Assembly: GCA_012729575.1 (NCBI GenBank)
Contig: JAAYCW010000034.1
Span: 1-48,554, forward strand
Direction: 5' to 3'
DNA: 48,554 bases
Origin: Actinomycetota bacterium
GTDB taxonomy: Bacteria; Actinomycetota; Thermoleophilia; RBG-16-64-13
Shown: positions 1-48,554 of the stretch, one piece after another
Layout: the number at the start of each line of letters is the position of its first letter
Position numbering within the stretch: the first letter of the stretch is position 1
Made by a program: the position numbers and the translations under genes
Notes under the pieces: model-generated
Told to the model about the DNA's origin: nothing
Database searches by the model: none
Seen by the model: only the letters and a program-made list of their open reading frames with translations

Positions 1-73
1 CCTTCTGAGGGATACTGGCTCCTATGCTGGGGAACGAAGGCTGGGAGGCGATATTGCGTAGGAAACGTCGCTG

Positions 74-1318
74 GTGGTGAGGCAAGCGAGACTGGGCATC
101 GGTCTTACCCTTCTGGCTACTGTCGCCTACATCTCGCTTGGTCTGCCGGACGGGCTTCTTGGGGTGGCCTGGCCTTCCATGCGCAGCGATTTCGGCGTAC
201 CTCTTGATTCTCTTGGCGGTCTCTTTGTCTCGATGACGGTAGGCTACTTCACCTCCAGCTTTTTCGGAGGCCGTCTCACTGCGCATCTCCGTCTGGGCAC
301 CGTCCTTGCGCTTAGCACACTTTTCGCGGGCGGCGCTCTTGTGGGTTATGCCATCTCGCCCCAGTGGTGGATGGTGGTGATCATAGGGATCGCAGCGGGT
401 TTGGGCGGGGGCGGCATCGATGTAGCTCTCAACATCTACGTCGTGAATCATCACGGCGACAGCATGATGCAATGGCTGCACGCGACCTACGGGATTGGGG
501 CAACGGTGGGTCCGGTGGTCATGACCCTGGCCATTGGGTCACTAGGCAGCTGGCGCTGGGGTTACGCGCTGGTGGGGGGTCTTGAGCTTGTTCTAGCTGC
601 CGCCTTCTTCCTTACCCTTTCCCGCTGGGAAGATGGAGCAGGAGCATCCGATGGTGCAACAGCTGCTCGCAAAGACGCGCCGGAGAACGAGCGAGGTGGG
701 CATGGTCAGCACACTCCCACTCACGACACACCCATGTTGGAGACGCTGCGCGAAGGACGGGTATGGCTCAGTGTGCTCCTCTTCTTCCTGTACATGGGGA
801 TAGAGGTCACTCTTGGGAGTTGGGCCTATACCTTGTTAACCGAGGGCCGAGGCGTATCTCCCCGTCTTGCCGGGTTCTTCATGGCGAGCTACTGGGGGAT
901 CTTCACGGTCGGGAGGATGGCGGCCGGGATCTACGCGCAGCGGTTGGGCCAGCGGACCATCATTGTCGGCAGTCTGCTCGTGGCCTTAATAGGCGCAGTC
1001 CTCCTTTCCCTCAACGCGCCCGGTCTCCTTAATCTCCTCGCGTGCGCCCTTATCGGCGTCGCGATAGCTCCCGTGCTTGCCTCTCTGCTCTCGGGGACGT
1101 CGGGTCGCGTAGGCGCGCGTCACTTGGGTAATACCATCGGCATCCAGATCGCGGCTATGGGTGCCGGGAGCGCGGTGCTGCCGTCTATCACCGGGGTCAT
1201 CGCGAGGCACCTCTCTCTTCAAGCTATCCCACCTTTTCTGGCGGTCCTCACGATTATCCTAATCGGGGCTTATCTATTCTCCCTGAGAACGGGTCGGGAG
1301 ACGGCAGTCACGAGCTGA
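74..1318 (+). CDS. MFS transporter
   Basis: This is a twelve-helix major facilitator superfamily permease of 414 residues. Hydrophobic segments run through the protein, with a hydrophilic charged central loop at about residues 195-220 that separates the two six-helix halves. The N-terminal half carries a Gly-rich GLGGGG stretch typical of sugar or small-metabolite MFS members. The start is a GTG (codons 1-2 are GTG GTG), with only a weak ribosome-binding site upstream. It stands alone and is followed by a small hairpin. The substrate cannot be read from the sequence. The family call is secure; drug efflux or sugar uptake are both possible. Confidence 0.85.
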   Translation: MVRQARLGIGLTLLATVAYISLGLPDGLLGVAWPSMRSDFGVPLDSLGGLFVSMTVGYFTSSFFGGRLTAHLRLGTVLALSTLFAGGALVGYAISPQWWMVVIIGIAAGLGGGGIDVALNIYVVNHHGDSMMQWLHATYGIGATVGPVVMTLAIGSLGSWRWGYALVGGLELVLAAAFFLTLSRWEDGAGASDGATAARKDAPENERGGHGQHTPTHDTPMLETLREGRVWLSVLLFFLYMGIEVTLGSWAYTLLTEGRGVSPRLAGFFMASYWGIFTVGRMAAGIYAQRLGQRTIIVGSLLVALIGAVLLSLNAPGLLNLLACALIGVAIAPVLASLLSGTSGRVGARHLGNTIGIQIAAMGAGSAVLPSITGVIARHLSLQAIPPFLAVLTIILIGAYLFSLRTGRETAVTS

Positions 1319-1341
1319 CCCGTATATCGGAAGCGTTAAAA

Positions 1342-1361
1342 AAAGTCCGCACCGGGACTTT
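1342..1361 (+). terminator. Possible intrinsic terminator after the MFS gene
   Basis: A 7-bp perfect stem (AAAGTCC / GGACTTT) with a 6-nt loop follows an A-run and ends in TTT, about 25 nt after the MFS stop codon. The short T-tract makes it weak in the forward direction; the A-run could let it work in reverse. Confidence 0.4.
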
Positions 1362-1601
1362 CCTTGGCCCTTTAACTCTTGCAGCGAAGTGCTAATCTTG
1401 TAGCGCCGTCTATTGCATCGATGGAGGGGTCTTTCTGGTGGCCGATGGCTGCTTTAGCCTGCCCTTCTGCCTGGGTATCAATCCTGGGAATGTCGGCGTC
1501 CCCTATATCTCCTCAATGGCGGTACCGTGTGAGAGAGGTGACCGGCCACGACCCTGACGAGCACCCGGTCCGTCTCTCTTCCTTTCGGAGCTCTGGCCCT
1601 G

Positions 1602-2492
1602 TTGTCCCTTCTCTGGGGCTACAACTGGGTGGTGATGAAGGTCGGCCTGGAGAGTGCCGAGCCCTTCACGTACTCTGCTCTTAGAAATCTGGTCGGCGCC
1701 TTGGCCATTCTGGCGGTGGCTGCTGTGTTGCGCCGGCCTCTCCGACCCAAAGCCATCGGCTGGACGGCGCTGTTCGGTCTGTTCCAGACCAGTGGCTCCG
1801 CAGGTCTGGCCATGTGCGCCGTTTGTGTGGGCGGGGTGGGCAAGGTGTCGTTCCTAACCTACACCATGCCCTTCTGGCTGCTCTTGATCGCTTGGCTTGT
1901 TCTTAAGGAGCCGGTGCACGATCTCCAATGGGTCGCAGTGGGTGTCGCGATCCCCGGATTGGTTCTGATACTCGAGCCCTGGCACCTGAGAGGCATCTCC
2001 AGCAGCCTGCTGGCGATCGGAGCCGGGGTTACATGGGCGATCGCCTCTCTGATCGTGAAGCACTTGCGGGCCCGCCAGGACGTGGAGCCGCTTTCGTTCA
2101 TCGCTTGGCAGGGCATCTTCGGCTCGATCCCTCTGATCGTGATCCATTTTCTCATGGCTGAAGGCTTTCCCAGCTGGAACGCGAGCTTCATCTCCTCGCT
2201 CTTCTTCAGCGCTGTGCCCGCGAACGCCATCGCATGGGTATTGTGGCTGTACGCACTCGAGAAGCTTCCGGTGAACACGGCCGGCCTCGGCAGCCTGGCC
2301 GTTCCGGTGGTCGGAGTCGCCTCGGCTTGGGTGCAACTCGGGGAAGAACCGGGATTGCTGGAAGGCGCCGGCATGGGCCTGATAGTGGTCGCGCTGGCGG
2401 TTCTGACTGCGAGGGAGATGCGCGGAGCGCGTTCGCTCGCGAACATCCGGTTCCATCGGCGCCCGGTCCAATCACAGGCAAGCACATCGTAG
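1602..2492 (+). CDS. EamA/DMT-family transporter
   Basis: This is a drug/metabolite transporter with two EamA repeats and about ten membrane helices. The first helix holds the typical LLWGYNW motif, and the second EamA repeat starts near residue 135. The start is uncertain. TTG at 1602 leaves almost no residues before helix 1, while the same frame stays open back to a stop at 1539-1541 without an ATG or GTG. A GTG at 1538 lies in another frame. The true start may be TTG or CTG, or a frameshift may separate the start from the body. The 1319-1601 gap before it holds only the weak hairpin at 1342. The substrate is unknown. Confidence 0.8.
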   Translation: MSLLWGYNWVVMKVGLESAEPFTYSALRNLVGALAILAVAAVLRRPLRPKAIGWTALFGLFQTSGSAGLAMCAVCVGGVGKVSFLTYTMPFWLLLIAWLVLKEPVHDLQWVAVGVAIPGLVLILEPWHLRGISSSLLAIGAGVTWAIASLIVKHLRARQDVEPLSFIAWQGIFGSIPLIVIHFLMAEGFPSWNASFISSLFFSAVPANAIAWVLWLYALEKLPVNTAGLGSLAVPVVGVASAWVQLGEEPGLLEGAGMGLIVVALAVLTAREMRGARSLANIRFHRRPVQSQASTS

Positions 2493-2657
2493 GGTTCTGG
2501 CTGCGGGCCCGTAAGGCCTTGGACCACGGAGATCGGGCCCAGTTCTCCGTGTCGTCATCCGACCTCGGGTGATCTCCGGGTGCAACCCGCACGCTCGCAG
2601 TGAGGTAACATCGAGCAGAACGGAGTCTCGTGGCACCGCTTCGAAAGTGGGGTTACC

Positions 2658-3203
2658 GTGGATTCAACCCGTTCTGTGTCGGGCTGGCCGGCGGAAGAGG
2701 ACTTGGCTTCAAAGGAAGAGGATATCCAGGTTGTCTCCGGCCGTTGTTATGAGTGCCATGTCCAATGCGGCGTGCTCGTCCATGTCCGGCATGGAAAGGT
2801 CGTGAAGGTCGAGGGCGACCCGAACTACGTCAACCAGGGAGCCCTCTGCCCCAAGGGGCTCGCCGCGATGCGCAACCTCTATCATCGCGAACGTCTGAAC
2901 TACCCCCTCACGCGCACCCGACCGAAGGGGGAAGCCGACCCGGGTTGGGTCAGGATCACCTGGGAAGAGGCTCTCGACAGGATAGTGGCGAAGCTCAGGC
3001 AGGTGAAGGCGGAGTACGGCGCGCACGCCATCGCCATAGGACAGGGGACTGGGCGCTTCACCGTCGCCCAACATCTGCGGCTCAAGAACTCGCTCGGTTC
3101 AGCCAACACCATCGGCCCGAGCCATGTCTGCCGGGGGGATGCGGGCACCGATCCTGGAGGACGCTTCATACTCACCCGTCAGGCATGGCAAGATCGTTTG
3201 TAG
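2658..3203 (+). pseudogene. Truncated molybdopterin oxidoreductase, N-terminal remnant
   Basis: Only the first ~160 residues of a molybdopterin oxidoreductase remain, against 700 or more in the family. Still visible are the [4Fe-4S] ligands C30, C33, C37 and C64, the ITWEEALDRI segment, the GQGTGR motif and the presumed metal-ligand Cys158 in the SHVC motif. After residue ~160 the reading diverges into about 20 unrelated residues and stops. No continuation appears in the other two frames, so most of the gene is deleted rather than frameshifted. It most resembles the intact gene at 22945-25143. The GTG start at 2658 follows a GTGGGG-type site. A short standalone protein is unlikely because the cofactor needs the missing domains. 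Confidence 0.75.
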
Positions 3204-3303
3204 GGAGGGAGCCTGCCGAACTCGTTTAGCAATAAGCACTTCAGAGGAATATAAAATACCTGGGAAAGCGGAACCTATCGAGGTGGCACAAGGGGGAATC
3301 AGT

Positions 3304-3591
3304 ATGCCTACCTACATCGTCCTCACCACTCTTACCGATGAAGGTCGCAAGACACTCCGAGACAACCCAGGCCGTATCAGAGAGGTCAACGCCGAGATGG
3401 AGGCCATGGGGGTCACCCTCAAAGACCAATACGCCCTGTTCGGCCCCTACGACTTCGTCAACGTTCTGGAGGCTCCGGATGACGCGGTCCTGACCAAGAC
3501 GCTTATGCAGTTGGCCTCCAGGGGAACCGTCTCCACCCTTACTCTGCCGGCCACGCCCACGGAGGATTTCATCGCCAGGCTGGAACACTGA
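3304..3591 (+). CDS. GYD-domain protein
   Basis: This 95-residue protein matches the GYD family, small ferredoxin-fold proteins named for a Gly-Tyr-Asp motif, here FGPYDFV at about residues 49-55. It starts MPTYIVLTTLTDEG, as the family does. The ATG at 3304 follows a GGGGGA ribosome-binding site; longer in-frame extensions run back into the decayed molybdoenzyme and are not credible. A candidate -10 (TATAAA) lies at 3250-3255. The role of GYD proteins is not established. A strong terminator hairpin follows directly, so the gene is probably monocistronic. Confidence 0.85.
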   Translation: MPTYIVLTTLTDEGRKTLRDNPGRIREVNAEMEAMGVTLKDQYALFGPYDFVNVLEAPDDAVLTKTLMQLASRGTVSTLTLPATPTEDFIARLEH

Positions 3592-3602
3592 GGGGAGCCC
3601 GC

Positions 3603-3632
3603 GGTCGGGGTCTCCTGGTAGAGACCCCGACC
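3603..3632 (+). terminator. Terminator hairpin after the GYD gene
   Basis: A perfect 12-bp stem (GGTCGGGGTCTC with GAGACCCCGACC) with a 6-nt loop begins 12 nt after the GYD stop codon. It is followed by TTGT, so the T-tract is short. Confidence 0.65.
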
Positions 3633-3726
3633 TTGTCACCAGCTCCCTCGGGACCGCACGTAGGCCGGTGTGTTCCGTCGGGTGCGGGAGCTTTGAAGGC
3701 CTGAGTACACGCCGAAAGGAGTCGAG

Positions 3727-6249
3727 GTGCTTAGCGGGATTGATGAACTTCGCCGATTCAGGATCTTCGCCGAACTCGATGAGGAGGATTTCGAGGCTAT
3801 CGGGAAGATCTCCCGCGTGCGGGAGTACGAGACCGCCGAGAAGCTGACCACCGAGGGGGCTGAAGCCGATAACCTGTATCTCTTCCTGAAGGGCAAAGCA
3901 GCAGTCAAAGTGCGGGGAGCCGATGACAGGCAGATCCTCATCGACGAGTTGGGGCCGGGAGAGATGCTGGGCTGGGCGGCGGTGGTCGAGCCGCATGTCT
4001 ACACTGCCTCCGCGTGGACGACGAAGCGGTCGGAGGTAATCGTTGTCGACGGGAGCCAACTCCGCGAGCTGTGTGAAACCAACAAGCACATCGGGTACCA
4101 GGTAGCCAAAGGCATCGGCGAGATCATCTCCAAACGCTTCGGGCAGGCCGTCGGGGGCCGCGGTGGCCAGGCCATCGGAAAATACGGGATCGACGAATTG
4201 CGCCAATTTAAGATCTTCGCCGAGCTCGATGTTGCCGATCTCGACTCCATCGCACAGATAGCGCTGGTCGAGGAGTTCGAAGCCGGAGAACAATTGACCG
4301 GGGAGGGCTCGTCGGCCGACCGACTCTTCCTCTTCTTGAAGGGTAGAGCAATGGTGACGGTTCGGGGACCGAGTGGCGGCCAGGTTCTCATCGACGAACT
4401 GGGTCCGGGCGAGTTGCTCGGATGGGGAGCGGTGATGGAGCCTCATGTCTACACCGCTTCCGCGTGGACTACCGAGCCGTGTGAGCTCTTCGTCGTGGAT
4501 GGCCGTGAGCTCCGCGAGCTGTGCGACACCAACAGGCGCGTTGGATACCAGGTGGCCAAGGGTGTCGGTGAGGTGATGTCGAGGCGGTTCGGCCAAGCCA
4601 TCTCCGGGCGTCCTGAAGAGGCTCTGACCGGTCTGGGGCCTGAAGAGCTCAAGCAGTTCGACATCTTCGCCGAGCTTGACGAGTCCGAACTGGAATCGAT
4701 TGCGCAGATCTCGCACGTGCAGACTTACGACATCGGCGAGGAGCTCACGGCAGAGGGGGCCGATGCCGACAAGCTCTACCTTTTCTTGCGGGGGAAGGCG
4801 GCGGTGAAGGTGCGTTCCTCGGAGGGTCGCCAGGTGCTGATCGATGAATTGGGCCCTGGGCAGATGCTTGGTTGGGGGGCGGTGACCCCGCCTCACGTCT
4901 ACACCGCCTCTGCGTGGACTACCGAGCCCTCGGAGCTGATCGTCGTCGACGGTGAGCGACTCCGCGCCCTAGGGGAGACGAACAAGCACCTCGGATATCA
5001 GGTGGCGAGGGGCGTAGGTGAGATCATTTCTAAGCGGTTCGGACGGGTGTTGGCGGGGAAGGGCGGGCAGGTCCTCGGTGGCTATGCGATCGACGAGCTG
5101 CATCAGTTCAAGATCTTTGCCGAACTCGATGTGGCGGAGTTGGAGGCCATCGCGGGCGTATCGGACGTCCAGCAGTTCGAACCGGGTGAAGAACTCATCA
5201 CCGAGGGGAGACCGGCCGACAAGCTCTACCTCTTCCTGAAAGGCAGGGCGGCGGTGGAGGTACAGCTTCCCGAGGGTGACCAAGTGCTCATCGACGAGCT
5301 TGGTCCGGGGGAGCTCATCGGGTGGGGGGCGGTGATGGAACCCCATGTATACACGGCCACTGCCTGGACGGTCGAGCCGTCTGAGTTGATCGTGGTGGAC
5401 GGAGCCCGGCTACGAGAACTGTGCGACGACAACAAGCAGATGGGCTACAAGGTGGTCAAGGGTGTCGGCGAAGTCATGTCGAAGCGGTTCGGCCACGCAG
5501 TCGGCGGGCACGGTATCGCTGAACTGCACCAGTTCAAGGTCCTGGCCGGATTGGATATGGCCGATCTGGATGCCATCGGGAGGATCTCCTACGTGCGGGA
5601 GTTCGAAGCCCGTGAGGAGCTCATTACGGAGGGGGGTGCGGCCGACAAGTTCTACCTCATCCTCAAGGGAAAGGTGGACGTGAAGGTACGCTCGCCCGAG
5701 GGCCGCCAGGTACTGATCGACGAACTTGGAGCCGGCGAGATGCTTGGCTGGGGAGCCGTGATGGAGCCGCATGTGCACGCGGCTTCGGCTTGGACGGTGG
5801 AGCCCTCGGAACTGATCGTGGTAAACGGAGACAGTCTTCGCGAACTCTGTGAGCAAAACAAGCGCTTGGGTTACCAGGTGGTACGAGGCATTGGTGAGGT
5901 GATCTCCAAACGGTTTGGGGAGGCCTTCGGAGAGCGGGCGGAACTGCACGAGAAGGACCTTCGGGCTTTCGGCGGAGAAGAGCGGGTCATCTGGGAGAAC
6001 GGTGAGCTACAACTGACGACGCGGGCGGTCCTCATCGGCATGGAGAGCGATGCTCCCGAAGTCCTGCCGCTTGAAGCCGTCTATGACGTAGAGGTGCAGG
6101 GCGATCGGGTTGTCTTCCACGCCCACGGCGGCGATGTCACGTCGCCCCCGGTCGACGAACCGGAAAGGCTGGCTGCTCTCGCGGAGGACGAGATGCGCCG
6201 GACCCGTTACGCCCGGAGGCGCAAGGACTACTACGTCGGCTCTAACTAG
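3727..6249 (+). CDS. Protein with five tandem cyclic-nucleotide-type domains
   Basis: This 840-residue protein has five consecutive cNMP-binding-type domains at about residues 5-154, 155-304, 305-454, 455-596 and 597-736; the first three are exactly 150 residues each. A unique C-terminal region (737-840) looks like a small PH-like beta domain followed by a basic tail. Each unit has the beta-roll pattern (LYLFLKGKA, then LIDELGPGE). At the phosphate-binding cassette it reads LGWGAVMEPHVYTASAW instead of the usual FGE...RAA, so the Glu and Arg that bind cAMP are absent. There is no HTH, membrane segment or signal peptide. GTG 3727 follows AAAGGAG. It sits 12 nt before the nfnA-like gene, so it may sense a ligand or redox state for the NfnAB-like enzyme. 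Function unknown. Confidence 0.85.
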   Translation: MLSGIDELRRFRIFAELDEEDFEAIGKISRVREYETAEKLTTEGAEADNLYLFLKGKAAVKVRGADDRQILIDELGPGEMLGWAAVVEPHVYTASAWTTKRSEVIVVDGSQLRELCETNKHIGYQVAKGIGEIISKRFGQAVGGRGGQAIGKYGIDELRQFKIFAELDVADLDSIAQIALVEEFEAGEQLTGEGSSADRLFLFLKGRAMVTVRGPSGGQVLIDELGPGELLGWGAVMEPHVYTASAWTTEPCELFVVDGRELRELCDTNRRVGYQVAKGVGEVMSRRFGQAISGRPEEALTGLGPEELKQFDIFAELDESELESIAQISHVQTYDIGEELTAEGADADKLYLFLRGKAAVKVRSSEGRQVLIDELGPGQMLGWGAVTPPHVYTASAWTTEPSELIVVDGERLRALGETNKHLGYQVARGVGEIISKRFGRVLAGKGGQVLGGYAIDELHQFKIFAELDVAELEAIAGVSDVQQFEPGEELITEGRPADKLYLFLKGRAAVEVQLPEGDQVLIDELGPGELIGWGAVMEPHVYTATAWTVEPSELIVVDGARLRELCDDNKQMGYKVVKGVGEVMSKRFGHAVGGHGIAELHQFKVLAGLDMADLDAIGRISYVREFEAREELITEGGAADKFYLILKGKVDVKVRSPEGRQVLIDELGAGEMLGWGAVMEPHVHAASAWTVEPSELIVVNGDSLRELCEQNKRLGYQVVRGIGEVISKRFGEAFGERAELHEKDLRAFGGEERVIWENGELQLTTRAVLIGMESDAPEVLPLEAVYDVEVQGDRVVFHAHGGDVTSPPVDEPERLAALAEDEMRRTRYARRRKDYYVGSN
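3739..5934 (+). repeat. Five in-gene tandem repeats, 450-bp unit
   Basis: The five domains of the gene at 3727-6249 are encoded by tandem units of 450, 450, 450, about 426 and about 420 bp. They have diverged at both DNA and protein level, so they are old internal duplications rather than a recent or assembly-made copy. Confidence 0.85.
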
Positions 6250-6261
6250 GAGGTCCGGTCG

Positions 6262-7092
6262 ATGCACACTATCATCGACCGCCGGGAGTTGACCAAGGGA
6301 GACATGATCTCCATCACGGTTGAGGCCCCGGCCATCGCCAAGAAGATCCACCCCGGGCAATTCGTCGTGCTCCGAGTAAACGAGACCGGGGAGCGCACGC
6401 CCCTCACCGTGGCTTACAAGGATGAGGTGCACGGCACCATAACCATCATCTTCCAAGTGTTGGGCAAGACCACCGCCATGCTCGCGTCTCTCAAGATTGG
6501 CGATGCCATCAAAGACCTGGTGGGTCCCTTGGGTTGCGACGAACGCTTCACCAAGGTGGGTACGGTGGTCGGCATCGGAGGGGGCTCGGGGATCGCTGTC
6601 CTGCACCACATCATGCAGGGGTACGCTGAGGTGGGCAACACGCTGATAGGAATCATAGGCGCCCGGGAGAAAGCCCTCCTCATACTCGAGGACGAGATGG
6701 AGGCCCTCTGTGAACGGCTGCTCGTCACCACCGACGACGGCAGTTACGGAATGCACGGCTTAGTGACAGATGCCCTTTCGAGGCTGGTGGAGGAGCAGGT
6801 ACACATCGACCAAGTGGTGGCCGTCGGGCCTCTCATCATGATGCGTGCCGTATGTGAAATGACCAAGCTGTATGAGATACCGACCCTGGTGAGTCTGAAC
6901 CCTATCATGGTGGACGGCACCGGCATGTGCGGCGGGTGCCGGGTGACCGTGGGTGGGGAGACCAAGTTCGCCTGCGTGGACGGCCCCCATTTCGACGGTC
7001 ACAAGGTGGACTTCGACGAGCTGATGCAGCGCAATATGATGTATGCGCGTGATGAGCGGACATCGCTACTGACCTCTATCCGGGCGCGTTGA
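6262..7092 (+). CDS. nfnA: NfnA-like FAD/[2Fe-2S] ferredoxin-NAD(P) oxidoreductase subunit
   Basis: This 276-residue protein belongs to the FAD/NAD(P)-binding reductase family that includes NfnA, sulfide dehydrogenase beta and dihydroorotate dehydrogenase electron-transfer subunits. An FAD-binding beta-barrel (HPGQFVVLRV, then GERTPLTVA) is followed by the nucleotide-binding GIGGGSGIA segment at about residue 110. The C-terminal [2Fe-2S] loop is visible as MCGGC with a further Cys at FACVDG. The ATG follows a full AGGAGG site that overlaps the previous stop codon. It is coupled to the NfnB-like gene, and the pair would move electrons among NADH, NADPH and ferredoxin in the cytoplasm. True flavin bifurcation is inferred from family, not shown. 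Confidence 0.85.
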   Translation: MHTIIDRRELTKGDMISITVEAPAIAKKIHPGQFVVLRVNETGERTPLTVAYKDEVHGTITIIFQVLGKTTAMLASLKIGDAIKDLVGPLGCDERFTKVGTVVGIGGGSGIAVLHHIMQGYAEVGNTLIGIIGAREKALLILEDEMEALCERLLVTTDDGSYGMHGLVTDALSRLVEEQVHIDQVVAVGPLIMMRAVCEMTKLYEIPTLVSLNPIMVDGTGMCGGCRVTVGGETKFACVDGPHFDGHKVDFDELMQRNMMYARDERTSLLTSIRAR

Positions 7093-7103
7093 GGAGGGCG
7101 GCG

Positions 7104-8915
7104 GTGAAAAAGAGCGAGAACGAGTCCAGGAGCATACTAGCCGGTACCGAACTCTCGACCTTCTGTCCGCATTGTCATCAGGCTCTGAATGTCTTTGACC
7201 CCGCCACCAGAAAGATCTGGGTCAGGCTGGCTGTATCAGTCCACGGGGCGAAGGGCGAACTCCTGCTGAGTCCGCAGTTCGACGTCTTCGAACGCCAGGC
7301 CGATATCGAACTGAGCGAAGGGATCGTGGTCGACGATCTCTCCTGTCCCCGTTGCGGAGAATCGCTGGTCGAGCAGCAGGCTTGCGAGGAGTGTGGTTCC
7401 CCGGCTGCGCGTCTAGTCATTTATGCTCAGTCCAAGTTGGTGGACTTCTCCATATGTACCAAGGTGGGCTGTCACTGGCACGGCATGTCGCGAGCCGACC
7501 AGGCCAAGATCAAGCCCAAGGTGTCCAGGCAGAAGAAACCCGAACAGGATGCCCTGCTGCGTATCCGTAATTTCAACGAGGTGTCTTACGGCCTCGATAG
7601 GGAACTGGCTTTGGTGGAGGCGAGCCGGTGCCTCGACTGCAAGAAGCCGGCTTGCATCGCCGCGTGCCCGGTGGAAGTGGATATCCCCGGGTTCATCAGA
7701 TTGATCAGAGAGGGGAACTTCGTGGAGGCGGCGCGTCTGGTTAAACAGAAGAATGCTCTGCCCGCCGTCTGCGGCCGTGTCTGCCCCCAGGATGACCAGT
7801 GCGAGAAGGCCTGTCTGCTGGGCAAGAAGGAGGAGCCGGTCGCCATAGGCAACCTGGAGCGGTTCGTGGCCGATTTTGAACGCGAAACGGATTCGGTCGC
7901 AATTCCACGGAAGGCTCCACCCACCGGCAAACGTGTGGCTGTGGTTGGCAGCGGTCCGGCCGGGCTTACGATGGCCGCCGATATGGTGACCAAGGGGCAT
8001 TCTGTGACCGTCTTCGAGTCGCTGCATAAGCCAGGCGGTGTGTTGGTGTACGGCATCCCGGAGTTCCGCCTGCCCAAAGCCATCGTTGAATCCGAGATCG
8101 ACTACCTGAGAAGACTCGGGGTCAAGATCGAACTCAACTCTATCGTCGGGCGCCTCTACACCATCGAAGAGCTGTTCGCTTCAGGGTACGACGCTGTGTT
8201 TGTGGGCACCGGTGCCGGACTGCCGGTGTTCATGAAGCTGCCGGGAGAGAACCTCTGCAACATCCTCTCGGCCAACGAGTACCTCACCCGCATCAATTTG
8301 ATGAAGGCCTACGCCTTCCCGGAGTACGACACCCCAGCGCCGCGAGGCCGCCAGGTGGCGGTGCTCGGCGGTGGCAATGTCGCCATGGACTGCGCGCGCA
8401 CAGCCGTCCGCATGGGCAGCCGCGAAGTATCCATCATCTACCGCCGCACCCGCGATGAGATGCCGGCCCGCACTGAGGAGACAGAACATGCCGAGCAGGA
8501 GGGGGTGAAGTTCCGCCTCCTCACCAACCCGATCCGCTTTATCGGAGATGACCGGCGCTGGGTCAAGCAGATGGAGTGCGTCCAGATGCAACTGGGAGAG
8601 CCGGACGCCTCCGGCCGGCCTAGGCCGATTCCCAGAGCGGGGTCCAACTTCCTCATGGATGTCGATATGGTCATCGTCGCCGTGGGCGCGGGTCCCAACC
8701 CGGTCCTGTTCTCCGGGTCGCCGGACCTGGAGCGTACCGACCGAGGCTACGTCAAGGCCTACACACCGTCCGGGCGTACCAGCATACCTGGGGTGTGGGC
8801 AGGTGGTGATATCGTCACCGGCTCGGCGACGGTCATCCTGGCGATGGGCGCAGCCCGCCAGGCGGCCAACGACATGCACGCGTACCTGATGGATGGGAAG
8901 AAAGAGTGGGTCTAG
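7104..8915 (+). CDS. nfnB: NfnB-like glutamate-synthase-type oxidoreductase with zinc-ribbon N-terminal extension
   Basis: This is the large partner of the NfnA-like protein, 603 residues. From about residue 150 it is a standard NfnB/GltD-like protein: an N-terminal two-cluster region (CLDCKKPACIAACPVE, then CGRVCPQDDQCEKAC), an FAD site (VVGSGPAGL) and an NAD(P) site (VLGGGNVAMD). The first ~140 residues are extra and hold paired cysteines C21/C24, C81/C84, C94/C97 and C118/C123, which look like zinc ribbons. GTG 7104 is preferred over TTG 7089 because AGGAGG lies at 7092-7097. A small 6-bp hairpin at 8927-8948 follows. The extension is unusual and may dock the multi-domain protein encoded two genes upstream. 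Confidence 0.85.
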   Translation: MKKSENESRSILAGTELSTFCPHCHQALNVFDPATRKIWVRLAVSVHGAKGELLLSPQFDVFERQADIELSEGIVVDDLSCPRCGESLVEQQACEECGSPAARLVIYAQSKLVDFSICTKVGCHWHGMSRADQAKIKPKVSRQKKPEQDALLRIRNFNEVSYGLDRELALVEASRCLDCKKPACIAACPVEVDIPGFIRLIREGNFVEAARLVKQKNALPAVCGRVCPQDDQCEKACLLGKKEEPVAIGNLERFVADFERETDSVAIPRKAPPTGKRVAVVGSGPAGLTMAADMVTKGHSVTVFESLHKPGGVLVYGIPEFRLPKAIVESEIDYLRRLGVKIELNSIVGRLYTIEELFASGYDAVFVGTGAGLPVFMKLPGENLCNILSANEYLTRINLMKAYAFPEYDTPAPRGRQVAVLGGGNVAMDCARTAVRMGSREVSIIYRRTRDEMPARTEETEHAEQEGVKFRLLTNPIRFIGDDRRWVKQMECVQMQLGEPDASGRPRPIPRAGSNFLMDVDMVIVAVGAGPNPVLFSGSPDLERTDRGYVKAYTPSGRTSIPGVWAGGDIVTGSATVILAMGAARQAANDMHAYLMDGKKEWV

Positions 8916-9039
8916 GAGAGTATGGTCCCTGCTTCGACTGGGGCAGGGTGAAGAGATGGGATTCCTTAAACCGTCGTCGGACACCGTCCCAGCGGAGCAT
9001 CGATCTTGCCATTATTCCACACGTGAACTCCTGCTAGTG

Positions 9040-9073
9040 TATAATAATAACCGGTTATACGGGTTTATATTAT
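9040..9073 (+). promoter_or_regulatory. arsM promoter and candidate ArsR operator
   Basis: A TATAAT -10 box at 9040-9045 is followed by a perfect 12-bp palindrome, ATAACCGGTTAT, at 9047-9058, flanked by ATAATA and TATTAT arms at 9041-9046 and 9068-9073. The region is AT-rich within GC-rich surroundings. Its position over the start of transcription fits repression by the ArsR encoded just downstream; the pairing is inferred. Confidence 0.5.
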
Positions 9074-9086
9074 GCGCAGGAGGCCA

Positions 9087-9122
9087 ATGATGCGAGAGGG
9101 GACGGACGATGTCAGGCACTAA
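9087..9122 (+). CDS. Possible 11-codon upstream ORF overlapping arsM
   Basis: ATG ATG at 9087/9090 follows a full AGGAGG site (9078-9083) and opens an 11-codon frame, ending in TAA at 9120-9122, inside the first codons of arsM and in a different frame. The arsM ATG has a weaker GAGGGGAC site. Translation of the small frame could couple to or tune arsM. It may also be chance. Confidence 0.25.
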   Translation: MMREGTDDVRH

Positions 9123-9927
9123 TCGGAACGACAGAGTGCGTGAGGCAGTGCGTGAACGCTATGCAGAGATCGCCCGGAATGACTCCTCATGCTGTTGCTC
9201 GGGGCGATCGTCGGAGGAAGGTGGCCAATCCCCCTTGGTCCGCAAAGTGGGGCACGAGGAGGCTTTGCGGCTCGGCTATACCGAGGAGGAATTGACGGCG
9301 GTCCCGGAAGAAGCCTATCTGGGTCTTGGGTGCGGCAATCCGCAGGCGATAGCTTCTCTGAAGCCCGGTGAGACCGTGGTCGATCTGGGTGCGGGCGCAG
9401 GATTCGATTGCTTCCTGGCTGCCCGGGCGGTAGGACCTAAGGGCTTGGTCATAGGCGTGGATATGACCCCAGAGATGATCGCGAAGGCTCGTGAGAACGC
9501 CCACAAATCGGGCTTCGATAACGTCGAGTTCCGTCTGGGCGAGATCGAGCATCTGCCGGTCGCCGATTCAACGGCCGATGTGGTCATCTCCAACTGCGTT
9601 ATAAACCTCTCTCCTGACAAGTCTGGGGTGTATGGGGAGGTGTCCCGGATCCTGAAGCCCGGTGGGCGCTTGGCGGTGAGCGACGTCGTGGCTACGGCCG
9701 AGCTTCCGCAGGAGTGGCGGGAAGACATGCGGCTACTTTCGGCATGTATCTCGGGTGCCTCCACCGTGCAGGAGGTCAGAGAAATGCTTGAAAACGCGGG
9801 CTTTGTCCAGATTGATGTGCGGCCGAAGGATCAAAGCCGGGAGTTCATTCAGGAATGGGAACCAGGTAGGAAGCTCGAGGAGTACGTGCGCTCCGCTGCC
9901 ATCCGTGCGGTCAAGCCTGGTCAGTAG
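9109..9927 (+). CDS. arsM: Arsenite S-adenosylmethionine methyltransferase
   Basis: ArsM methylates arsenite with S-adenosylmethionine to methylarsenicals in the cytoplasm. The 272-residue protein has the N-terminal SSCCC cluster (C28-C30), then the conserved arsenic-binding cysteines C75 (LGLGCGNP), C163 (ISNCVINL) and C213 (SACISGAS). The SAM-binding motif VDLGAGAGFD is at about 91-100. Length and motif order match the family. The start at 9109 is chosen from family alignment; a short overlapping frame with a stronger ribosome-binding site lies just upstream. An arsR gene follows on the same strand after about 200 nt, and a candidate ArsR operator precedes it. No arsenic efflux gene is in the window, so detoxification here may rely on methylation. 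Confidence 0.92.
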   Translation: MSGTNRNDRVREAVRERYAEIARNDSSCCCSGRSSEEGGQSPLVRKVGHEEALRLGYTEEELTAVPEEAYLGLGCGNPQAIASLKPGETVVDLGAGAGFDCFLAARAVGPKGLVIGVDMTPEMIAKARENAHKSGFDNVEFRLGEIEHLPVADSTADVVISNCVINLSPDKSGVYGEVSRILKPGGRLAVSDVVATAELPQEWREDMRLLSACISGASTVQEVREMLENAGFVQIDVRPKDQSREFIQEWEPGRKLEEYVRSAAIRAVKPGQ

Positions 9928-10129
9928 AGGGGCGGAGTAGCGCTAGTCTGGGCGCCGGGAGTGCCTCACAGCGGACCGGGTATCGGCGTCCCTGTCTTGC
10001 TGTCACTTGGTGTGGACCGGGTGTATGGTCTATGGGAATGCGCAAGAGTCGGTTCCCCGGCTGCGTCGGCCCAGACGGCGGCCCAAACAGTCAAGAGGGT
10101 ATCGATTCAGGGTTCAGGACGGCACAAGC

Positions 10130-10510
10130 ATGGATGTCCTTGGTGAAACGTTCAAAGCGCTGTCCGACGAGACGAGACTGCGTATCATGGCGCTCCTTCT
10201 GGAGAACGACGAGCTGTGCGTATGCGATTTTGTCGGTGCACTGGGCGAGACGCAATCAAAGGTCTCGCGCCACCTCCGTTACCTCTACCACGCCGGACTC
10301 ATAAAGGACCGCCGTGAGGGGTTGTGGATGCACTACCGGATCTCTCCGGACCTTACCCCCGAGCAGACCATCATTGTGCAGGCGCTTTCGGAGGCGTTCA
10401 GAGAGGAGCAGAAGCAGAAATTGCGTGACGCGTTGGAGGAGTGGCGTGCGCGCAAAGAGGCACCCTGCGCGCCGCGAGGTGCGGACGCAGCCTCCTGTGG
10501 CGAAGTCTGA
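10130..10510 (+). CDS. arsR: ArsR-family arsenic-responsive repressor
   Basis: This 126-residue winged-helix repressor has the classical arsenite site ELCVCDF (C30 and C32) in the alpha-3 position, followed by the recognition helix TQSKVSRHLRYLYHAGL. Two more cysteines near the C-terminus (APC and SCG) could add metal ligands. ATG 10130 gives the normal family N-terminus; upstream in-frame extensions are ignored. The 200-nt gap after arsM carries no gene I can support. It should bind arsenite and release the arsM operator at about 9047. The next gene is convergent. Confidence 0.9.
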   Translation: MDVLGETFKALSDETRLRIMALLLENDELCVCDFVGALGETQSKVSRHLRYLYHAGLIKDRREGLWMHYRISPDLTPEQTIIVQALSEAFREEQKQKLRDALEEWRARKEAPCAPRGADAASCGEV

Positions 10511-10576
10511 GCACTGCAGGAGCGAGGATGGGCCTGTCCGGCCCGGGGTCGCTCTCGGGGTAGGCGCTACGGTTGA

Positions 10577-11782
10577 CTACTCAGCGGTGCCGCTTGGGCC
10601 CGCGGGCTCTGTTTGGAGACCGGGAAGGGCGATTACGTCGAGCGTGCGGATGGCTTCAAGGTTCTCCGTGTAGAGCGAGAGCATGGGCGGGGGCAACTGC
10701 CCTTCGTGAGTCAGCAGAAGGATGCCTTTGTCCAGCGCCAGATAGGGCACCGCGGCCAGAGCGTCGGGAAAGGCGTCTCCCGTAGCGATCACTGTGTGAA
10801 GATAGCTCATGCCTTGGGTATCCGCGTACTCGATGACGGAAGCAGCGGTGCCGAAACTGTCATCCTCCATGCGCCTCTCCACGTCGTCCAGATCCACCTC
10901 GGCACCGGTACCCACCATCAGCACCGATTCCACTTCCAGCTTCTCCATAGCACGGCTGGTTGCTCTTGGCAGATCGTCCCCAGAGGCAAGGAGAATAGGC
11001 CAGCCCTCGGCTGCGGCCAAAGGCGCTACCGCCAGTCCCTCTACAAAACTGTCGGAGGGAACAATCACCACCTTCGGAACGGACTCCAGCTCGGAGTTGA
11101 GCTGCTCGGCTATGAGGGCCGCAGTCTCATAGGCGTCGTCACCGGTCAGGTTCGTCACCGCCGGTTCATCCAGAATCTCTTCCAGCTGCTGGGTGACTGT
11201 TCTGGGCTTGGAGACTCCGACAAGGAAGACCAGAGAGGGGCTGAGTCTTTCGATCTCAGCGCTGATATCATCTCGGATTCCCTCAGGAGGGACGAGCAGC
11301 ATCGGGCCTCCGTAAGCCGCGGCCAGAGGAGCGGCCGAGATGGCCTGTGCGTAGTCGTTGCCGGCCACCAGGACCAGCGCTGGAGCTCCTTCGGGGAAGC
11401 CAAGCTTTGAGATAGCCGCAGCTGTTGCGTATCGGTCTGCTCCCGCGCGGACCGTACGGTCTGTGCGGGCTAGGGTGGTCGTGGTGGCGTCGGTGCCGGT
11501 GGTCGTCGTCCTGACGATGCTTGTGCCTGTGGTGGTATCTTCCTCGAACAGGGGCAGCAGATATCTGTCTACCGCGTAGTAGAGACCGCCGGCCACAGCG
11601 ACCACCGCAGCGATGCCGATGATCCACTTCAGACCGAAGACGACCCATCCCCCCGTGGTCCGTCGTTCAGCGAACCCGAACCATCTCCGTCGGAGGGGAG
11701 CTCCGCAGAACCAGCAGAACTCGCTCCCGGGCTGGTTGAGTCCACGACAAGCACGGCACACTACGCCTTTGGTCGATTTCAT
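10577..11782 (-). CDS. Membrane-anchored cell-wall-binding repeat 2 protein with zinc ribbon
   Basis: This ~401-residue protein begins with a short cytoplasmic zinc ribbon (C9, C12, C23, C26), has one membrane helix at about residues 45-75 and a Thr-rich linker. Outside it has three cell-wall-binding-repeat-2 units, the first with the typical start DRTVRAGADRYATAAAIS and the recurring pattern PALVLVAGNDYAQAISAAPLAA. This repeat family anchors proteins to the envelope of Gram-positive anaerobes. ATG 11782 is preferred over GTG 11797 because GGGGGAG precedes it. There is no catalytic domain; a structural or surface-attachment role is likely. It is convergent with arsR and divergent from the lipoprotein gene. 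Confidence 0.85.
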   Translation of the reverse strand: MKSTKGVVCRACRGLNQPGSEFCWFCGAPLRRRWFGFAERRTTGGWVVFGLKWIIGIAAVVAVAGGLYYAVDRYLLPLFEEDTTTGTSIVRTTTTGTDATTTTLARTDRTVRAGADRYATAAAISKLGFPEGAPALVLVAGNDYAQAISAAPLAAAYGGPMLLVPPEGIRDDISAEIERLSPSLVFLVGVSKPRTVTQQLEEILDEPAVTNLTGDDAYETAALIAEQLNSELESVPKVVIVPSDSFVEGLAVAPLAAAEGWPILLASGDDLPRATSRAMEKLEVESVLMVGTGAEVDLDDVERRMEDDSFGTAASVIEYADTQGMSYLHTVIATGDAFPDALAAVPYLALDKGILLLTHEGQLPPPMLSLYTENLEAIRTLDVIALPGLQTEPAGPSGTAE

Positions 11783-11851
11783 CAGGGGCTCCCCCACGTT
11801 CTATACGATGCTGCCCGCGACCTCACGGGCGGCTTTCTATCAGAACTCATC

Positions 11852-11889
11852 GGTTGAGACTATCAGCAGTTGAGACTATTAGTCGAGAC
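11852..11889. repeat. Short direct repeats in a divergent promoter region
   Basis: Two 16-bp units beginning GTTGAGACTAT lie head to tail at 11852-11867 and 11868-11883, with a third GAGACT core at 11884-11889. They lie in the ~285-nt region between the cell-wall-binding protein gene and the lipoprotein gene. They could be an operator for a multimeric regulator. No gene is seen in this region. Confidence 0.5.
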
Positions 11890-12068
11890 TGTTCGCAGGC
11901 TAGAGTCAGTGTACGAGCCCGCGCTTCCACAGTCCAGCGGCCGGTCACGAACCGATGGCAGGGGCAGTGAGTCTTCTCAAGGGTCTGGGCGTCGGAGCGT
12001 GCAGGCATTACACTGTGCCACATTGAGGAATGCACTGCGTTCGAAGTATCTAGGCGCACGGGAGTCTT

Positions 12069-12722
12069 GTGAGGACCATCATCGTCGTGATATTGCTGAT
12101 GTGTTTGGTGTTCGTCGGGGCGGGAGGCTGCACCGGTACGTCGCCTGCGAAAGAGAGTACAACCGGCGATATCCGGACCGAGTCGACCGAGCGGGTCGCA
12201 GAAACGACCACTTCTACGGTCAAGGAGGCGCTTGCGGAGGGGCCGGGGGCAGTCACCGAAACCACGTCGATCGAGGAGACCAAGATTGGGGCCCTGGGCG
12301 AGCGGCGCAACCCTATTCCTGTCGATCAAGAGGCCCGGGTGGGTGATTGGGAAGTCAGGGTGGTGGATGCCAGACCCAACGCCAACCAGATCATACTCGA
12401 CGAGAACATGTTCAACAATCCTCCCAAGGAGGGCAACCAGTACGTGCTGGTGTCGCTTGAGGCTACCTACGTGGGGGATGGATCCAGCACTTTCTGGATT
12501 GACATGCTGTACAGCTTCGTCGGGGGCAAGGGGGGTTCGTTCGATGTGGCCGTTGCCGTTGCGCCCGATGCGATCACCAGTGCGGACGAGGCCCTTTCGG
12601 GAGGCTCCATCGCCGGCAATCTGGTCTTTGAGGCGCCTTCTGATCAGGTTCCCGGCGGCACCCTTCTGCTGGAGGAGGCCTTCTCGCACGACCAGGCCCG
12701 CGTGTTCTTCGCCGTGAGATAG
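12069..12722 (+). CDS. DUF4352-like lipoprotein
   Basis: This 217-residue protein has a signal peptide ending in a lipobox (VGAGGC, lipidated Cys21), then a Ser/Thr/Glu-rich linker to about residue 85. A C-terminal beta domain resembles DUF4352-type immunoglobulin-like domains (EGNQYVLVSLEATYVGDG is the characteristic strand pair). It should be anchored to the outer face of the membrane. The start is GTG. It stands alone, divergent from the cell-wall-binding protein and convergent with the ABC transporter genes. The ligand and role are unknown. Confidence 0.75.
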   Translation: MRTIIVVILLMCLVFVGAGGCTGTSPAKESTTGDIRTESTERVAETTTSTVKEALAEGPGAVTETTSIEETKIGALGERRNPIPVDQEARVGDWEVRVVDARPNANQIILDENMFNNPPKEGNQYVLVSLEATYVGDGSSTFWIDMLYSFVGGKGGSFDVAVAVAPDAITSADEALSGGSIAGNLVFEAPSDQVPGGTLLLEEAFSHDQARVFFAVR

Positions 12723-12790
12723 GCCGACCGAACATTTCTCGCCGGCTGCTTTGGCGCGTACCTGCGCTTGCGTGAGGCTCCAAGCACGGC

Positions 12791-13522
12791 TCACTTCGAC
12801 GAGCCGCCTCGACCGTCCAAGTACTCGTTCTGTACGTCTTGGGAGACAAGACCGTCCCTCACCTCGATGATGCGGTCCGTCTGTTGGGCGATGGCCCGGT
12901 CGTGGGTGACGATCACGAACGTGGTCCCCATCTCCCTGTGGATGCGCCGGAACAAGTCGTATACCAGAGCCGAGTTCTCGGTGTCCAGATTGCCGGTGGG
13001 TTCATCGGCCAGCAGGATGTCGGGTGAGTTCATGAGGGCGCGGCCGATGGCGACCCGCTGCTTCTGCCCTCCCGATATCTGCTCCGCGCTCTTGTCGGCC
13101 ACTTGGCCCACCCCAAGGAAATCGAGGATCTCCTCGGCACGCTTGCGGGTCTCCGCAGGGACCCCGGCAGCTCCCTTTGAACCACCGATCCACGTGGGTA
13201 TGAGCAGGTTCTCCCGCACTGAGAATTCAGGTAGCAGGTGGTGGAACTGAAAGACGAAACCCAGGTGCCGGTTGCGGAACGCCGCTCGCTCCTTCTTGCT
13301 GAGTGCACCGACGTCGGTCCCCAGGAGGCTCACCGAGCCCTCGGTGGGCCGGTCGAGAAGACCGAGCAGATTGAGCAGAGTGGACTTCCCGCTGCCGGAC
13401 TGCCCGATGATGGAGAGGAACTCCTTGCCTGCTACGCGGAAGGAAACTCCGCGCAGGGCCTTGGTCTTGACCGCAGTGCCGTACTCCTTGGTTACGTTGC
13501 TCACTGTGATGGTATCAGCCAC
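12791..13522 (-). CDS. ABC transporter ATP-binding protein (LolD/MacB type)
   Basis: This 243-residue ATPase has a Walker A at about 40-47 (GQSGSGKST), the LolD-type FVFQFHHLLPEF Q-loop, the signature ISGGQKQRVAIGRAL and Walker B LLADEPTGNLD with a following H-loop (VTHD). It belongs to the subgroup that works with FtsX-like permeases to drive export or mechanical work at the envelope. Its first codons overlap the end of the permease gene by 8 nt, so the two are translationally coupled. It is the last gene of the three-gene operon with the cobalamin-binding protein. Confidence 0.92.
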   Translation of the reverse strand: MADTITVSNVTKEYGTAVKTKALRGVSFRVAGKEFLSIIGQSGSGKSTLLNLLGLLDRPTEGSVSLLGTDVGALSKKERAAFRNRHLGFVFQFHHLLPEFSVRENLLIPTWIGGSKGAAGVPAETRKRAEEILDFLGVGQVADKSAEQISGGQKQRVAIGRALMNSPDILLADEPTGNLDTENSALVYDLFRRIHREMGTTFVIVTHDRAIAQQTDRIIEVRDGLVSQDVQNEYLDGRGGSSK

Positions 13523-14663
13523 CCTGGATCACCTGTATCGGGTCGAGACGCGCTGTCTTTCGATAGGGAATAATGGCCGATATCAGGGCGATGGCGATAC
13601 CGATACCGGCCGACAGAAGCACGAAACCCAATCTGGGCTCGATGGGGAAGAGCCCGGAGTCACCACTTGCGGCTACGACGCCGAACACCGCTATCAGCGC
13701 CAGACTTACGACGATGCCGAGCACCGTCCCGATCACGCCGAGAATACCTGCCTGGTAGAGAAACACCAGGCCGGTCTTGGCATCGGACATGCCGAGTGCC
13801 TTGAGAATCCCGATCTGGCGGGTCTTCTGCACCGCTGAGATGGCCAGAGTGGAGGCGATGCCCAGCATCACCGCGATGATGACGAAAACCTGGATCATGT
13901 ACGACGAGGTGCTCTGACTCTGGAGGGCGGTGAGCAGGTCGCTGTTCTTGGCCTGCCACTCGCTGACTGTGATTTGCGGGAACACCGACTGCAGGCCCGC
14001 TGCAACTTCGGGAGAGTCGAACACGTCGGCTATCTGCACCTCCACGCCGCTCACCCGATCGAGCGGCAGGCCGAGGGCTGAACTCGCCAGCTCCAGCCCG
14101 GAGAAGACAGAACGTTCGTTTGCGGCTTGGGCCCCCAGGTCGAACACCCCCTCCAGCACCGTCTCCACCGTCGATCCGTCGGCCAGGACCAATTGTACGG
14201 CGGCCCCGGGAGCAAGACCGTTCTGCTCGGCCAGATCTTTGCCGACCGCTATGTGATTGCCGGTCAGCGAGATCTCCCCCGAAACCAGCTTATCCGACAG
14301 CCCATAGACGGAATCGAGATCGGCCAAGGTGCCGCCCTTCACAGACACCGGCACACTTCCGTCACGAAGCGGTACGAGTGCCGAAAGGTTCTGTACGGCG
14401 GCCACCGCCGTCACGTGCGGGTCGGCACTCACCGTCGCTCTGTCCTGCGCCGTGAAGGGGAAGGCTACTTGGCCGCCGGCCGGCTCCAGGCTCACGTGCG
14501 CGCTCGAGCCGACAGTCTCGTCGACCAACGAATCCTGCAGGCTGGTGATGAGCGAGCCCACAAAGACCTGGACGGCGATCCCTATGGCAATGCCCAGGAT
14601 GATTAGAACGGATTGGACCTTGTTGCGCCACAGGAAGCGCAAGGCGATGCGCAGCTCAAGCAT
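13515..14663 (-). CDS. FtsX/LolC-type ABC permease
   Basis: This ~382-residue membrane protein has an N-terminal helix, a ~200-residue extracytoplasmic domain and three C-terminal helices, the MacB-PCD plus FtsX layout. The start at 14663 gives the typical N-terminus MLELRIALRFLWRNKVQS and follows a GGGGGAG site; the longer frame upstream is inside the previous gene. It overlaps the cobalamin-protein gene by 8 nt and the ATPase gene by 8 nt. Lipid, lipoprotein or peptide export, or envelope signalling, are possible. The substrate is not deducible. Confidence 0.88.
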   Translation of the reverse strand: MLELRIALRFLWRNKVQSVLIILGIAIGIAVQVFVGSLITSLQDSLVDETVGSSAHVSLEPAGGQVAFPFTAQDRATVSADPHVTAVAAVQNLSALVPLRDGSVPVSVKGGTLADLDSVYGLSDKLVSGEISLTGNHIAVGKDLAEQNGLAPGAAVQLVLADGSTVETVLEGVFDLGAQAANERSVFSGLELASSALGLPLDRVSGVEVQIADVFDSPEVAAGLQSVFPQITVSEWQAKNSDLLTALQSQSTSSYMIQVFVIIAVMLGIASTLAISAVQKTRQIGILKALGMSDAKTGLVFLYQAGILGVIGTVLGIVVSLALIAVFGVVAASGDSGLFPIEPRLGFVLLSAGIGIAIALISAIIPYRKTARLDPIQVIQGG

Positions 14664-15363
14664 CGGCGTGCTCCCCCTGACTTGCAGTGCCGGCGCTGTG
14701 TGCCGGCGGCGCAAGCTCGTCCAGCAAGGAATCCACGGAATTCACCACGTACTCGTCCCATCCCCGGTCGGAGTGGGCGAAGGCCGGTCCGCCGACCACG
14801 ATGCGTGTCTCTGGAAGGGCCTGGCGCAGATGCTCCACAACGTCGTGAAGAGCGGCGCGCTGGAAATGGGTTGAAGCCGACAGGCATATCACCGACGCTC
14901 CGGTAGCCCGCACACACTCCACCATTTGGCCGACGGGGGTCATCGCCCCAATGTATATGGTCCGGAAGCCACGCAGATCGAAACGGTCGGCCAGCATTCG
15001 CAGGCCTACGTCGTGAGTCTCCTCCGGAGGGCAGAAGAAGGCCACCGTGACCGGCACAGGTTCGACGCCTGCCTTGCGCTTGAGGACGATGGGATAAAGG
15101 GCCTCGATGGCAGTGCGCACCGCTCCCACGATAAAGTGTTCTTCCCATACGGCGGTGTGTCCTTCCTGCCAGCCTCGTCCCACGGCTGCGAGGAAGGGTT
15201 CCAGAACGTTGGTATAGAGGTTCTCGAGGGATAGCCCGTCCTGTACTGCGGCGAGGATGCTGCTTACCGTTTCCTCACGGTCGTGCGTCGCCAAGCACCG
15301 CTCAAGTCGAGCGGCGAGGTCGTCGGAGAGGTCGTTGGTCACGCGATCACCGGGCACGGACAA
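14656..15363 (-). CDS. CarH-like cobalamin-binding protein without a DNA-binding domain
   Basis: This 235-residue protein has an N-terminal helical bundle (to about residue 95) and a Rossmann B12-binding domain. It carries the W-x9-EH motif (W65, E75, H76) and the E-x-H-xx-G motif (E115, H117, G120) found in CarH/LitR light sensors that use adenosylcobalamin; H117 would be the lower axial ligand. The MerR-type HTH of CarH is missing and nothing upstream replaces it. The start is probably TTG 15363, with GTG at 15357 or 15342 as alternatives. It leads an operon with an FtsX/LolD exporter, which suggests control by protein contact rather than DNA binding. A corrinoid methyl carrier is the main alternative, but no methyltransferase is adjacent. 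The 15364-15534 gap upstream shows no gene. Confidence 0.75.
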   Translation of the reverse strand: MSVPGDRVTNDLSDDLAARLERCLATHDREETVSSILAAVQDGLSLENLYTNVLEPFLAAVGRGWQEGHTAVWEEHFIVGAVRTAIEALYPIVLKRKAGVEPVPVTVAFFCPPEETHDVGLRMLADRFDLRGFRTIYIGAMTPVGQMVECVRATGASVICLSASTHFQRAALHDVVEHLRQALPETRIVVGGPAFAHSDRGWDEYVVNSVDSLLDELAPPAHSAGTASQGEHADA

Positions 15364-15534
15364 GGGGTCGCCTCGTTTGTTGGGTTCATCAGGGTCCTGA
15401 GACTTCTACCCAGAACCCGTGCGCTAAACACCCGCGGGTACCTGCCCTGGAGAACCTCTATCAAGTAGGTCCTTGGGAAGCAGGCTGTTGGCCGAGTGAG
15501 TCTCTCGGGCCCACAGGCAGACACACGGCTCCGC

Positions 15535-16281
15535 TCAGCGGTCTGGGGCCGAGAACCCTGATTCCGCCAGGGCTTTGTCGGTGAGCTCTCTGATGAGTTC
15601 GATATGCCGGCCCATCTCGTGAGCGGCCGCGGTCGCGTCGCCGGCGCAGATCGCGGCCAGTATGGCCGTGTGGGTGTCGTGGACTTGGTTCTCTCTGTCC
15701 TCGAGACGGGCCAAGTCAACCGGGATGAAAAGGTCCGCTCGGGCGGCCAGCATGGCCCGCTCCAGCCGGGGACTGCGCGCGGCTCGGGCGATGCTCCTGT
15801 GGATGTCCATGTCGAGCCTGAATCGGGACGACCACTCCTGGCTGCGACCGGTCTTGATGATGGCCCTCTCGATGCTCTCAAGGTCTCCATCGGTTCGTCT
15901 CTGGGCGGCCAACGCGGCAAGCCGTGTCTCAACGGTCTGCCTGAATTCAAAGATGTCGTCCAATTCACCGGCGTGCTGGTGCATCCAGTGGTTCCAGCAC
16001 TGGATGAGAGAGGCGGCGTCTCCTACTCGAGAACCGCCGTGCGAACCACGAGTCGTGACGATGTACCCCGTGCTTTCAAGTGCTTTCAGTGCCAACCGAA
16101 GGGTCACGCGGGAAACGCCCAGACGCGCACCGAGATCTCTCTCCGGAGGGAGTCTATCACCGGGTCCGAGCTCGCCCGAGAAGATCATGGCCCGCAAGAA
16201 GCGGACAACACTATCGCTGGCCGTTTCGGGAGTGGGCAAGATGGTCTCTGGCAGGTCGGTATTCACGTTGTCTGCAGGCAT
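15535..16281 (-). CDS. FadR-subfamily GntR transcriptional regulator
   Basis: This 248-residue regulator has an N-terminal winged helix (GDRLPPERDLGARLGVSRVTLRLAL) and a C-terminal FCD ligand domain with the metal-site residues DMDIH and later His residues in DTHTAIL and GRHIEL. FCD regulators typically bind organic or fatty acids through a metal ion. ATG 16281 follows GGGAG and is preferred over GTG 16293. It is divergent from the acyl-CoA synthetase/indolepyruvate oxidoreductase operon, with 225 nt between starts. It probably controls that operon and itself. The ligand is unknown. Confidence 0.88.
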   Translation of the reverse strand: MPADNVNTDLPETILPTPETASDSVVRFLRAMIFSGELGPGDRLPPERDLGARLGVSRVTLRLALKALESTGYIVTTRGSHGGSRVGDAASLIQCWNHWMHQHAGELDDIFEFRQTVETRLAALAAQRRTDGDLESIERAIIKTGRSQEWSSRFRLDMDIHRSIARAARSPRLERAMLAARADLFIPVDLARLEDRENQVHDTHTAILAAICAGDATAAAHEMGRHIELIRELTDKALAESGFSAPDR

Positions 16282-16395
16282 TCGTACTCCCACGGTATGT
16301 GCTGTGGCATAAAGACTATACCAAAGAACCGTACCGCGACAAGTTTGTGGCGGGGCGCAGGAGAGGACGCCTGTGAGGACTGACGGATTGTGGGG

Positions 16396-16423
16396 TTGAC
16401 TAATAGGTATAAAGCGTTATCAT
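16396..16423 (+). promoter_or_regulatory. Sigma-70-type promoter of the acyl-CoA synthetase operon
   Basis: TTGACT (16396-16401) and TATCAT (16418-16423) are 16 bp apart, both 5 of 6 to consensus. The spacer contains GGTATAAAG, and GGTAT at 16406-16410 pairs with ATACC at 16432-16436 as a possible operator. A 7-bp hairpin (16445-16471) lies in the leader. The facing gene encodes a FadR-type regulator. Confidence 0.5.
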
Positions 16424-16506
16424 ATAGACCGATACCGTAGTGGAAGCCCCGCTTCGGGAGACTCCGGGGCTGACCGGTTGGATGTCAAGGATGTAGGAGC
16501 GCACGA

Positions 16507-18681
16507 ATGGATCAATCACATGTTCTCGACCCGGCCGGTGCCGCCCGTCTGATCGAAGATGCTCTGGCCGCCGGGAGCTCGGCTCTTGATGAGTGGCAGT
16601 CGAAAGCTCTTTTTTCCGCGTATGGGATACCGGTCCCAAAGGGAGCGCTCGTGAAGAGCGCACTCGAGGCCGCCTCAGCCTCTGCCGAGATCGGCGGAAA
16701 GGTGGTCATGAAGGGCATCGGCGCGGAGTTTCATCACAAGACCGAGGCCGGGCTCGTCGTTCTGGGCGTGGAGGGTTCTGAGGCCGTGGCCGCAACCTAC
16801 CGTCTGCTGGAAGAGCGGGGAGGAAGAGGGCTCGAGGCGGTCTTGGTAGAGCAGATGGTGAGCAGCAACCGTGAGCTCATCGTGGGTATGAAGCGGGACT
16901 CGACTTTCGGGCCGGTGGTGGCCTTCGGGGTCGGCGGTGTGCTGACGGAAGCCTTGGGCGATGTGGTGTTGGGCGTAGCTCCCCTCAGTGACCAAGAAGC
17001 CGCGGAGATGCCCGACCTCATCAAAGCTAAGCGCCTGCTGGACGCGTTCAGGGGCTATCCCCCGGTCGACCGAGTCGCGCTGGCGAAGATCATTCAAGCC
17101 GTCGGACAGATGGCGATAGACCATCCCGAGATCGCCGAGATCGACGTCAACCCGGTTCTGGTGAGCGGCTCCAGGCCCGTAGCTGCCGATGCGCTCGTCA
17201 TCCTGTCATCCGATGTTGTCAAGCATAAGGAACCGTCATCGTTCGTTCCCGATTTCAAGGCGCTGCTGGCTCCCAGGTCCATGGTGCTGGTGGGTGCGTC
17301 AGGCGATGTCTCAAAATGGGGTGGCTCGGCTTTCAAGAGTGTCCTCGACGGCGGATACACCGGTGAGCTGTACGCGGTCAACCCGAAAGGTGGGGAGATC
17401 TTCGGCCAGACTGCCTACACCAGCATCGAGGATCTGCCGGAGGCACCCGATCTGGCTCTGCTGGCAGTGGGCGGTCATCAAGTGGCTCCCATGCTGGAGC
17501 AATGCGTCCGCAGAGGTGTGAAGAGCGCCATCGCCATCGCGGCCGGCTTCTCCGAGACCGGTGAGTCTGGTGCCGCGGCCGAGCGGGAGATTGCCCGCAT
17601 CGCCACCGAGGGCGGCGTCACCCTCATGGGACCCAACTGTATGGGCCTCATCTCGAACGAAGTCAGTCTCCACGCCATCGGTTTCGTCAGCCTTCACCCG
17701 CCAAAGGGTACGCTCAGCTTCATCTCTCAATCGGGCAACATGGGCGTCACCACTTCGAATGCCTGCGACCGGCGCGGTATCGGCATCGACAAGTTCGCGA
17801 GCGTAGGCAATGAGGCGCAGATAGGCGCGATCGACATTATCGAATACCTGCGCGACGACCCCAACACGACGTGCGTGATGACCTATATCGAGGGCATCGA
17901 CGACGGCCGGCGCCTGATGGAGGTCGCCCGCAAGGTCACGGCGGTGAAGCCCGTGGTCGTACTGCGGACGGGGCTCACGGAGTATGGGAGCAAGGCGGCC
18001 GCGTCTCACACCGGCGCAATGGCTGGGTCTGCGGGTGTGTGGGAAGCGGCGGCGCGGCAGTGTGGGCTTGTGACCTGTACTTCACCTGACGAGGTGGTGG
18101 ATCTGGGGACCTGCATGGCCTATCTGCCGCTACGGACCGGCAGACGCGTTGCCATAATCACCCAAGGCGGGGGTGCCGGAGTCATCGCGGCCGACGAGGT
18201 GGCGCGGCATGGCCTACAGCTCGCGGAATTGCCCGCGGAGCTTTATGAGTCGATCGATCCGCTGCTACCCCCGTTTTGGAGCCGGCAGAACCCTCTCGAT
18301 ACAGTCGCGTCGGCCGACGCCGAGGCTCTCTCGAAGATACTGGCGGGCGTCATAGAATGCGACGCGGTGGATGCGATAATAGTGATGTCTGTATTGGGTA
18401 TCCCGACCAGTGTTCACGGTGACCGCGAGGTGAGCGCGCACGGGGACTTTGTGGGGCTGAGTTCCCTGGAGGACGCGCTGATGGCGCAGATCGCTGAGCT
18501 CATGGAGAGGACGGGCAAACCGGTCATCAATGTACCGGATTCGCCCATCCGGGGCTCGGTCTTCGACTATGGCAGGCGCTACCGGCCTATAGTACTATCG
18601 TCGGCTCGGGCTGCGGCTCTGGCACTTGATCGTATGGAATGGTATGCATCGTACAGACGTGCTCACAACCCTTCGGCCTAG
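16507..18681 (+). CDS. ADP-forming acyl-CoA synthetase (ATP-grasp and CoA-binding fusion)
   Basis: This enzyme converts an acyl-CoA, ADP and phosphate to the acid, CoA and ATP, conserving energy in anaerobic fermentation. The 724-residue protein is a beta-alpha fusion: an ATP-grasp domain first (about 1-245, with HHKTEAGLV and ending near EIDVNPVLV), then a CoA-binding domain (from about 255) and a succinyl-CoA-ligase-like region. The catalytic phospho-His is in SHTGAMAGS and SFISQSGNMG forms the CoA-ligase loop. ATG 16507 follows GGAG. It is 11 nt ahead of iorA, which supplies aryl-acetyl or branched acyl-CoAs, so those are likely substrates in addition to acetyl-CoA. Confidence 0.9.
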   Translation: MDQSHVLDPAGAARLIEDALAAGSSALDEWQSKALFSAYGIPVPKGALVKSALEAASASAEIGGKVVMKGIGAEFHHKTEAGLVVLGVEGSEAVAATYRLLEERGGRGLEAVLVEQMVSSNRELIVGMKRDSTFGPVVAFGVGGVLTEALGDVVLGVAPLSDQEAAEMPDLIKAKRLLDAFRGYPPVDRVALAKIIQAVGQMAIDHPEIAEIDVNPVLVSGSRPVAADALVILSSDVVKHKEPSSFVPDFKALLAPRSMVLVGASGDVSKWGGSAFKSVLDGGYTGELYAVNPKGGEIFGQTAYTSIEDLPEAPDLALLAVGGHQVAPMLEQCVRRGVKSAIAIAAGFSETGESGAAAEREIARIATEGGVTLMGPNCMGLISNEVSLHAIGFVSLHPPKGTLSFISQSGNMGVTTSNACDRRGIGIDKFASVGNEAQIGAIDIIEYLRDDPNTTCVMTYIEGIDDGRRLMEVARKVTAVKPVVVLRTGLTEYGSKAAASHTGAMAGSAGVWEAAARQCGLVTCTSPDEVVDLGTCMAYLPLRTGRRVAIITQGGGAGVIAADEVARHGLQLAELPAELYESIDPLLPPFWSRQNPLDTVASADAEALSKILAGVIECDAVDAIIVMSVLGIPTSVHGDREVSAHGDFVGLSSLEDALMAQIAELMERTGKPVINVPDSPIRGSVFDYGRRYRPIVLSSARAAALALDRMEWYASYRRAHNPSA

Positions 18682-18692
18682 GTGGAGGAGAT

Positions 18693-20537
18693 ATGGCAAA
18701 CAAGATCGAGACTACTGACGCTGTGGAGATCCTTTCGGGTAATGAGGCGATAGCCCGCGGTGCCTGGGAAGCCGGCGTGAAGCTGGCCGCAGCCTATCCC
18801 GGGACGCCCAGCACCGAGATACTTGAAGCGTTGGCGCACTATGACGATGTTTACTGCGAATGGTCGCCGAATGAGAAGGTGGCCATGGAAGTGGGCATTG
18901 GCGCTTCCATGGGCGGCGGCCGGGCTCTCGTGTGCATGAAGCACGTCGGTTTGAACGTGGCGGCCGACCCGTTCTTCTCCTCCTCTTATGTCGGCTTGGA
19001 GGCCGGCATGGTGGTTGTCTCCGCCGACGATCCGGGGATGCACAGCTCCCAGGATGAGCAGGACAACCGCAACTACGCCAAGTTCGCCCGCGTACCCCTG
19101 CTCGAACCCGCTGACAGTGCGGAAGCCAGGGAATTTATGATCTCTGCCTACGAACTCTCGGAGCAATTCGATACCCCGGTCTTGTTCCGTACCACCACTC
19201 GGACGTCGCATTCCAAGAGTATCGTTGCGCTGGGAGAACGGACCACGGCAGAGCCTCTCGCGAAGGCCAGGCGCGATTGGAACAAATACCTCATGATGCC
19301 GGTGAATGCGATCGCGCGCCACGTGGTCGTGGAGCAGCGGGCCGTCGATCTGGCCGACTACGCTGAGACGTGCCCGTTCAACCGAGTGGAGATGGGAGAC
19401 ACCCGGGTCGGCATCATCACGTCGGGCGCTATCTACGGCTACGCCCGCGAGGCCGTGCCGGAAGCCAGCTTCTTGAAACTGGGCATGACGTATCCTCTGC
19501 CGAAGAAACTCATCGCCGATTTCCGCTCTAAGGTGGACAAGCTGTACGTAGTAGAGGAACTGGACCCCTTCCTGGAAGAAGCCATCCGTCTGATGGGCGT
19601 CGAGATCGACGGTGGAAAAGAGTTGAACACCCTCCAGGGCGAACTGAACGCCCGCTCGGTGGCTGCGTCTCTGGCCAGAGCGGATGTCCCGGGGATCAAT
19701 CAAGAGCTTCTCTCGGAGCTCGGCCCGGAACCGTCCGATCTGCCCAGCCGGCCTCCGACGTTCTGCCCGGGCTGCTCTCATCGGGGGATCTTCACGGTAC
19801 TGAAGAAGCTCAGGGTGTTCGTCAGCGGAGACATCGGCTGCTACACCATGGGTGCTCTACCTCCCTTCAATTCAGTGCACTGCAGCACCTGCATGGGGGC
19901 CAGCATCAGCATGGCTCATGGGATGGCCAAGGTGCTGGCGCCGCCGGCCGATGATGCCAAGCCGGATCTGAGGAGCAAAGTGGTCGGGGTCATCGGAGAC
20001 AGTACTTTCTTCCATTCGGGAGTCACCTCGTTGATGGACGTGATCTACAACGGGGGCAGGACGGTGAACATCATCGTCGACAACAGCACCACTGCGATGA
20101 CCGGCGGCCAGGAGAACCCCGGCTCGGGCAAGACCTTGCTGGGCGATCCCTCCGCCACTGTTGATATCCCCGCGTTATGTAAAGCGTTGGGCGTGAAGCG
20201 GATCGCCACTATCGATCCCTACGATCTGGAAGAGGTGGAGCGGGTGCTGCGCGAGGAACTGGCGGTCGATGAGCCTTCGGTGGTGATTGCGAAGGCGCCC
20301 TGTGTCCTTCAGTTCAAGGTGAGAAAGCCCGTGTACCAGGTAGATGCCGGATTGTGTACCGGCTGCAAGCGCTGCCTGCAGGCAGGCTGTGGAGCGCTCA
20401 ACCTGTACATCGATGAGGGTGGGGAACGGAAAGTGGAGATCAACCCCTTTGATTGCGCGGGGTGCGGAGTCTGCTCTCAATTGTGCCCACAGGATGCTAT
20501 CGCCCGCCCAGCGCCGGCCGAAGGGAAGGGATCCTGA
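18693..20537 (+). CDS. iorA: Indolepyruvate:ferredoxin oxidoreductase alpha subunit
   Basis: IorA with IorB oxidatively decarboxylates aryl pyruvates, made by transamination of Trp, Tyr or Phe, to aryl-acetyl-CoA and reduces ferredoxin. The 614-residue protein has an N-terminal pyrimidine-binding domain (AAYPGTPSTEI), a TPP domain (CPGCSHRG, then GDSTFFHSG with the Mg/TPP GDS...N pattern) and a C-terminal two-cluster ferredoxin domain (CTGCKRC...C and CAGCGVCSQLCP). ATG 18693 follows GGAGGAG; the longer frame runs into the previous gene. It lies 11 nt after the ADP-forming synthetase, which would turn its product into ATP. Phenylacetate, indoleacetate or similar acids are the expected end products. 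Confidence 0.93.
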   Translation: MANKIETTDAVEILSGNEAIARGAWEAGVKLAAAYPGTPSTEILEALAHYDDVYCEWSPNEKVAMEVGIGASMGGGRALVCMKHVGLNVAADPFFSSSYVGLEAGMVVVSADDPGMHSSQDEQDNRNYAKFARVPLLEPADSAEAREFMISAYELSEQFDTPVLFRTTTRTSHSKSIVALGERTTAEPLAKARRDWNKYLMMPVNAIARHVVVEQRAVDLADYAETCPFNRVEMGDTRVGIITSGAIYGYAREAVPEASFLKLGMTYPLPKKLIADFRSKVDKLYVVEELDPFLEEAIRLMGVEIDGGKELNTLQGELNARSVAASLARADVPGINQELLSELGPEPSDLPSRPPTFCPGCSHRGIFTVLKKLRVFVSGDIGCYTMGALPPFNSVHCSTCMGASISMAHGMAKVLAPPADDAKPDLRSKVVGVIGDSTFFHSGVTSLMDVIYNGGRTVNIIVDNSTTAMTGGQENPGSGKTLLGDPSATVDIPALCKALGVKRIATIDPYDLEEVERVLREELAVDEPSVVIAKAPCVLQFKVRKPVYQVDAGLCTGCKRCLQAGCGALNLYIDEGGERKVEINPFDCAGCGVCSQLCPQDAIARPAPAEGKGS

Positions 20538-21151
20538 TGACCGCTCGTCCTACCACAAACGTACTTCTTACCGGAGTCGGGGGCCAGGGAGTCGTTCTGG
20601 CCAGTTATGTGCTCAGCCAAGTGGCCATGAGCGAGGGCTACGACGTCAAGCAGAGTGAAGTCCACGGCATGGCTCAGCGCGGTGGCAGTGTTACCAGCCA
20701 CTTCCGCTTTGGCGACAAAGTCTGGTCTCCTCTGGTGTCCCCGGGCACCGCCGATCTCCTCATGGCCTTTGAAGCGCTTGAAGGTCTGCGATACGTCAAC
20801 TGGCTGAAGCCGAATGGTGTGCTTGTGTATAACGCCTTGCGCATCAACCCCAGCCCTGTTTCTGCGGGCCTGGCTACCTACCCGGAAGACGTTGACTCCC
20901 TTATAAGAGCGGCTTGGCCGACTGTCAAGTGTGTTAACGCCAATGAGTTGGCTGCGCAGGCGGGAACCGTCAAGGCCGCCAATGTCGCCATGCTCGGGGC
21001 CATCTCGGCCACCCTCCCGTTCGCTCCCGAGATATGGGAAGCGGTCATCCGCAAGGCCGTACCTCCGAAGACGATCGATGTCAATCTGGAGGCCTTCCGG
21101 CTGGGAGCCGCAAGCGCGTCAGCGCCCGCTGCGGAGTGTAAGACTCGGTAG
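20537..21151 (+). CDS. iorB: Indolepyruvate:ferredoxin oxidoreductase beta subunit
   Basis: This 204-residue protein is the gamma-domain (pyruvate-ferredoxin-oxidoreductase-type) partner of IorA. It opens with the family signature VLLTGVGGQGVVLASYVLSQ and has the conserved EVHGMAQRGGSVTSHFR motif at about residues 38-55. The ATG shares its A with the TGA stop of iorA, so expression is translationally coupled. A very strong hairpin follows 25 nt after the stop. Length and motifs are normal for IorB. Confidence 0.93.
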   Translation: MTARPTTNVLLTGVGGQGVVLASYVLSQVAMSEGYDVKQSEVHGMAQRGGSVTSHFRFGDKVWSPLVSPGTADLLMAFEALEGLRYVNWLKPNGVLVYNALRINPSPVSAGLATYPEDVDSLIRAAWPTVKCVNANELAAQAGTVKAANVAMLGAISATLPFAPEIWEAVIRKAVPPKTIDVNLEAFRLGAASASAPAAECKTR

Positions 21152-21154
21152 AGC

Positions 21155-22594
21155 TTGAGAACACGTCCTGACTCAACGGCGGGGGCGGCCCCGAGCAGGG
21201 GCCGCCCCCGCCGCGACTATCTGCGCTGGGCTCAGCGGCCCTCTTACCGCTGGGTGGTGCTCTTCATGGGCTTTGTGGCGGTCTTCGGAGCGATTGGCTT
21301 TGGTCGCTTTGGATACAGCGCCATCCTGCCGACTATGCAGGAGGGCCTCGGCATCAGCAGCGCAGCCGCGGGGTCGCTGGCTTCGTGGAACCTGGCCGGC
21401 TACGTACTCATGGCTGCAGTCGGCGGCATAATCGCCTCGCGGTTCGGACCTCGTCTGGTGGTGGGCGTTGGCTCCTTCGTCGCGGCGGCGGGGATGCTGT
21501 TGAGTGGATTGGCGAGCGGCATGGTGCTGGCGTCTCTCGCCCGGTTGTTGACCGGTGTAGGCGCAGGGATGGTGCTGGTGCCTTCGGTCGCGCTCATGTC
21601 GGCCTGGTTCGATGTCCGCCGCCGGGGCATGGCCTCAGGAGTAGTGAGTTCTGGTTCCTCGTTGGCGCTTGTCATCACAGGGCCGGTCGTACCTCGGATC
21701 ATAGAGGCCGGGGGAGCCGATGGTTGGCGCACGGCCTGGTATTTCTTCGCAGCCCTGACTCTGGTAGTAGGCGTTCTCACCGTCGTCATCCAGCGAAACC
21801 GCCCGGGCACAGCTGCAGATGAACCTGCCATGAAGGGATCCATCTGGACGGCCGAGACCGGTAGAAACAGGCTGAAGAGCCTGGACGACGCTGCCCTGTC
21901 GGCGACCATCGCCTCGTGGGCCATCAAGCCAACCCGGACTGCGAGGGCTACGTTCGACCTGAGCCGGGTCTTTCGATCCCGCTATGCTTGGCACCTGGGG
22001 TTGGTGTACTTCCTGTTCGGCTTTGCCTACATGGTCTACTTCACCTTCTTCCAGAAGCGCCTCACCGCTGATCTAGGACTGAGCGCCAATGCGGCGGGGA
22101 ATCTCTTCTTGATCTTGGGTGTGGCAAGCATCGTGTGTGGGCTCCTGTGGGGGATCATCTCCGATCGCATCGGGCGGGGTCGAGCTATCGCCATCAACTG
22201 CTTCATACAAGCTGTTGCCGCGACGCTGTTCGCGCTATGTCCCAGCATGCCCGGACTAGTCATATCGGCGTTCCTCTTCGGACTCACCTCCATCGCTGTT
22301 CCGGGCATCGTTGGGGCGGGTTGCGGAGACCAGTTCGGACCTATGTTGGCTTCTGCTTCACTGGGATTCGTTACCGTCTTCCTGGGGATTGGTCAAGTGC
22401 TGGGGCCGTATCTGGCCGGGGTCATGGACGACGTCTTCGGATCGCTTACATATTCGTATCTGCTTGCCACCGGGGTGTTCTTCGTAGGCGCCGCTCTTGC
22501 CGGCTTCCTGCAGGAGACGGGCTGGGCGGCAGAGAAGCGGGCCGGCAGTGTGACCTTGAGCGCGGTTGGGCAATCGACCACTGGGAGGAAGTGA
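21155..22594 (+). CDS. MFS transporter, possibly carboxylate/aromatic acid type
   Basis: This protein of up to 479 residues has twelve membrane helices in two halves, split by a charged loop at about 210-270. The first helix contains FGAIGFGRFGYSAILPTM, and RFGPR follows helix 2. The longest frame starts at TTG 21155 but its first codons are the arms of a 16-bp hairpin; GTG 21254 is an alternative start just before helix 1. The location after acd-iorAB suggests export or uptake of an organic acid, without direct evidence. The stop overlaps the start of a decayed VOC gene. Confidence 0.82.
   Translation: MRTRPDSTAGAAPSRGRPRRDYLRWAQRPSYRWVVLFMGFVAVFGAIGFGRFGYSAILPTMQEGLGISSAAAGSLASWNLAGYVLMAAVGGIIASRFGPRLVVGVGSFVAAAGMLLSGLASGMVLASLARLLTGVGAGMVLVPSVALMSAWFDVRRRGMASGVVSSGSSLALVITGPVVPRIIEAGGADGWRTAWYFFAALTLVVGVLTVVIQRNRPGTAADEPAMKGSIWTAETGRNRLKSLDDAALSATIASWAIKPTRTARATFDLSRVFRSRYAWHLGLVYFLFGFAYMVYFTFFQKRLTADLGLSANAAGNLFLILGVASIVCGLLWGIISDRIGRGRAIAINCFIQAVAATLFALCPSMPGLVISAFLFGLTSIAVPGIVGAGCGDQFGPMLASASLGFVTVFLGIGQVLGPYLAGVMDDVFGSLTYSYLLATGVFFVGAALAGFLQETGWAAEKRAGSVTLSAVGQSTTGRK
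21177..21213 (+). terminator. 16-bp perfect hairpin after iorB
   Basis: The arms at 21177-21192 and 21198-21213 pair perfectly over 16 bp with a 5-nt loop (GAGCA); the stem is almost all G and C. No T-tract follows. It lies just after the iorB stop and inside the longest frame of the next MFS gene, so it may be a terminator or attenuator ahead of that gene. Confidence 0.6.
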
Positions 22595-22751
22595 TGACGA
22601 TGAACCTTCGGCCCGATCACGCCGGCATCAGCGTCGGCGACCTGGAGGCGTCTATTACCTGGTACCGGGACATGCTGGGCCAGACGGCAGTCCGTGTGCC
22701 TTCGTTCGCTACAACACCGGCAACCTGGTGGACTTCGTAGAATGGCTCTGA
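22594..22751 (+). pseudogene. Glyoxalase/VOC-family remnant
   Basis: The ATG at 22594 overlaps the MFS stop and starts a typical VOC N-terminus (DHAGISVGDLEASITWYRDMLG). After about 35 residues the frame fails and stops at 22740. In another frame the text ending at 22751 reads FVRYNTGNLVDFVEWL, a VOC-like C-terminus. About 80 central residues of the usual 120-140 are gone, so an internal deletion has fused the two ends out of frame. Confidence 0.65.
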
Positions 22752-22862
22752 GTCGCTTACTGATTGACGAAGAAGGGTGATCCGTGCCGCTCCATGGAGG
22801 GCGTCCAGAGCTTGCCGATTTCGCAAGGTGTCATCTGTTCTCGCGCTGACGAGCGCACGCAA

Positions 22863-22898
22863 GAAGCCCCCGGACGGCTATCGCCGCCCGGGGGCTTC
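22863..22898. terminator. Hairpin between convergent genes
   Basis: A perfect 11-bp stem (GAAGCCCCCGG with CCGGGGGCTTC) encloses a further CGGC/GCCG stem. It lies between the VOC remnant and the convergent molybdoenzyme gene and may terminate both directions. T-tracts are lacking. Confidence 0.6.
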
Positions 22899-22944
22899 GG
22901 GGGATCAGTGGTGGCTATGAGTCAGCAGACGCCGGCCTATTCGC

Positions 22945-25143
22945 TCAGTCCTCTTCATCCTTAGGTGGAACGAAGCCGTATTCCTCGCTGCGGAAGACCT
23001 CCTCCGTCAACTCCTCGTCCTTGGCCTTGTACACCTTGCAGAGCAGGCAGGTCAGGTCGGGCGAGCCGTACATGGGGTCGAGGTGGTCGTTGCTGGTGAG
23101 GACGTTCGGGTTGGAGATCATCAGTCCGTGGTACCCCTCGGACGGTTCTTCAGGGTAGAAGCAGTTGGCGGTGGCCATCAACACGCCCTTCTTGATGCCG
23201 GGGAAGACGTGCAGCTTCTGACGGATCTTGCCACGGGGCGACTCGATCCAGATGATATCGCCGTCCTCGACACCATACTGCTTAGCGGTGTCCGGATGGA
23301 GCTGGCACTGCGGGAACTCCATGAAGCTGCGCAGCCAGGGGATGTTGCGGTACTGGCTCAGGAAGTACCAGGGCTGCCGGAAGCCCGTGCTCATCACGAT
23401 CGGATATTCCTTGAAGAGGTCGGGGCGCGAGACCGGACTTTCCCCCGGCTCATTGTAGACGGGAAGAGGATCGTAGCCGAGACTCTCCAAATGGTTCGAA
23501 TGGAACTCGAACTTCCCGGTGGGTGTGGGGAATCCACCGCCCTCTTTCCAGTAGTCGGTCTTGTACTTGTAGTACACCTGATCGGGGCCCCAACAGCCGC
23601 TCACCAGATTCTCGCTGAACTTCTCCCAGGTAAGGCCACCCTTGCGTAGCTGATGGTCCAAGGACTTCTCTTCGCTCTCGAACCAGGCTTCGGGGTTGAT
23701 CCTCTTGCCCACCTCGTTGAAGATCCAGTGGTCCGACTTGGCTTCCCCCGGAGGGTCGACTACCTTGTTGTGGGCCTCGATCATGAACCGGGGGTGCATG
23801 TCGTAGATATCGTCGATCTCCAGCCAGTGAGCGGCCGGCAGGATGATATCGGCGGCTTCGCACATGGGGCCCATGAACAGGTCGCAGTGGACCATAAACT
23901 CGACCTTCTCGATGGCCTCCACCACTTCTTTTGTGTTCGCCATATGAACGATCTGCTGTCCGCCCACGCTGAACCAAACCTTGATGGGCGCTTCTCCCGC
24001 GATGACCTTCTTGACCAAAGTGTCCGGGTTGCAGGTCCGCGCCGCGCCCATCTTGTACTTGTCGATGCCGATCACGTGGCTGCGCATCTCGTCGGTGTAC
24101 GGGAGCTCGAGGAATACGTCCTCGATCAGGCCGGTCTCCGGAAGCACCCAGCTGATCATGCTGCCCGGCCGCTCAATATTGCCGGCCAGACCCATCAGGC
24201 AGGTGATAGCCCTGAGCGTGTGGCCGCAGTTGGCCTGGCGCTCCAGGGAGCTACCCACCTGGATGCAGCCGGGAGTGTCAATAGCCCACATCCGCGCAGC
24301 CTCGATGACCTGCTCCTTGGGTATCCAGCAGATCTCTGAGACCTTCTCGGGCGTGAACTCCTTGACCCGTTCACGGAGCTCATCAAAGCCGAAGGTCCAG
24401 TTGTCGACGAACTCCTTGTCCCAGAGTTCTTCTTCGATGATGACATTCATCATGCCCATGGCCAGAGCACAGTCCGTGCCCGGACGGGGCTGGATCCACA
24501 GGGTGGCCCGAGTCGCGTACGCGCTGGCCCGTGGGTCGATGACGATGAAGTTCTTGCAGTAATCGAGCGATTTCATGAACCAGTAGCACATCTCGGAGTC
24601 GGCGCTACTGATCTCCAATTGTTTGGCCCAGACGATGTTGGTCTTGGGAAATTCGCCGCCCCAGCCATGGTAGTCGCAGTAGAGCCGGCCGTAGCCTGTC
24701 ACCAGTCCATAGAGGCCGAGCCGAGGGCTGTGACAGACGTAGCCTGGGGTGATGATGTTGGCGGTTCCCAGCGAGCGTGCCAGGCGGTGGGTGTAGCGGT
24801 TGTAACCGCGGCCCGTGCCCTGGGAGATGGCGACGGTATGGGCGCCGTAGTTGTCTATGGCATCCCGCATCTTGGCCTCGATGGTATCAAGCGCCTCGTC
24901 CCAGGAGATCCGCTTCCACTTGCCGGTGCCTTTCTTACCCACCTGCTTCATGGGGTATTTGAGGCGGTAGGGGTTGTCGACATGCTGGATGCTCGACAGG
25001 CCCTTGGAGCACATGGTGCCGCCGGTTAGGGAGTTGGGGTTGCCTTCGATGTGTACGATGACCCCGTCTTCCTTCGTCACCTTGACGCCACACCCGCCGT
25101 GGCAACTCTTGCATGTCGAATAAATGACTTCTCTATTTGCCAT
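22945..25143 (-). CDS. Molybdopterin oxidoreductase catalytic subunit
   Basis: This is a 732-residue bis-MGD enzyme. An N-terminal [4Fe-4S] site uses C11, C14, C18 and C45; the presumed Mo/W ligand is Cys137 (PGYVCHSPR). The central dinucleotide-binding domains and a C-terminal MGD domain (LHPDTAKQYGVEDGDIIWIESPRG) are complete. No Tat signal is present, so it should be cytoplasmic although its partners include an NrfD membrane protein. Segments such as GMMNVIIEEELWDKEF resemble acetylene hydratase and related enzymes, but the NrfD and FeS partners argue for a redox reaction. The last gene of a three-gene operon; a remnant paralogue lies at 2658-3203. The substrate is unknown. Confidence 0.88.
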   Translation of the reverse strand: MANREVIYSTCKSCHGGCGVKVTKEDGVIVHIEGNPNSLTGGTMCSKGLSSIQHVDNPYRLKYPMKQVGKKGTGKWKRISWDEALDTIEAKMRDAIDNYGAHTVAISQGTGRGYNRYTHRLARSLGTANIITPGYVCHSPRLGLYGLVTGYGRLYCDYHGWGGEFPKTNIVWAKQLEISSADSEMCYWFMKSLDYCKNFIVIDPRASAYATRATLWIQPRPGTDCALAMGMMNVIIEEELWDKEFVDNWTFGFDELRERVKEFTPEKVSEICWIPKEQVIEAARMWAIDTPGCIQVGSSLERQANCGHTLRAITCLMGLAGNIERPGSMISWVLPETGLIEDVFLELPYTDEMRSHVIGIDKYKMGAARTCNPDTLVKKVIAGEAPIKVWFSVGGQQIVHMANTKEVVEAIEKVEFMVHCDLFMGPMCEAADIILPAAHWLEIDDIYDMHPRFMIEAHNKVVDPPGEAKSDHWIFNEVGKRINPEAWFESEEKSLDHQLRKGGLTWEKFSENLVSGCWGPDQVYYKYKTDYWKEGGGFPTPTGKFEFHSNHLESLGYDPLPVYNEPGESPVSRPDLFKEYPIVMSTGFRQPWYFLSQYRNIPWLRSFMEFPQCQLHPDTAKQYGVEDGDIIWIESPRGKIRQKLHVFPGIKKGVLMATANCFYPEEPSEGYHGLMISNPNVLTSNDHLDPMYGSPDLTCLLCKVYKAKDEELTEEVFRSEEYGFVPPKDEED

Positions 25144-25170
25144 CAGTGTCTCCTCAACGCAGACTTGCGA

Positions 25171-26142
25171 CTAGTAGGCGCGGCCTTTGGGCAGGATTGG
25201 TCTGTAGATGCCGACCTTGAGCACCCCGTACTTGAGCGAGAAGGCTCCGATCGTATGGCAGATGATCGCGAAGACGAGCAGTCCTGTTGACGCCTCTTCT
25301 CCCGTGAAATAGCTGACGACGGAGACCACCAACGGTACGATGATGCCCAGCAGTACTATGCCCAGCCAGAAGACCCAGGCCACGCGCCCGCGGACCAGTT
25401 CTTTCACCGATAATTCGGCCGTGGCCGACTGGTAATTCGCGTTGACCAAGTACATGATGATCAGCAGGGCGTTGACGATCAGCAAGATGCGCGTGGCCGA
25501 CTCTGCGGTAGGGATGACATCCTCGCCAGTGACCATCCCGACTCCCATGATGAGCGCCAATCCGTCCGCCACTCCCATGAGTAGGAACACGATCGGCAAC
25601 AGTCCTGTGTTCCAGAAGGGAACGCTTTTGCAGTAGCTCATGGCGAATCCGCAATACACGGCGGTCATCACGCCGAAGATGCCGGCCAGAACCATGAAGA
25701 CGTAGTTGGCCGCCCACACGCCGGAACTATCGGCCACATCGTAGGCGATGAGACCCTGCAGGATGAGTTGAATGGCCCCGAAGACCAAGAAGATCATGGT
25801 CATCACGATACCGCGGGCGAACCATGAGGTCCGCCACGCCTTACTGAATGGTGGGAAGGCCCTCCAGAAGCGGTACCACTTTCCAAGGTAGAAGGCGTGC
25901 AATGGCAACTTGAAGATCGCGATGCCGATCCAGCCGAGGATGCCTGCCCAGAAGGCTGTGACGGCGAATTCCTCCCGAAGGGCAAAGAAGATGGACACCA
26001 AGTAGAGGCCGGTGCCGAGGGCCGAGAAGACCTCAGCCCACCAAACCAGCAATCCTTTCCCAGAGATCCACTCGGTCTGAGCCATGGGCTTGATCATCCA
26101 CTCGTGGGTGACCATCCATTGACGGGCTGTCCGTGCGTTCAT
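25171..26142 (-). CDS. NrfD/PsrC-type membrane subunit
   Basis: This 323-residue integral membrane protein has eight or so helices and the NrfD/PsrC family layout. Such subunits exchange electrons between the quinone pool and an FeS subunit. The conserved early segment GLLVWWAEVFSALGTGLYLVSIFFA matches the first NrfD helix and its quinone-side residues. It lies between the FeS subunit gene and the catalytic subunit gene, with 28 nt to the latter. A membrane-bound menaquinone-linked complex is the likely assembly. Confidence 0.85.
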   Translation of the reverse strand: MNARTARQWMVTHEWMIKPMAQTEWISGKGLLVWWAEVFSALGTGLYLVSIFFALREEFAVTAFWAGILGWIGIAIFKLPLHAFYLGKWYRFWRAFPPFSKAWRTSWFARGIVMTMIFLVFGAIQLILQGLIAYDVADSSGVWAANYVFMVLAGIFGVMTAVYCGFAMSYCKSVPFWNTGLLPIVFLLMGVADGLALIMGVGMVTGEDVIPTAESATRILLIVNALLIIMYLVNANYQSATAELSVKELVRGRVAWVFWLGIVLLGIIVPLVVSVVSYFTGEEASTGLLVFAIICHTIGAFSLKYGVLKVGIYRPILPKGRAY

Positions 26143-26158
26143 ATAAGCACTCCCCTAC

Positions 26159-26932
26159 CTAGTCCGCATTCTTCTTGGCAAGTTTCTCTTTGGATGGAGC
26201 GTAGACGGAGCTCAGATGCTGGATGTGGCTGCCGGTCTGCGCTTCGATAGGCGCCTTGTTGGACGGCGCGCCTCCCAGCTTGTAGTCGATGTAGTAGACG
26301 GAGGGCTCTGTGCCGTATTCGTCGTGGAGTACAAACCCGTTCTTCTCCCGGATCAGCTTGGAAACGTTGCTATTCGGATCGTCCAGATCGCCGAAGGTCA
26401 GAGCCCGGGCCTGGCAGATGTTCACACAAGCGGGGGTGGCTTCACGGTCGATTCCCGGTTTCAGTCCTTTGGCCAACCCGGCGTCAATGCGCTCCATGCA
26501 GAAGTTGCATTTCTCCGTGGTGCCTACCTGATGAGGGTAGATCTGCTTTCCCTTCTTCTCGAACCCGGTCTTGGCGTGCTCGGGGAAGTAATTGGGGTTG
26601 CGCTTGCGCGATAGATAGGTGCGGTTCTGATACGGGCAGGCGATGACGCAGTACCGGCAGCCGAAGCATTTGTTTGAGTCGATGGCTACGATGCCGTCCT
26701 CACGTTTGTATGAAGCCTCGGTAGGGCAGACCTCGACGCAAGGCGCCTCTTTGCACTGGTTGCAGCGGACCGGGTACGTGGAAACGTCGACGCTGAAGCC
26801 GTCATCGGTTTCAAGAGCTATCAGCCGCGGCCAGGTCATGCGCAACGGGAGGAAGTGCTCGATCCGGCACGCGGCGATACACCCGTGGCATCGGGTGCAC
26901 TTCGCAAGGTTGATGACCATACCCCATCTCAT
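26159..26932 (-). CDS. Four-cluster ferredoxin subunit (DmsB/PsrB type)
   Basis: This 257-residue electron-transfer subunit has four ferredoxin motifs: CTRCHGCIAAC, CNQCKEAPCVEVCP, CFGCRYCVIACP and CNFCMER with its distal CVNIC. That gives up to four [4Fe-4S] clusters joining the molybdoenzyme to the NrfD subunit. There is no signal peptide. It is the first gene of the operon; its promoter region contains the 42-bp dyad at 27067-27108 that recurs upstream of the transhydroxylase genes. Confidence 0.9.
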   Translation of the reverse strand: MRWGMVINLAKCTRCHGCIAACRIEHFLPLRMTWPRLIALETDDGFSVDVSTYPVRCNQCKEAPCVEVCPTEASYKREDGIVAIDSNKCFGCRYCVIACPYQNRTYLSRKRNPNYFPEHAKTGFEKKGKQIYPHQVGTTEKCNFCMERIDAGLAKGLKPGIDREATPACVNICQARALTFGDLDDPNSNVSKLIREKNGFVLHDEYGTEPSVYYIDYKLGGAPSNKAPIEAQTGSHIQHLSSVYAPSKEKLAKKNAD

Positions 26933-27066
26933 GAGTCAGTACTCCCTTCGTTGCAGCCAGACCGTTCACGTGCTGTCATCAGACACCCCCTTTGCTTATG
27001 CCGGTGTCCAGCGCCAAACACCACAGGCGATTCGCTACGCCGGCGCCGACCAAGACGGACGATGGT

Positions 27067-27108
27067 TACGATATCTCAATATTGTTGAGTAATATGGCCG
27101 ATATCGTA
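27067..27108 (-). promoter_or_regulatory. 42-bp dyad element, copy A
   Basis: Inverted arms TACGATATC (27067-27075) and GATATCGTA (27100-27108) are perfect 9-bp complements. A 47-bp stretch including it matches about 37 of 47 positions of the reverse complement of copy B at 40811-40852. Both copies point the same way toward a molybdoenzyme operon. This is probably an operator or activator site. The rest of 26933-27267, about 335 nt, holds no gene I can support; it has one weak 7-bp hairpin at 27192-27212. Confidence 0.65.
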
Positions 27109-27267
27109 GACTAGGAATGGGCGATTTGCAAGGTAAAAGTGCTGCGTGGCGACTGTGGTCCGAGCCTCACGGGCGGCGCGGGCTTCTTGGGCGCCACCCC
27201 TTTGCGGTGGCGGTCGTCGGGCGTAGACTTCGTATATGAGCAAATCACCGGAGATAGGTATAAAACG

Positions 27268-27531
27268 GTGACAGCTGAAGCGGATACCATCTCAGTCAGC
27301 GTCCAGTTCCATCCTCTTTTGCGTGCGTACTTGCCGCGCCCGGACGACAAGGGTCCCCGCACTGTGTCTGCCCCGGTGAACACGACCATCGGTGAGATAG
27401 TGCGCCTCTTCTGGGGGCTTCCCTCTGATATCCAGGTATTTGCGGTAGTCAATGGCCGATCGAGGACTCTCTCGACCGTGCTGAATGACGGCGACACGGT
27501 GAGCGTCTTCCTGGCCGTGGCCGGCGGGTAG
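27268..27531 (+). CDS. MoaD/ThiS-like sulfur carrier
   Basis: This 87-residue ubiquitin-fold protein ends in the diagnostic Gly-Gly (VFLAVAGG), whose C-terminus is thiocarboxylated to deliver sulfur to molybdopterin. The pattern TIGEIVRLFWGLP and LNDGDTVSVFL fits MoaD. GTG 27268 is chosen because it gives family length; GGAG lies 16 nt upstream, which is far. MoaD-like genes are often found with AOR genes, and the window has AOR and three molybdopterin complexes. No MoaE, MoaA or other cofactor genes are present here. Confidence 0.75.
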   Translation: MTAEADTISVSVQFHPLLRAYLPRPDDKGPRTVSAPVNTTIGEIVRLFWGLPSDIQVFAVVNGRSRTLSTVLNDGDTVSVFLAVAGG

Positions 27532-27599
27532 CCACTGATCTCAGGTCGGCGAATTGCGTCGCCGGAGGGCCTAACTGTGAAATCCCTAGTCTATATCGC

Positions 27600-27613
27600 G
27601 GTATACTGATACC
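27600..27613. promoter_or_regulatory. Palindrome upstream of the hydroxyacid dehydrogenase operon
   Basis: GGTAT-ACTG-ATACC is a perfect 14-bp inverted repeat centred 57 nt before the GTG start at 27664, next to a CCTAGTCTA stretch (27585-27593) that also borders copy A of the 42-bp dyad. It contains TATACT (27602-27607), a possible -10, so binding there would block transcription. The binding protein is unknown; the operon encodes an IclR regulator. Confidence 0.4.
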
Positions 27614-27663
27614 AGCAACAACCCCCAAATGCCTCCGGAACAACTAGCGTAGGGAGCAGGCGC

Positions 27664-28623
27664 GTGGAACTAGATGACGTCAAGAAAGTAGCGATCTATG
27701 GTGCGGGCACCATGGGGCCCGGCTTGGCCCAAGTGTTTGCCTCTGCCGGATATGACGTGACCATGTATTCGCGCAAGCAGGAGACTCTTGAGAAGGCCAT
27801 GAGGGTCACGAAGGCAAATCTGGACACTTTTGTCGAACAAGGGTTGACCTCCAAAGATGCAGTTCCCACTATCCTCGCGCGCATCAAGACTACCCAGTCG
27901 GTCGAAGAAGCGGCGGTAGACGCCGACTTCGTCATCGAGACCATCGCAGAGAAGTTGGATGCCAAGAACGCGCTGTACGTAGAACTCGATCGCCTCCTAC
28001 CCGAAGAGACCATCATCACCAGTAACACCTCTTACCTCAACATCTATGAAGTGATGCCGGCGGCAAGGCTTCCGTATACGGTTATCGCCCACTGGTTCGC
28101 CCCCCCGCACATCGTCCCGTTGGTCGAGGTGGTCAAGGGCCCGGAGACCGCTCAGAAGACCGTAGATCTGATCGTGGAACTCCTCAAGACAGTGGAAAGA
28201 GTGCCTACCGTACTAGAGAAGTTCGTGCCCGGGTTCTGCATAAATCGTTTCCTGCGGATCATCGGTCGCGAGATCTTCTTCCTGCTAGATAACGGCTATA
28301 TGACCGCTGAGCAGCTCGACCTGGCCGTCAAGGCCAGCATCATCCCTCGGGCGATGGTCCTGGGCTTCGTCCAACGGTATGACTTCACCGGCATCGATCT
28401 GAGCTATGGCAACCTGCAGAACCCCAACTTCATCGAGCCGCCCATCGACAACAATCCCCGCAGCCTTGCGGAACTGATGGAGAAGGGTGAACTTGGAGTC
28501 AAGAGCGGCAAGGGCTTCTTCGACTACAGTGACCGGCCCCTGGAGCAGGTCTTGAAGGAACGCGATGCCGCTCTCATCAGAGTGTTCGAGGACGTCAAGG
28601 ACCTCATCTACAAGCGCATATAG
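27664..28623 (+). CDS. 3-hydroxyacyl-CoA-dehydrogenase-family hydroxyacid dehydrogenase
   Basis: This 319-residue NAD-dependent enzyme has an N-terminal Rossmann site (VAIYGAGTMGPGLAQ), the catalytic serine-asparagine segment SNTSYLN and the catalytic His in HWFAPPHIVPLVEVVKG. The usual CoA-enzyme reading is HFFNP...; the form here is closer to lambda-crystallin/L-gulonate and carnitine dehydrogenases, which act on free beta-hydroxy acids. GTG 27664 follows GGGAGCAGG. It is 28 nt ahead of a beta-keto acid cleavage enzyme, a pairing seen in carnitine degradation and in the published phloroglucinol pathway, where (S)-3-hydroxy-5-oxohexanoate is oxidised before cleavage. The latter is favoured by context. 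Confidence 0.85.
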   Translation: MELDDVKKVAIYGAGTMGPGLAQVFASAGYDVTMYSRKQETLEKAMRVTKANLDTFVEQGLTSKDAVPTILARIKTTQSVEEAAVDADFVIETIAEKLDAKNALYVELDRLLPEETIITSNTSYLNIYEVMPAARLPYTVIAHWFAPPHIVPLVEVVKGPETAQKTVDLIVELLKTVERVPTVLEKFVPGFCINRFLRIIGREIFFLLDNGYMTAEQLDLAVKASIIPRAMVLGFVQRYDFTGIDLSYGNLQNPNFIEPPIDNNPRSLAELMEKGELGVKSGKGFFDYSDRPLEQVLKERDAALIRVFEDVKDLIYKRI

Positions 28624-28651
28624 TGGGTAGAGACAGAACAGGAGCAAGATC

Positions 28652-29506
28652 ATGAAGCTACCAGCCGGCAAGGTGATCGTGACGGCGGCGCTCGACGGAG
28701 CGATGGTCACGAAAGAGATGAATCCCAACGTGCCGGAGCAGCCGGACGAACTCGCCCAGGCGGCGCTCGACTGCTACAACGCGGGGGCTGCCATCGTACA
28801 TATCCACGCGCGTGACGAGCAGGGCAAGCCGACCGGGACCAAGGAGAAGTTCGAAGAGATCCTGGCTGCTGTTCGTGGCAAGTGCAAAGACATCATCATC
28901 CAGTTCTCAACGGGCGGCGGAGCCAATCTCACCATCGAGGAGCGGGTCCGGTGCTTGGACGCCCTCCCCGAATCCGCCTCTTTGAACATGGGCACCCTTA
29001 TGCGCCAGACCGGGCCCTACGCCGGCCAGCCTTTTGCAAACCTGACCAAGGACATTGAAGCCTGGGCAACCAAGATGAGGGAACTCGGCATCAAGCCTGA
29101 GATGGAGTGCTACTCACAGAGCATGTACCGGGATGTCAACAACCTGATCAAGAAGAATCTGATCAATCCTCCGTACTACGTCAACATCGTACTGGGGATG
29201 CAGTACCAGGGCGCTATGGAGGCTACACCCGAAGCGCTGAACTCCATGATCGAGTTTCTTCCGCAGGAGTGCTACTTCAACTGTTGCGCTACTGCTGCCG
29301 CACAGTTGCCCATCACGACAATGTCGATGATCAGGGGCGGCGCGATCCGCGTCGGGCTGGAGGACAACATCTATTACTCTCGAGGCGTCTTGGCCGAGAG
29401 CAACGCACAGTTGGTGGAGCGTTCGGTGCGCATCGCCCGCGAACTCAATATCGAGCCGGTCTCTCCCGACGAAGCCCGGGAGATCCTGGGCATAGACAAA
29501 CGCTGA
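28652..29506 (+). CDS. Beta-keto acid cleavage enzyme (BKACE, DUF849)
   Basis: BKACE enzymes condense a beta-keto acid with acetyl-CoA and split it into acetoacetate and a new CoA ester, or the reverse split. This 284-residue TIM-barrel protein has the zinc motif HIHARD, the third zinc ligand Glu in GGAIRVGLEDNIYY and conserved FSTGGGA. ATG follows AGGAGC. Together with the preceding dehydrogenase it forms an oxidise-then-cleave module. Candidates for the substrate are 3,5-dioxohexanoate (triacetate) from phloroglucinol, which fits the neighbouring transhydroxylases, or 3-dehydrocarnitine. Family assignment is firm, substrate inferred. Confidence 0.9.
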   Translation: MKLPAGKVIVTAALDGAMVTKEMNPNVPEQPDELAQAALDCYNAGAAIVHIHARDEQGKPTGTKEKFEEILAAVRGKCKDIIIQFSTGGGANLTIEERVRCLDALPESASLNMGTLMRQTGPYAGQPFANLTKDIEAWATKMRELGIKPEMECYSQSMYRDVNNLIKKNLINPPYYVNIVLGMQYQGAMEATPEALNSMIEFLPQECYFNCCATAAAQLPITTMSMIRGGAIRVGLEDNIYYSRGVLAESNAQLVERSVRIARELNIEPVSPDEAREILGIDKR

Positions 29507-29570
29507 GACCCCGGCTCACACACGCAGGCCGATGGGGAGCTTTGGACCGCGAAAGGATGGTGGCTGGATC

Positions 29571-30344
29571 ATGGATGACCTGTTCTCCCTGAAGGGTAAG
29601 AACACCGTGGTGGTGGGCGGAGCCGGTGGCATCGGCCGGGGCCTCGCGAAGGGGTTCGTACAGTATGGGGCCCAGGTGGCCATCGCCGATATCAACGAAG
29701 CTTCGCTGGAGACAGCTGCGCAGGAGATCGAGGAGGCCACCGGCCAGAAGGTCTTGACCTATACGGTCGACACCGGAGAAGAGGGCAACGTGCAGGACCT
29801 GGTGGCGAGGGCTGTCGCCGACTTGGGCCGCGTTCACGTGCTCGTCAACGCGCAGGGTTTCAACACCAAGGCCCCGGCGACGGAGTTCCCGCTGGCCGAC
29901 TGGGACAAGTTGTTCAATGTGAACGTCCGTGGCGTCATGCTTTGCTGCAAGCATTTCGCGGCGCACATGGCCGAGCAGGGGGGCGGTAAGATCATCAACC
30001 TGTCCTCCATCCGAGGCGCACGTGCAGCTCTGGGCGGCAATCTGGCATATTGCGCCAGCAAGGGTGCCGTGAACATGATCACGAAGCAGCTGGCGGTTGA
30101 ACTGGCTTCCCGGAAAGTCTTGGTCAACGCCATCGCTCCGATCATCACTATCACCCCCATGACTGAGGAGCGGGTTAGGCGGGAGGCCGACCGGTATGAG
30201 AAGATGTTGGTCAACGTTCCCATGGGACGCATGGGTACCGTGGCCGATCTCGTGGGGCCGGCAGTTTTTCTGGCCTCACCGGCTGCCGACTTCGTGACCG
30301 GGACGATTCTCTACCCCGACGGCGGTACCATGTCATTCGTGTAG
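29571..30344 (+). CDS. SDR-family oxidoreductase 1
   Basis: This 257-residue short-chain dehydrogenase has the nucleotide motif GGAGGIGRG, NAQG in place of NNAG, and the catalytic Ser-Tyr-Lys set (LSS, then YCASK). The start MDDLFSLKGKN resembles gluconate 5-dehydrogenase-type SDRs. ATG 29571 follows an AAAGGATGG stretch; upstream in-frame residues overlap the end of the BKACE gene region. It is in the same operon as the dehydrogenase/BKACE pair. It may be a ketone/ring reductase such as phloroglucinol reductase, which is an SDR in known anaerobes, or a dehydrogenase for an intermediate. Confidence 0.85.
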   Translation: MDDLFSLKGKNTVVVGGAGGIGRGLAKGFVQYGAQVAIADINEASLETAAQEIEEATGQKVLTYTVDTGEEGNVQDLVARAVADLGRVHVLVNAQGFNTKAPATEFPLADWDKLFNVNVRGVMLCCKHFAAHMAEQGGGKIINLSSIRGARAALGGNLAYCASKGAVNMITKQLAVELASRKVLVNAIAPIITITPMTEERVRREADRYEKMLVNVPMGRMGTVADLVGPAVFLASPAADFVTGTILYPDGGTMSFV

Positions 30345-30375
30345 TTGCGGAACGCCCCCGGGGGTGGGGTTGATT

Positions 30376-31194
30376 ATGGCTGAACCAGCGGAGACGAAGG
30401 AAGGCGTGAAGTCCGCGAACGGTGGAGACGGCGCATTCATGGTGCGGGCGCTGGCGAAGGGCCTCACCATCCTGGGTCTCTTCGATGCCGAGAATCGCGA
30501 ATGGACGCTGGACGAGATCGCCAAGGCAACGGGTCTCCCCAGAATGACCGCCTACCGGATGATCCGGACCATGGAATCCGCACGGTATCTAGTGCGGGAT
30601 CCGGTCACCAATCGCTATCATTTGGGACCCGCTCTGCTTGCGACTATGTATCTGTCCGGGGGCTACTCCGAGCTCGCCGGGATAGTCCGCCCCTATCTGG
30701 TGGATCTTGCCGACACCACCGGAGAGGCCGCGACCTTGGCCATAGAGTACGATGGGGTGGCGGTAAGCGTAGACATGGTGGACACCCCTCGTCCTCTCAG
30801 GCGGGAAGTGGCTCTTGGCCGTATCATCGGTGACACCGCCAGCGCGAACGGCAAGATTTTTGCCGCCTTCAAGACCGGTGAGGAGAGGGAAGAGATCCTT
30901 TCCGCACCCCATCCGCAACTCACAGAACACACCATAACCGACCCAAAGGCGCTCGCGGAAGAGTTGGACCGCGTGGTGCGCGATGAAGTGGCTTTCGATA
31001 TCGAGGAGCGAAACATCGGCACGTGTGCCGTAGCGGCTCCGGTGCGCGATCAGGTGGGCAAGGTCATAGCCGCGCTTTGTGTGATCGTGCCCACCGGGCG
31101 TTTCGGCTCTGAGGAGAGAGTGGCGTATGCGGAGGCCGTCAAGGCTTCAGCCGCCTCTCTCTCCGCGTTTCTGGGGTATTCCAAGCGGGACTGA
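30376..31194 (+). CDS. IclR-family regulator 1
   Basis: This ~272-residue IclR regulator has an N-terminal winged helix ([23 protein letters not shown]) and a C-terminal effector domain with the family pattern GKIFAAF and [21 protein letters not shown]. IclR proteins often control aromatic catabolism and bind its intermediates. ATG 30376 follows GGGGTGGGG and is preferred over GTG 30364. It lies inside the operon between an SDR and alanine dehydrogenase genes. It is clearly paralogous to the regulator at 39939-40742, so one duplication may have given each half of the island its own control. Confidence 0.9.
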
Positions 31195-31271
31195 CGGCCT
31201 TGTGCCCGTAGGCCCCGGAGACCCCTCGGCCCTCGCATCTGTCCCGCAGCTCGTTAGAACAGGAGAACGTG

Positions 31272-32387
31272 ATGATCGTCGGTGTGCCGAGGGAGATCAA
31301 GACCCACGAGTATCGGGTGGCCATCGTGCCGGCCGGCGTGCAGAGCCTGGTGGCCGATGGACACACCGTGCTGGTGGAGCGGTCCGCCGGCGAAGGGTCG
31401 GGCATCTCCGACGCGGAATTCACGAAGGCCGGTGCCCAGATACGGCCGGGGGCGGAGGACCTTTTCGCTGAAGCGGATATGATCGTCAAAGTGAAGGAGC
31501 CTTTGGAGCAGGAGTATCCACTCCTTCGTGAGGGCCAGATACTCTTCACCTACCTGCATCTTGCTCCCAACCAGGCTCTTACGGCTGCGCTTCTCGAACA
31601 GGGGATCGTCGGCATAGCATATGAGACGGTGCAGGTCGAGAACGGGTCGCTTCCGCTGCTCATCCCTATGAGTGAAGTGGCCGGCAGGTTGTCCATACAG
31701 GTGGGAGCTCACTACCTGGAGAAGGCGAACGGCGGCTCGGGGGTGCTTCTTGCCGGTGTCCCGGGTACTCCGTCGGCTCAGGTGACCATTCTGGGGGGAG
31801 GCGTCGTGGGTACCAACGCTGCCAAGATCGCTCTTGGCATGGGCGCCAACGTCACCATTCTCGACGTGAATATGGATCGGCTCCGTTACTTGGCCGACTT
31901 CCTACCGGGCCGGCTCACCGTGCTCGCCTCCAACGATTACAACGTGAAGCGGGCGGTAATTGAGGCCGACCTGGTGGTGGGTGCTCTTCTTGTCGCGGGA
32001 ACGAAGACGAAGAAGGTCGTGACCCGGGAAATGATGGCCAACATGCGGGACGGCTCCGTGGTTATGGATGTCGCCATCGATCAGGGCGGCTGTGTGGAGG
32101 GGGCGGTTCCAACCACCCTAGACGACCCGGTTTACAGCCTTGAAGGAGTGAACTTGTGCTGTGTGTCCAATTTGCCCGCGACTGTTTCGCGCACCTCCAC
32201 CTTTGCTCTTACCAACGCCACCTTCCCCTATGTCTCCAGGTTGGCCAACCTGGGCTATAAGGAAGCCATGGCGTCCGATCCGGCTCTGTTTAAGGGGCTG
32301 AATGTCTACCGGGGAAAGCTGGTCTGCCGGGCGGTGGCTGAGGGAGTGGGGATAGCCTACACGACCTGCACCGTCGCCGACCTCTAG
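31272..32387 (+). CDS. ald: Alanine dehydrogenase
   Basis: This 371-residue enzyme reversibly converts pyruvate, ammonium and NADH to L-alanine. The N-terminal signature [16 protein letters not shown], the catalytic Lys in VKVKEPL and His in [10 protein letters not shown], and the NAD site [12 protein letters not shown] are all present, and the length is exactly typical. ATG 31272 is preferred over GTG 31269 because AGGAG at 31261-31265 is then 6 nt away. Its presence in an operon otherwise of aromatic/keto-acid genes is unexpected. It may dispose of reducing power as alanine during fermentation. Confidence 0.92.
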
Positions 32388-32439
32388 GGCCCCCATGGGT
32401 GCGGGCCGCTACCGGCGAAGGACGGAAAGGGACGCTTGA

Positions 32440-33366
32440 GTGTCGATCAAGTACAGGATCTTTCTCCACAGCTACCTTGGCTTCAATAGCAATTCCACCC
32501 TTTTCTACGGGGAGCGGGATGCCATTCTGATCGACACATCCCAGCTGCTGAGCGATGCCCACAGGATGGTCGCCGAGATGATCCCGCTGAGGAAGAACCT
32601 GACACACATATATGTGTCGCACTTCCACCCTGACCACCACTTCGGACTCGCGGTTCTCACTGCGGCTTTTCCGCGGGCGAAGGTCGTGGCTCTGCCGAGT
32701 GTGGTCAAAGACGTGGTCTTCACCTCCAGTGACAAGGTGGACATGTGGGCCATCGATCGCTTCGGTCCTGATATACCGGATAGGACCACTATCCCCAGGC
32801 CAATGCAGGAGCCCCGTCTTGAGCTGGAGGGACACGAGTTGCTGTTCTCCGACGGATGGGAAGGCGACAGCGTGAACAACTCCGTCGTCTGGGTGCCCTC
32901 GATCGGTGTCGTTTGTGCAACCGATGTGGCTTTTCACGACTGCAACTTGTGGCCTATCGAGAGCAACGTTGAGCGGCGGATCAGATGGCGCAAGGACATT
33001 AGGAGACTCATGGACTTCGATCCGCGCATCGTCATCCCCGGCCATCATGACGAGGCGAAGCTGGCGGTGCTCGAGGAGGTGCAAGAAGACCCCTCCCGCT
33101 CCTACACAGACTGTGTTGATTGGTCGGTCGAGTATCTCGACGTTTATGAGGATGCTTACAACCACGCGAAAGACGGTGCCGATCTGGTCGATCGGATGAA
33201 CAAGTACTACGGTGACGTCAAGGCGGAGGACTTCGCTCTCCACTGGCAGGCGAGGCTCTTGTTCCCACGTAGTTGCCCGGATTGGTTCACCCCTTTGCCG
33301 GGCGAGCCCGGTAGAATCTTCCTAAACCCAGCCGGCGGATACGACGGTGATCCGCCCAGAGAATAG
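32440..33366 (+). CDS. Metallo-beta-lactamase-fold hydrolase
   Basis: This 308-residue protein has the dinuclear-metal motif H61-x-H63-x-D65-H66 (SHFHPDHH), a later metal Asp in CATDVAFHD and His in IPGHHDEAK. The C-terminal 80 residues carry extra helices beyond the basic fold. No signal peptide, so cytoplasmic. The GTG start at 32440 follows an AAAGGGAC site. It sits in the same operon as a BKACE, a hydroxyacid dehydrogenase and SDRs; a hydrolase that opens a cyclic 1,3-diketone would fit that set. The fold is certain, the substrate inferred from context alone. A lactonase or thioesterase are alternatives. Confidence 0.85.
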   Translation: MSIKYRIFLHSYLGFNSNSTLFYGERDAILIDTSQLLSDAHRMVAEMIPLRKNLTHIYVSHFHPDHHFGLAVLTAAFPRAKVVALPSVVKDVVFTSSDKVDMWAIDRFGPDIPDRTTIPRPMQEPRLELEGHELLFSDGWEGDSVNNSVVWVPSIGVVCATDVAFHDCNLWPIESNVERRIRWRKDIRRLMDFDPRIVIPGHHDEAKLAVLEEVQEDPSRSYTDCVDWSVEYLDVYEDAYNHAKDGADLVDRMNKYYGDVKAEDFALHWQARLLFPRSCPDWFTPLPGEPGRIFLNPAGGYDGDPPRE

Positions 33367-33377
33367 GGGGCTTGAAC

Positions 33378-34193
33378 ATGCAGCTCGAAGGCAAGGTAGC
33401 GCTTATCACAGGTGGTGGGACGGGCATCGGTGCCGCGGTCACCGAACGGTTCGTGGCCGAAGGTGCGAAGGTGTGCATCACCGGCCGGCGGCGGGAGAAG
33501 CTGGAGGAGGTCCAGAAGTCACTGCCGGCCGGTAGCGTGAGCTTGTTTGCCGGAGATGTCTCCGGAGAGGGGAACGCGCCGCGGATGGTAGATACCGCTC
33601 TCAAGTTCACAGGGAAGCTGGACATTCTGGTCAACAACGCAGCAATCGAGATCAACAAACCCGTTGTCGACATGGATCCGGCCGACTGGCGTCAGATGCT
33701 CGAGGTGAATCTGACCGGACCTTTCCTGATGATGCAGGCGGTCATCCCCCGAATGATTGAAGGAGGCGGTGGGTCGATAATTAACGTGTCCTCCCTGGCA
33801 GGGGTAGTAGCAGTGCCCGGCGGGCCGGCCTACTGTACGACCAAAGCCGGTCTGATCCACTTCAGCAAGCAGGTAGCGCTGGACTACGGCAAGCAGAACG
33901 TCCGCTGCAACGCGGTGTGTCCGGGTCCCGTGCGCACGAGCATGCTCGAGTCGAACTTCAAGCCGATGGCCGAGGTGCTTCGGACCGACATGGACGGCGT
34001 CTTCGAGAAGATGGGCACCCATGTACCCATCGGATATGCCGCTAGGCCTGCCGATGTGACCGGCTTGTTTGTGTTCCTGGCGAGCGACGATTCGAAGTTC
34101 ATGACGGGCTCGACCCTTCTCATCGACGGCGGTGTTCACTTTGTCGATTCGTTCGCGGCCGCCATCGGTCAGTACGGTGCCAGTTGGGCGTAG
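33378..34193 (+). CDS. SDR-family oxidoreductase 2
   Basis: This 271-residue short-chain dehydrogenase has GGGTGIGAA, NNAA, and the active-site set NVSS...YCTTK. The Arg residues after strand 2 (TGRRREKLEE) suggest NADP(H) preference. ATG 33378 follows a GGGGG site 7 nt away, so it is preferred over TTG 33372. It is the last gene of the plus-strand operon, 11 nt after the metallo-hydrolase gene, and converges with AOR. NADPH-dependent reduction of a polyhydroxy ring, as in phloroglucinol reductase, is a plausible role, shared as a candidate with the SDR at 29571. Confidence 0.85.
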   Translation: MQLEGKVALITGGGTGIGAAVTERFVAEGAKVCITGRRREKLEEVQKSLPAGSVSLFAGDVSGEGNAPRMVDTALKFTGKLDILVNNAAIEINKPVVDMDPADWRQMLEVNLTGPFLMMQAVIPRMIEGGGGSIINVSSLAGVVAVPGGPAYCTTKAGLIHFSKQVALDYGKQNVRCNAVCPGPVRTSMLESNFKPMAEVLRTDMDGVFEKMGTHVPIGYAARPADVTGLFVFLASDDSKFMTGSTLLIDGGVHFVDSFAAAIGQYGASWA

Positions 34194-34264
34194 GCCGCGG
34201 CCGACAGACGGACGACAGCATCGCTTCCGTATCCGCTGTCTCCGGGTGACCGGCAGGTCGGGCT

Positions 34265-36250
34265 CTAGACGCTGAGACGATCCAGCTGGTCTGCGACGTT
34301 GACCAGACCAAGCTCTGTGAGTACCTCTCTTGTGGGGATGCCTGTGCCGGGATCCCAACGCATGAGCCGGTAGTACTCGCCGAGGAGATGCTGCATGGTC
34401 TCTCTTGATACGACTGTTCCCTCGTGGGGGCCGCCCGCTACCGGCTCCTCGTAGAAGCGGTCTGGTATGTCGTCGTGCTCCCTTCGGACTCCCGCTCGTA
34501 CCAGAAACGCTCTCATCAAGTTGCACACGCGCTCTCCCTCTCGGACAAGCTGGTCGGCCGAGACCGGCTCGCCTCGATACGCCGAGAGGAGCTTCGCGTA
34601 GTGCGTGGGGCCGAGGGCGCAGAAGTAATTGGCTGAGTAGAGACAGAGGCCCAGCGAGTCGAAGAGGGGGGTCAGCTTGGACTGCCAGGCCGCGGTGGCC
34701 GCCTTGCCCTTAGGGTTGAGGGGATGGAGGCTCTCTGGGTCCAGGGGATCGCCGAATATCTGTCGCTTGGCGTCCTCGGTCATGTCGAGGGAATCCACGA
34801 AGTACTGCATGCGCTCCTCATCCTCCGCCTCTTTGGGACCGGTGGCTCTGTACACTTCCTCGAGCGCGAATCCCCGGGTGGTCAGAGCGTCGTCTCCACC
34901 CCGCGGGTTGATCATCAGGCCGAGGGTATCTTTGAGATTCCCCCCACGGGGCTCAACGGCCATGAGCTCCACACCTTTGGTGGTCATCGAGTACTTCTTG
35001 GCGCCTTGGCCGATCTCACGCGCGAGGTACACGCCGCCCTCGGCGAGGACGTCACCAAGACCTTCGCGGTGGGCTATCTTCCGGATCAGCTCAAGCGTCG
35101 TCGCTTCGTTTCCCCACGACAGGTCCAACCCGTCGCACTGTTCTCGGGTGAGCAGCCCTCTCTCGTAGAGCTCCATAGCGAAGGGGATGGGTATCCCGGG
35201 TGCGTCGAGCCCATATCTCTGGCAGAGTTCGTGGCATTTGAACATGGCCGGGTAGCTTCTGAGTTGGCAGGCCGTACCCCAGGTCGGGATGTAGCAGTAG
35301 CCGCCCACCTTGGTCCCCGCATAGGGGCCGTCCTTGATATCCGCGGCGACTTGGCAGCCGAAGTACTTCTCGAGCACGCAGTGGTAGCCGAAATGATCGC
35401 CCAAGACGAGATGCTGCTGTGCCGTCTCACGGGTCCTAAGGATGTCGCTACCCTCAGGGAGGATCGTGGACTGGTAGTTCTTACTCTGGAACATCCCGCA
35501 GCTCGCCATCCGCTGAAAGTCCTCGTAATAGACCCCGATCGGTCTCTCGTCGTGAGGATCTCCGGCCGCCCGGTCGACGATGCGCTGCGTCGATTCTTTA
35601 ACAGCACTTCGGAAGGCATCTGGATCCGCTACCCGTACCTCGCCGGTCCCTCTGACGACTATCGCCTTCAACCGCTTGGCTCCCATGACGCACCCGGCGT
35701 TACTCCGGCTGGGAGAGTGATTGTAGTCGGCGACCGGACAGGCGTACTTGACCAGGTTCTCGCCGGCTTGACCGATGGCCAGCACGCTGATGTCATCACC
35801 CAGTTCGCTCTTGAGAGCGTCCTCAGTCTCCCAGGCATCTTTGCCCCACAGGTGCGAAGCATCCTGGAGTTCCACACGGTCGTCGTCTATCAGAACATAC
35901 GATGGGGTCTTTGCCGATCCAGTCACGCGAAGAGCCAGATACCCAGCCTTGCGCAAGCGGGGTCCCCACGAGCCTCCGAAGTTCCCTACGCCCATGAGTC
36001 CGTTCAACGGCGACACCGTGGCCACGGAAGTGCGCCCGTTCGTGGGGGCCGAGGTGCCGGAGAGGGGCCCCGCTGCCACCACGAGGATATTGTCGGGGCC
36101 CAGCGCATCCGTCCCCGGATCGACCGCATCGTAGACATACTTGACTGCCAGGCCGAGGCCGCCGAGGTAGTCGCGGAGGAGTTCCTCTTCTATGTCTACG
36201 ATGCTGGTCTCAGCTTCGCTGAGTCTTACGTCGATCAGTCGGTCTCTCAT
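34265..36250 (-). CDS. Aldehyde:ferredoxin oxidoreductase family protein with altered FeS motif
   Basis: AOR-family tungsten enzymes oxidise aldehydes to acids, or reverse, with ferredoxin. This 661-residue protein has the N-terminal domain (GLGLAVKYVYD, AAGPLSGTSAPTNGRTS), the middle AGCVMGAKRLKAIVV and the C-terminal FeS Cys in LGLC (C535). The usual C-xx-C-xxx-C triad is not seen; in its place C291 and C299 are separated by seven residues (HCVLEKYFGC), with more cysteines at 319, 328 and 339. ATG 36250 follows GGGAGG. It may hold an altered cluster or belong to an AOR-like subgroup with a different reaction. It is convergent with the SDR gene and preceded by a hairpin. Confidence 0.88.
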   Translation of the reverse strand: MRDRLIDVRLSEAETSIVDIEEELLRDYLGGLGLAVKYVYDAVDPGTDALGPDNILVVAAGPLSGTSAPTNGRTSVATVSPLNGLMGVGNFGGSWGPRLRKAGYLALRVTGSAKTPSYVLIDDDRVELQDASHLWGKDAWETEDALKSELGDDISVLAIGQAGENLVKYACPVADYNHSPSRSNAGCVMGAKRLKAIVVRGTGEVRVADPDAFRSAVKESTQRIVDRAAGDPHDERPIGVYYEDFQRMASCGMFQSKNYQSTILPEGSDILRTRETAQQHLVLGDHFGYHCVLEKYFGCQVAADIKDGPYAGTKVGGYCYIPTWGTACQLRSYPAMFKCHELCQRYGLDAPGIPIPFAMELYERGLLTREQCDGLDLSWGNEATTLELIRKIAHREGLGDVLAEGGVYLAREIGQGAKKYSMTTKGVELMAVEPRGGNLKDTLGLMINPRGGDDALTTRGFALEEVYRATGPKEAEDEERMQYFVDSLDMTEDAKRQIFGDPLDPESLHPLNPKGKAATAAWQSKLTPLFDSLGLCLYSANYFCALGPTHYAKLLSAYRGEPVSADQLVREGERVCNLMRAFLVRAGVRREHDDIPDRFYEEPVAGGPHEGTVVSRETMQHLLGEYYRLMRWDPGTGIPTREVLTELGLVNVADQLDRLSV

Positions 36251-36334
36251 GAGTCCTCCCGGCGGCCTTTCCACTAGTTGTCACCCTTGCCGTGCGTCGG
36301 CTCTTCGACCAGACATTACCAGACTGTGCTGAAA

Positions 36335-36373
36335 GAACGGACCCCCGCCGAGTGTCGGCGCGGGGGTCCGTTC
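36335..36373 (-). terminator. Hairpin terminator after transhydroxylase-type operon 1
   Basis: The arms GAACGGACCCCCGC (36335-36348) and its complement (36360-36373) form a perfect 14-bp stem with an 11-nt loop. It lies just beyond the stop of the beta subunit gene and before the AOR start on the same strand, so it separates the two transcription units. Confidence 0.65.
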
Positions 36374-36416
36374 GTCTGCCCTAGGGCAATGAGCCGCACG
36401 TTCTCCGTGTGGCTCT

Positions 36417-37235
36417 CTATTTGGTGAGTGCGATATCTCCCAGGTTCACGTCCTTCTCGGTGTTGATCTCCTCGAGCGTCTTCGGCGCGAATCCATCGGC
36501 CGAGATCTCCAGCTTGTACGTATCTCCCTCGGCCAACCCCTCGAACCAGAAGTCCCCGAAACCGTCGGTGGTGACGCTCCAATTGCCGCCGTTGCCGTCG
36601 GTCAGAGCACAGGCCGCGCCTTCGACGATCTCCTTGGTGATGGGATCGTACACAGTACCGCCGATGAACTTCTTCGGGATGTTGAGGTAGTACACCCGCG
36701 GCTTGGCACCCAGTTCCGGCTTCAGGACTTCTGCCTCGGCGATCTCGGCGGCGAAATCGCCCTCTTCGCCGAACTTCAGGGCCTCGGTGGGGCAGGCGTC
36801 CACACACCGGGGGACCGTCCATTCGCCGCCATCGAGGAGGTGAGCGCACCCGGTGCACTTCTGCGCCAGGTTGAGATCGTCATTGAAGTAGATGGCGCCA
36901 TAGGGGCAGACGTCGACGCAAAGCCGGCACCCGGTGCACTTCAGCGAATCGATGATGACGAGTCCATCTTCCCGCTTGTAGATGGCTCCCTCGATCGGGC
37001 AGGGGGGAATGCACGGAGCTTCGTCGCAGTGCATGCATGGATTGGCGATGTAGTGCATCTTGACTTTGGGCACGGTGCCGCGAATGTGCTCGTCGAGCCT
37101 CATCCAGAACTGACCGGTGTCAGGCTGGGGCTTCGCGATCGGGGACCAATCGTTGCCGACGTGCTCGTCTTTGCAGACGAACTGGCAGGCGTAGCAACCC
37201 ACGCACAGGTTGACGTCCATAACGAAGACCTTCAT
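36417..37235 (-). CDS. Transhydroxylase-type beta (FeS) subunit 1
   Basis: This 272-residue protein is the electron-transfer partner of the alpha subunit gene that it overlaps by 4 nt (ATGA). The first ~195 residues carry four complete ferredoxin motifs: CVGCYACQFVC (C11-C21), CMHCDEAPCIPPCP, CTGCRLCVDVCP and CTGCAHLL with CVDACP. The last ~75 residues are a carboxypeptidase-regulatory-like beta domain, a layout shared with the Pelobacter acidigallici pyrogallol transhydroxylase beta subunit. Unlike that protein and the second copy at 43435, no cluster ligand is lost, which suggests real electron flow to a partner. There is no signal peptide, so it is cytoplasmic. Confidence 0.87.
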   Translation of the reverse strand: MKVFVMDVNLCVGCYACQFVCKDEHVGNDWSPIAKPQPDTGQFWMRLDEHIRGTVPKVKMHYIANPCMHCDEAPCIPPCPIEGAIYKREDGLVIIDSLKCTGCRLCVDVCPYGAIYFNDDLNLAQKCTGCAHLLDGGEWTVPRCVDACPTEALKFGEEGDFAAEIAEAEVLKPELGAKPRVYYLNIPKKFIGGTVYDPITKEIVEGAACALTDGNGGNWSVTTDGFGDFWFEGLAEGDTYKLEISADGFAPKTLEEINTEKDVNLGDIALTK

Positions 37236-39859
37236 TTGTCGCCCTCCTCGATCCAAGCGTCGAAGCGTAACCCGGCACCGGGGTCGTACTTCCTCGCGAA
37301 GGCCTCGGGGTAGTCCCTGCGCCACTCTTCCCATTCTTCGTTCTTGACCTTCTGCACATCGACCAAGTAGCCGCTTGTAGCTTGACCGACCGCGTTCTTG
37401 GACGTGATCCCGTTCGGTGCGATGGTGTTGATCGCTCCACCACGGCAGACCTTACCGGGGACCAACGGGTCATGTCGGGAGCCATGGTCGACGTACACAA
37501 CGCCGGGCTTTATCCTCTCCCAGACGCGTGCTCCCACGAGCACGATACCGCGCTCGTTAAAGATCTTGACCACGTCGCCGTCCTTGATGCCCCGAGGTTC
37601 CGCGTCGACGGGATTGATCCAGATAGGCTCGTACTTGTAGCCGTCGAATCCGAGCACCTTTCCTGTCGGGGTCTCACGTGCCCAACTGTTGTCGTCGCCC
37701 TGCGCATGTGTGCGCCAGCGCGGGTGATTCGAGACCAGGAGTAGCGGGAACATGGCCGCACGCTCGCTGGACAGGGCCTCGTCGTGGGTCTCGCCCTTCT
37801 CGATCCATTTCGGGAAGGGAGGACGCTCTTTATCATCGGGGAAGTGCTGGGCCAACCGCTCGGAATAGAACTCCAGAAGGCCGCTCGGGGTCTTCAAGGG
37901 GTTGTTCTTGGGGTCTATATAGAACTTGCGGAACCCCGGCGAGTCTTCCTCCCAATCAGTCGCCGTCTTGTACACGTAGGTCTTCTTCTCGTAGAAGTCC
38001 TCCCACGTGGTGAGGTTGTCGAGGTGCATGCTATCGAAGACCAGTTTCTGAAGGTCGAGCGTGGTCATACCCGTGGTAAATTCGTCGTAGAGTCCCAACT
38101 TCTCGGCGATAGCCGCCACGATCTCGTAGTCGCTCTTGGACTCACCGATCGGTCGAATAGACTGCTCCTGGATGGAGACGCTGGCGAAATGTGGTCCCTG
38201 ACGGGTGGTGGTGACGATATCCTCGACCTCGAGAGTCGTGTTGGCCGGAAGGATGATGTCGGCATAGAGACAGTCGTTCTCCAACCACGGATGCTGGGCA
38301 ACAACGCATTCGATGCTGGGGTCTTTCATGGCTTCTATCGTCCAGTTGCCGTGGTTCCAGCAGGTGATGCGGCAGGGAGTGTCTGTCCAGATCATGTGGA
38401 TCCGTACCCCGCCCTTATCCTTGGAAATGGGGTACGTGTACCGATCGAACTGCTCCTCAGTGGGGCTCTCCTGGCCGCCGGCGCCGTGGAAGACCAAAGG
38501 CGGCTTCAGGATGGCGTCCTGGATGAGGGTCTTGGGGATGAGCTGTGGACCCCAGGAGTGGACCGTGGTCCAGCAAGGCTTGGTGAGCCGCTCGGGCAGT
38601 TCGGGATTGAAGAAGCGGATACTGCCCAAGCCCTCCGCTCGTGGCATGCCGAAATAGGTCATCTGGCATTGATGGACTCCGGGCTTACCCAGTCCCTGCA
38701 TCCCGAGCAGGATGCACTCCAGCCGCCCCGGTTCGTGCGAGTACGGACCGCGGAACGCCGAGCCCCCGAAGTAGTGGATGATGGAGGTGGTGTTCTTGGC
38801 GAACTGCCTGGCAAGGGCCTTGATGGTCCACTCCGGTACGCCGCACTTGGGCGCAGCCCATTCAGGAGTCTTGGGGATGCCCTCCTCGTCCTCGCCGAGG
38901 ACGTAGGCGGCCACCTTGTCCATACCCACAGCGTGAGCGGCGACATACTCCTTGTCCCAGGTGTCCTCAGTCAGCCACACATAGATGATGGCCAACTGTA
39001 GCGCGGCGTCGGTGTTAGGCAGCACGGGGATCCATTTGTCGGCGTGCACCGCCGCAGCGTAGTTGAGGTCCGGGCAGATGTAGATCTGTTTGATGCCTGC
39101 TCGGGTCCAGAACTGCGAGATACGGCTGGCGTACTGGCCCGTGAAGCCCCAGGGCGTGGTCTCCTCATCGCACCCCCACTTAAGGACCAGGTCGGCATGC
39201 TCAGAGATGTCCTTGATGAGGTTTGCTGCGGGGGACATCATGCCTTGGAAGCCTTGACCCCATACATGCTTGGCCCCCCAGTACCAGCCCTCCCAGCTAT
39301 CCGGATTGCGGACCTGCTGGGTGAAGCCTCCCATCATGTCGAGCAATCGGGCCTGGTGGCCATGAGGAGTATGGATGGTCTTGCATTCCCCGTGACCGTC
39401 CCCCTGAGCAAGGATGGCGAGGGGCCCGTACTCCTTGTGGACCCGCCGTATCTCAGAGGCGATGATGTCGGTGGCTTCGTCCCAGGAGATCCTCTTGTAC
39501 TTGCTCTTGCCCCGATTCTGTGTGTTGCGTTCTCCATCGGGGTCCCAGTCGACCCGCTTCATGGGGAACTTGATGCGGTTAGGTGAGAACGTCCTCTTCT
39601 TGTAGGCGAGAGAGAAGGGAGCAGGAAGGGCCTTGGGTAGAGGCTGTAAGGTCTCGCCGTTACGCTCGATCTTCCATGGTCTGAGTGATTGGAAATCGTA
39701 TTTCCAGTCGTACTTGAGAGGCCTGATCCGAACGGCCTTGCCGTCCTTCACGTCGACGAAGCATTCCCCCCCGCCTCCGAGCAGACCACCCATCGCTAGG
39801 TTCTTGATGGTGACCTTGTCGACACTTACGTCGACCTTCTTGCGTTCCTCGTCTGCCAT
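37232..39859 (-). CDS. Transhydroxylase-type molybdopterin alpha subunit 1
   Basis: This 875-residue bis-MGD protein belongs to the pyrogallol transhydroxylase/resorcinol hydroxylase group. It lacks the N-terminal FeS cysteines usual in the superfamily. It keeps the metal-ligand Ser188 and catalytic Asp187 (NPDSWEGW) and His156, equivalent to S175, D174 and H144 of the Pelobacter enzyme. I do not find the equivalent of Tyr404: the region reads FGMPRAEGLGSIRFF. So the reaction may differ, for example hydroxylation of resorcinol or another ring. ATG 39859 follows AAAGGACG. The gene order is IclR, alpha, beta on one strand, divergent from complex 2. Confidence 0.85.
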   Translation of the reverse strand: MADEERKKVDVSVDKVTIKNLAMGGLLGGGGECFVDVKDGKAVRIRPLKYDWKYDFQSLRPWKIERNGETLQPLPKALPAPFSLAYKKRTFSPNRIKFPMKRVDWDPDGERNTQNRGKSKYKRISWDEATDIIASEIRRVHKEYGPLAILAQGDGHGECKTIHTPHGHQARLLDMMGGFTQQVRNPDSWEGWYWGAKHVWGQGFQGMMSPAANLIKDISEHADLVLKWGCDEETTPWGFTGQYASRISQFWTRAGIKQIYICPDLNYAAAVHADKWIPVLPNTDAALQLAIIYVWLTEDTWDKEYVAAHAVGMDKVAAYVLGEDEEGIPKTPEWAAPKCGVPEWTIKALARQFAKNTTSIIHYFGGSAFRGPYSHEPGRLECILLGMQGLGKPGVHQCQMTYFGMPRAEGLGSIRFFNPELPERLTKPCWTTVHSWGPQLIPKTLIQDAILKPPLVFHGAGGQESPTEEQFDRYTYPISKDKGGVRIHMIWTDTPCRITCWNHGNWTIEAMKDPSIECVVAQHPWLENDCLYADIILPANTTLEVEDIVTTTRQGPHFASVSIQEQSIRPIGESKSDYEIVAAIAEKLGLYDEFTTGMTTLDLQKLVFDSMHLDNLTTWEDFYEKKTYVYKTATDWEEDSPGFRKFYIDPKNNPLKTPSGLLEFYSERLAQHFPDDKERPPFPKWIEKGETHDEALSSERAAMFPLLLVSNHPRWRTHAQGDDNSWARETPTGKVLGFDGYKYEPIWINPVDAEPRGIKDGDVVKIFNERGIVLVGARVWERIKPGVVYVDHGSRHDPLVPGKVCRGGAINTIAPNGITSKNAVGQATSGYLVDVQKVKNEEWEEWRRDYPEAFARKYDPGAGLRFDAWIEEGDK

Positions 39860-39938
39860 CGCACTCTTCGTCCTTTCAATCCGTGGTTGCCGTGACCGTG
39901 ATTATCGGGACGCCTGCGCTTCCACTCACCTCCCCATA

Positions 39939-40742
39939 CTAGTACGTAGGTTCTCTCGGGTTCCATCCCAGGTAGGCAGAGAACGAAGCAGCGGCTGCCT
40001 TGACAGCCTCGGTGCAACGGGCGCTCTCGGCCGGTCCGAAGCGACCCGTCGGTACTACTACAGAAATGGTAGCCGCGATGGCTCCGAACTGGTCGCGGAC
40101 AGGAGCGCCGACTGCGCAAAGCCCCATGTAGCGGCCCTCGATGTCGTAGGCCACGCCCTCTCTCGCCACCTGTTCCAGTTCGGCGGCCAGCACGTCGCGG
40201 TCCGTGATCGTGTGTGGGGTCTCTTTGGGAATGGGCCTAGCCAGGATGGCCTCTCTATCCTGGGGAGACTTGAAGGCGGCGAAGATCTTTCCATGGACGG
40301 TCGCTATATCGCCCAGGATGCGTCCGGGTGCGGTTCGGCGCTTAAACGGACGAGAGGTGTTTATGATGTCGACGCAGACAGGAAACCCGTCGACCTCCAC
40401 AGCCAGGGTGACCGACTCGCCGGTCTCTTCAACCAGCGCTCGGAGGAAGGGCCTTGCCGAGTCGATGAAAGCCGATTGATCGTCGGCGACATAGCACAAA
40501 GCCAGTGCAGCCGGTCCCAAACGATAACGGTTGCTCGCGGGGTCGCGGACAAGAAAGGCCATGGATTCAAGGGTTCGCACCATCCGGTAGGCAGTCATGC
40601 GAACCAGACCGGTCTGCTCGGCTATCTCATCGACCGTCCATTCGCGGTGGTCCACATCGAACAGTCCGAGAACCAGCAGCCCGCGAGTCAGCGCTCTAAC
40701 CGAGAGGGGATCAGTCTCTCGCGATCCGTTGCTCTCCGACAT
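39939..40742 (-). CDS. IclR-family regulator 2
   Basis: This 267-residue regulator has the IclR winged helix (VDEIAEQTGLVRMTAYRMVRTLE) and effector domain ([30 protein letters not shown]). It is a paralogue of the IclR at 30376-31194, with long identical runs such as DEIA..TGL.RMTAYRM and VVPTGRFG. ATG 40742 follows GGGGGAAGG and is preferred over the frame start at 40793. It is divergent from athL; the space between holds the 42-bp dyad copy B, a natural site for its own binding. It probably senses a ring compound or product and controls both transhydroxylase operons. Confidence 0.9.
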   Translation of the reverse strand: MSESNGSRETDPLSVRALTRGLLVLGLFDVDHREWTVDEIAEQTGLVRMTAYRMVRTLESMAFLVRDPASNRYRLGPAALALCYVADDQSAFIDSARPFLRALVEETGESVTLAVEVDGFPVCVDIINTSRPFKRRTAPGRILGDIATVHGKIFAAFKSPQDREAILARPIPKETPHTITDRDVLAAELEQVAREGVAYDIEGRYMGLCAVGAPVRDQFGAIAATISVVVPTGRFGPAESARCTEAVKAAAASFSAYLGWNPREPTY

Positions 40743-40810
40743 CCTTCCCCCATTGGCGTATGCTGAGCGTGGAGCCGAGCGTCTGTCTTGCAAATCAGTT
40801 GTACCTACTC

Positions 40811-40852
40811 TACGATACTAGCAGTATTACGGAATAATATCGAGATATCGTT
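40811..40852 (+). promoter_or_regulatory. 42-bp dyad element, copy B
   Basis: Arms TACGATACT (40811-40819) and GATATCGTT (40844-40852) form an imperfect dyad with the same 42-bp span as copy A at 27067-27108. The surrounding 47 bp match copy A at about 37 positions. It lies between the divergent IclR 2 and athL genes. A TAATAT run (40835-40840) could be a -10 for athL. The likely binder is an IclR protein; this is inference. Confidence 0.65.
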
Positions 40853-40901
40853 TTATCCCCCAAATCACGACCATCTTTGGTCACATGGGAGCTGATGCTT
40901 G

Positions 40902-43430
40902 ATGGCTGAAAAGGTGTTCTCGAGTTGCACGAACAGCGGACCGGTATCGGTCTACGTCAAGGACGGCAAGATCGTCCGCATCCGTCCCTTGGTCGTGGAC
41001 GAGAAGGATTTCAAACCCTGGGTCATCGAAGCCGGTGACAAGAAGTATTCTCCTCCGAAGAAGGTCACTCTCTCTCCGTACATCCATGCCGAGCGGCGGC
41101 GGATCTACTCCGATGAGCGCATCAGGTACCCCATGAAACGCGTGGACTTCGATCCGAATGGTGAGCGGAACCCTCAGAATCGGGGCAAGTCTCGGTACGA
41201 GCGGATCTCGTGGGACGAAGCAGCCACGTTGGTCGCGAACGAGCTCACCCGCGTGAAGGAGACCTACGGCGGCTCGGCCATCAGCGGTATCACCTCCTCA
41301 CACCATAACTGGGGCATCGTCGGCTACAAGATGGGCCCGTTCGCCCGGTTTCTCAACATGATGGAAGGGACCCCGGTGCTGGATAATCCCGACAGCTGGG
41401 AAGGGTGGCATTGGGGAGCGACTCACAGCTACGGCTTCTACTGGCGCCTCGGCATGCCCGAGCCGTACGACATGCTGGGTGACGCCCTGCAGAACGCGGA
41501 GATGATCATCTACTGGTCCAACGACCCGGACAGCACCCGGGGCACCTACTCGGGTCAGGACTCCGCTCTGTGGCGGCAGTGGCTGAAGGAGAAGGGCGTG
41601 AAGATGGTCTTCATCGACCCCTTCTACAACTACACCAACGCCGTGATGGGCGGCAAGTGGATCGTACCGCGCATGGGTACAGACACTGCCTTGGCCATGG
41701 CCATAGCCTTCGTGTGGATCACTGAAGACATATACAACAAGGACTATGTGGCGAACCGTACCATCGGTTTCGATGAGTTCAAGAAGTACGTGCTCGGCGA
41801 GATCGACGGCGTCCCTAAGACCCCCGAGTGGGCTGAGGAGGAGTGCGACGTTGACGCTCGTGTCATCCGCACCCTGGCCCGGGAGTGGGCCGCCAAACGC
41901 ACCATCCTCTCCGGCGGCTCCCGCGGTGGAGAGGGAGGGGCCTGCCGGCAGGCCTACGCCACCGAGTGGGCCCGGATGATGGTCCTCCTGCAGGCCATGC
42001 AGGGGCTGGGTGCGCCGGGGCGTAGCATCTGGGGTACCACGATGGGAGCTCCCAACAACACCACGCATTGGGTGCCCGCCTATGGCGAGCCTCAAGGCCG
42101 GATATCGATGGCGACCAAAGTGGCCAAGTACGTTCCGACCAATCCCAACCCGCAGCGCCTATGGCGTCTCACGGTGCCTGAGGCTATCCTCGATCCGCCC
42201 GTGGAGTGGTACGGAGAGGGCTTCTGCGGGCAGAGTCTCGAGCAGCAGTTCAAGCACTTCGTCTATCCCGCCCCCGGTTGCTCGGAGATCAAGCTGTGGT
42301 ACCGGTACGGCGGTTCCTTCATGGGGACGATGAGCGACACCACCAAGTGGGTGCGGATGTATCAGAGTCCGAAACTCGAGTTCGTGGTGAATCAGGATAT
42401 CTGGTGGAATAGCGAGACCCGCATGGCCGACGTGATTCTGCCGGCCTGCACCAACTTCGAACGGGACGATCTGGGTGAGTGGGCCGCCGTCAACGGCTAC
42501 ACCTGGCACGCCAGCAGCGGCTGCAACTACCGCGTGGTCGTCCGCGAGCAGAAGTGCATCGAGCCCTTGTGGGAGTCGAAGTCCGACTACGAGATATTCG
42601 CCCTGATCTTCGAGAAAATGGGGATGCGGGATCTCTACACCGACGGTGGCAAGACCGACGTCGACTGGGTGAAGGGCTTCTTCGACGCTTGTGATCTGCC
42701 CAAGCTGGTCAGCTGGGAGGAGTTCAACGCGAAGGGCTACCACATCATCAACATCGAGGATGACTACAAGCCCACTCCGGGTCTGCGCTGGTTCTATGAT
42801 GGGCGGCCCTGCGATACTCCGGACGTGGGCAATGCGAAGCGCCTCGATCCAGAGAAGTCGGGAGAGCTTGGGACCTTCAGCGGCAAGATCGAGTTCGTTT
42901 CGGAGAGCTTGAAGCAGTACTTTCCCGATGACGAAGAGCGCCCTGTGGCGCCGCGCTACATCCGAAGCTGGGAGGGGTACGGCACGCCCGGTCTGTACGA
43001 GAAGTACCCGTTGCAGCTTCTATCGCCGCATCCGCGCTTCAGCTTCCACTGCCATTACGACAAGCACACCGACTGGCTGAACGATATTTCCGTCCATCGC
43101 ATCAAGAAGGACGGCCACCCCTGGTGGCCGGCGCGCATCAATCCGGAGGATGCTGCGGAGCGGGGCATCAACACCCACGACATCGTGCGGCTGTACAACG
43201 ACCGGGCTTCTGTACTCTGTATCGCCGTGGTCACCGGGCGGGTGCGGCCCGGAGTGATACACAGCTATGCGTCCTCAGCTATGTATGACCCCCTACAGCC
43301 CGGTGAACCGGATTCTATAGACAGAGGCGGGTGCGTCTCCATGCTGACCCCGTCGCGGATGCTCTCGAAGAACGTACCGGGCATGACGCCGAATTCCTGC
43401 CTTATCGAGATCGAGAAATGGGAGGGCTGA
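40902..43430 (+). CDS. athL: Pyrogallol-phloroglucinol transhydroxylase alpha subunit
   Basis: This enzyme transfers a hydroxyl between trihydroxybenzenes, turning pyrogallol into phloroglucinol in anaerobic gallate degradation. The 842-residue bis-MGD protein follows the Pelobacter acidigallici large subunit along its whole length, with shared stretches such as KRVDFDPNGERNPQ and NPDSWEGWHWG. All four known catalytic residues have equivalents: His134 (H144), Asp164 (D174), metal-ligand Ser165 (S175) and Tyr394 (Y404). As in that enzyme, no N-terminal FeS cysteines are present. ATG 40902 is used; TTG 40899 is possible, with GGGAG upstream. The beta gene follows 4 nt later. Resorcinol or hydroxyhydroquinone could also be substrates. 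Confidence 0.85.
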   Translation: MAEKVFSSCTNSGPVSVYVKDGKIVRIRPLVVDEKDFKPWVIEAGDKKYSPPKKVTLSPYIHAERRRIYSDERIRYPMKRVDFDPNGERNPQNRGKSRYERISWDEAATLVANELTRVKETYGGSAISGITSSHHNWGIVGYKMGPFARFLNMMEGTPVLDNPDSWEGWHWGATHSYGFYWRLGMPEPYDMLGDALQNAEMIIYWSNDPDSTRGTYSGQDSALWRQWLKEKGVKMVFIDPFYNYTNAVMGGKWIVPRMGTDTALAMAIAFVWITEDIYNKDYVANRTIGFDEFKKYVLGEIDGVPKTPEWAEEECDVDARVIRTLAREWAAKRTILSGGSRGGEGGACRQAYATEWARMMVLLQAMQGLGAPGRSIWGTTMGAPNNTTHWVPAYGEPQGRISMATKVAKYVPTNPNPQRLWRLTVPEAILDPPVEWYGEGFCGQSLEQQFKHFVYPAPGCSEIKLWYRYGGSFMGTMSDTTKWVRMYQSPKLEFVVNQDIWWNSETRMADVILPACTNFERDDLGEWAAVNGYTWHASSGCNYRVVVREQKCIEPLWESKSDYEIFALIFEKMGMRDLYTDGGKTDVDWVKGFFDACDLPKLVSWEEFNAKGYHIINIEDDYKPTPGLRWFYDGRPCDTPDVGNAKRLDPEKSGELGTFSGKIEFVSESLKQYFPDDEERPVAPRYIRSWEGYGTPGLYEKYPLQLLSPHPRFSFHCHYDKHTDWLNDISVHRIKKDGHPWWPARINPEDAAERGINTHDIVRLYNDRASVLCIAVVTGRVRPGVIHSYASSAMYDPLQPGEPDSIDRGGCVSMLTPSRMLSKNVPGMTPNSCLIEIEKWEG

Positions 43431-43434
43431 GATC

Positions 43435-44274
43435 ATGGCGCGTCTGAGCCTACTGATCGATGTGACCAAGTGTAGCGGGTGCCACAACTGTTTCTTGGCC
43501 TGCCGTGACGAGTTCTACGGTAACGACTACACCCCCTACTCCGCTCCCCAGCCTCTTGAGGGGCAGTTCTGGATGCAGATCAAGGAAGTCGAGCGGGGCA
43601 CCTATCCAAAGCCGAAGTTGGACTACATACCGCTCCCTTGTTTGCACTGTGAGGAGGCGCCCTGCGTAGCGGCGGCTGCGGATGGGGCTGTGTACCGCCG
43701 CGCAGACGGAATCGTGATCATCGATCCCGAGAAGGCCAAAGGGCAGAAGGACATCGTGAATTCCTGCCCGTATCGGGTGATCTTCTGGAACAAGGAACTC
43801 GAGATCCCCCAGAAGTGCACTCTTTGCGCCCACCGGCTGGACGAAGGTGAGAAACAGCCCCGTTGCGTGGAAGCCTGCCCTACGGGTGCCCTTGTATTCG
43901 GCGATCTGGACGATCCGGAGAGTGAGATCGCGAAGCTCTCGGCCTCTCTGGATGTGGAGGTCTATCATCCCGAGTATGCTTCTCTGCCGACGGTCAAGTA
44001 TGTCGGTATCCCCAAGCGCTTCATTGCGGGTGAGGTAGTACGTCGGGACGTTCCAGGCGAGTGTGCCGAGGGGGTGAAGGTCACGCTCGAAGGCGGTGGT
44101 GTCAGTTTGGAGACCCTGTCCGACAGCTACGGCGATTTCGAGTTCGACGGGTTGGAGAAGAACACCGATTATCGAGTGGGCGTCGAGTGCGATGGCTATG
44201 CGCCGATGATCATTGAGGTCTCCACGCAGACGGATGTCGATCTGGGGGAGATCGTTCTCGAACCGTTCGACTGA
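43435..44274 (+). CDS. bthL: Pyrogallol transhydroxylase beta (FeS) subunit
   Basis: This 279-residue subunit pairs with athL. An N-terminal FeS region (C13, C16, C19, C23) is followed by CLHCEEAPCVAAAADGAVY, where the fourth Cys is lost, then DPEKAKGQKDIVNSCPY, which lacks the CxxC of a third ferredoxin motif, and CTLCAHRL with CVEACP. The same losses occur in the Pelobacter small subunit, as I recall its sequence, which leaves three clusters. Residues from about 200 form the carboxypeptidase-regulatory-like beta domain. ATG follows GGGAGGG. The thiolase gene comes 58 nt later on the same strand. Confidence 0.87.
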   Translation: MARLSLLIDVTKCSGCHNCFLACRDEFYGNDYTPYSAPQPLEGQFWMQIKEVERGTYPKPKLDYIPLPCLHCEEAPCVAAAADGAVYRRADGIVIIDPEKAKGQKDIVNSCPYRVIFWNKELEIPQKCTLCAHRLDEGEKQPRCVEACPTGALVFGDLDDPESEIAKLSASLDVEVYHPEYASLPTVKYVGIPKRFIAGEVVRRDVPGECAEGVKVTLEGGGVSLETLSDSYGDFEFDGLEKNTDYRVGVECDGYAPMIIEVSTQTDVDLGEIVLEPFD

Positions 44275-44332
44275 TGCGGACGCGTCGGTGTGTGACCGAT
44301 TGACTGTAGAAAGACTAGTGAAGAAAGAGGCC

Positions 44333-45529
44333 ATGGAAGAAGTAGTAGTTGTAAGTGCGGTGAGAACAGCGGTTGGCAAACTAGGCGGCGGTCTGAGAGA
44401 CGTCGAGCCGGAAGACCTGGCGGAGCTAGTCATCCGGGAGGCCATGGCACGGGCGCGTGTCGAGCCGGGCGAAGTCGATGAGGTGATCATGGGCCAGGCC
44501 AAACAGAGCGCCGATGCGGCCAACCTAGCCCGGGTAGCGGCGCTGAAAGCCGGTATACCGGTAGAGGTACCCGCCTACACCGTCATGCGTCAGTGCGGAT
44601 CGGGTCTTCAGAGTGTGCATAACGCTGCTCAGGCCATCATGATCGGTGAAGCCGACATCGTTGTGGCCGGCGGTGTCGAGAGCATGAGCAAGGCTCCCTT
44701 TTACTTGAGGGATGCCCGCTATGGCTATCGCGCGGGTAACGGTCTGCTGCTTGACTCCAACACCGAGAGCCAGCCCAGGTCTCAGCCTTACGAAGTGTAC
44801 GGCGATCTCACTATGGGGTTGACCGCGGAAAACCTGGCGGAGCGGTACGGCATCACCCGCGAAGAGTCGGATGCTTTCTCTTTGCAGAGTCAGGAGCGTG
44901 CATTCGCGGCCATCGAGTCGGGACGGTTCAAAGACGAGATCATCCCGGTGGAGATCAAAAAGAAGAAGAGCACCGTGGTCTTCGACACCGATGAGCATCC
45001 GCGCAGAAGCACCCTAGAGGGCTTGGCCGCTCTGCCGCCTGCGTTCAAGAAGGGTGGTCAGGTGACTGCCGGGAACTCGTCCGGTCGTAACGATGGGGCG
45101 GCTTGTACCGTGGTCATGTCGGCCAAGGAAGCGGGCAGACGGGGCATCAAGCCGATGGTGGTGATTCGTGGCATGGGTGTGGCGGGAGTGTCGCCGGACA
45201 TCATGGGCCTGGGACCGGCCCCCGCTTCGCGCCTCGCTCTTAAGCGGGCAGGTCTGACCTTTGACGATATGGGCCTCATAGAACTGAACGAGGCCTTTGC
45301 GGCGCAGTCTCTGTCGGTCATCAAGGAACTGAGCATCGGAGACCGCATGGACGTCCTCAATGTGAACGGGGGGGCCATCGCTCTCGGCCATCCGATCGGA
45401 TGCTCGGGCGGCCGGGTTTTTACCACGCTGCTCTATGAGATGCAGAAGCGGGGCACGCGTTACGGTCTTGCCACGCTGTGCATCGCAGGCGGCCAAGGCA
45501 TTGCCACGGTGGTGGAAGCAGCCAATTAG
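44333..45529 (+). CDS. Acetyl-CoA C-acetyltransferase (thiolase)
   Basis: This 398-residue thiolase splits acetoacetyl-CoA with CoA to two acetyl-CoA, or condenses them. The nucleophile Cys is in CGSGLQSVHNAA, the catalytic His in NGGAIALGHPIGCSGGR and the second Cys in CIAGGQG. ATG 44333 gives the standard N-terminus MEEVVVVSAVRTAVGK after an AAAGAGG site; GTG 44318 is possible. As the last gene after athL-bthL it fits the terminal step of trihydroxybenzene breakdown through acetoacetyl-CoA. General fatty- or keto-acid metabolism is the alternative. Confidence 0.93.
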   Translation: MEEVVVVSAVRTAVGKLGGGLRDVEPEDLAELVIREAMARARVEPGEVDEVIMGQAKQSADAANLARVAALKAGIPVEVPAYTVMRQCGSGLQSVHNAAQAIMIGEADIVVAGGVESMSKAPFYLRDARYGYRAGNGLLLDSNTESQPRSQPYEVYGDLTMGLTAENLAERYGITREESDAFSLQSQERAFAAIESGRFKDEIIPVEIKKKKSTVVFDTDEHPRRSTLEGLAALPPAFKKGGQVTAGNSSGRNDGAACTVVMSAKEAGRRGIKPMVVIRGMGVAGVSPDIMGLGPAPASRLALKRAGLTFDDMGLIELNEAFAAQSLSVIKELSIGDRMDVLNVNGGAIALGHPIGCSGGRVFTTLLYEMQKRGTRYGLATLCIAGGQGIATVVEAAN

Positions 45530-45584
45530 CCGACCAAACGGCTTCGTACATACGATTCCGCGGATTTGCGGCTCACGTTCTGTT

Positions 45585-45618
45585 GTGTGGCCGGCGCTCG
45601 ATGGGGCGCGGGCCACAC
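45585..45618. terminator. Hairpin between convergent thiolase and B3/B4 genes
   Basis: GTGTGGCC (45585-45592) pairs with GGCCACAC (45611-45618); one mismatch then leads to an inner GCGC/GCGC stem. It is in the 112-nt convergent gap and could serve both strands. T-tracts are weak. Confidence 0.5.
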
Positions 45619-45641
45619 TCGCTCAAGTCTGCTGTCTCGAC

Positions 45642-46358
45642 CTAAGGCGCGAGTGAGATAAGCGGGTTCTCAGCACTCAGGTAGTCGATCCGAGTGGCGC
45701 CGCCGCAGAAGCGTTGTATCAACTCCTCCACCTCGATACAGGCTGCCTCTACTTCGTCGCGGGTCACCGGGGGCAGCCCGTCGACGTTGAACTCGATGGC
45801 TGTGGTCTCCGGGAGGGTCAGCGTGTGATTGCCTTGGCGCCAAGTCCAGCGGCGCGTGAGTACGGTGTTGCCCTCCACGAAGACGACCTCGCCCGGAAGC
45901 GGATGCTCCAACTCCTCGGAGCCGAAGGCCACGAAGTCCTCATCACCGCTTGCGAAGCGCAGTTCAATATCACCGTTCAGAAGGTCGATGGCATGGGCTC
46001 CGGCCGGCAGCAGATGCCGCAGCGACATGACGTTGCCCAGGTCAACGAGAGCGCTGATGGAAGGCAACTGGTCTCCTCTCACCGCTCGACGGACCATGGC
46101 TTCCACCGAGGAGCGGAACTCGGAAGGCTTGGCTCCGAACGCGCGATATGCCTCGCGCCAAGACCTGATCCGTGATTGCTCGGCCACCTTGTCGGGGTCG
46201 ACACGGGATCGTACCGACTCCTCCGCGTCGCGAAGCATCTGGACCAGGGCTGCCGGAGAGGGTCCGTTGGTTACCCCGTGGGCGATCACGACTCCACGCA
46301 CATATCCGGGAAAACGCTCGAATATCTCTGGCCGGATGCTATAGCTGAAGTGTTCCAT
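45642..46358 (-). CDS. B3/B4 tRNA-binding domain protein
   Basis: This 238-residue protein matches standalone B3/B4 domains related to the editing region of phenylalanyl-tRNA synthetase beta. Typical features are the helix SRIRSWREAYRAFGAKPSEFRSSVEA at about 66-92 and ALVDLGNVMSLRHLLPAGAHAIDLL at about 112-136. Such proteins are widespread and may act on mischarged tRNA or amino-acid-like ligands; the role is not settled. There is no catalytic synthetase domain. It stands alone and is divergent from the LarA gene, with a 261-nt space that shows only a weak candidate promoter (TTGTAC 46488, TAGGCT 46512) facing LarA. Confidence 0.85.
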   Translation of the reverse strand: MEHFSYSIRPEIFERFPGYVRGVVIAHGVTNGPSPAALVQMLRDAEESVRSRVDPDKVAEQSRIRSWREAYRAFGAKPSEFRSSVEAMVRRAVRGDQLPSISALVDLGNVMSLRHLLPAGAHAIDLLNGDIELRFASGDEDFVAFGSEELEHPLPGEVVFVEGNTVLTRRWTWRQGNHTLTLPETTAIEFNVDGLPPVTRDEVEAACIEVEELIQRFCGGATRIDYLSAENPLISLAP

Positions 46359-46619
46359 GGATGAGACCCACCTATGGTCGAAGTGCCGGACCCTGATTCT
46401 ATCGGAAAAGCGACCGCCAGGCAGCGGGGTGACTGTGAGCTGGATAGGCTCGAGTGAGTATCGCCATGTGGTTCACACTCCGGCGCCTTGTACCGGGGGA
46501 TTCGTGTGCGTTAGGCTGTTGTAGCATGTTTCGAGTCACATGGCCGGCGATCCTGAGGCCCGATCGAGCAGCGCGGACACGACTGACGATTCTGGCCCGG
46601 GCGGACAAGGAGAAGGTGG

Positions 46620-47912
46620 ATGCGAATCGACGTACCCTGGGGCACGGGGACGACCTCTGTTGAGTTGGATGCCGAACGGGTTACGGGCGTATTGGGGGCG
46701 AATGTCGCGACGGCCGACGATCCCGAGGAGATCTTGCGAGTGGCCATCTCGCGGCCGGAAAGTGATATGCGGAGCTTCCTGGCTCGGGCGGCCTCTCCCC
46801 TTGTTGTGGTGGTCAACGACGCGACCCGCCCTACGCCGTCGGCCGACGTTCTTCGCGTATTACGCGCCGATCTTGAGGAGTGGCTTGAACCCCCGGGTAG
46901 GGAGTTGGCCTTCGTCATAGCCACCGGGACTCATCGAGCCGCACTCCCTGAGGAGATCGATCGCATCTTTGGCAAAGAGTTCGTCGATGCCCACGCCGGA
47001 CGGATCTTCTCGCACGATTCCAAGGACAAGACACGGTTGGTGCATCTGGGGCCGACAAAGCGCGGGGTCCAGGTGTGGGTGAACCGGCTCCTGGCGGATG
47101 CCCGCAGCGTGCTGCTCATCAACTCCGTGGAGCCGCACTACTTCGCGGGTTACACGGGGGGACGTAAGTCGCTCTTTCCGGGATTGGCCGGCTATGAGAC
47201 AGTGTGGGCCAATCACAGCCTGTCAATGGAGGCCGGGTCGGAACTCCTCGCCCTGAGTGGCAATCCGGTCCACGAGGATCTCCAGGATGAGCTCGCTCTC
47301 GGTGTTCGGGGCAAGAGCGTCTACTCTATACAGCTCGTGCTCGATAAGGACCACCGGGTGGGCTTCGCGGCCGCGGGCGGGTTGGACGATACGTTCGGTC
47401 GGGCCGTGGCGGTGGCGGACAAACAGTTCGTCCTTGAGATCGACCGTCGTGTCGACTTGGTGGTGGCGGTCGCTCCTCATCCCATGGACTGCAATCTCTA
47501 TCAGACCAACAAGGCCATCCAGAGTGGAGCTTTGGCCGTCAGCGACGGGGGCATACTGATCGTGGTTTCTGAATGCCCGTTCGGTCTGGGGGAGAACCAG
47601 ACTCTCTTCGATATGCTGGCGGCAGCGGACTCGCCCGCTGAGGCGCTTGAGCGGGCCAAACGGCAGGAGTACATCTTGGGAGTCCAACAGGCGGCTCGGA
47701 TCGCCACCATCCTCGAACGGGCCGAGATCTGGACTGTCAGCACGCTTAGAGATGAGGATGTGCGGGCCATGTTCATGACGCCCTACCGCGACCTGCAAAT
47801 CGCCGTGGACCGGGCCCTGCAGCAGAAGGGACCGGAGGCGCAAGTCCTGTTCCTTACAGAGGCGAGCATCACTGTACCTCGGGTGAGGGAGGACCGTCAG
47901 CAGGACACCTGA
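46620..47912 (+). CDS. LarA-family nickel-pincer-dependent hydroxyacid racemase/epimerase
   Basis: LarA enzymes racemise 2-hydroxy acids by hydride transfer on a nickel-pincer nucleotide bound to a lysine. This 430-residue protein has the expected residues in place: Arg70 (NDATRPTP), His105 (GTHR), His173 and the cofactor Lys183 (EPHYFAGYTGGRKSLFPG) and His199 (ANHS), all within one to five positions of lactate racemase. The ATG follows GGAGAAGG. No larB, larC or larE maturation genes are nearby. The substrate could be lactate or another hydroxy acid, as LarA homologues are diverse. It converges with OsmC, with six bases between stops. Confidence 0.85.
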   Translation: MRIDVPWGTGTTSVELDAERVTGVLGANVATADDPEEILRVAISRPESDMRSFLARAASPLVVVVNDATRPTPSADVLRVLRADLEEWLEPPGRELAFVIATGTHRAALPEEIDRIFGKEFVDAHAGRIFSHDSKDKTRLVHLGPTKRGVQVWVNRLLADARSVLLINSVEPHYFAGYTGGRKSLFPGLAGYETVWANHSLSMEAGSELLALSGNPVHEDLQDELALGVRGKSVYSIQLVLDKDHRVGFAAAGGLDDTFGRAVAVADKQFVLEIDRRVDLVVAVAPHPMDCNLYQTNKAIQSGALAVSDGGILIVVSECPFGLGENQTLFDMLAAADSPAEALERAKRQEYILGVQQAARIATILERAEIWTVSTLRDEDVRAMFMTPYRDLQIAVDRALQQKGPEAQVLFLTEASITVPRVREDRQQDT

Positions 47913-47918
47913 GCTGGT

Positions 47919-48341
47919 TCAGTCCTCAACGATGCGGAACGTCGCGTGGATGGAAGTCCCCGGTCTGAGCATGGCCCAAACCGGGCATAACTGCGTTTCA
48001 GCCAGCTTCAGGGCCTGATCCACTCGCTCCCGGTCGATGCCCGACCCTCGCAACTCGAACTCCAAGTGGATGTCGGTGATGACCGTCGGATGCTCGTCGC
48101 GACGCTGTCCCTTGGCCTCAACGGTGAGACCGGCGAGCGGCAACCGCATGTGTTCCAACACCAGCGAGACGGTGCTTCCGGCGCAGACGGCTAGGCTGGC
48201 CAGCAGCATCTGGAGCGGTGTGGGCCCGAGGGTAGCTTCCTCATTCAGCGGGTAGTCGAGGCAGACGGTGTGTTCTCCGGCGTTGGCCGTGAAGCACATC
48301 CCTTCTGCGCGCACGGCGGTTACGGACAGCTCTTGCGGCAC
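47919..48341 (-). CDS. OsmC-family peroxiredoxin-like protein
   Basis: This 140-residue protein has the OsmC fold with the two redox cysteines at LAVCAGSTV (peroxidatic) and QLCPVWAML (resolving). The family reduces organic hydroperoxides or binds small thiols, useful for an anaerobe under oxidative stress. Length is typical. The ATG start has an AGGAGG-type site. It converges with the LarA gene. Confidence 0.9.
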   Translation of the reverse strand: MPQELSVTAVRAEGMCFTANAGEHTVCLDYPLNEEATLGPTPLQMLLASLAVCAGSTVSLVLEHMRLPLAGLTVEAKGQRRDEHPTVITDIHLEFELRGSGIDRERVDQALKLAETQLCPVWAMLRPGTSIHATFRIVED

Positions 48342-48513
48342 GGAAGTCCTCCTGTAAGAAGCGAAAGGCGGTAGCCCATCAGCGCAGATAACGGCACTGT
48401 ACCATCCTCTCCGACGCCGGATAATCCGATGCGATGTAGGGCTTTCTGTGCATTGAAAAGGACCTGGCCTTTGGGTATCATCCGTGTTCGCCTCCGCGCG
48501 GGGTTTCGCGTGT

Positions 48514-48554
<41 letters not shown>

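Follow-up and report, generated by a model that had tools for sequence, protein, structure and literature searches.

A conserved 42-bp operator-like element common to two molybdoenzyme promoters, probably serving sister IclR regulators in an uncultured anaerobic actinobacterium

Are the two molybdoenzyme operons of this contig controlled through one shared DNA element, and which protein would bind it? An earlier note had pointed to similar dyads in front of both operons. The window, that is, the whole stretch of DNA analysed (48,554 bases), is the entire contig, and it belongs to a genome of 2.2 Mb which is 97% complete.

The pair of elements and the genes around them

The two elements are located as follows.

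27067..27108, minus strand: site A, 42-bp operator-like dyad; its minus-strand reading faces the FeS/NrfD/molybdoenzyme operon and its plus-strand reading the ThiS-like/HCDH/BKACE/SDR/IclR2 genes
40811..40852, plus strand: site B, 42-bp operator-like dyad between IclR1 (minus) and athL (plus)

Site A reads TACGATATC-N24-GATATCGTA with perfect 9-bp arms, and site B reads TACGATACT-N24-GATATCGTT with arms that pair at 6 of 9 positions. Once one site is reverse-complemented, 32 of the 42 core positions are identical (19 on the same strand), compared with 24 for the best other match in the window and with maxima of 26 in 100 Markov shuffles of the window and 27 in AT-rich random sequence. The earlier note was right that the two dyads have the same span and similar arms and are oriented alike relative to the molybdoenzyme operons. 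Its count of about 37 matching bp in 47 is close to the 36/47 obtained by eye when the flanking GAsTA bases are included, but the likeness continues beyond the dyad: both sites also have GTAGAsTAGG and, 17 bp outward from the arm, the word TTGCAA (in ATTTGCAAG). When the own genome was searched by pattern, allowing up to 3 mismatches, the many copies elsewhere that had been named as a sign against a specific element came down to sites A and B only (reversed control, 0), and a looser 21-position pattern gave no third copy. Sequence comparison thus supports a conserved control element that both molybdoenzyme promoters share in this genome.

The genes presumed to be under control, and those facing them, are listed below.

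40899..43430, plus strand: AthL-like pyrogallol hydroxytransferase large subunit (full-length homology and domain match)
43435..44274, plus strand: AthS-like FeS subunit (domain match)
26159..26932, minus strand: FeS subunit, first gene of the operon behind site A
25171..26142, minus strand: NrfD-type membrane subunit
22945..25143, minus strand: molybdopterin catalytic subunit
27268-27531, plus strand: ThiS/MoaD-like small gene (weak match; 51% conserved in G001), heading the HCDH-BKACE-SDR1-IclR2 run
27664..28623, plus strand: 3-hydroxyacyl-CoA dehydrogenase family protein (HCDH), candidate triacetate-forming dehydrogenase by analogy (PMC10470551)
28652..29506, plus strand: BKACE, beta-keto acid cleavage enzyme, candidate triacetate acetoacetate-lyase by analogy
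29532..30344, plus strand: SDR, candidate phloroglucinol reductase by analogy
30364..31194, plus strand: IclR2, paralogue of IclR1 and last gene of the ThiS-HCDH-BKACE-SDR1-IclR2 run
39939..40742, minus strand: IclR1, IclR-family regulator with a probable ATG start at 40742, from GGGGGAAGG-ATG and the alignment of relatives

The description of the sites as two distant promoters was an understatement, since each has a molybdoenzyme operon on one side and, on the other, an IclR gene or a gene run that contains one. At site A, the FeS start is 134 bp away, and four genes (~3.3 kb) separate the site from IclR2. AthL matches the solved pyrogallol hydroxytransferase (4v4c) with E = 1.4e-258 over residues 9-843 and also matches the N-terminal domain PF21423, and by this resemblance it is a candidate pyrogallol-phloroglucinol transhydroxylase. 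A second AthL-like large subunit with its FeS partner (BthLS, 37232-39859, minus strand) lies directly downstream of IclR1 and may be cotranscribed with the regulator.

Both regulators contain HTH_IclR and IclR_C domains above the Pfam cut-offs, and a longer TTG reading frame of IclR1 reaches 40793, overlapping the promoter. The two proteins are 57% identical and, as read from alignments, have the same recognition helix, RMTAYR, which makes both of them candidates for both sites. The corresponding helix is RMTVYR in IclR1 of G004, G007 and G012 and KTTAYR in a third IclR of the own genome; RMTAYR is not exclusive to the pair, being found in another IclR of G001 that is encoded elsewhere. As IclR1 and IclR2 are paralogues with a common recognition helix and their genes each lie next to one of the sites, shared or cross binding of the sites is likely.

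Anatomy of the dyad and the overlapping predicted promoter

The outer 9-bp arms lie three turns apart, yet each half of the element is itself palindromic (ATATC-TC-RATAT and ATACT-GCT-AGTAT, with ATAT-N5-ATAT in site A).

27071..27082, no strand: site A palindrome 1, ATATCTCAATAT (palindrome scan, centre 10.5 of the site, and direct reading)
27092..27104, no strand: site A palindrome 2, ATATGGCCGATAT, ATAT-N5-ATAT (direct reading)
40837..40848, no strand: site B palindrome 1, ATATCGAGATAT on the plus strand (palindrome scan and direct reading)
40815..40827, no strand: site B palindrome 2, ATACTAGCAGTAT on the plus strand (direct reading)

The centre at 10.5 was confirmed by script, and the second palindrome, which fell under the script threshold, rests on reading. 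By direct reading, the distance between the centres is 21.5 bp in A and B and 20 bp in the athL copy of the relative G012, which has two clean 12-bp palindromes. The arms therefore resolve better as two AT-rich palindromes of 12-13 bp, about 21.5 bp (two turns) apart, than as the three-turn PcaU-type site that had been proposed. In a survey of IclR motifs (PMC8222616), tandem palindromes 18-22 nt apart are common and are interpreted as binding two dimers on the same face of the DNA, an A/T-rich motif class is described, and the regulators control themselves plus one or two adjacent operons. The spacings in A, B and the G012 copy fall within this range; B lies between IclR1 and athL, and A faces the run ending in IclR2. 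The element is probably an IclR operator for two dimers, a prediction based on its restriction to these promoters in the own genome, its phylogenetic conservation and its position beside IclR genes.

A promoter-like signature overlaps the dyad at both sites and had been missed before; it was seen in the alignments.

27126..27131, minus strand: -35-like TTGCAA toward FeS (alignments, signature search)
27103..27108, minus strand: -10-like TACGAT toward FeS, the outer dyad arm, 17 bp from TTGCAA (signature search)
40788..40793, plus strand: -35-like TTGCAA toward athL, invariant in six aligned genomes
40811..40816, plus strand: -10-like TACGAT toward athL, the outer dyad arm (signature search)

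The distance from TTGCAA to TACGAT is exactly 17 bp at both sites, and in the window TTGCAA-N17-TACGAT occurs at these two promoters only (0.03 expected). With TACGATA and one mismatch allowed, exactly two matches were found in each of G000-G003 and G012 and one in G004, and all of them lie next to these operators; G009 has TTGCAT as its -35 word, with a different spacing. The spacer is within the 16-18 bp range, and the hexamers match the sigma-70 consensus (TTGACA/TATAAT) at 8 of 12 positions, 4 of 6 each, which explains why a promoter scanner scored them under its threshold. We read the signature as predicted -35 and -10 elements pointing at both molybdoenzyme operons, with predicted transcription starts near 40823 (plus) and 27096 (minus), so that the operator would span from -10 to about +30. 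Since the dyad lies over the -10 and the predicted start, it suggests a repressor site, and the geometry favours repression rather than activation by a protein bound there. Read directly, the opposite strand of site B has TCGATA-N17-TAGTAT and an extended TG, which could serve iclR1. TTGCAA is itself palindromic, and another protein could bind there.

Conservation across genomes

When 299 genomes were searched, matches were found in six only, and 293 had none. Strict copies number two in each of the four genus members (the own genome and three others, G000-G003), two in G004 and one in G009; G004, G009 and G012 belong to the family but not to the genus. In the genus members, the gap between IclR1 and athL always holds one copy, and the second precedes FeS-NrfD-MoCat. 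On the far side of the FeS-upstream copy, HCDH-BKACE-SDR1-IclR2 are present in G002, G003 and G012, and the G001 contig ends short of these genes. Outside the genus, the athL copy is strict in G004 and G009 and has a 1-bp shift in G012, and the position of site B between IclR1 and athL is kept in six genomes plus this shifted copy. G012 also has a diverged copy upstream of FeS, detected by the looser pattern. Within the genus, the operator is 94% pairwise identical at site B, compared with 54-66% in the intergenic flanks, and 85% at site A, compared with 26-57%.

No strict copy was found at the FeS operon of G004, where FeS lies beside IclR2, or of G009, so either the FeS operon is not always in the regulon or the IclR2 motif has diverged there. 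In these two genomes, where FeS faces IclR2, the intergenic regions L054:6880-7160 and L055:3820-4090 share the block CGATGGTAGCATGAAGGTGrTAT, perhaps IclR2's own operator. The second strict copy of G004 (L052:10206-10247) precedes an alanine dehydrogenase homologue (AlaDH) followed by heterodisulfide-reductase-like (Hdr-like) genes, a possible regulon switch. The 42-bp pattern is absent in G007 and G010 of the same family although IclR1 is encoded, and the intergenic regions of G007 and G034 contain, by eye, the words ACGATATC/GATATCGT in a different arrangement.

The relatives with the athL neighbourhood (L063-L066, L068 and L112) are uncultured Actinomycetota metagenome genomes. Joint transfer of regulator and operator with athL was rejected, as AthL relatives (59-79%) in Desulfobacterota, Bacillota, Chloroflexota and others are without the motif or a close IclR1. 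The Thermoleophilia locus L122, apparently on the same contig as L061, encodes AthL (75%) and IclR1 (62%), yet has no 42-bp motif. The identity of AthL (40899-43430 and L067-L142) to Desulfobacterota proteins reaches 79%, which suggests that the enzyme has spread widely by horizontal transfer without this regulator.

Proposed regulation, alternatives and known systems

The sequences, their conservation, their confinement to these two promoters and the geometry of the promoter are observed; the regulator's identity, its binding as a tetramer, repression and the inducer are what we infer from them. In the reading that we prefer, with a probability of about 0.72, a shared operator lies over the promoter and IclR1, IclR2 or both repress the molybdoenzyme operons. 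Each copy, with its two AT-rich palindromes, would suit two IclR dimers (one tetramer) on one DNA face. The TTGCAA-N17-TACGAT promoter would transcribe athLS at site B and FeS-NrfD-molybdoenzyme at site A. The bound regulator would cover the -10 and the start site, repressing these operons and controlling its own synthesis. It would be released by an intermediate of trihydroxybenzene breakdown, aromatic or formed by ring cleavage. The element thereby probably lets one or both sister IclRs switch polyphenol-type aromatic breakdown jointly.

The alternative that survives best, which is possible though clearly less probable, is that each regulator has its own site, IclR1 at B only and IclR2 at A only, and that the likeness stems from a common duplication of regulators and operators. 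The two are 57% identical paralogues, and the gene of each is in the arm that faces its site; the B sites have TAGTATCG in common where the A sites have GATATCG; and G004 and G009, in which FeS directly faces IclR2, lack the shared motif there. However, the same helix and the A/B similarity kept within each genome favour shared specificity. We consider it unlikely that the dyad is an activator site, at which a bound IclR would recruit or remodel RNA polymerase as PcaU and PobR do on aromatics. Aromatic catabolism is often under IclR activators, but classical activators bind upstream of -35, whereas this dyad extends over the -10 and the predicted start, a position from which a bound protein blocks. 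Activators do exist in the IclR family (PMC8222616), but the GTNCG consensus of the PcaU/PobR group is absent here. It is quite improbable that the operator belongs to some other transcription factor or redox regulator, unlinked to the locus, that controls both molybdoenzymes. The link to IclR is by sequence and position, and TTGCAA and the operator are conserved together, but the position between IclR1 and athL is kept in six genomes and, shifted, in a seventh, no copy was found in many sampled genomes without a close IclR1, and the tandem-palindrome architecture is typical of IclR. An RNA element (leader hairpin or riboswitch) was rejected and chance similarity is hardly credible either: most of the dyad falls within the predicted transcribed leader, where it might fold into a weak hairpin, but there is no worthwhile Rfam match, the conservation includes the untranscribed -35 region and the arms are AT-rich, and chance is excluded by the 32/42 match, the genome uniqueness and the 299-genome search.

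Joint control through the shared operator can be extended to a bolder and rather doubtful form. In it, the two paralogues would share the operator word and cross-control both molybdoenzyme operons, two effectors would jointly tune phloroglucinol production by athLS, the phloroglucinol pathway encoded nearby and the electron-transfer molybdoenzyme of that pathway, and TTGCAA would be a second specific protein site instead of a plain -35.

By analogy, the genes resemble those for pyrogallol-to-phloroglucinol conversion and phloroglucinol breakdown, and co-regulation of trihydroxybenzene conversion and breakdown would be a coherent reading. By linking an AthL-type enzyme to a second molybdoenzyme operon, the conserved, genome-unique operator predicts that the FeS/NrfD/molybdoenzyme complex acts in the same pathway. 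The 42-bp element can also be used as a probe for binding tests and inducer discovery. Our literature search found no paper joining an IclR regulator to a transhydroxylase, and among the titles and abstracts listed on regulation of anaerobic phloroglucinol degradation none described a regulator.

Compared with known systems, the locus has several familiar features. The characterised phloroglucinol cluster of Clostridium scatologenes comprises PGR, DPGC, TfD, TAL and a regulator of unstated family, and the divergent run at site A likewise has an SDR, an HCDH-family protein, a BKACE and a regulator gene (PMC10470551). The site A run differs in its extra ThiS-like gene, and none of the window genes scanned was identified as a cyclase-family DPGC. 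The operator of TtgV from Pseudomonas putida has a length of about 42 bp. TtgV (PDB 2XRO/2XRN) is an IclR-family regulator that is on DNA as a tetramer, according to its citation in PMC8222616, and IclR1 matches it at family level only. PcaU, PobR and PcaR are IclR regulators of aromatic catabolism, but their GTNCG-N5-6-CGNAC consensus, accompanied by an extra direct half-site in the PcaU and PobR operators (PMC8222616), is absent when sites A and B are read against it, and a group 2 site of the PcaU/PobR type was rejected. The earlier note's shared regulatory element thus stands and its PcaU comparison does not. The closest likeness is to the group 1 A/T-rich operators of the IclR, KdgR and AllR type, which likewise consist of two A/T-rich palindromes spaced by about two helical turns and are found next to the regulator gene and to one or two operons that it targets (PMC8222616). 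Sites A and B differ from these in their own sequence (ATAYC/ATACT-N2-3-GRTAT/AGTAT), in their fusion onto the conserved TTGCAA-N17-TACGAT promoter and in having molybdoenzyme operons as targets. The putative regulon is well supported as a whole, and it would be a new one of an already known kind.
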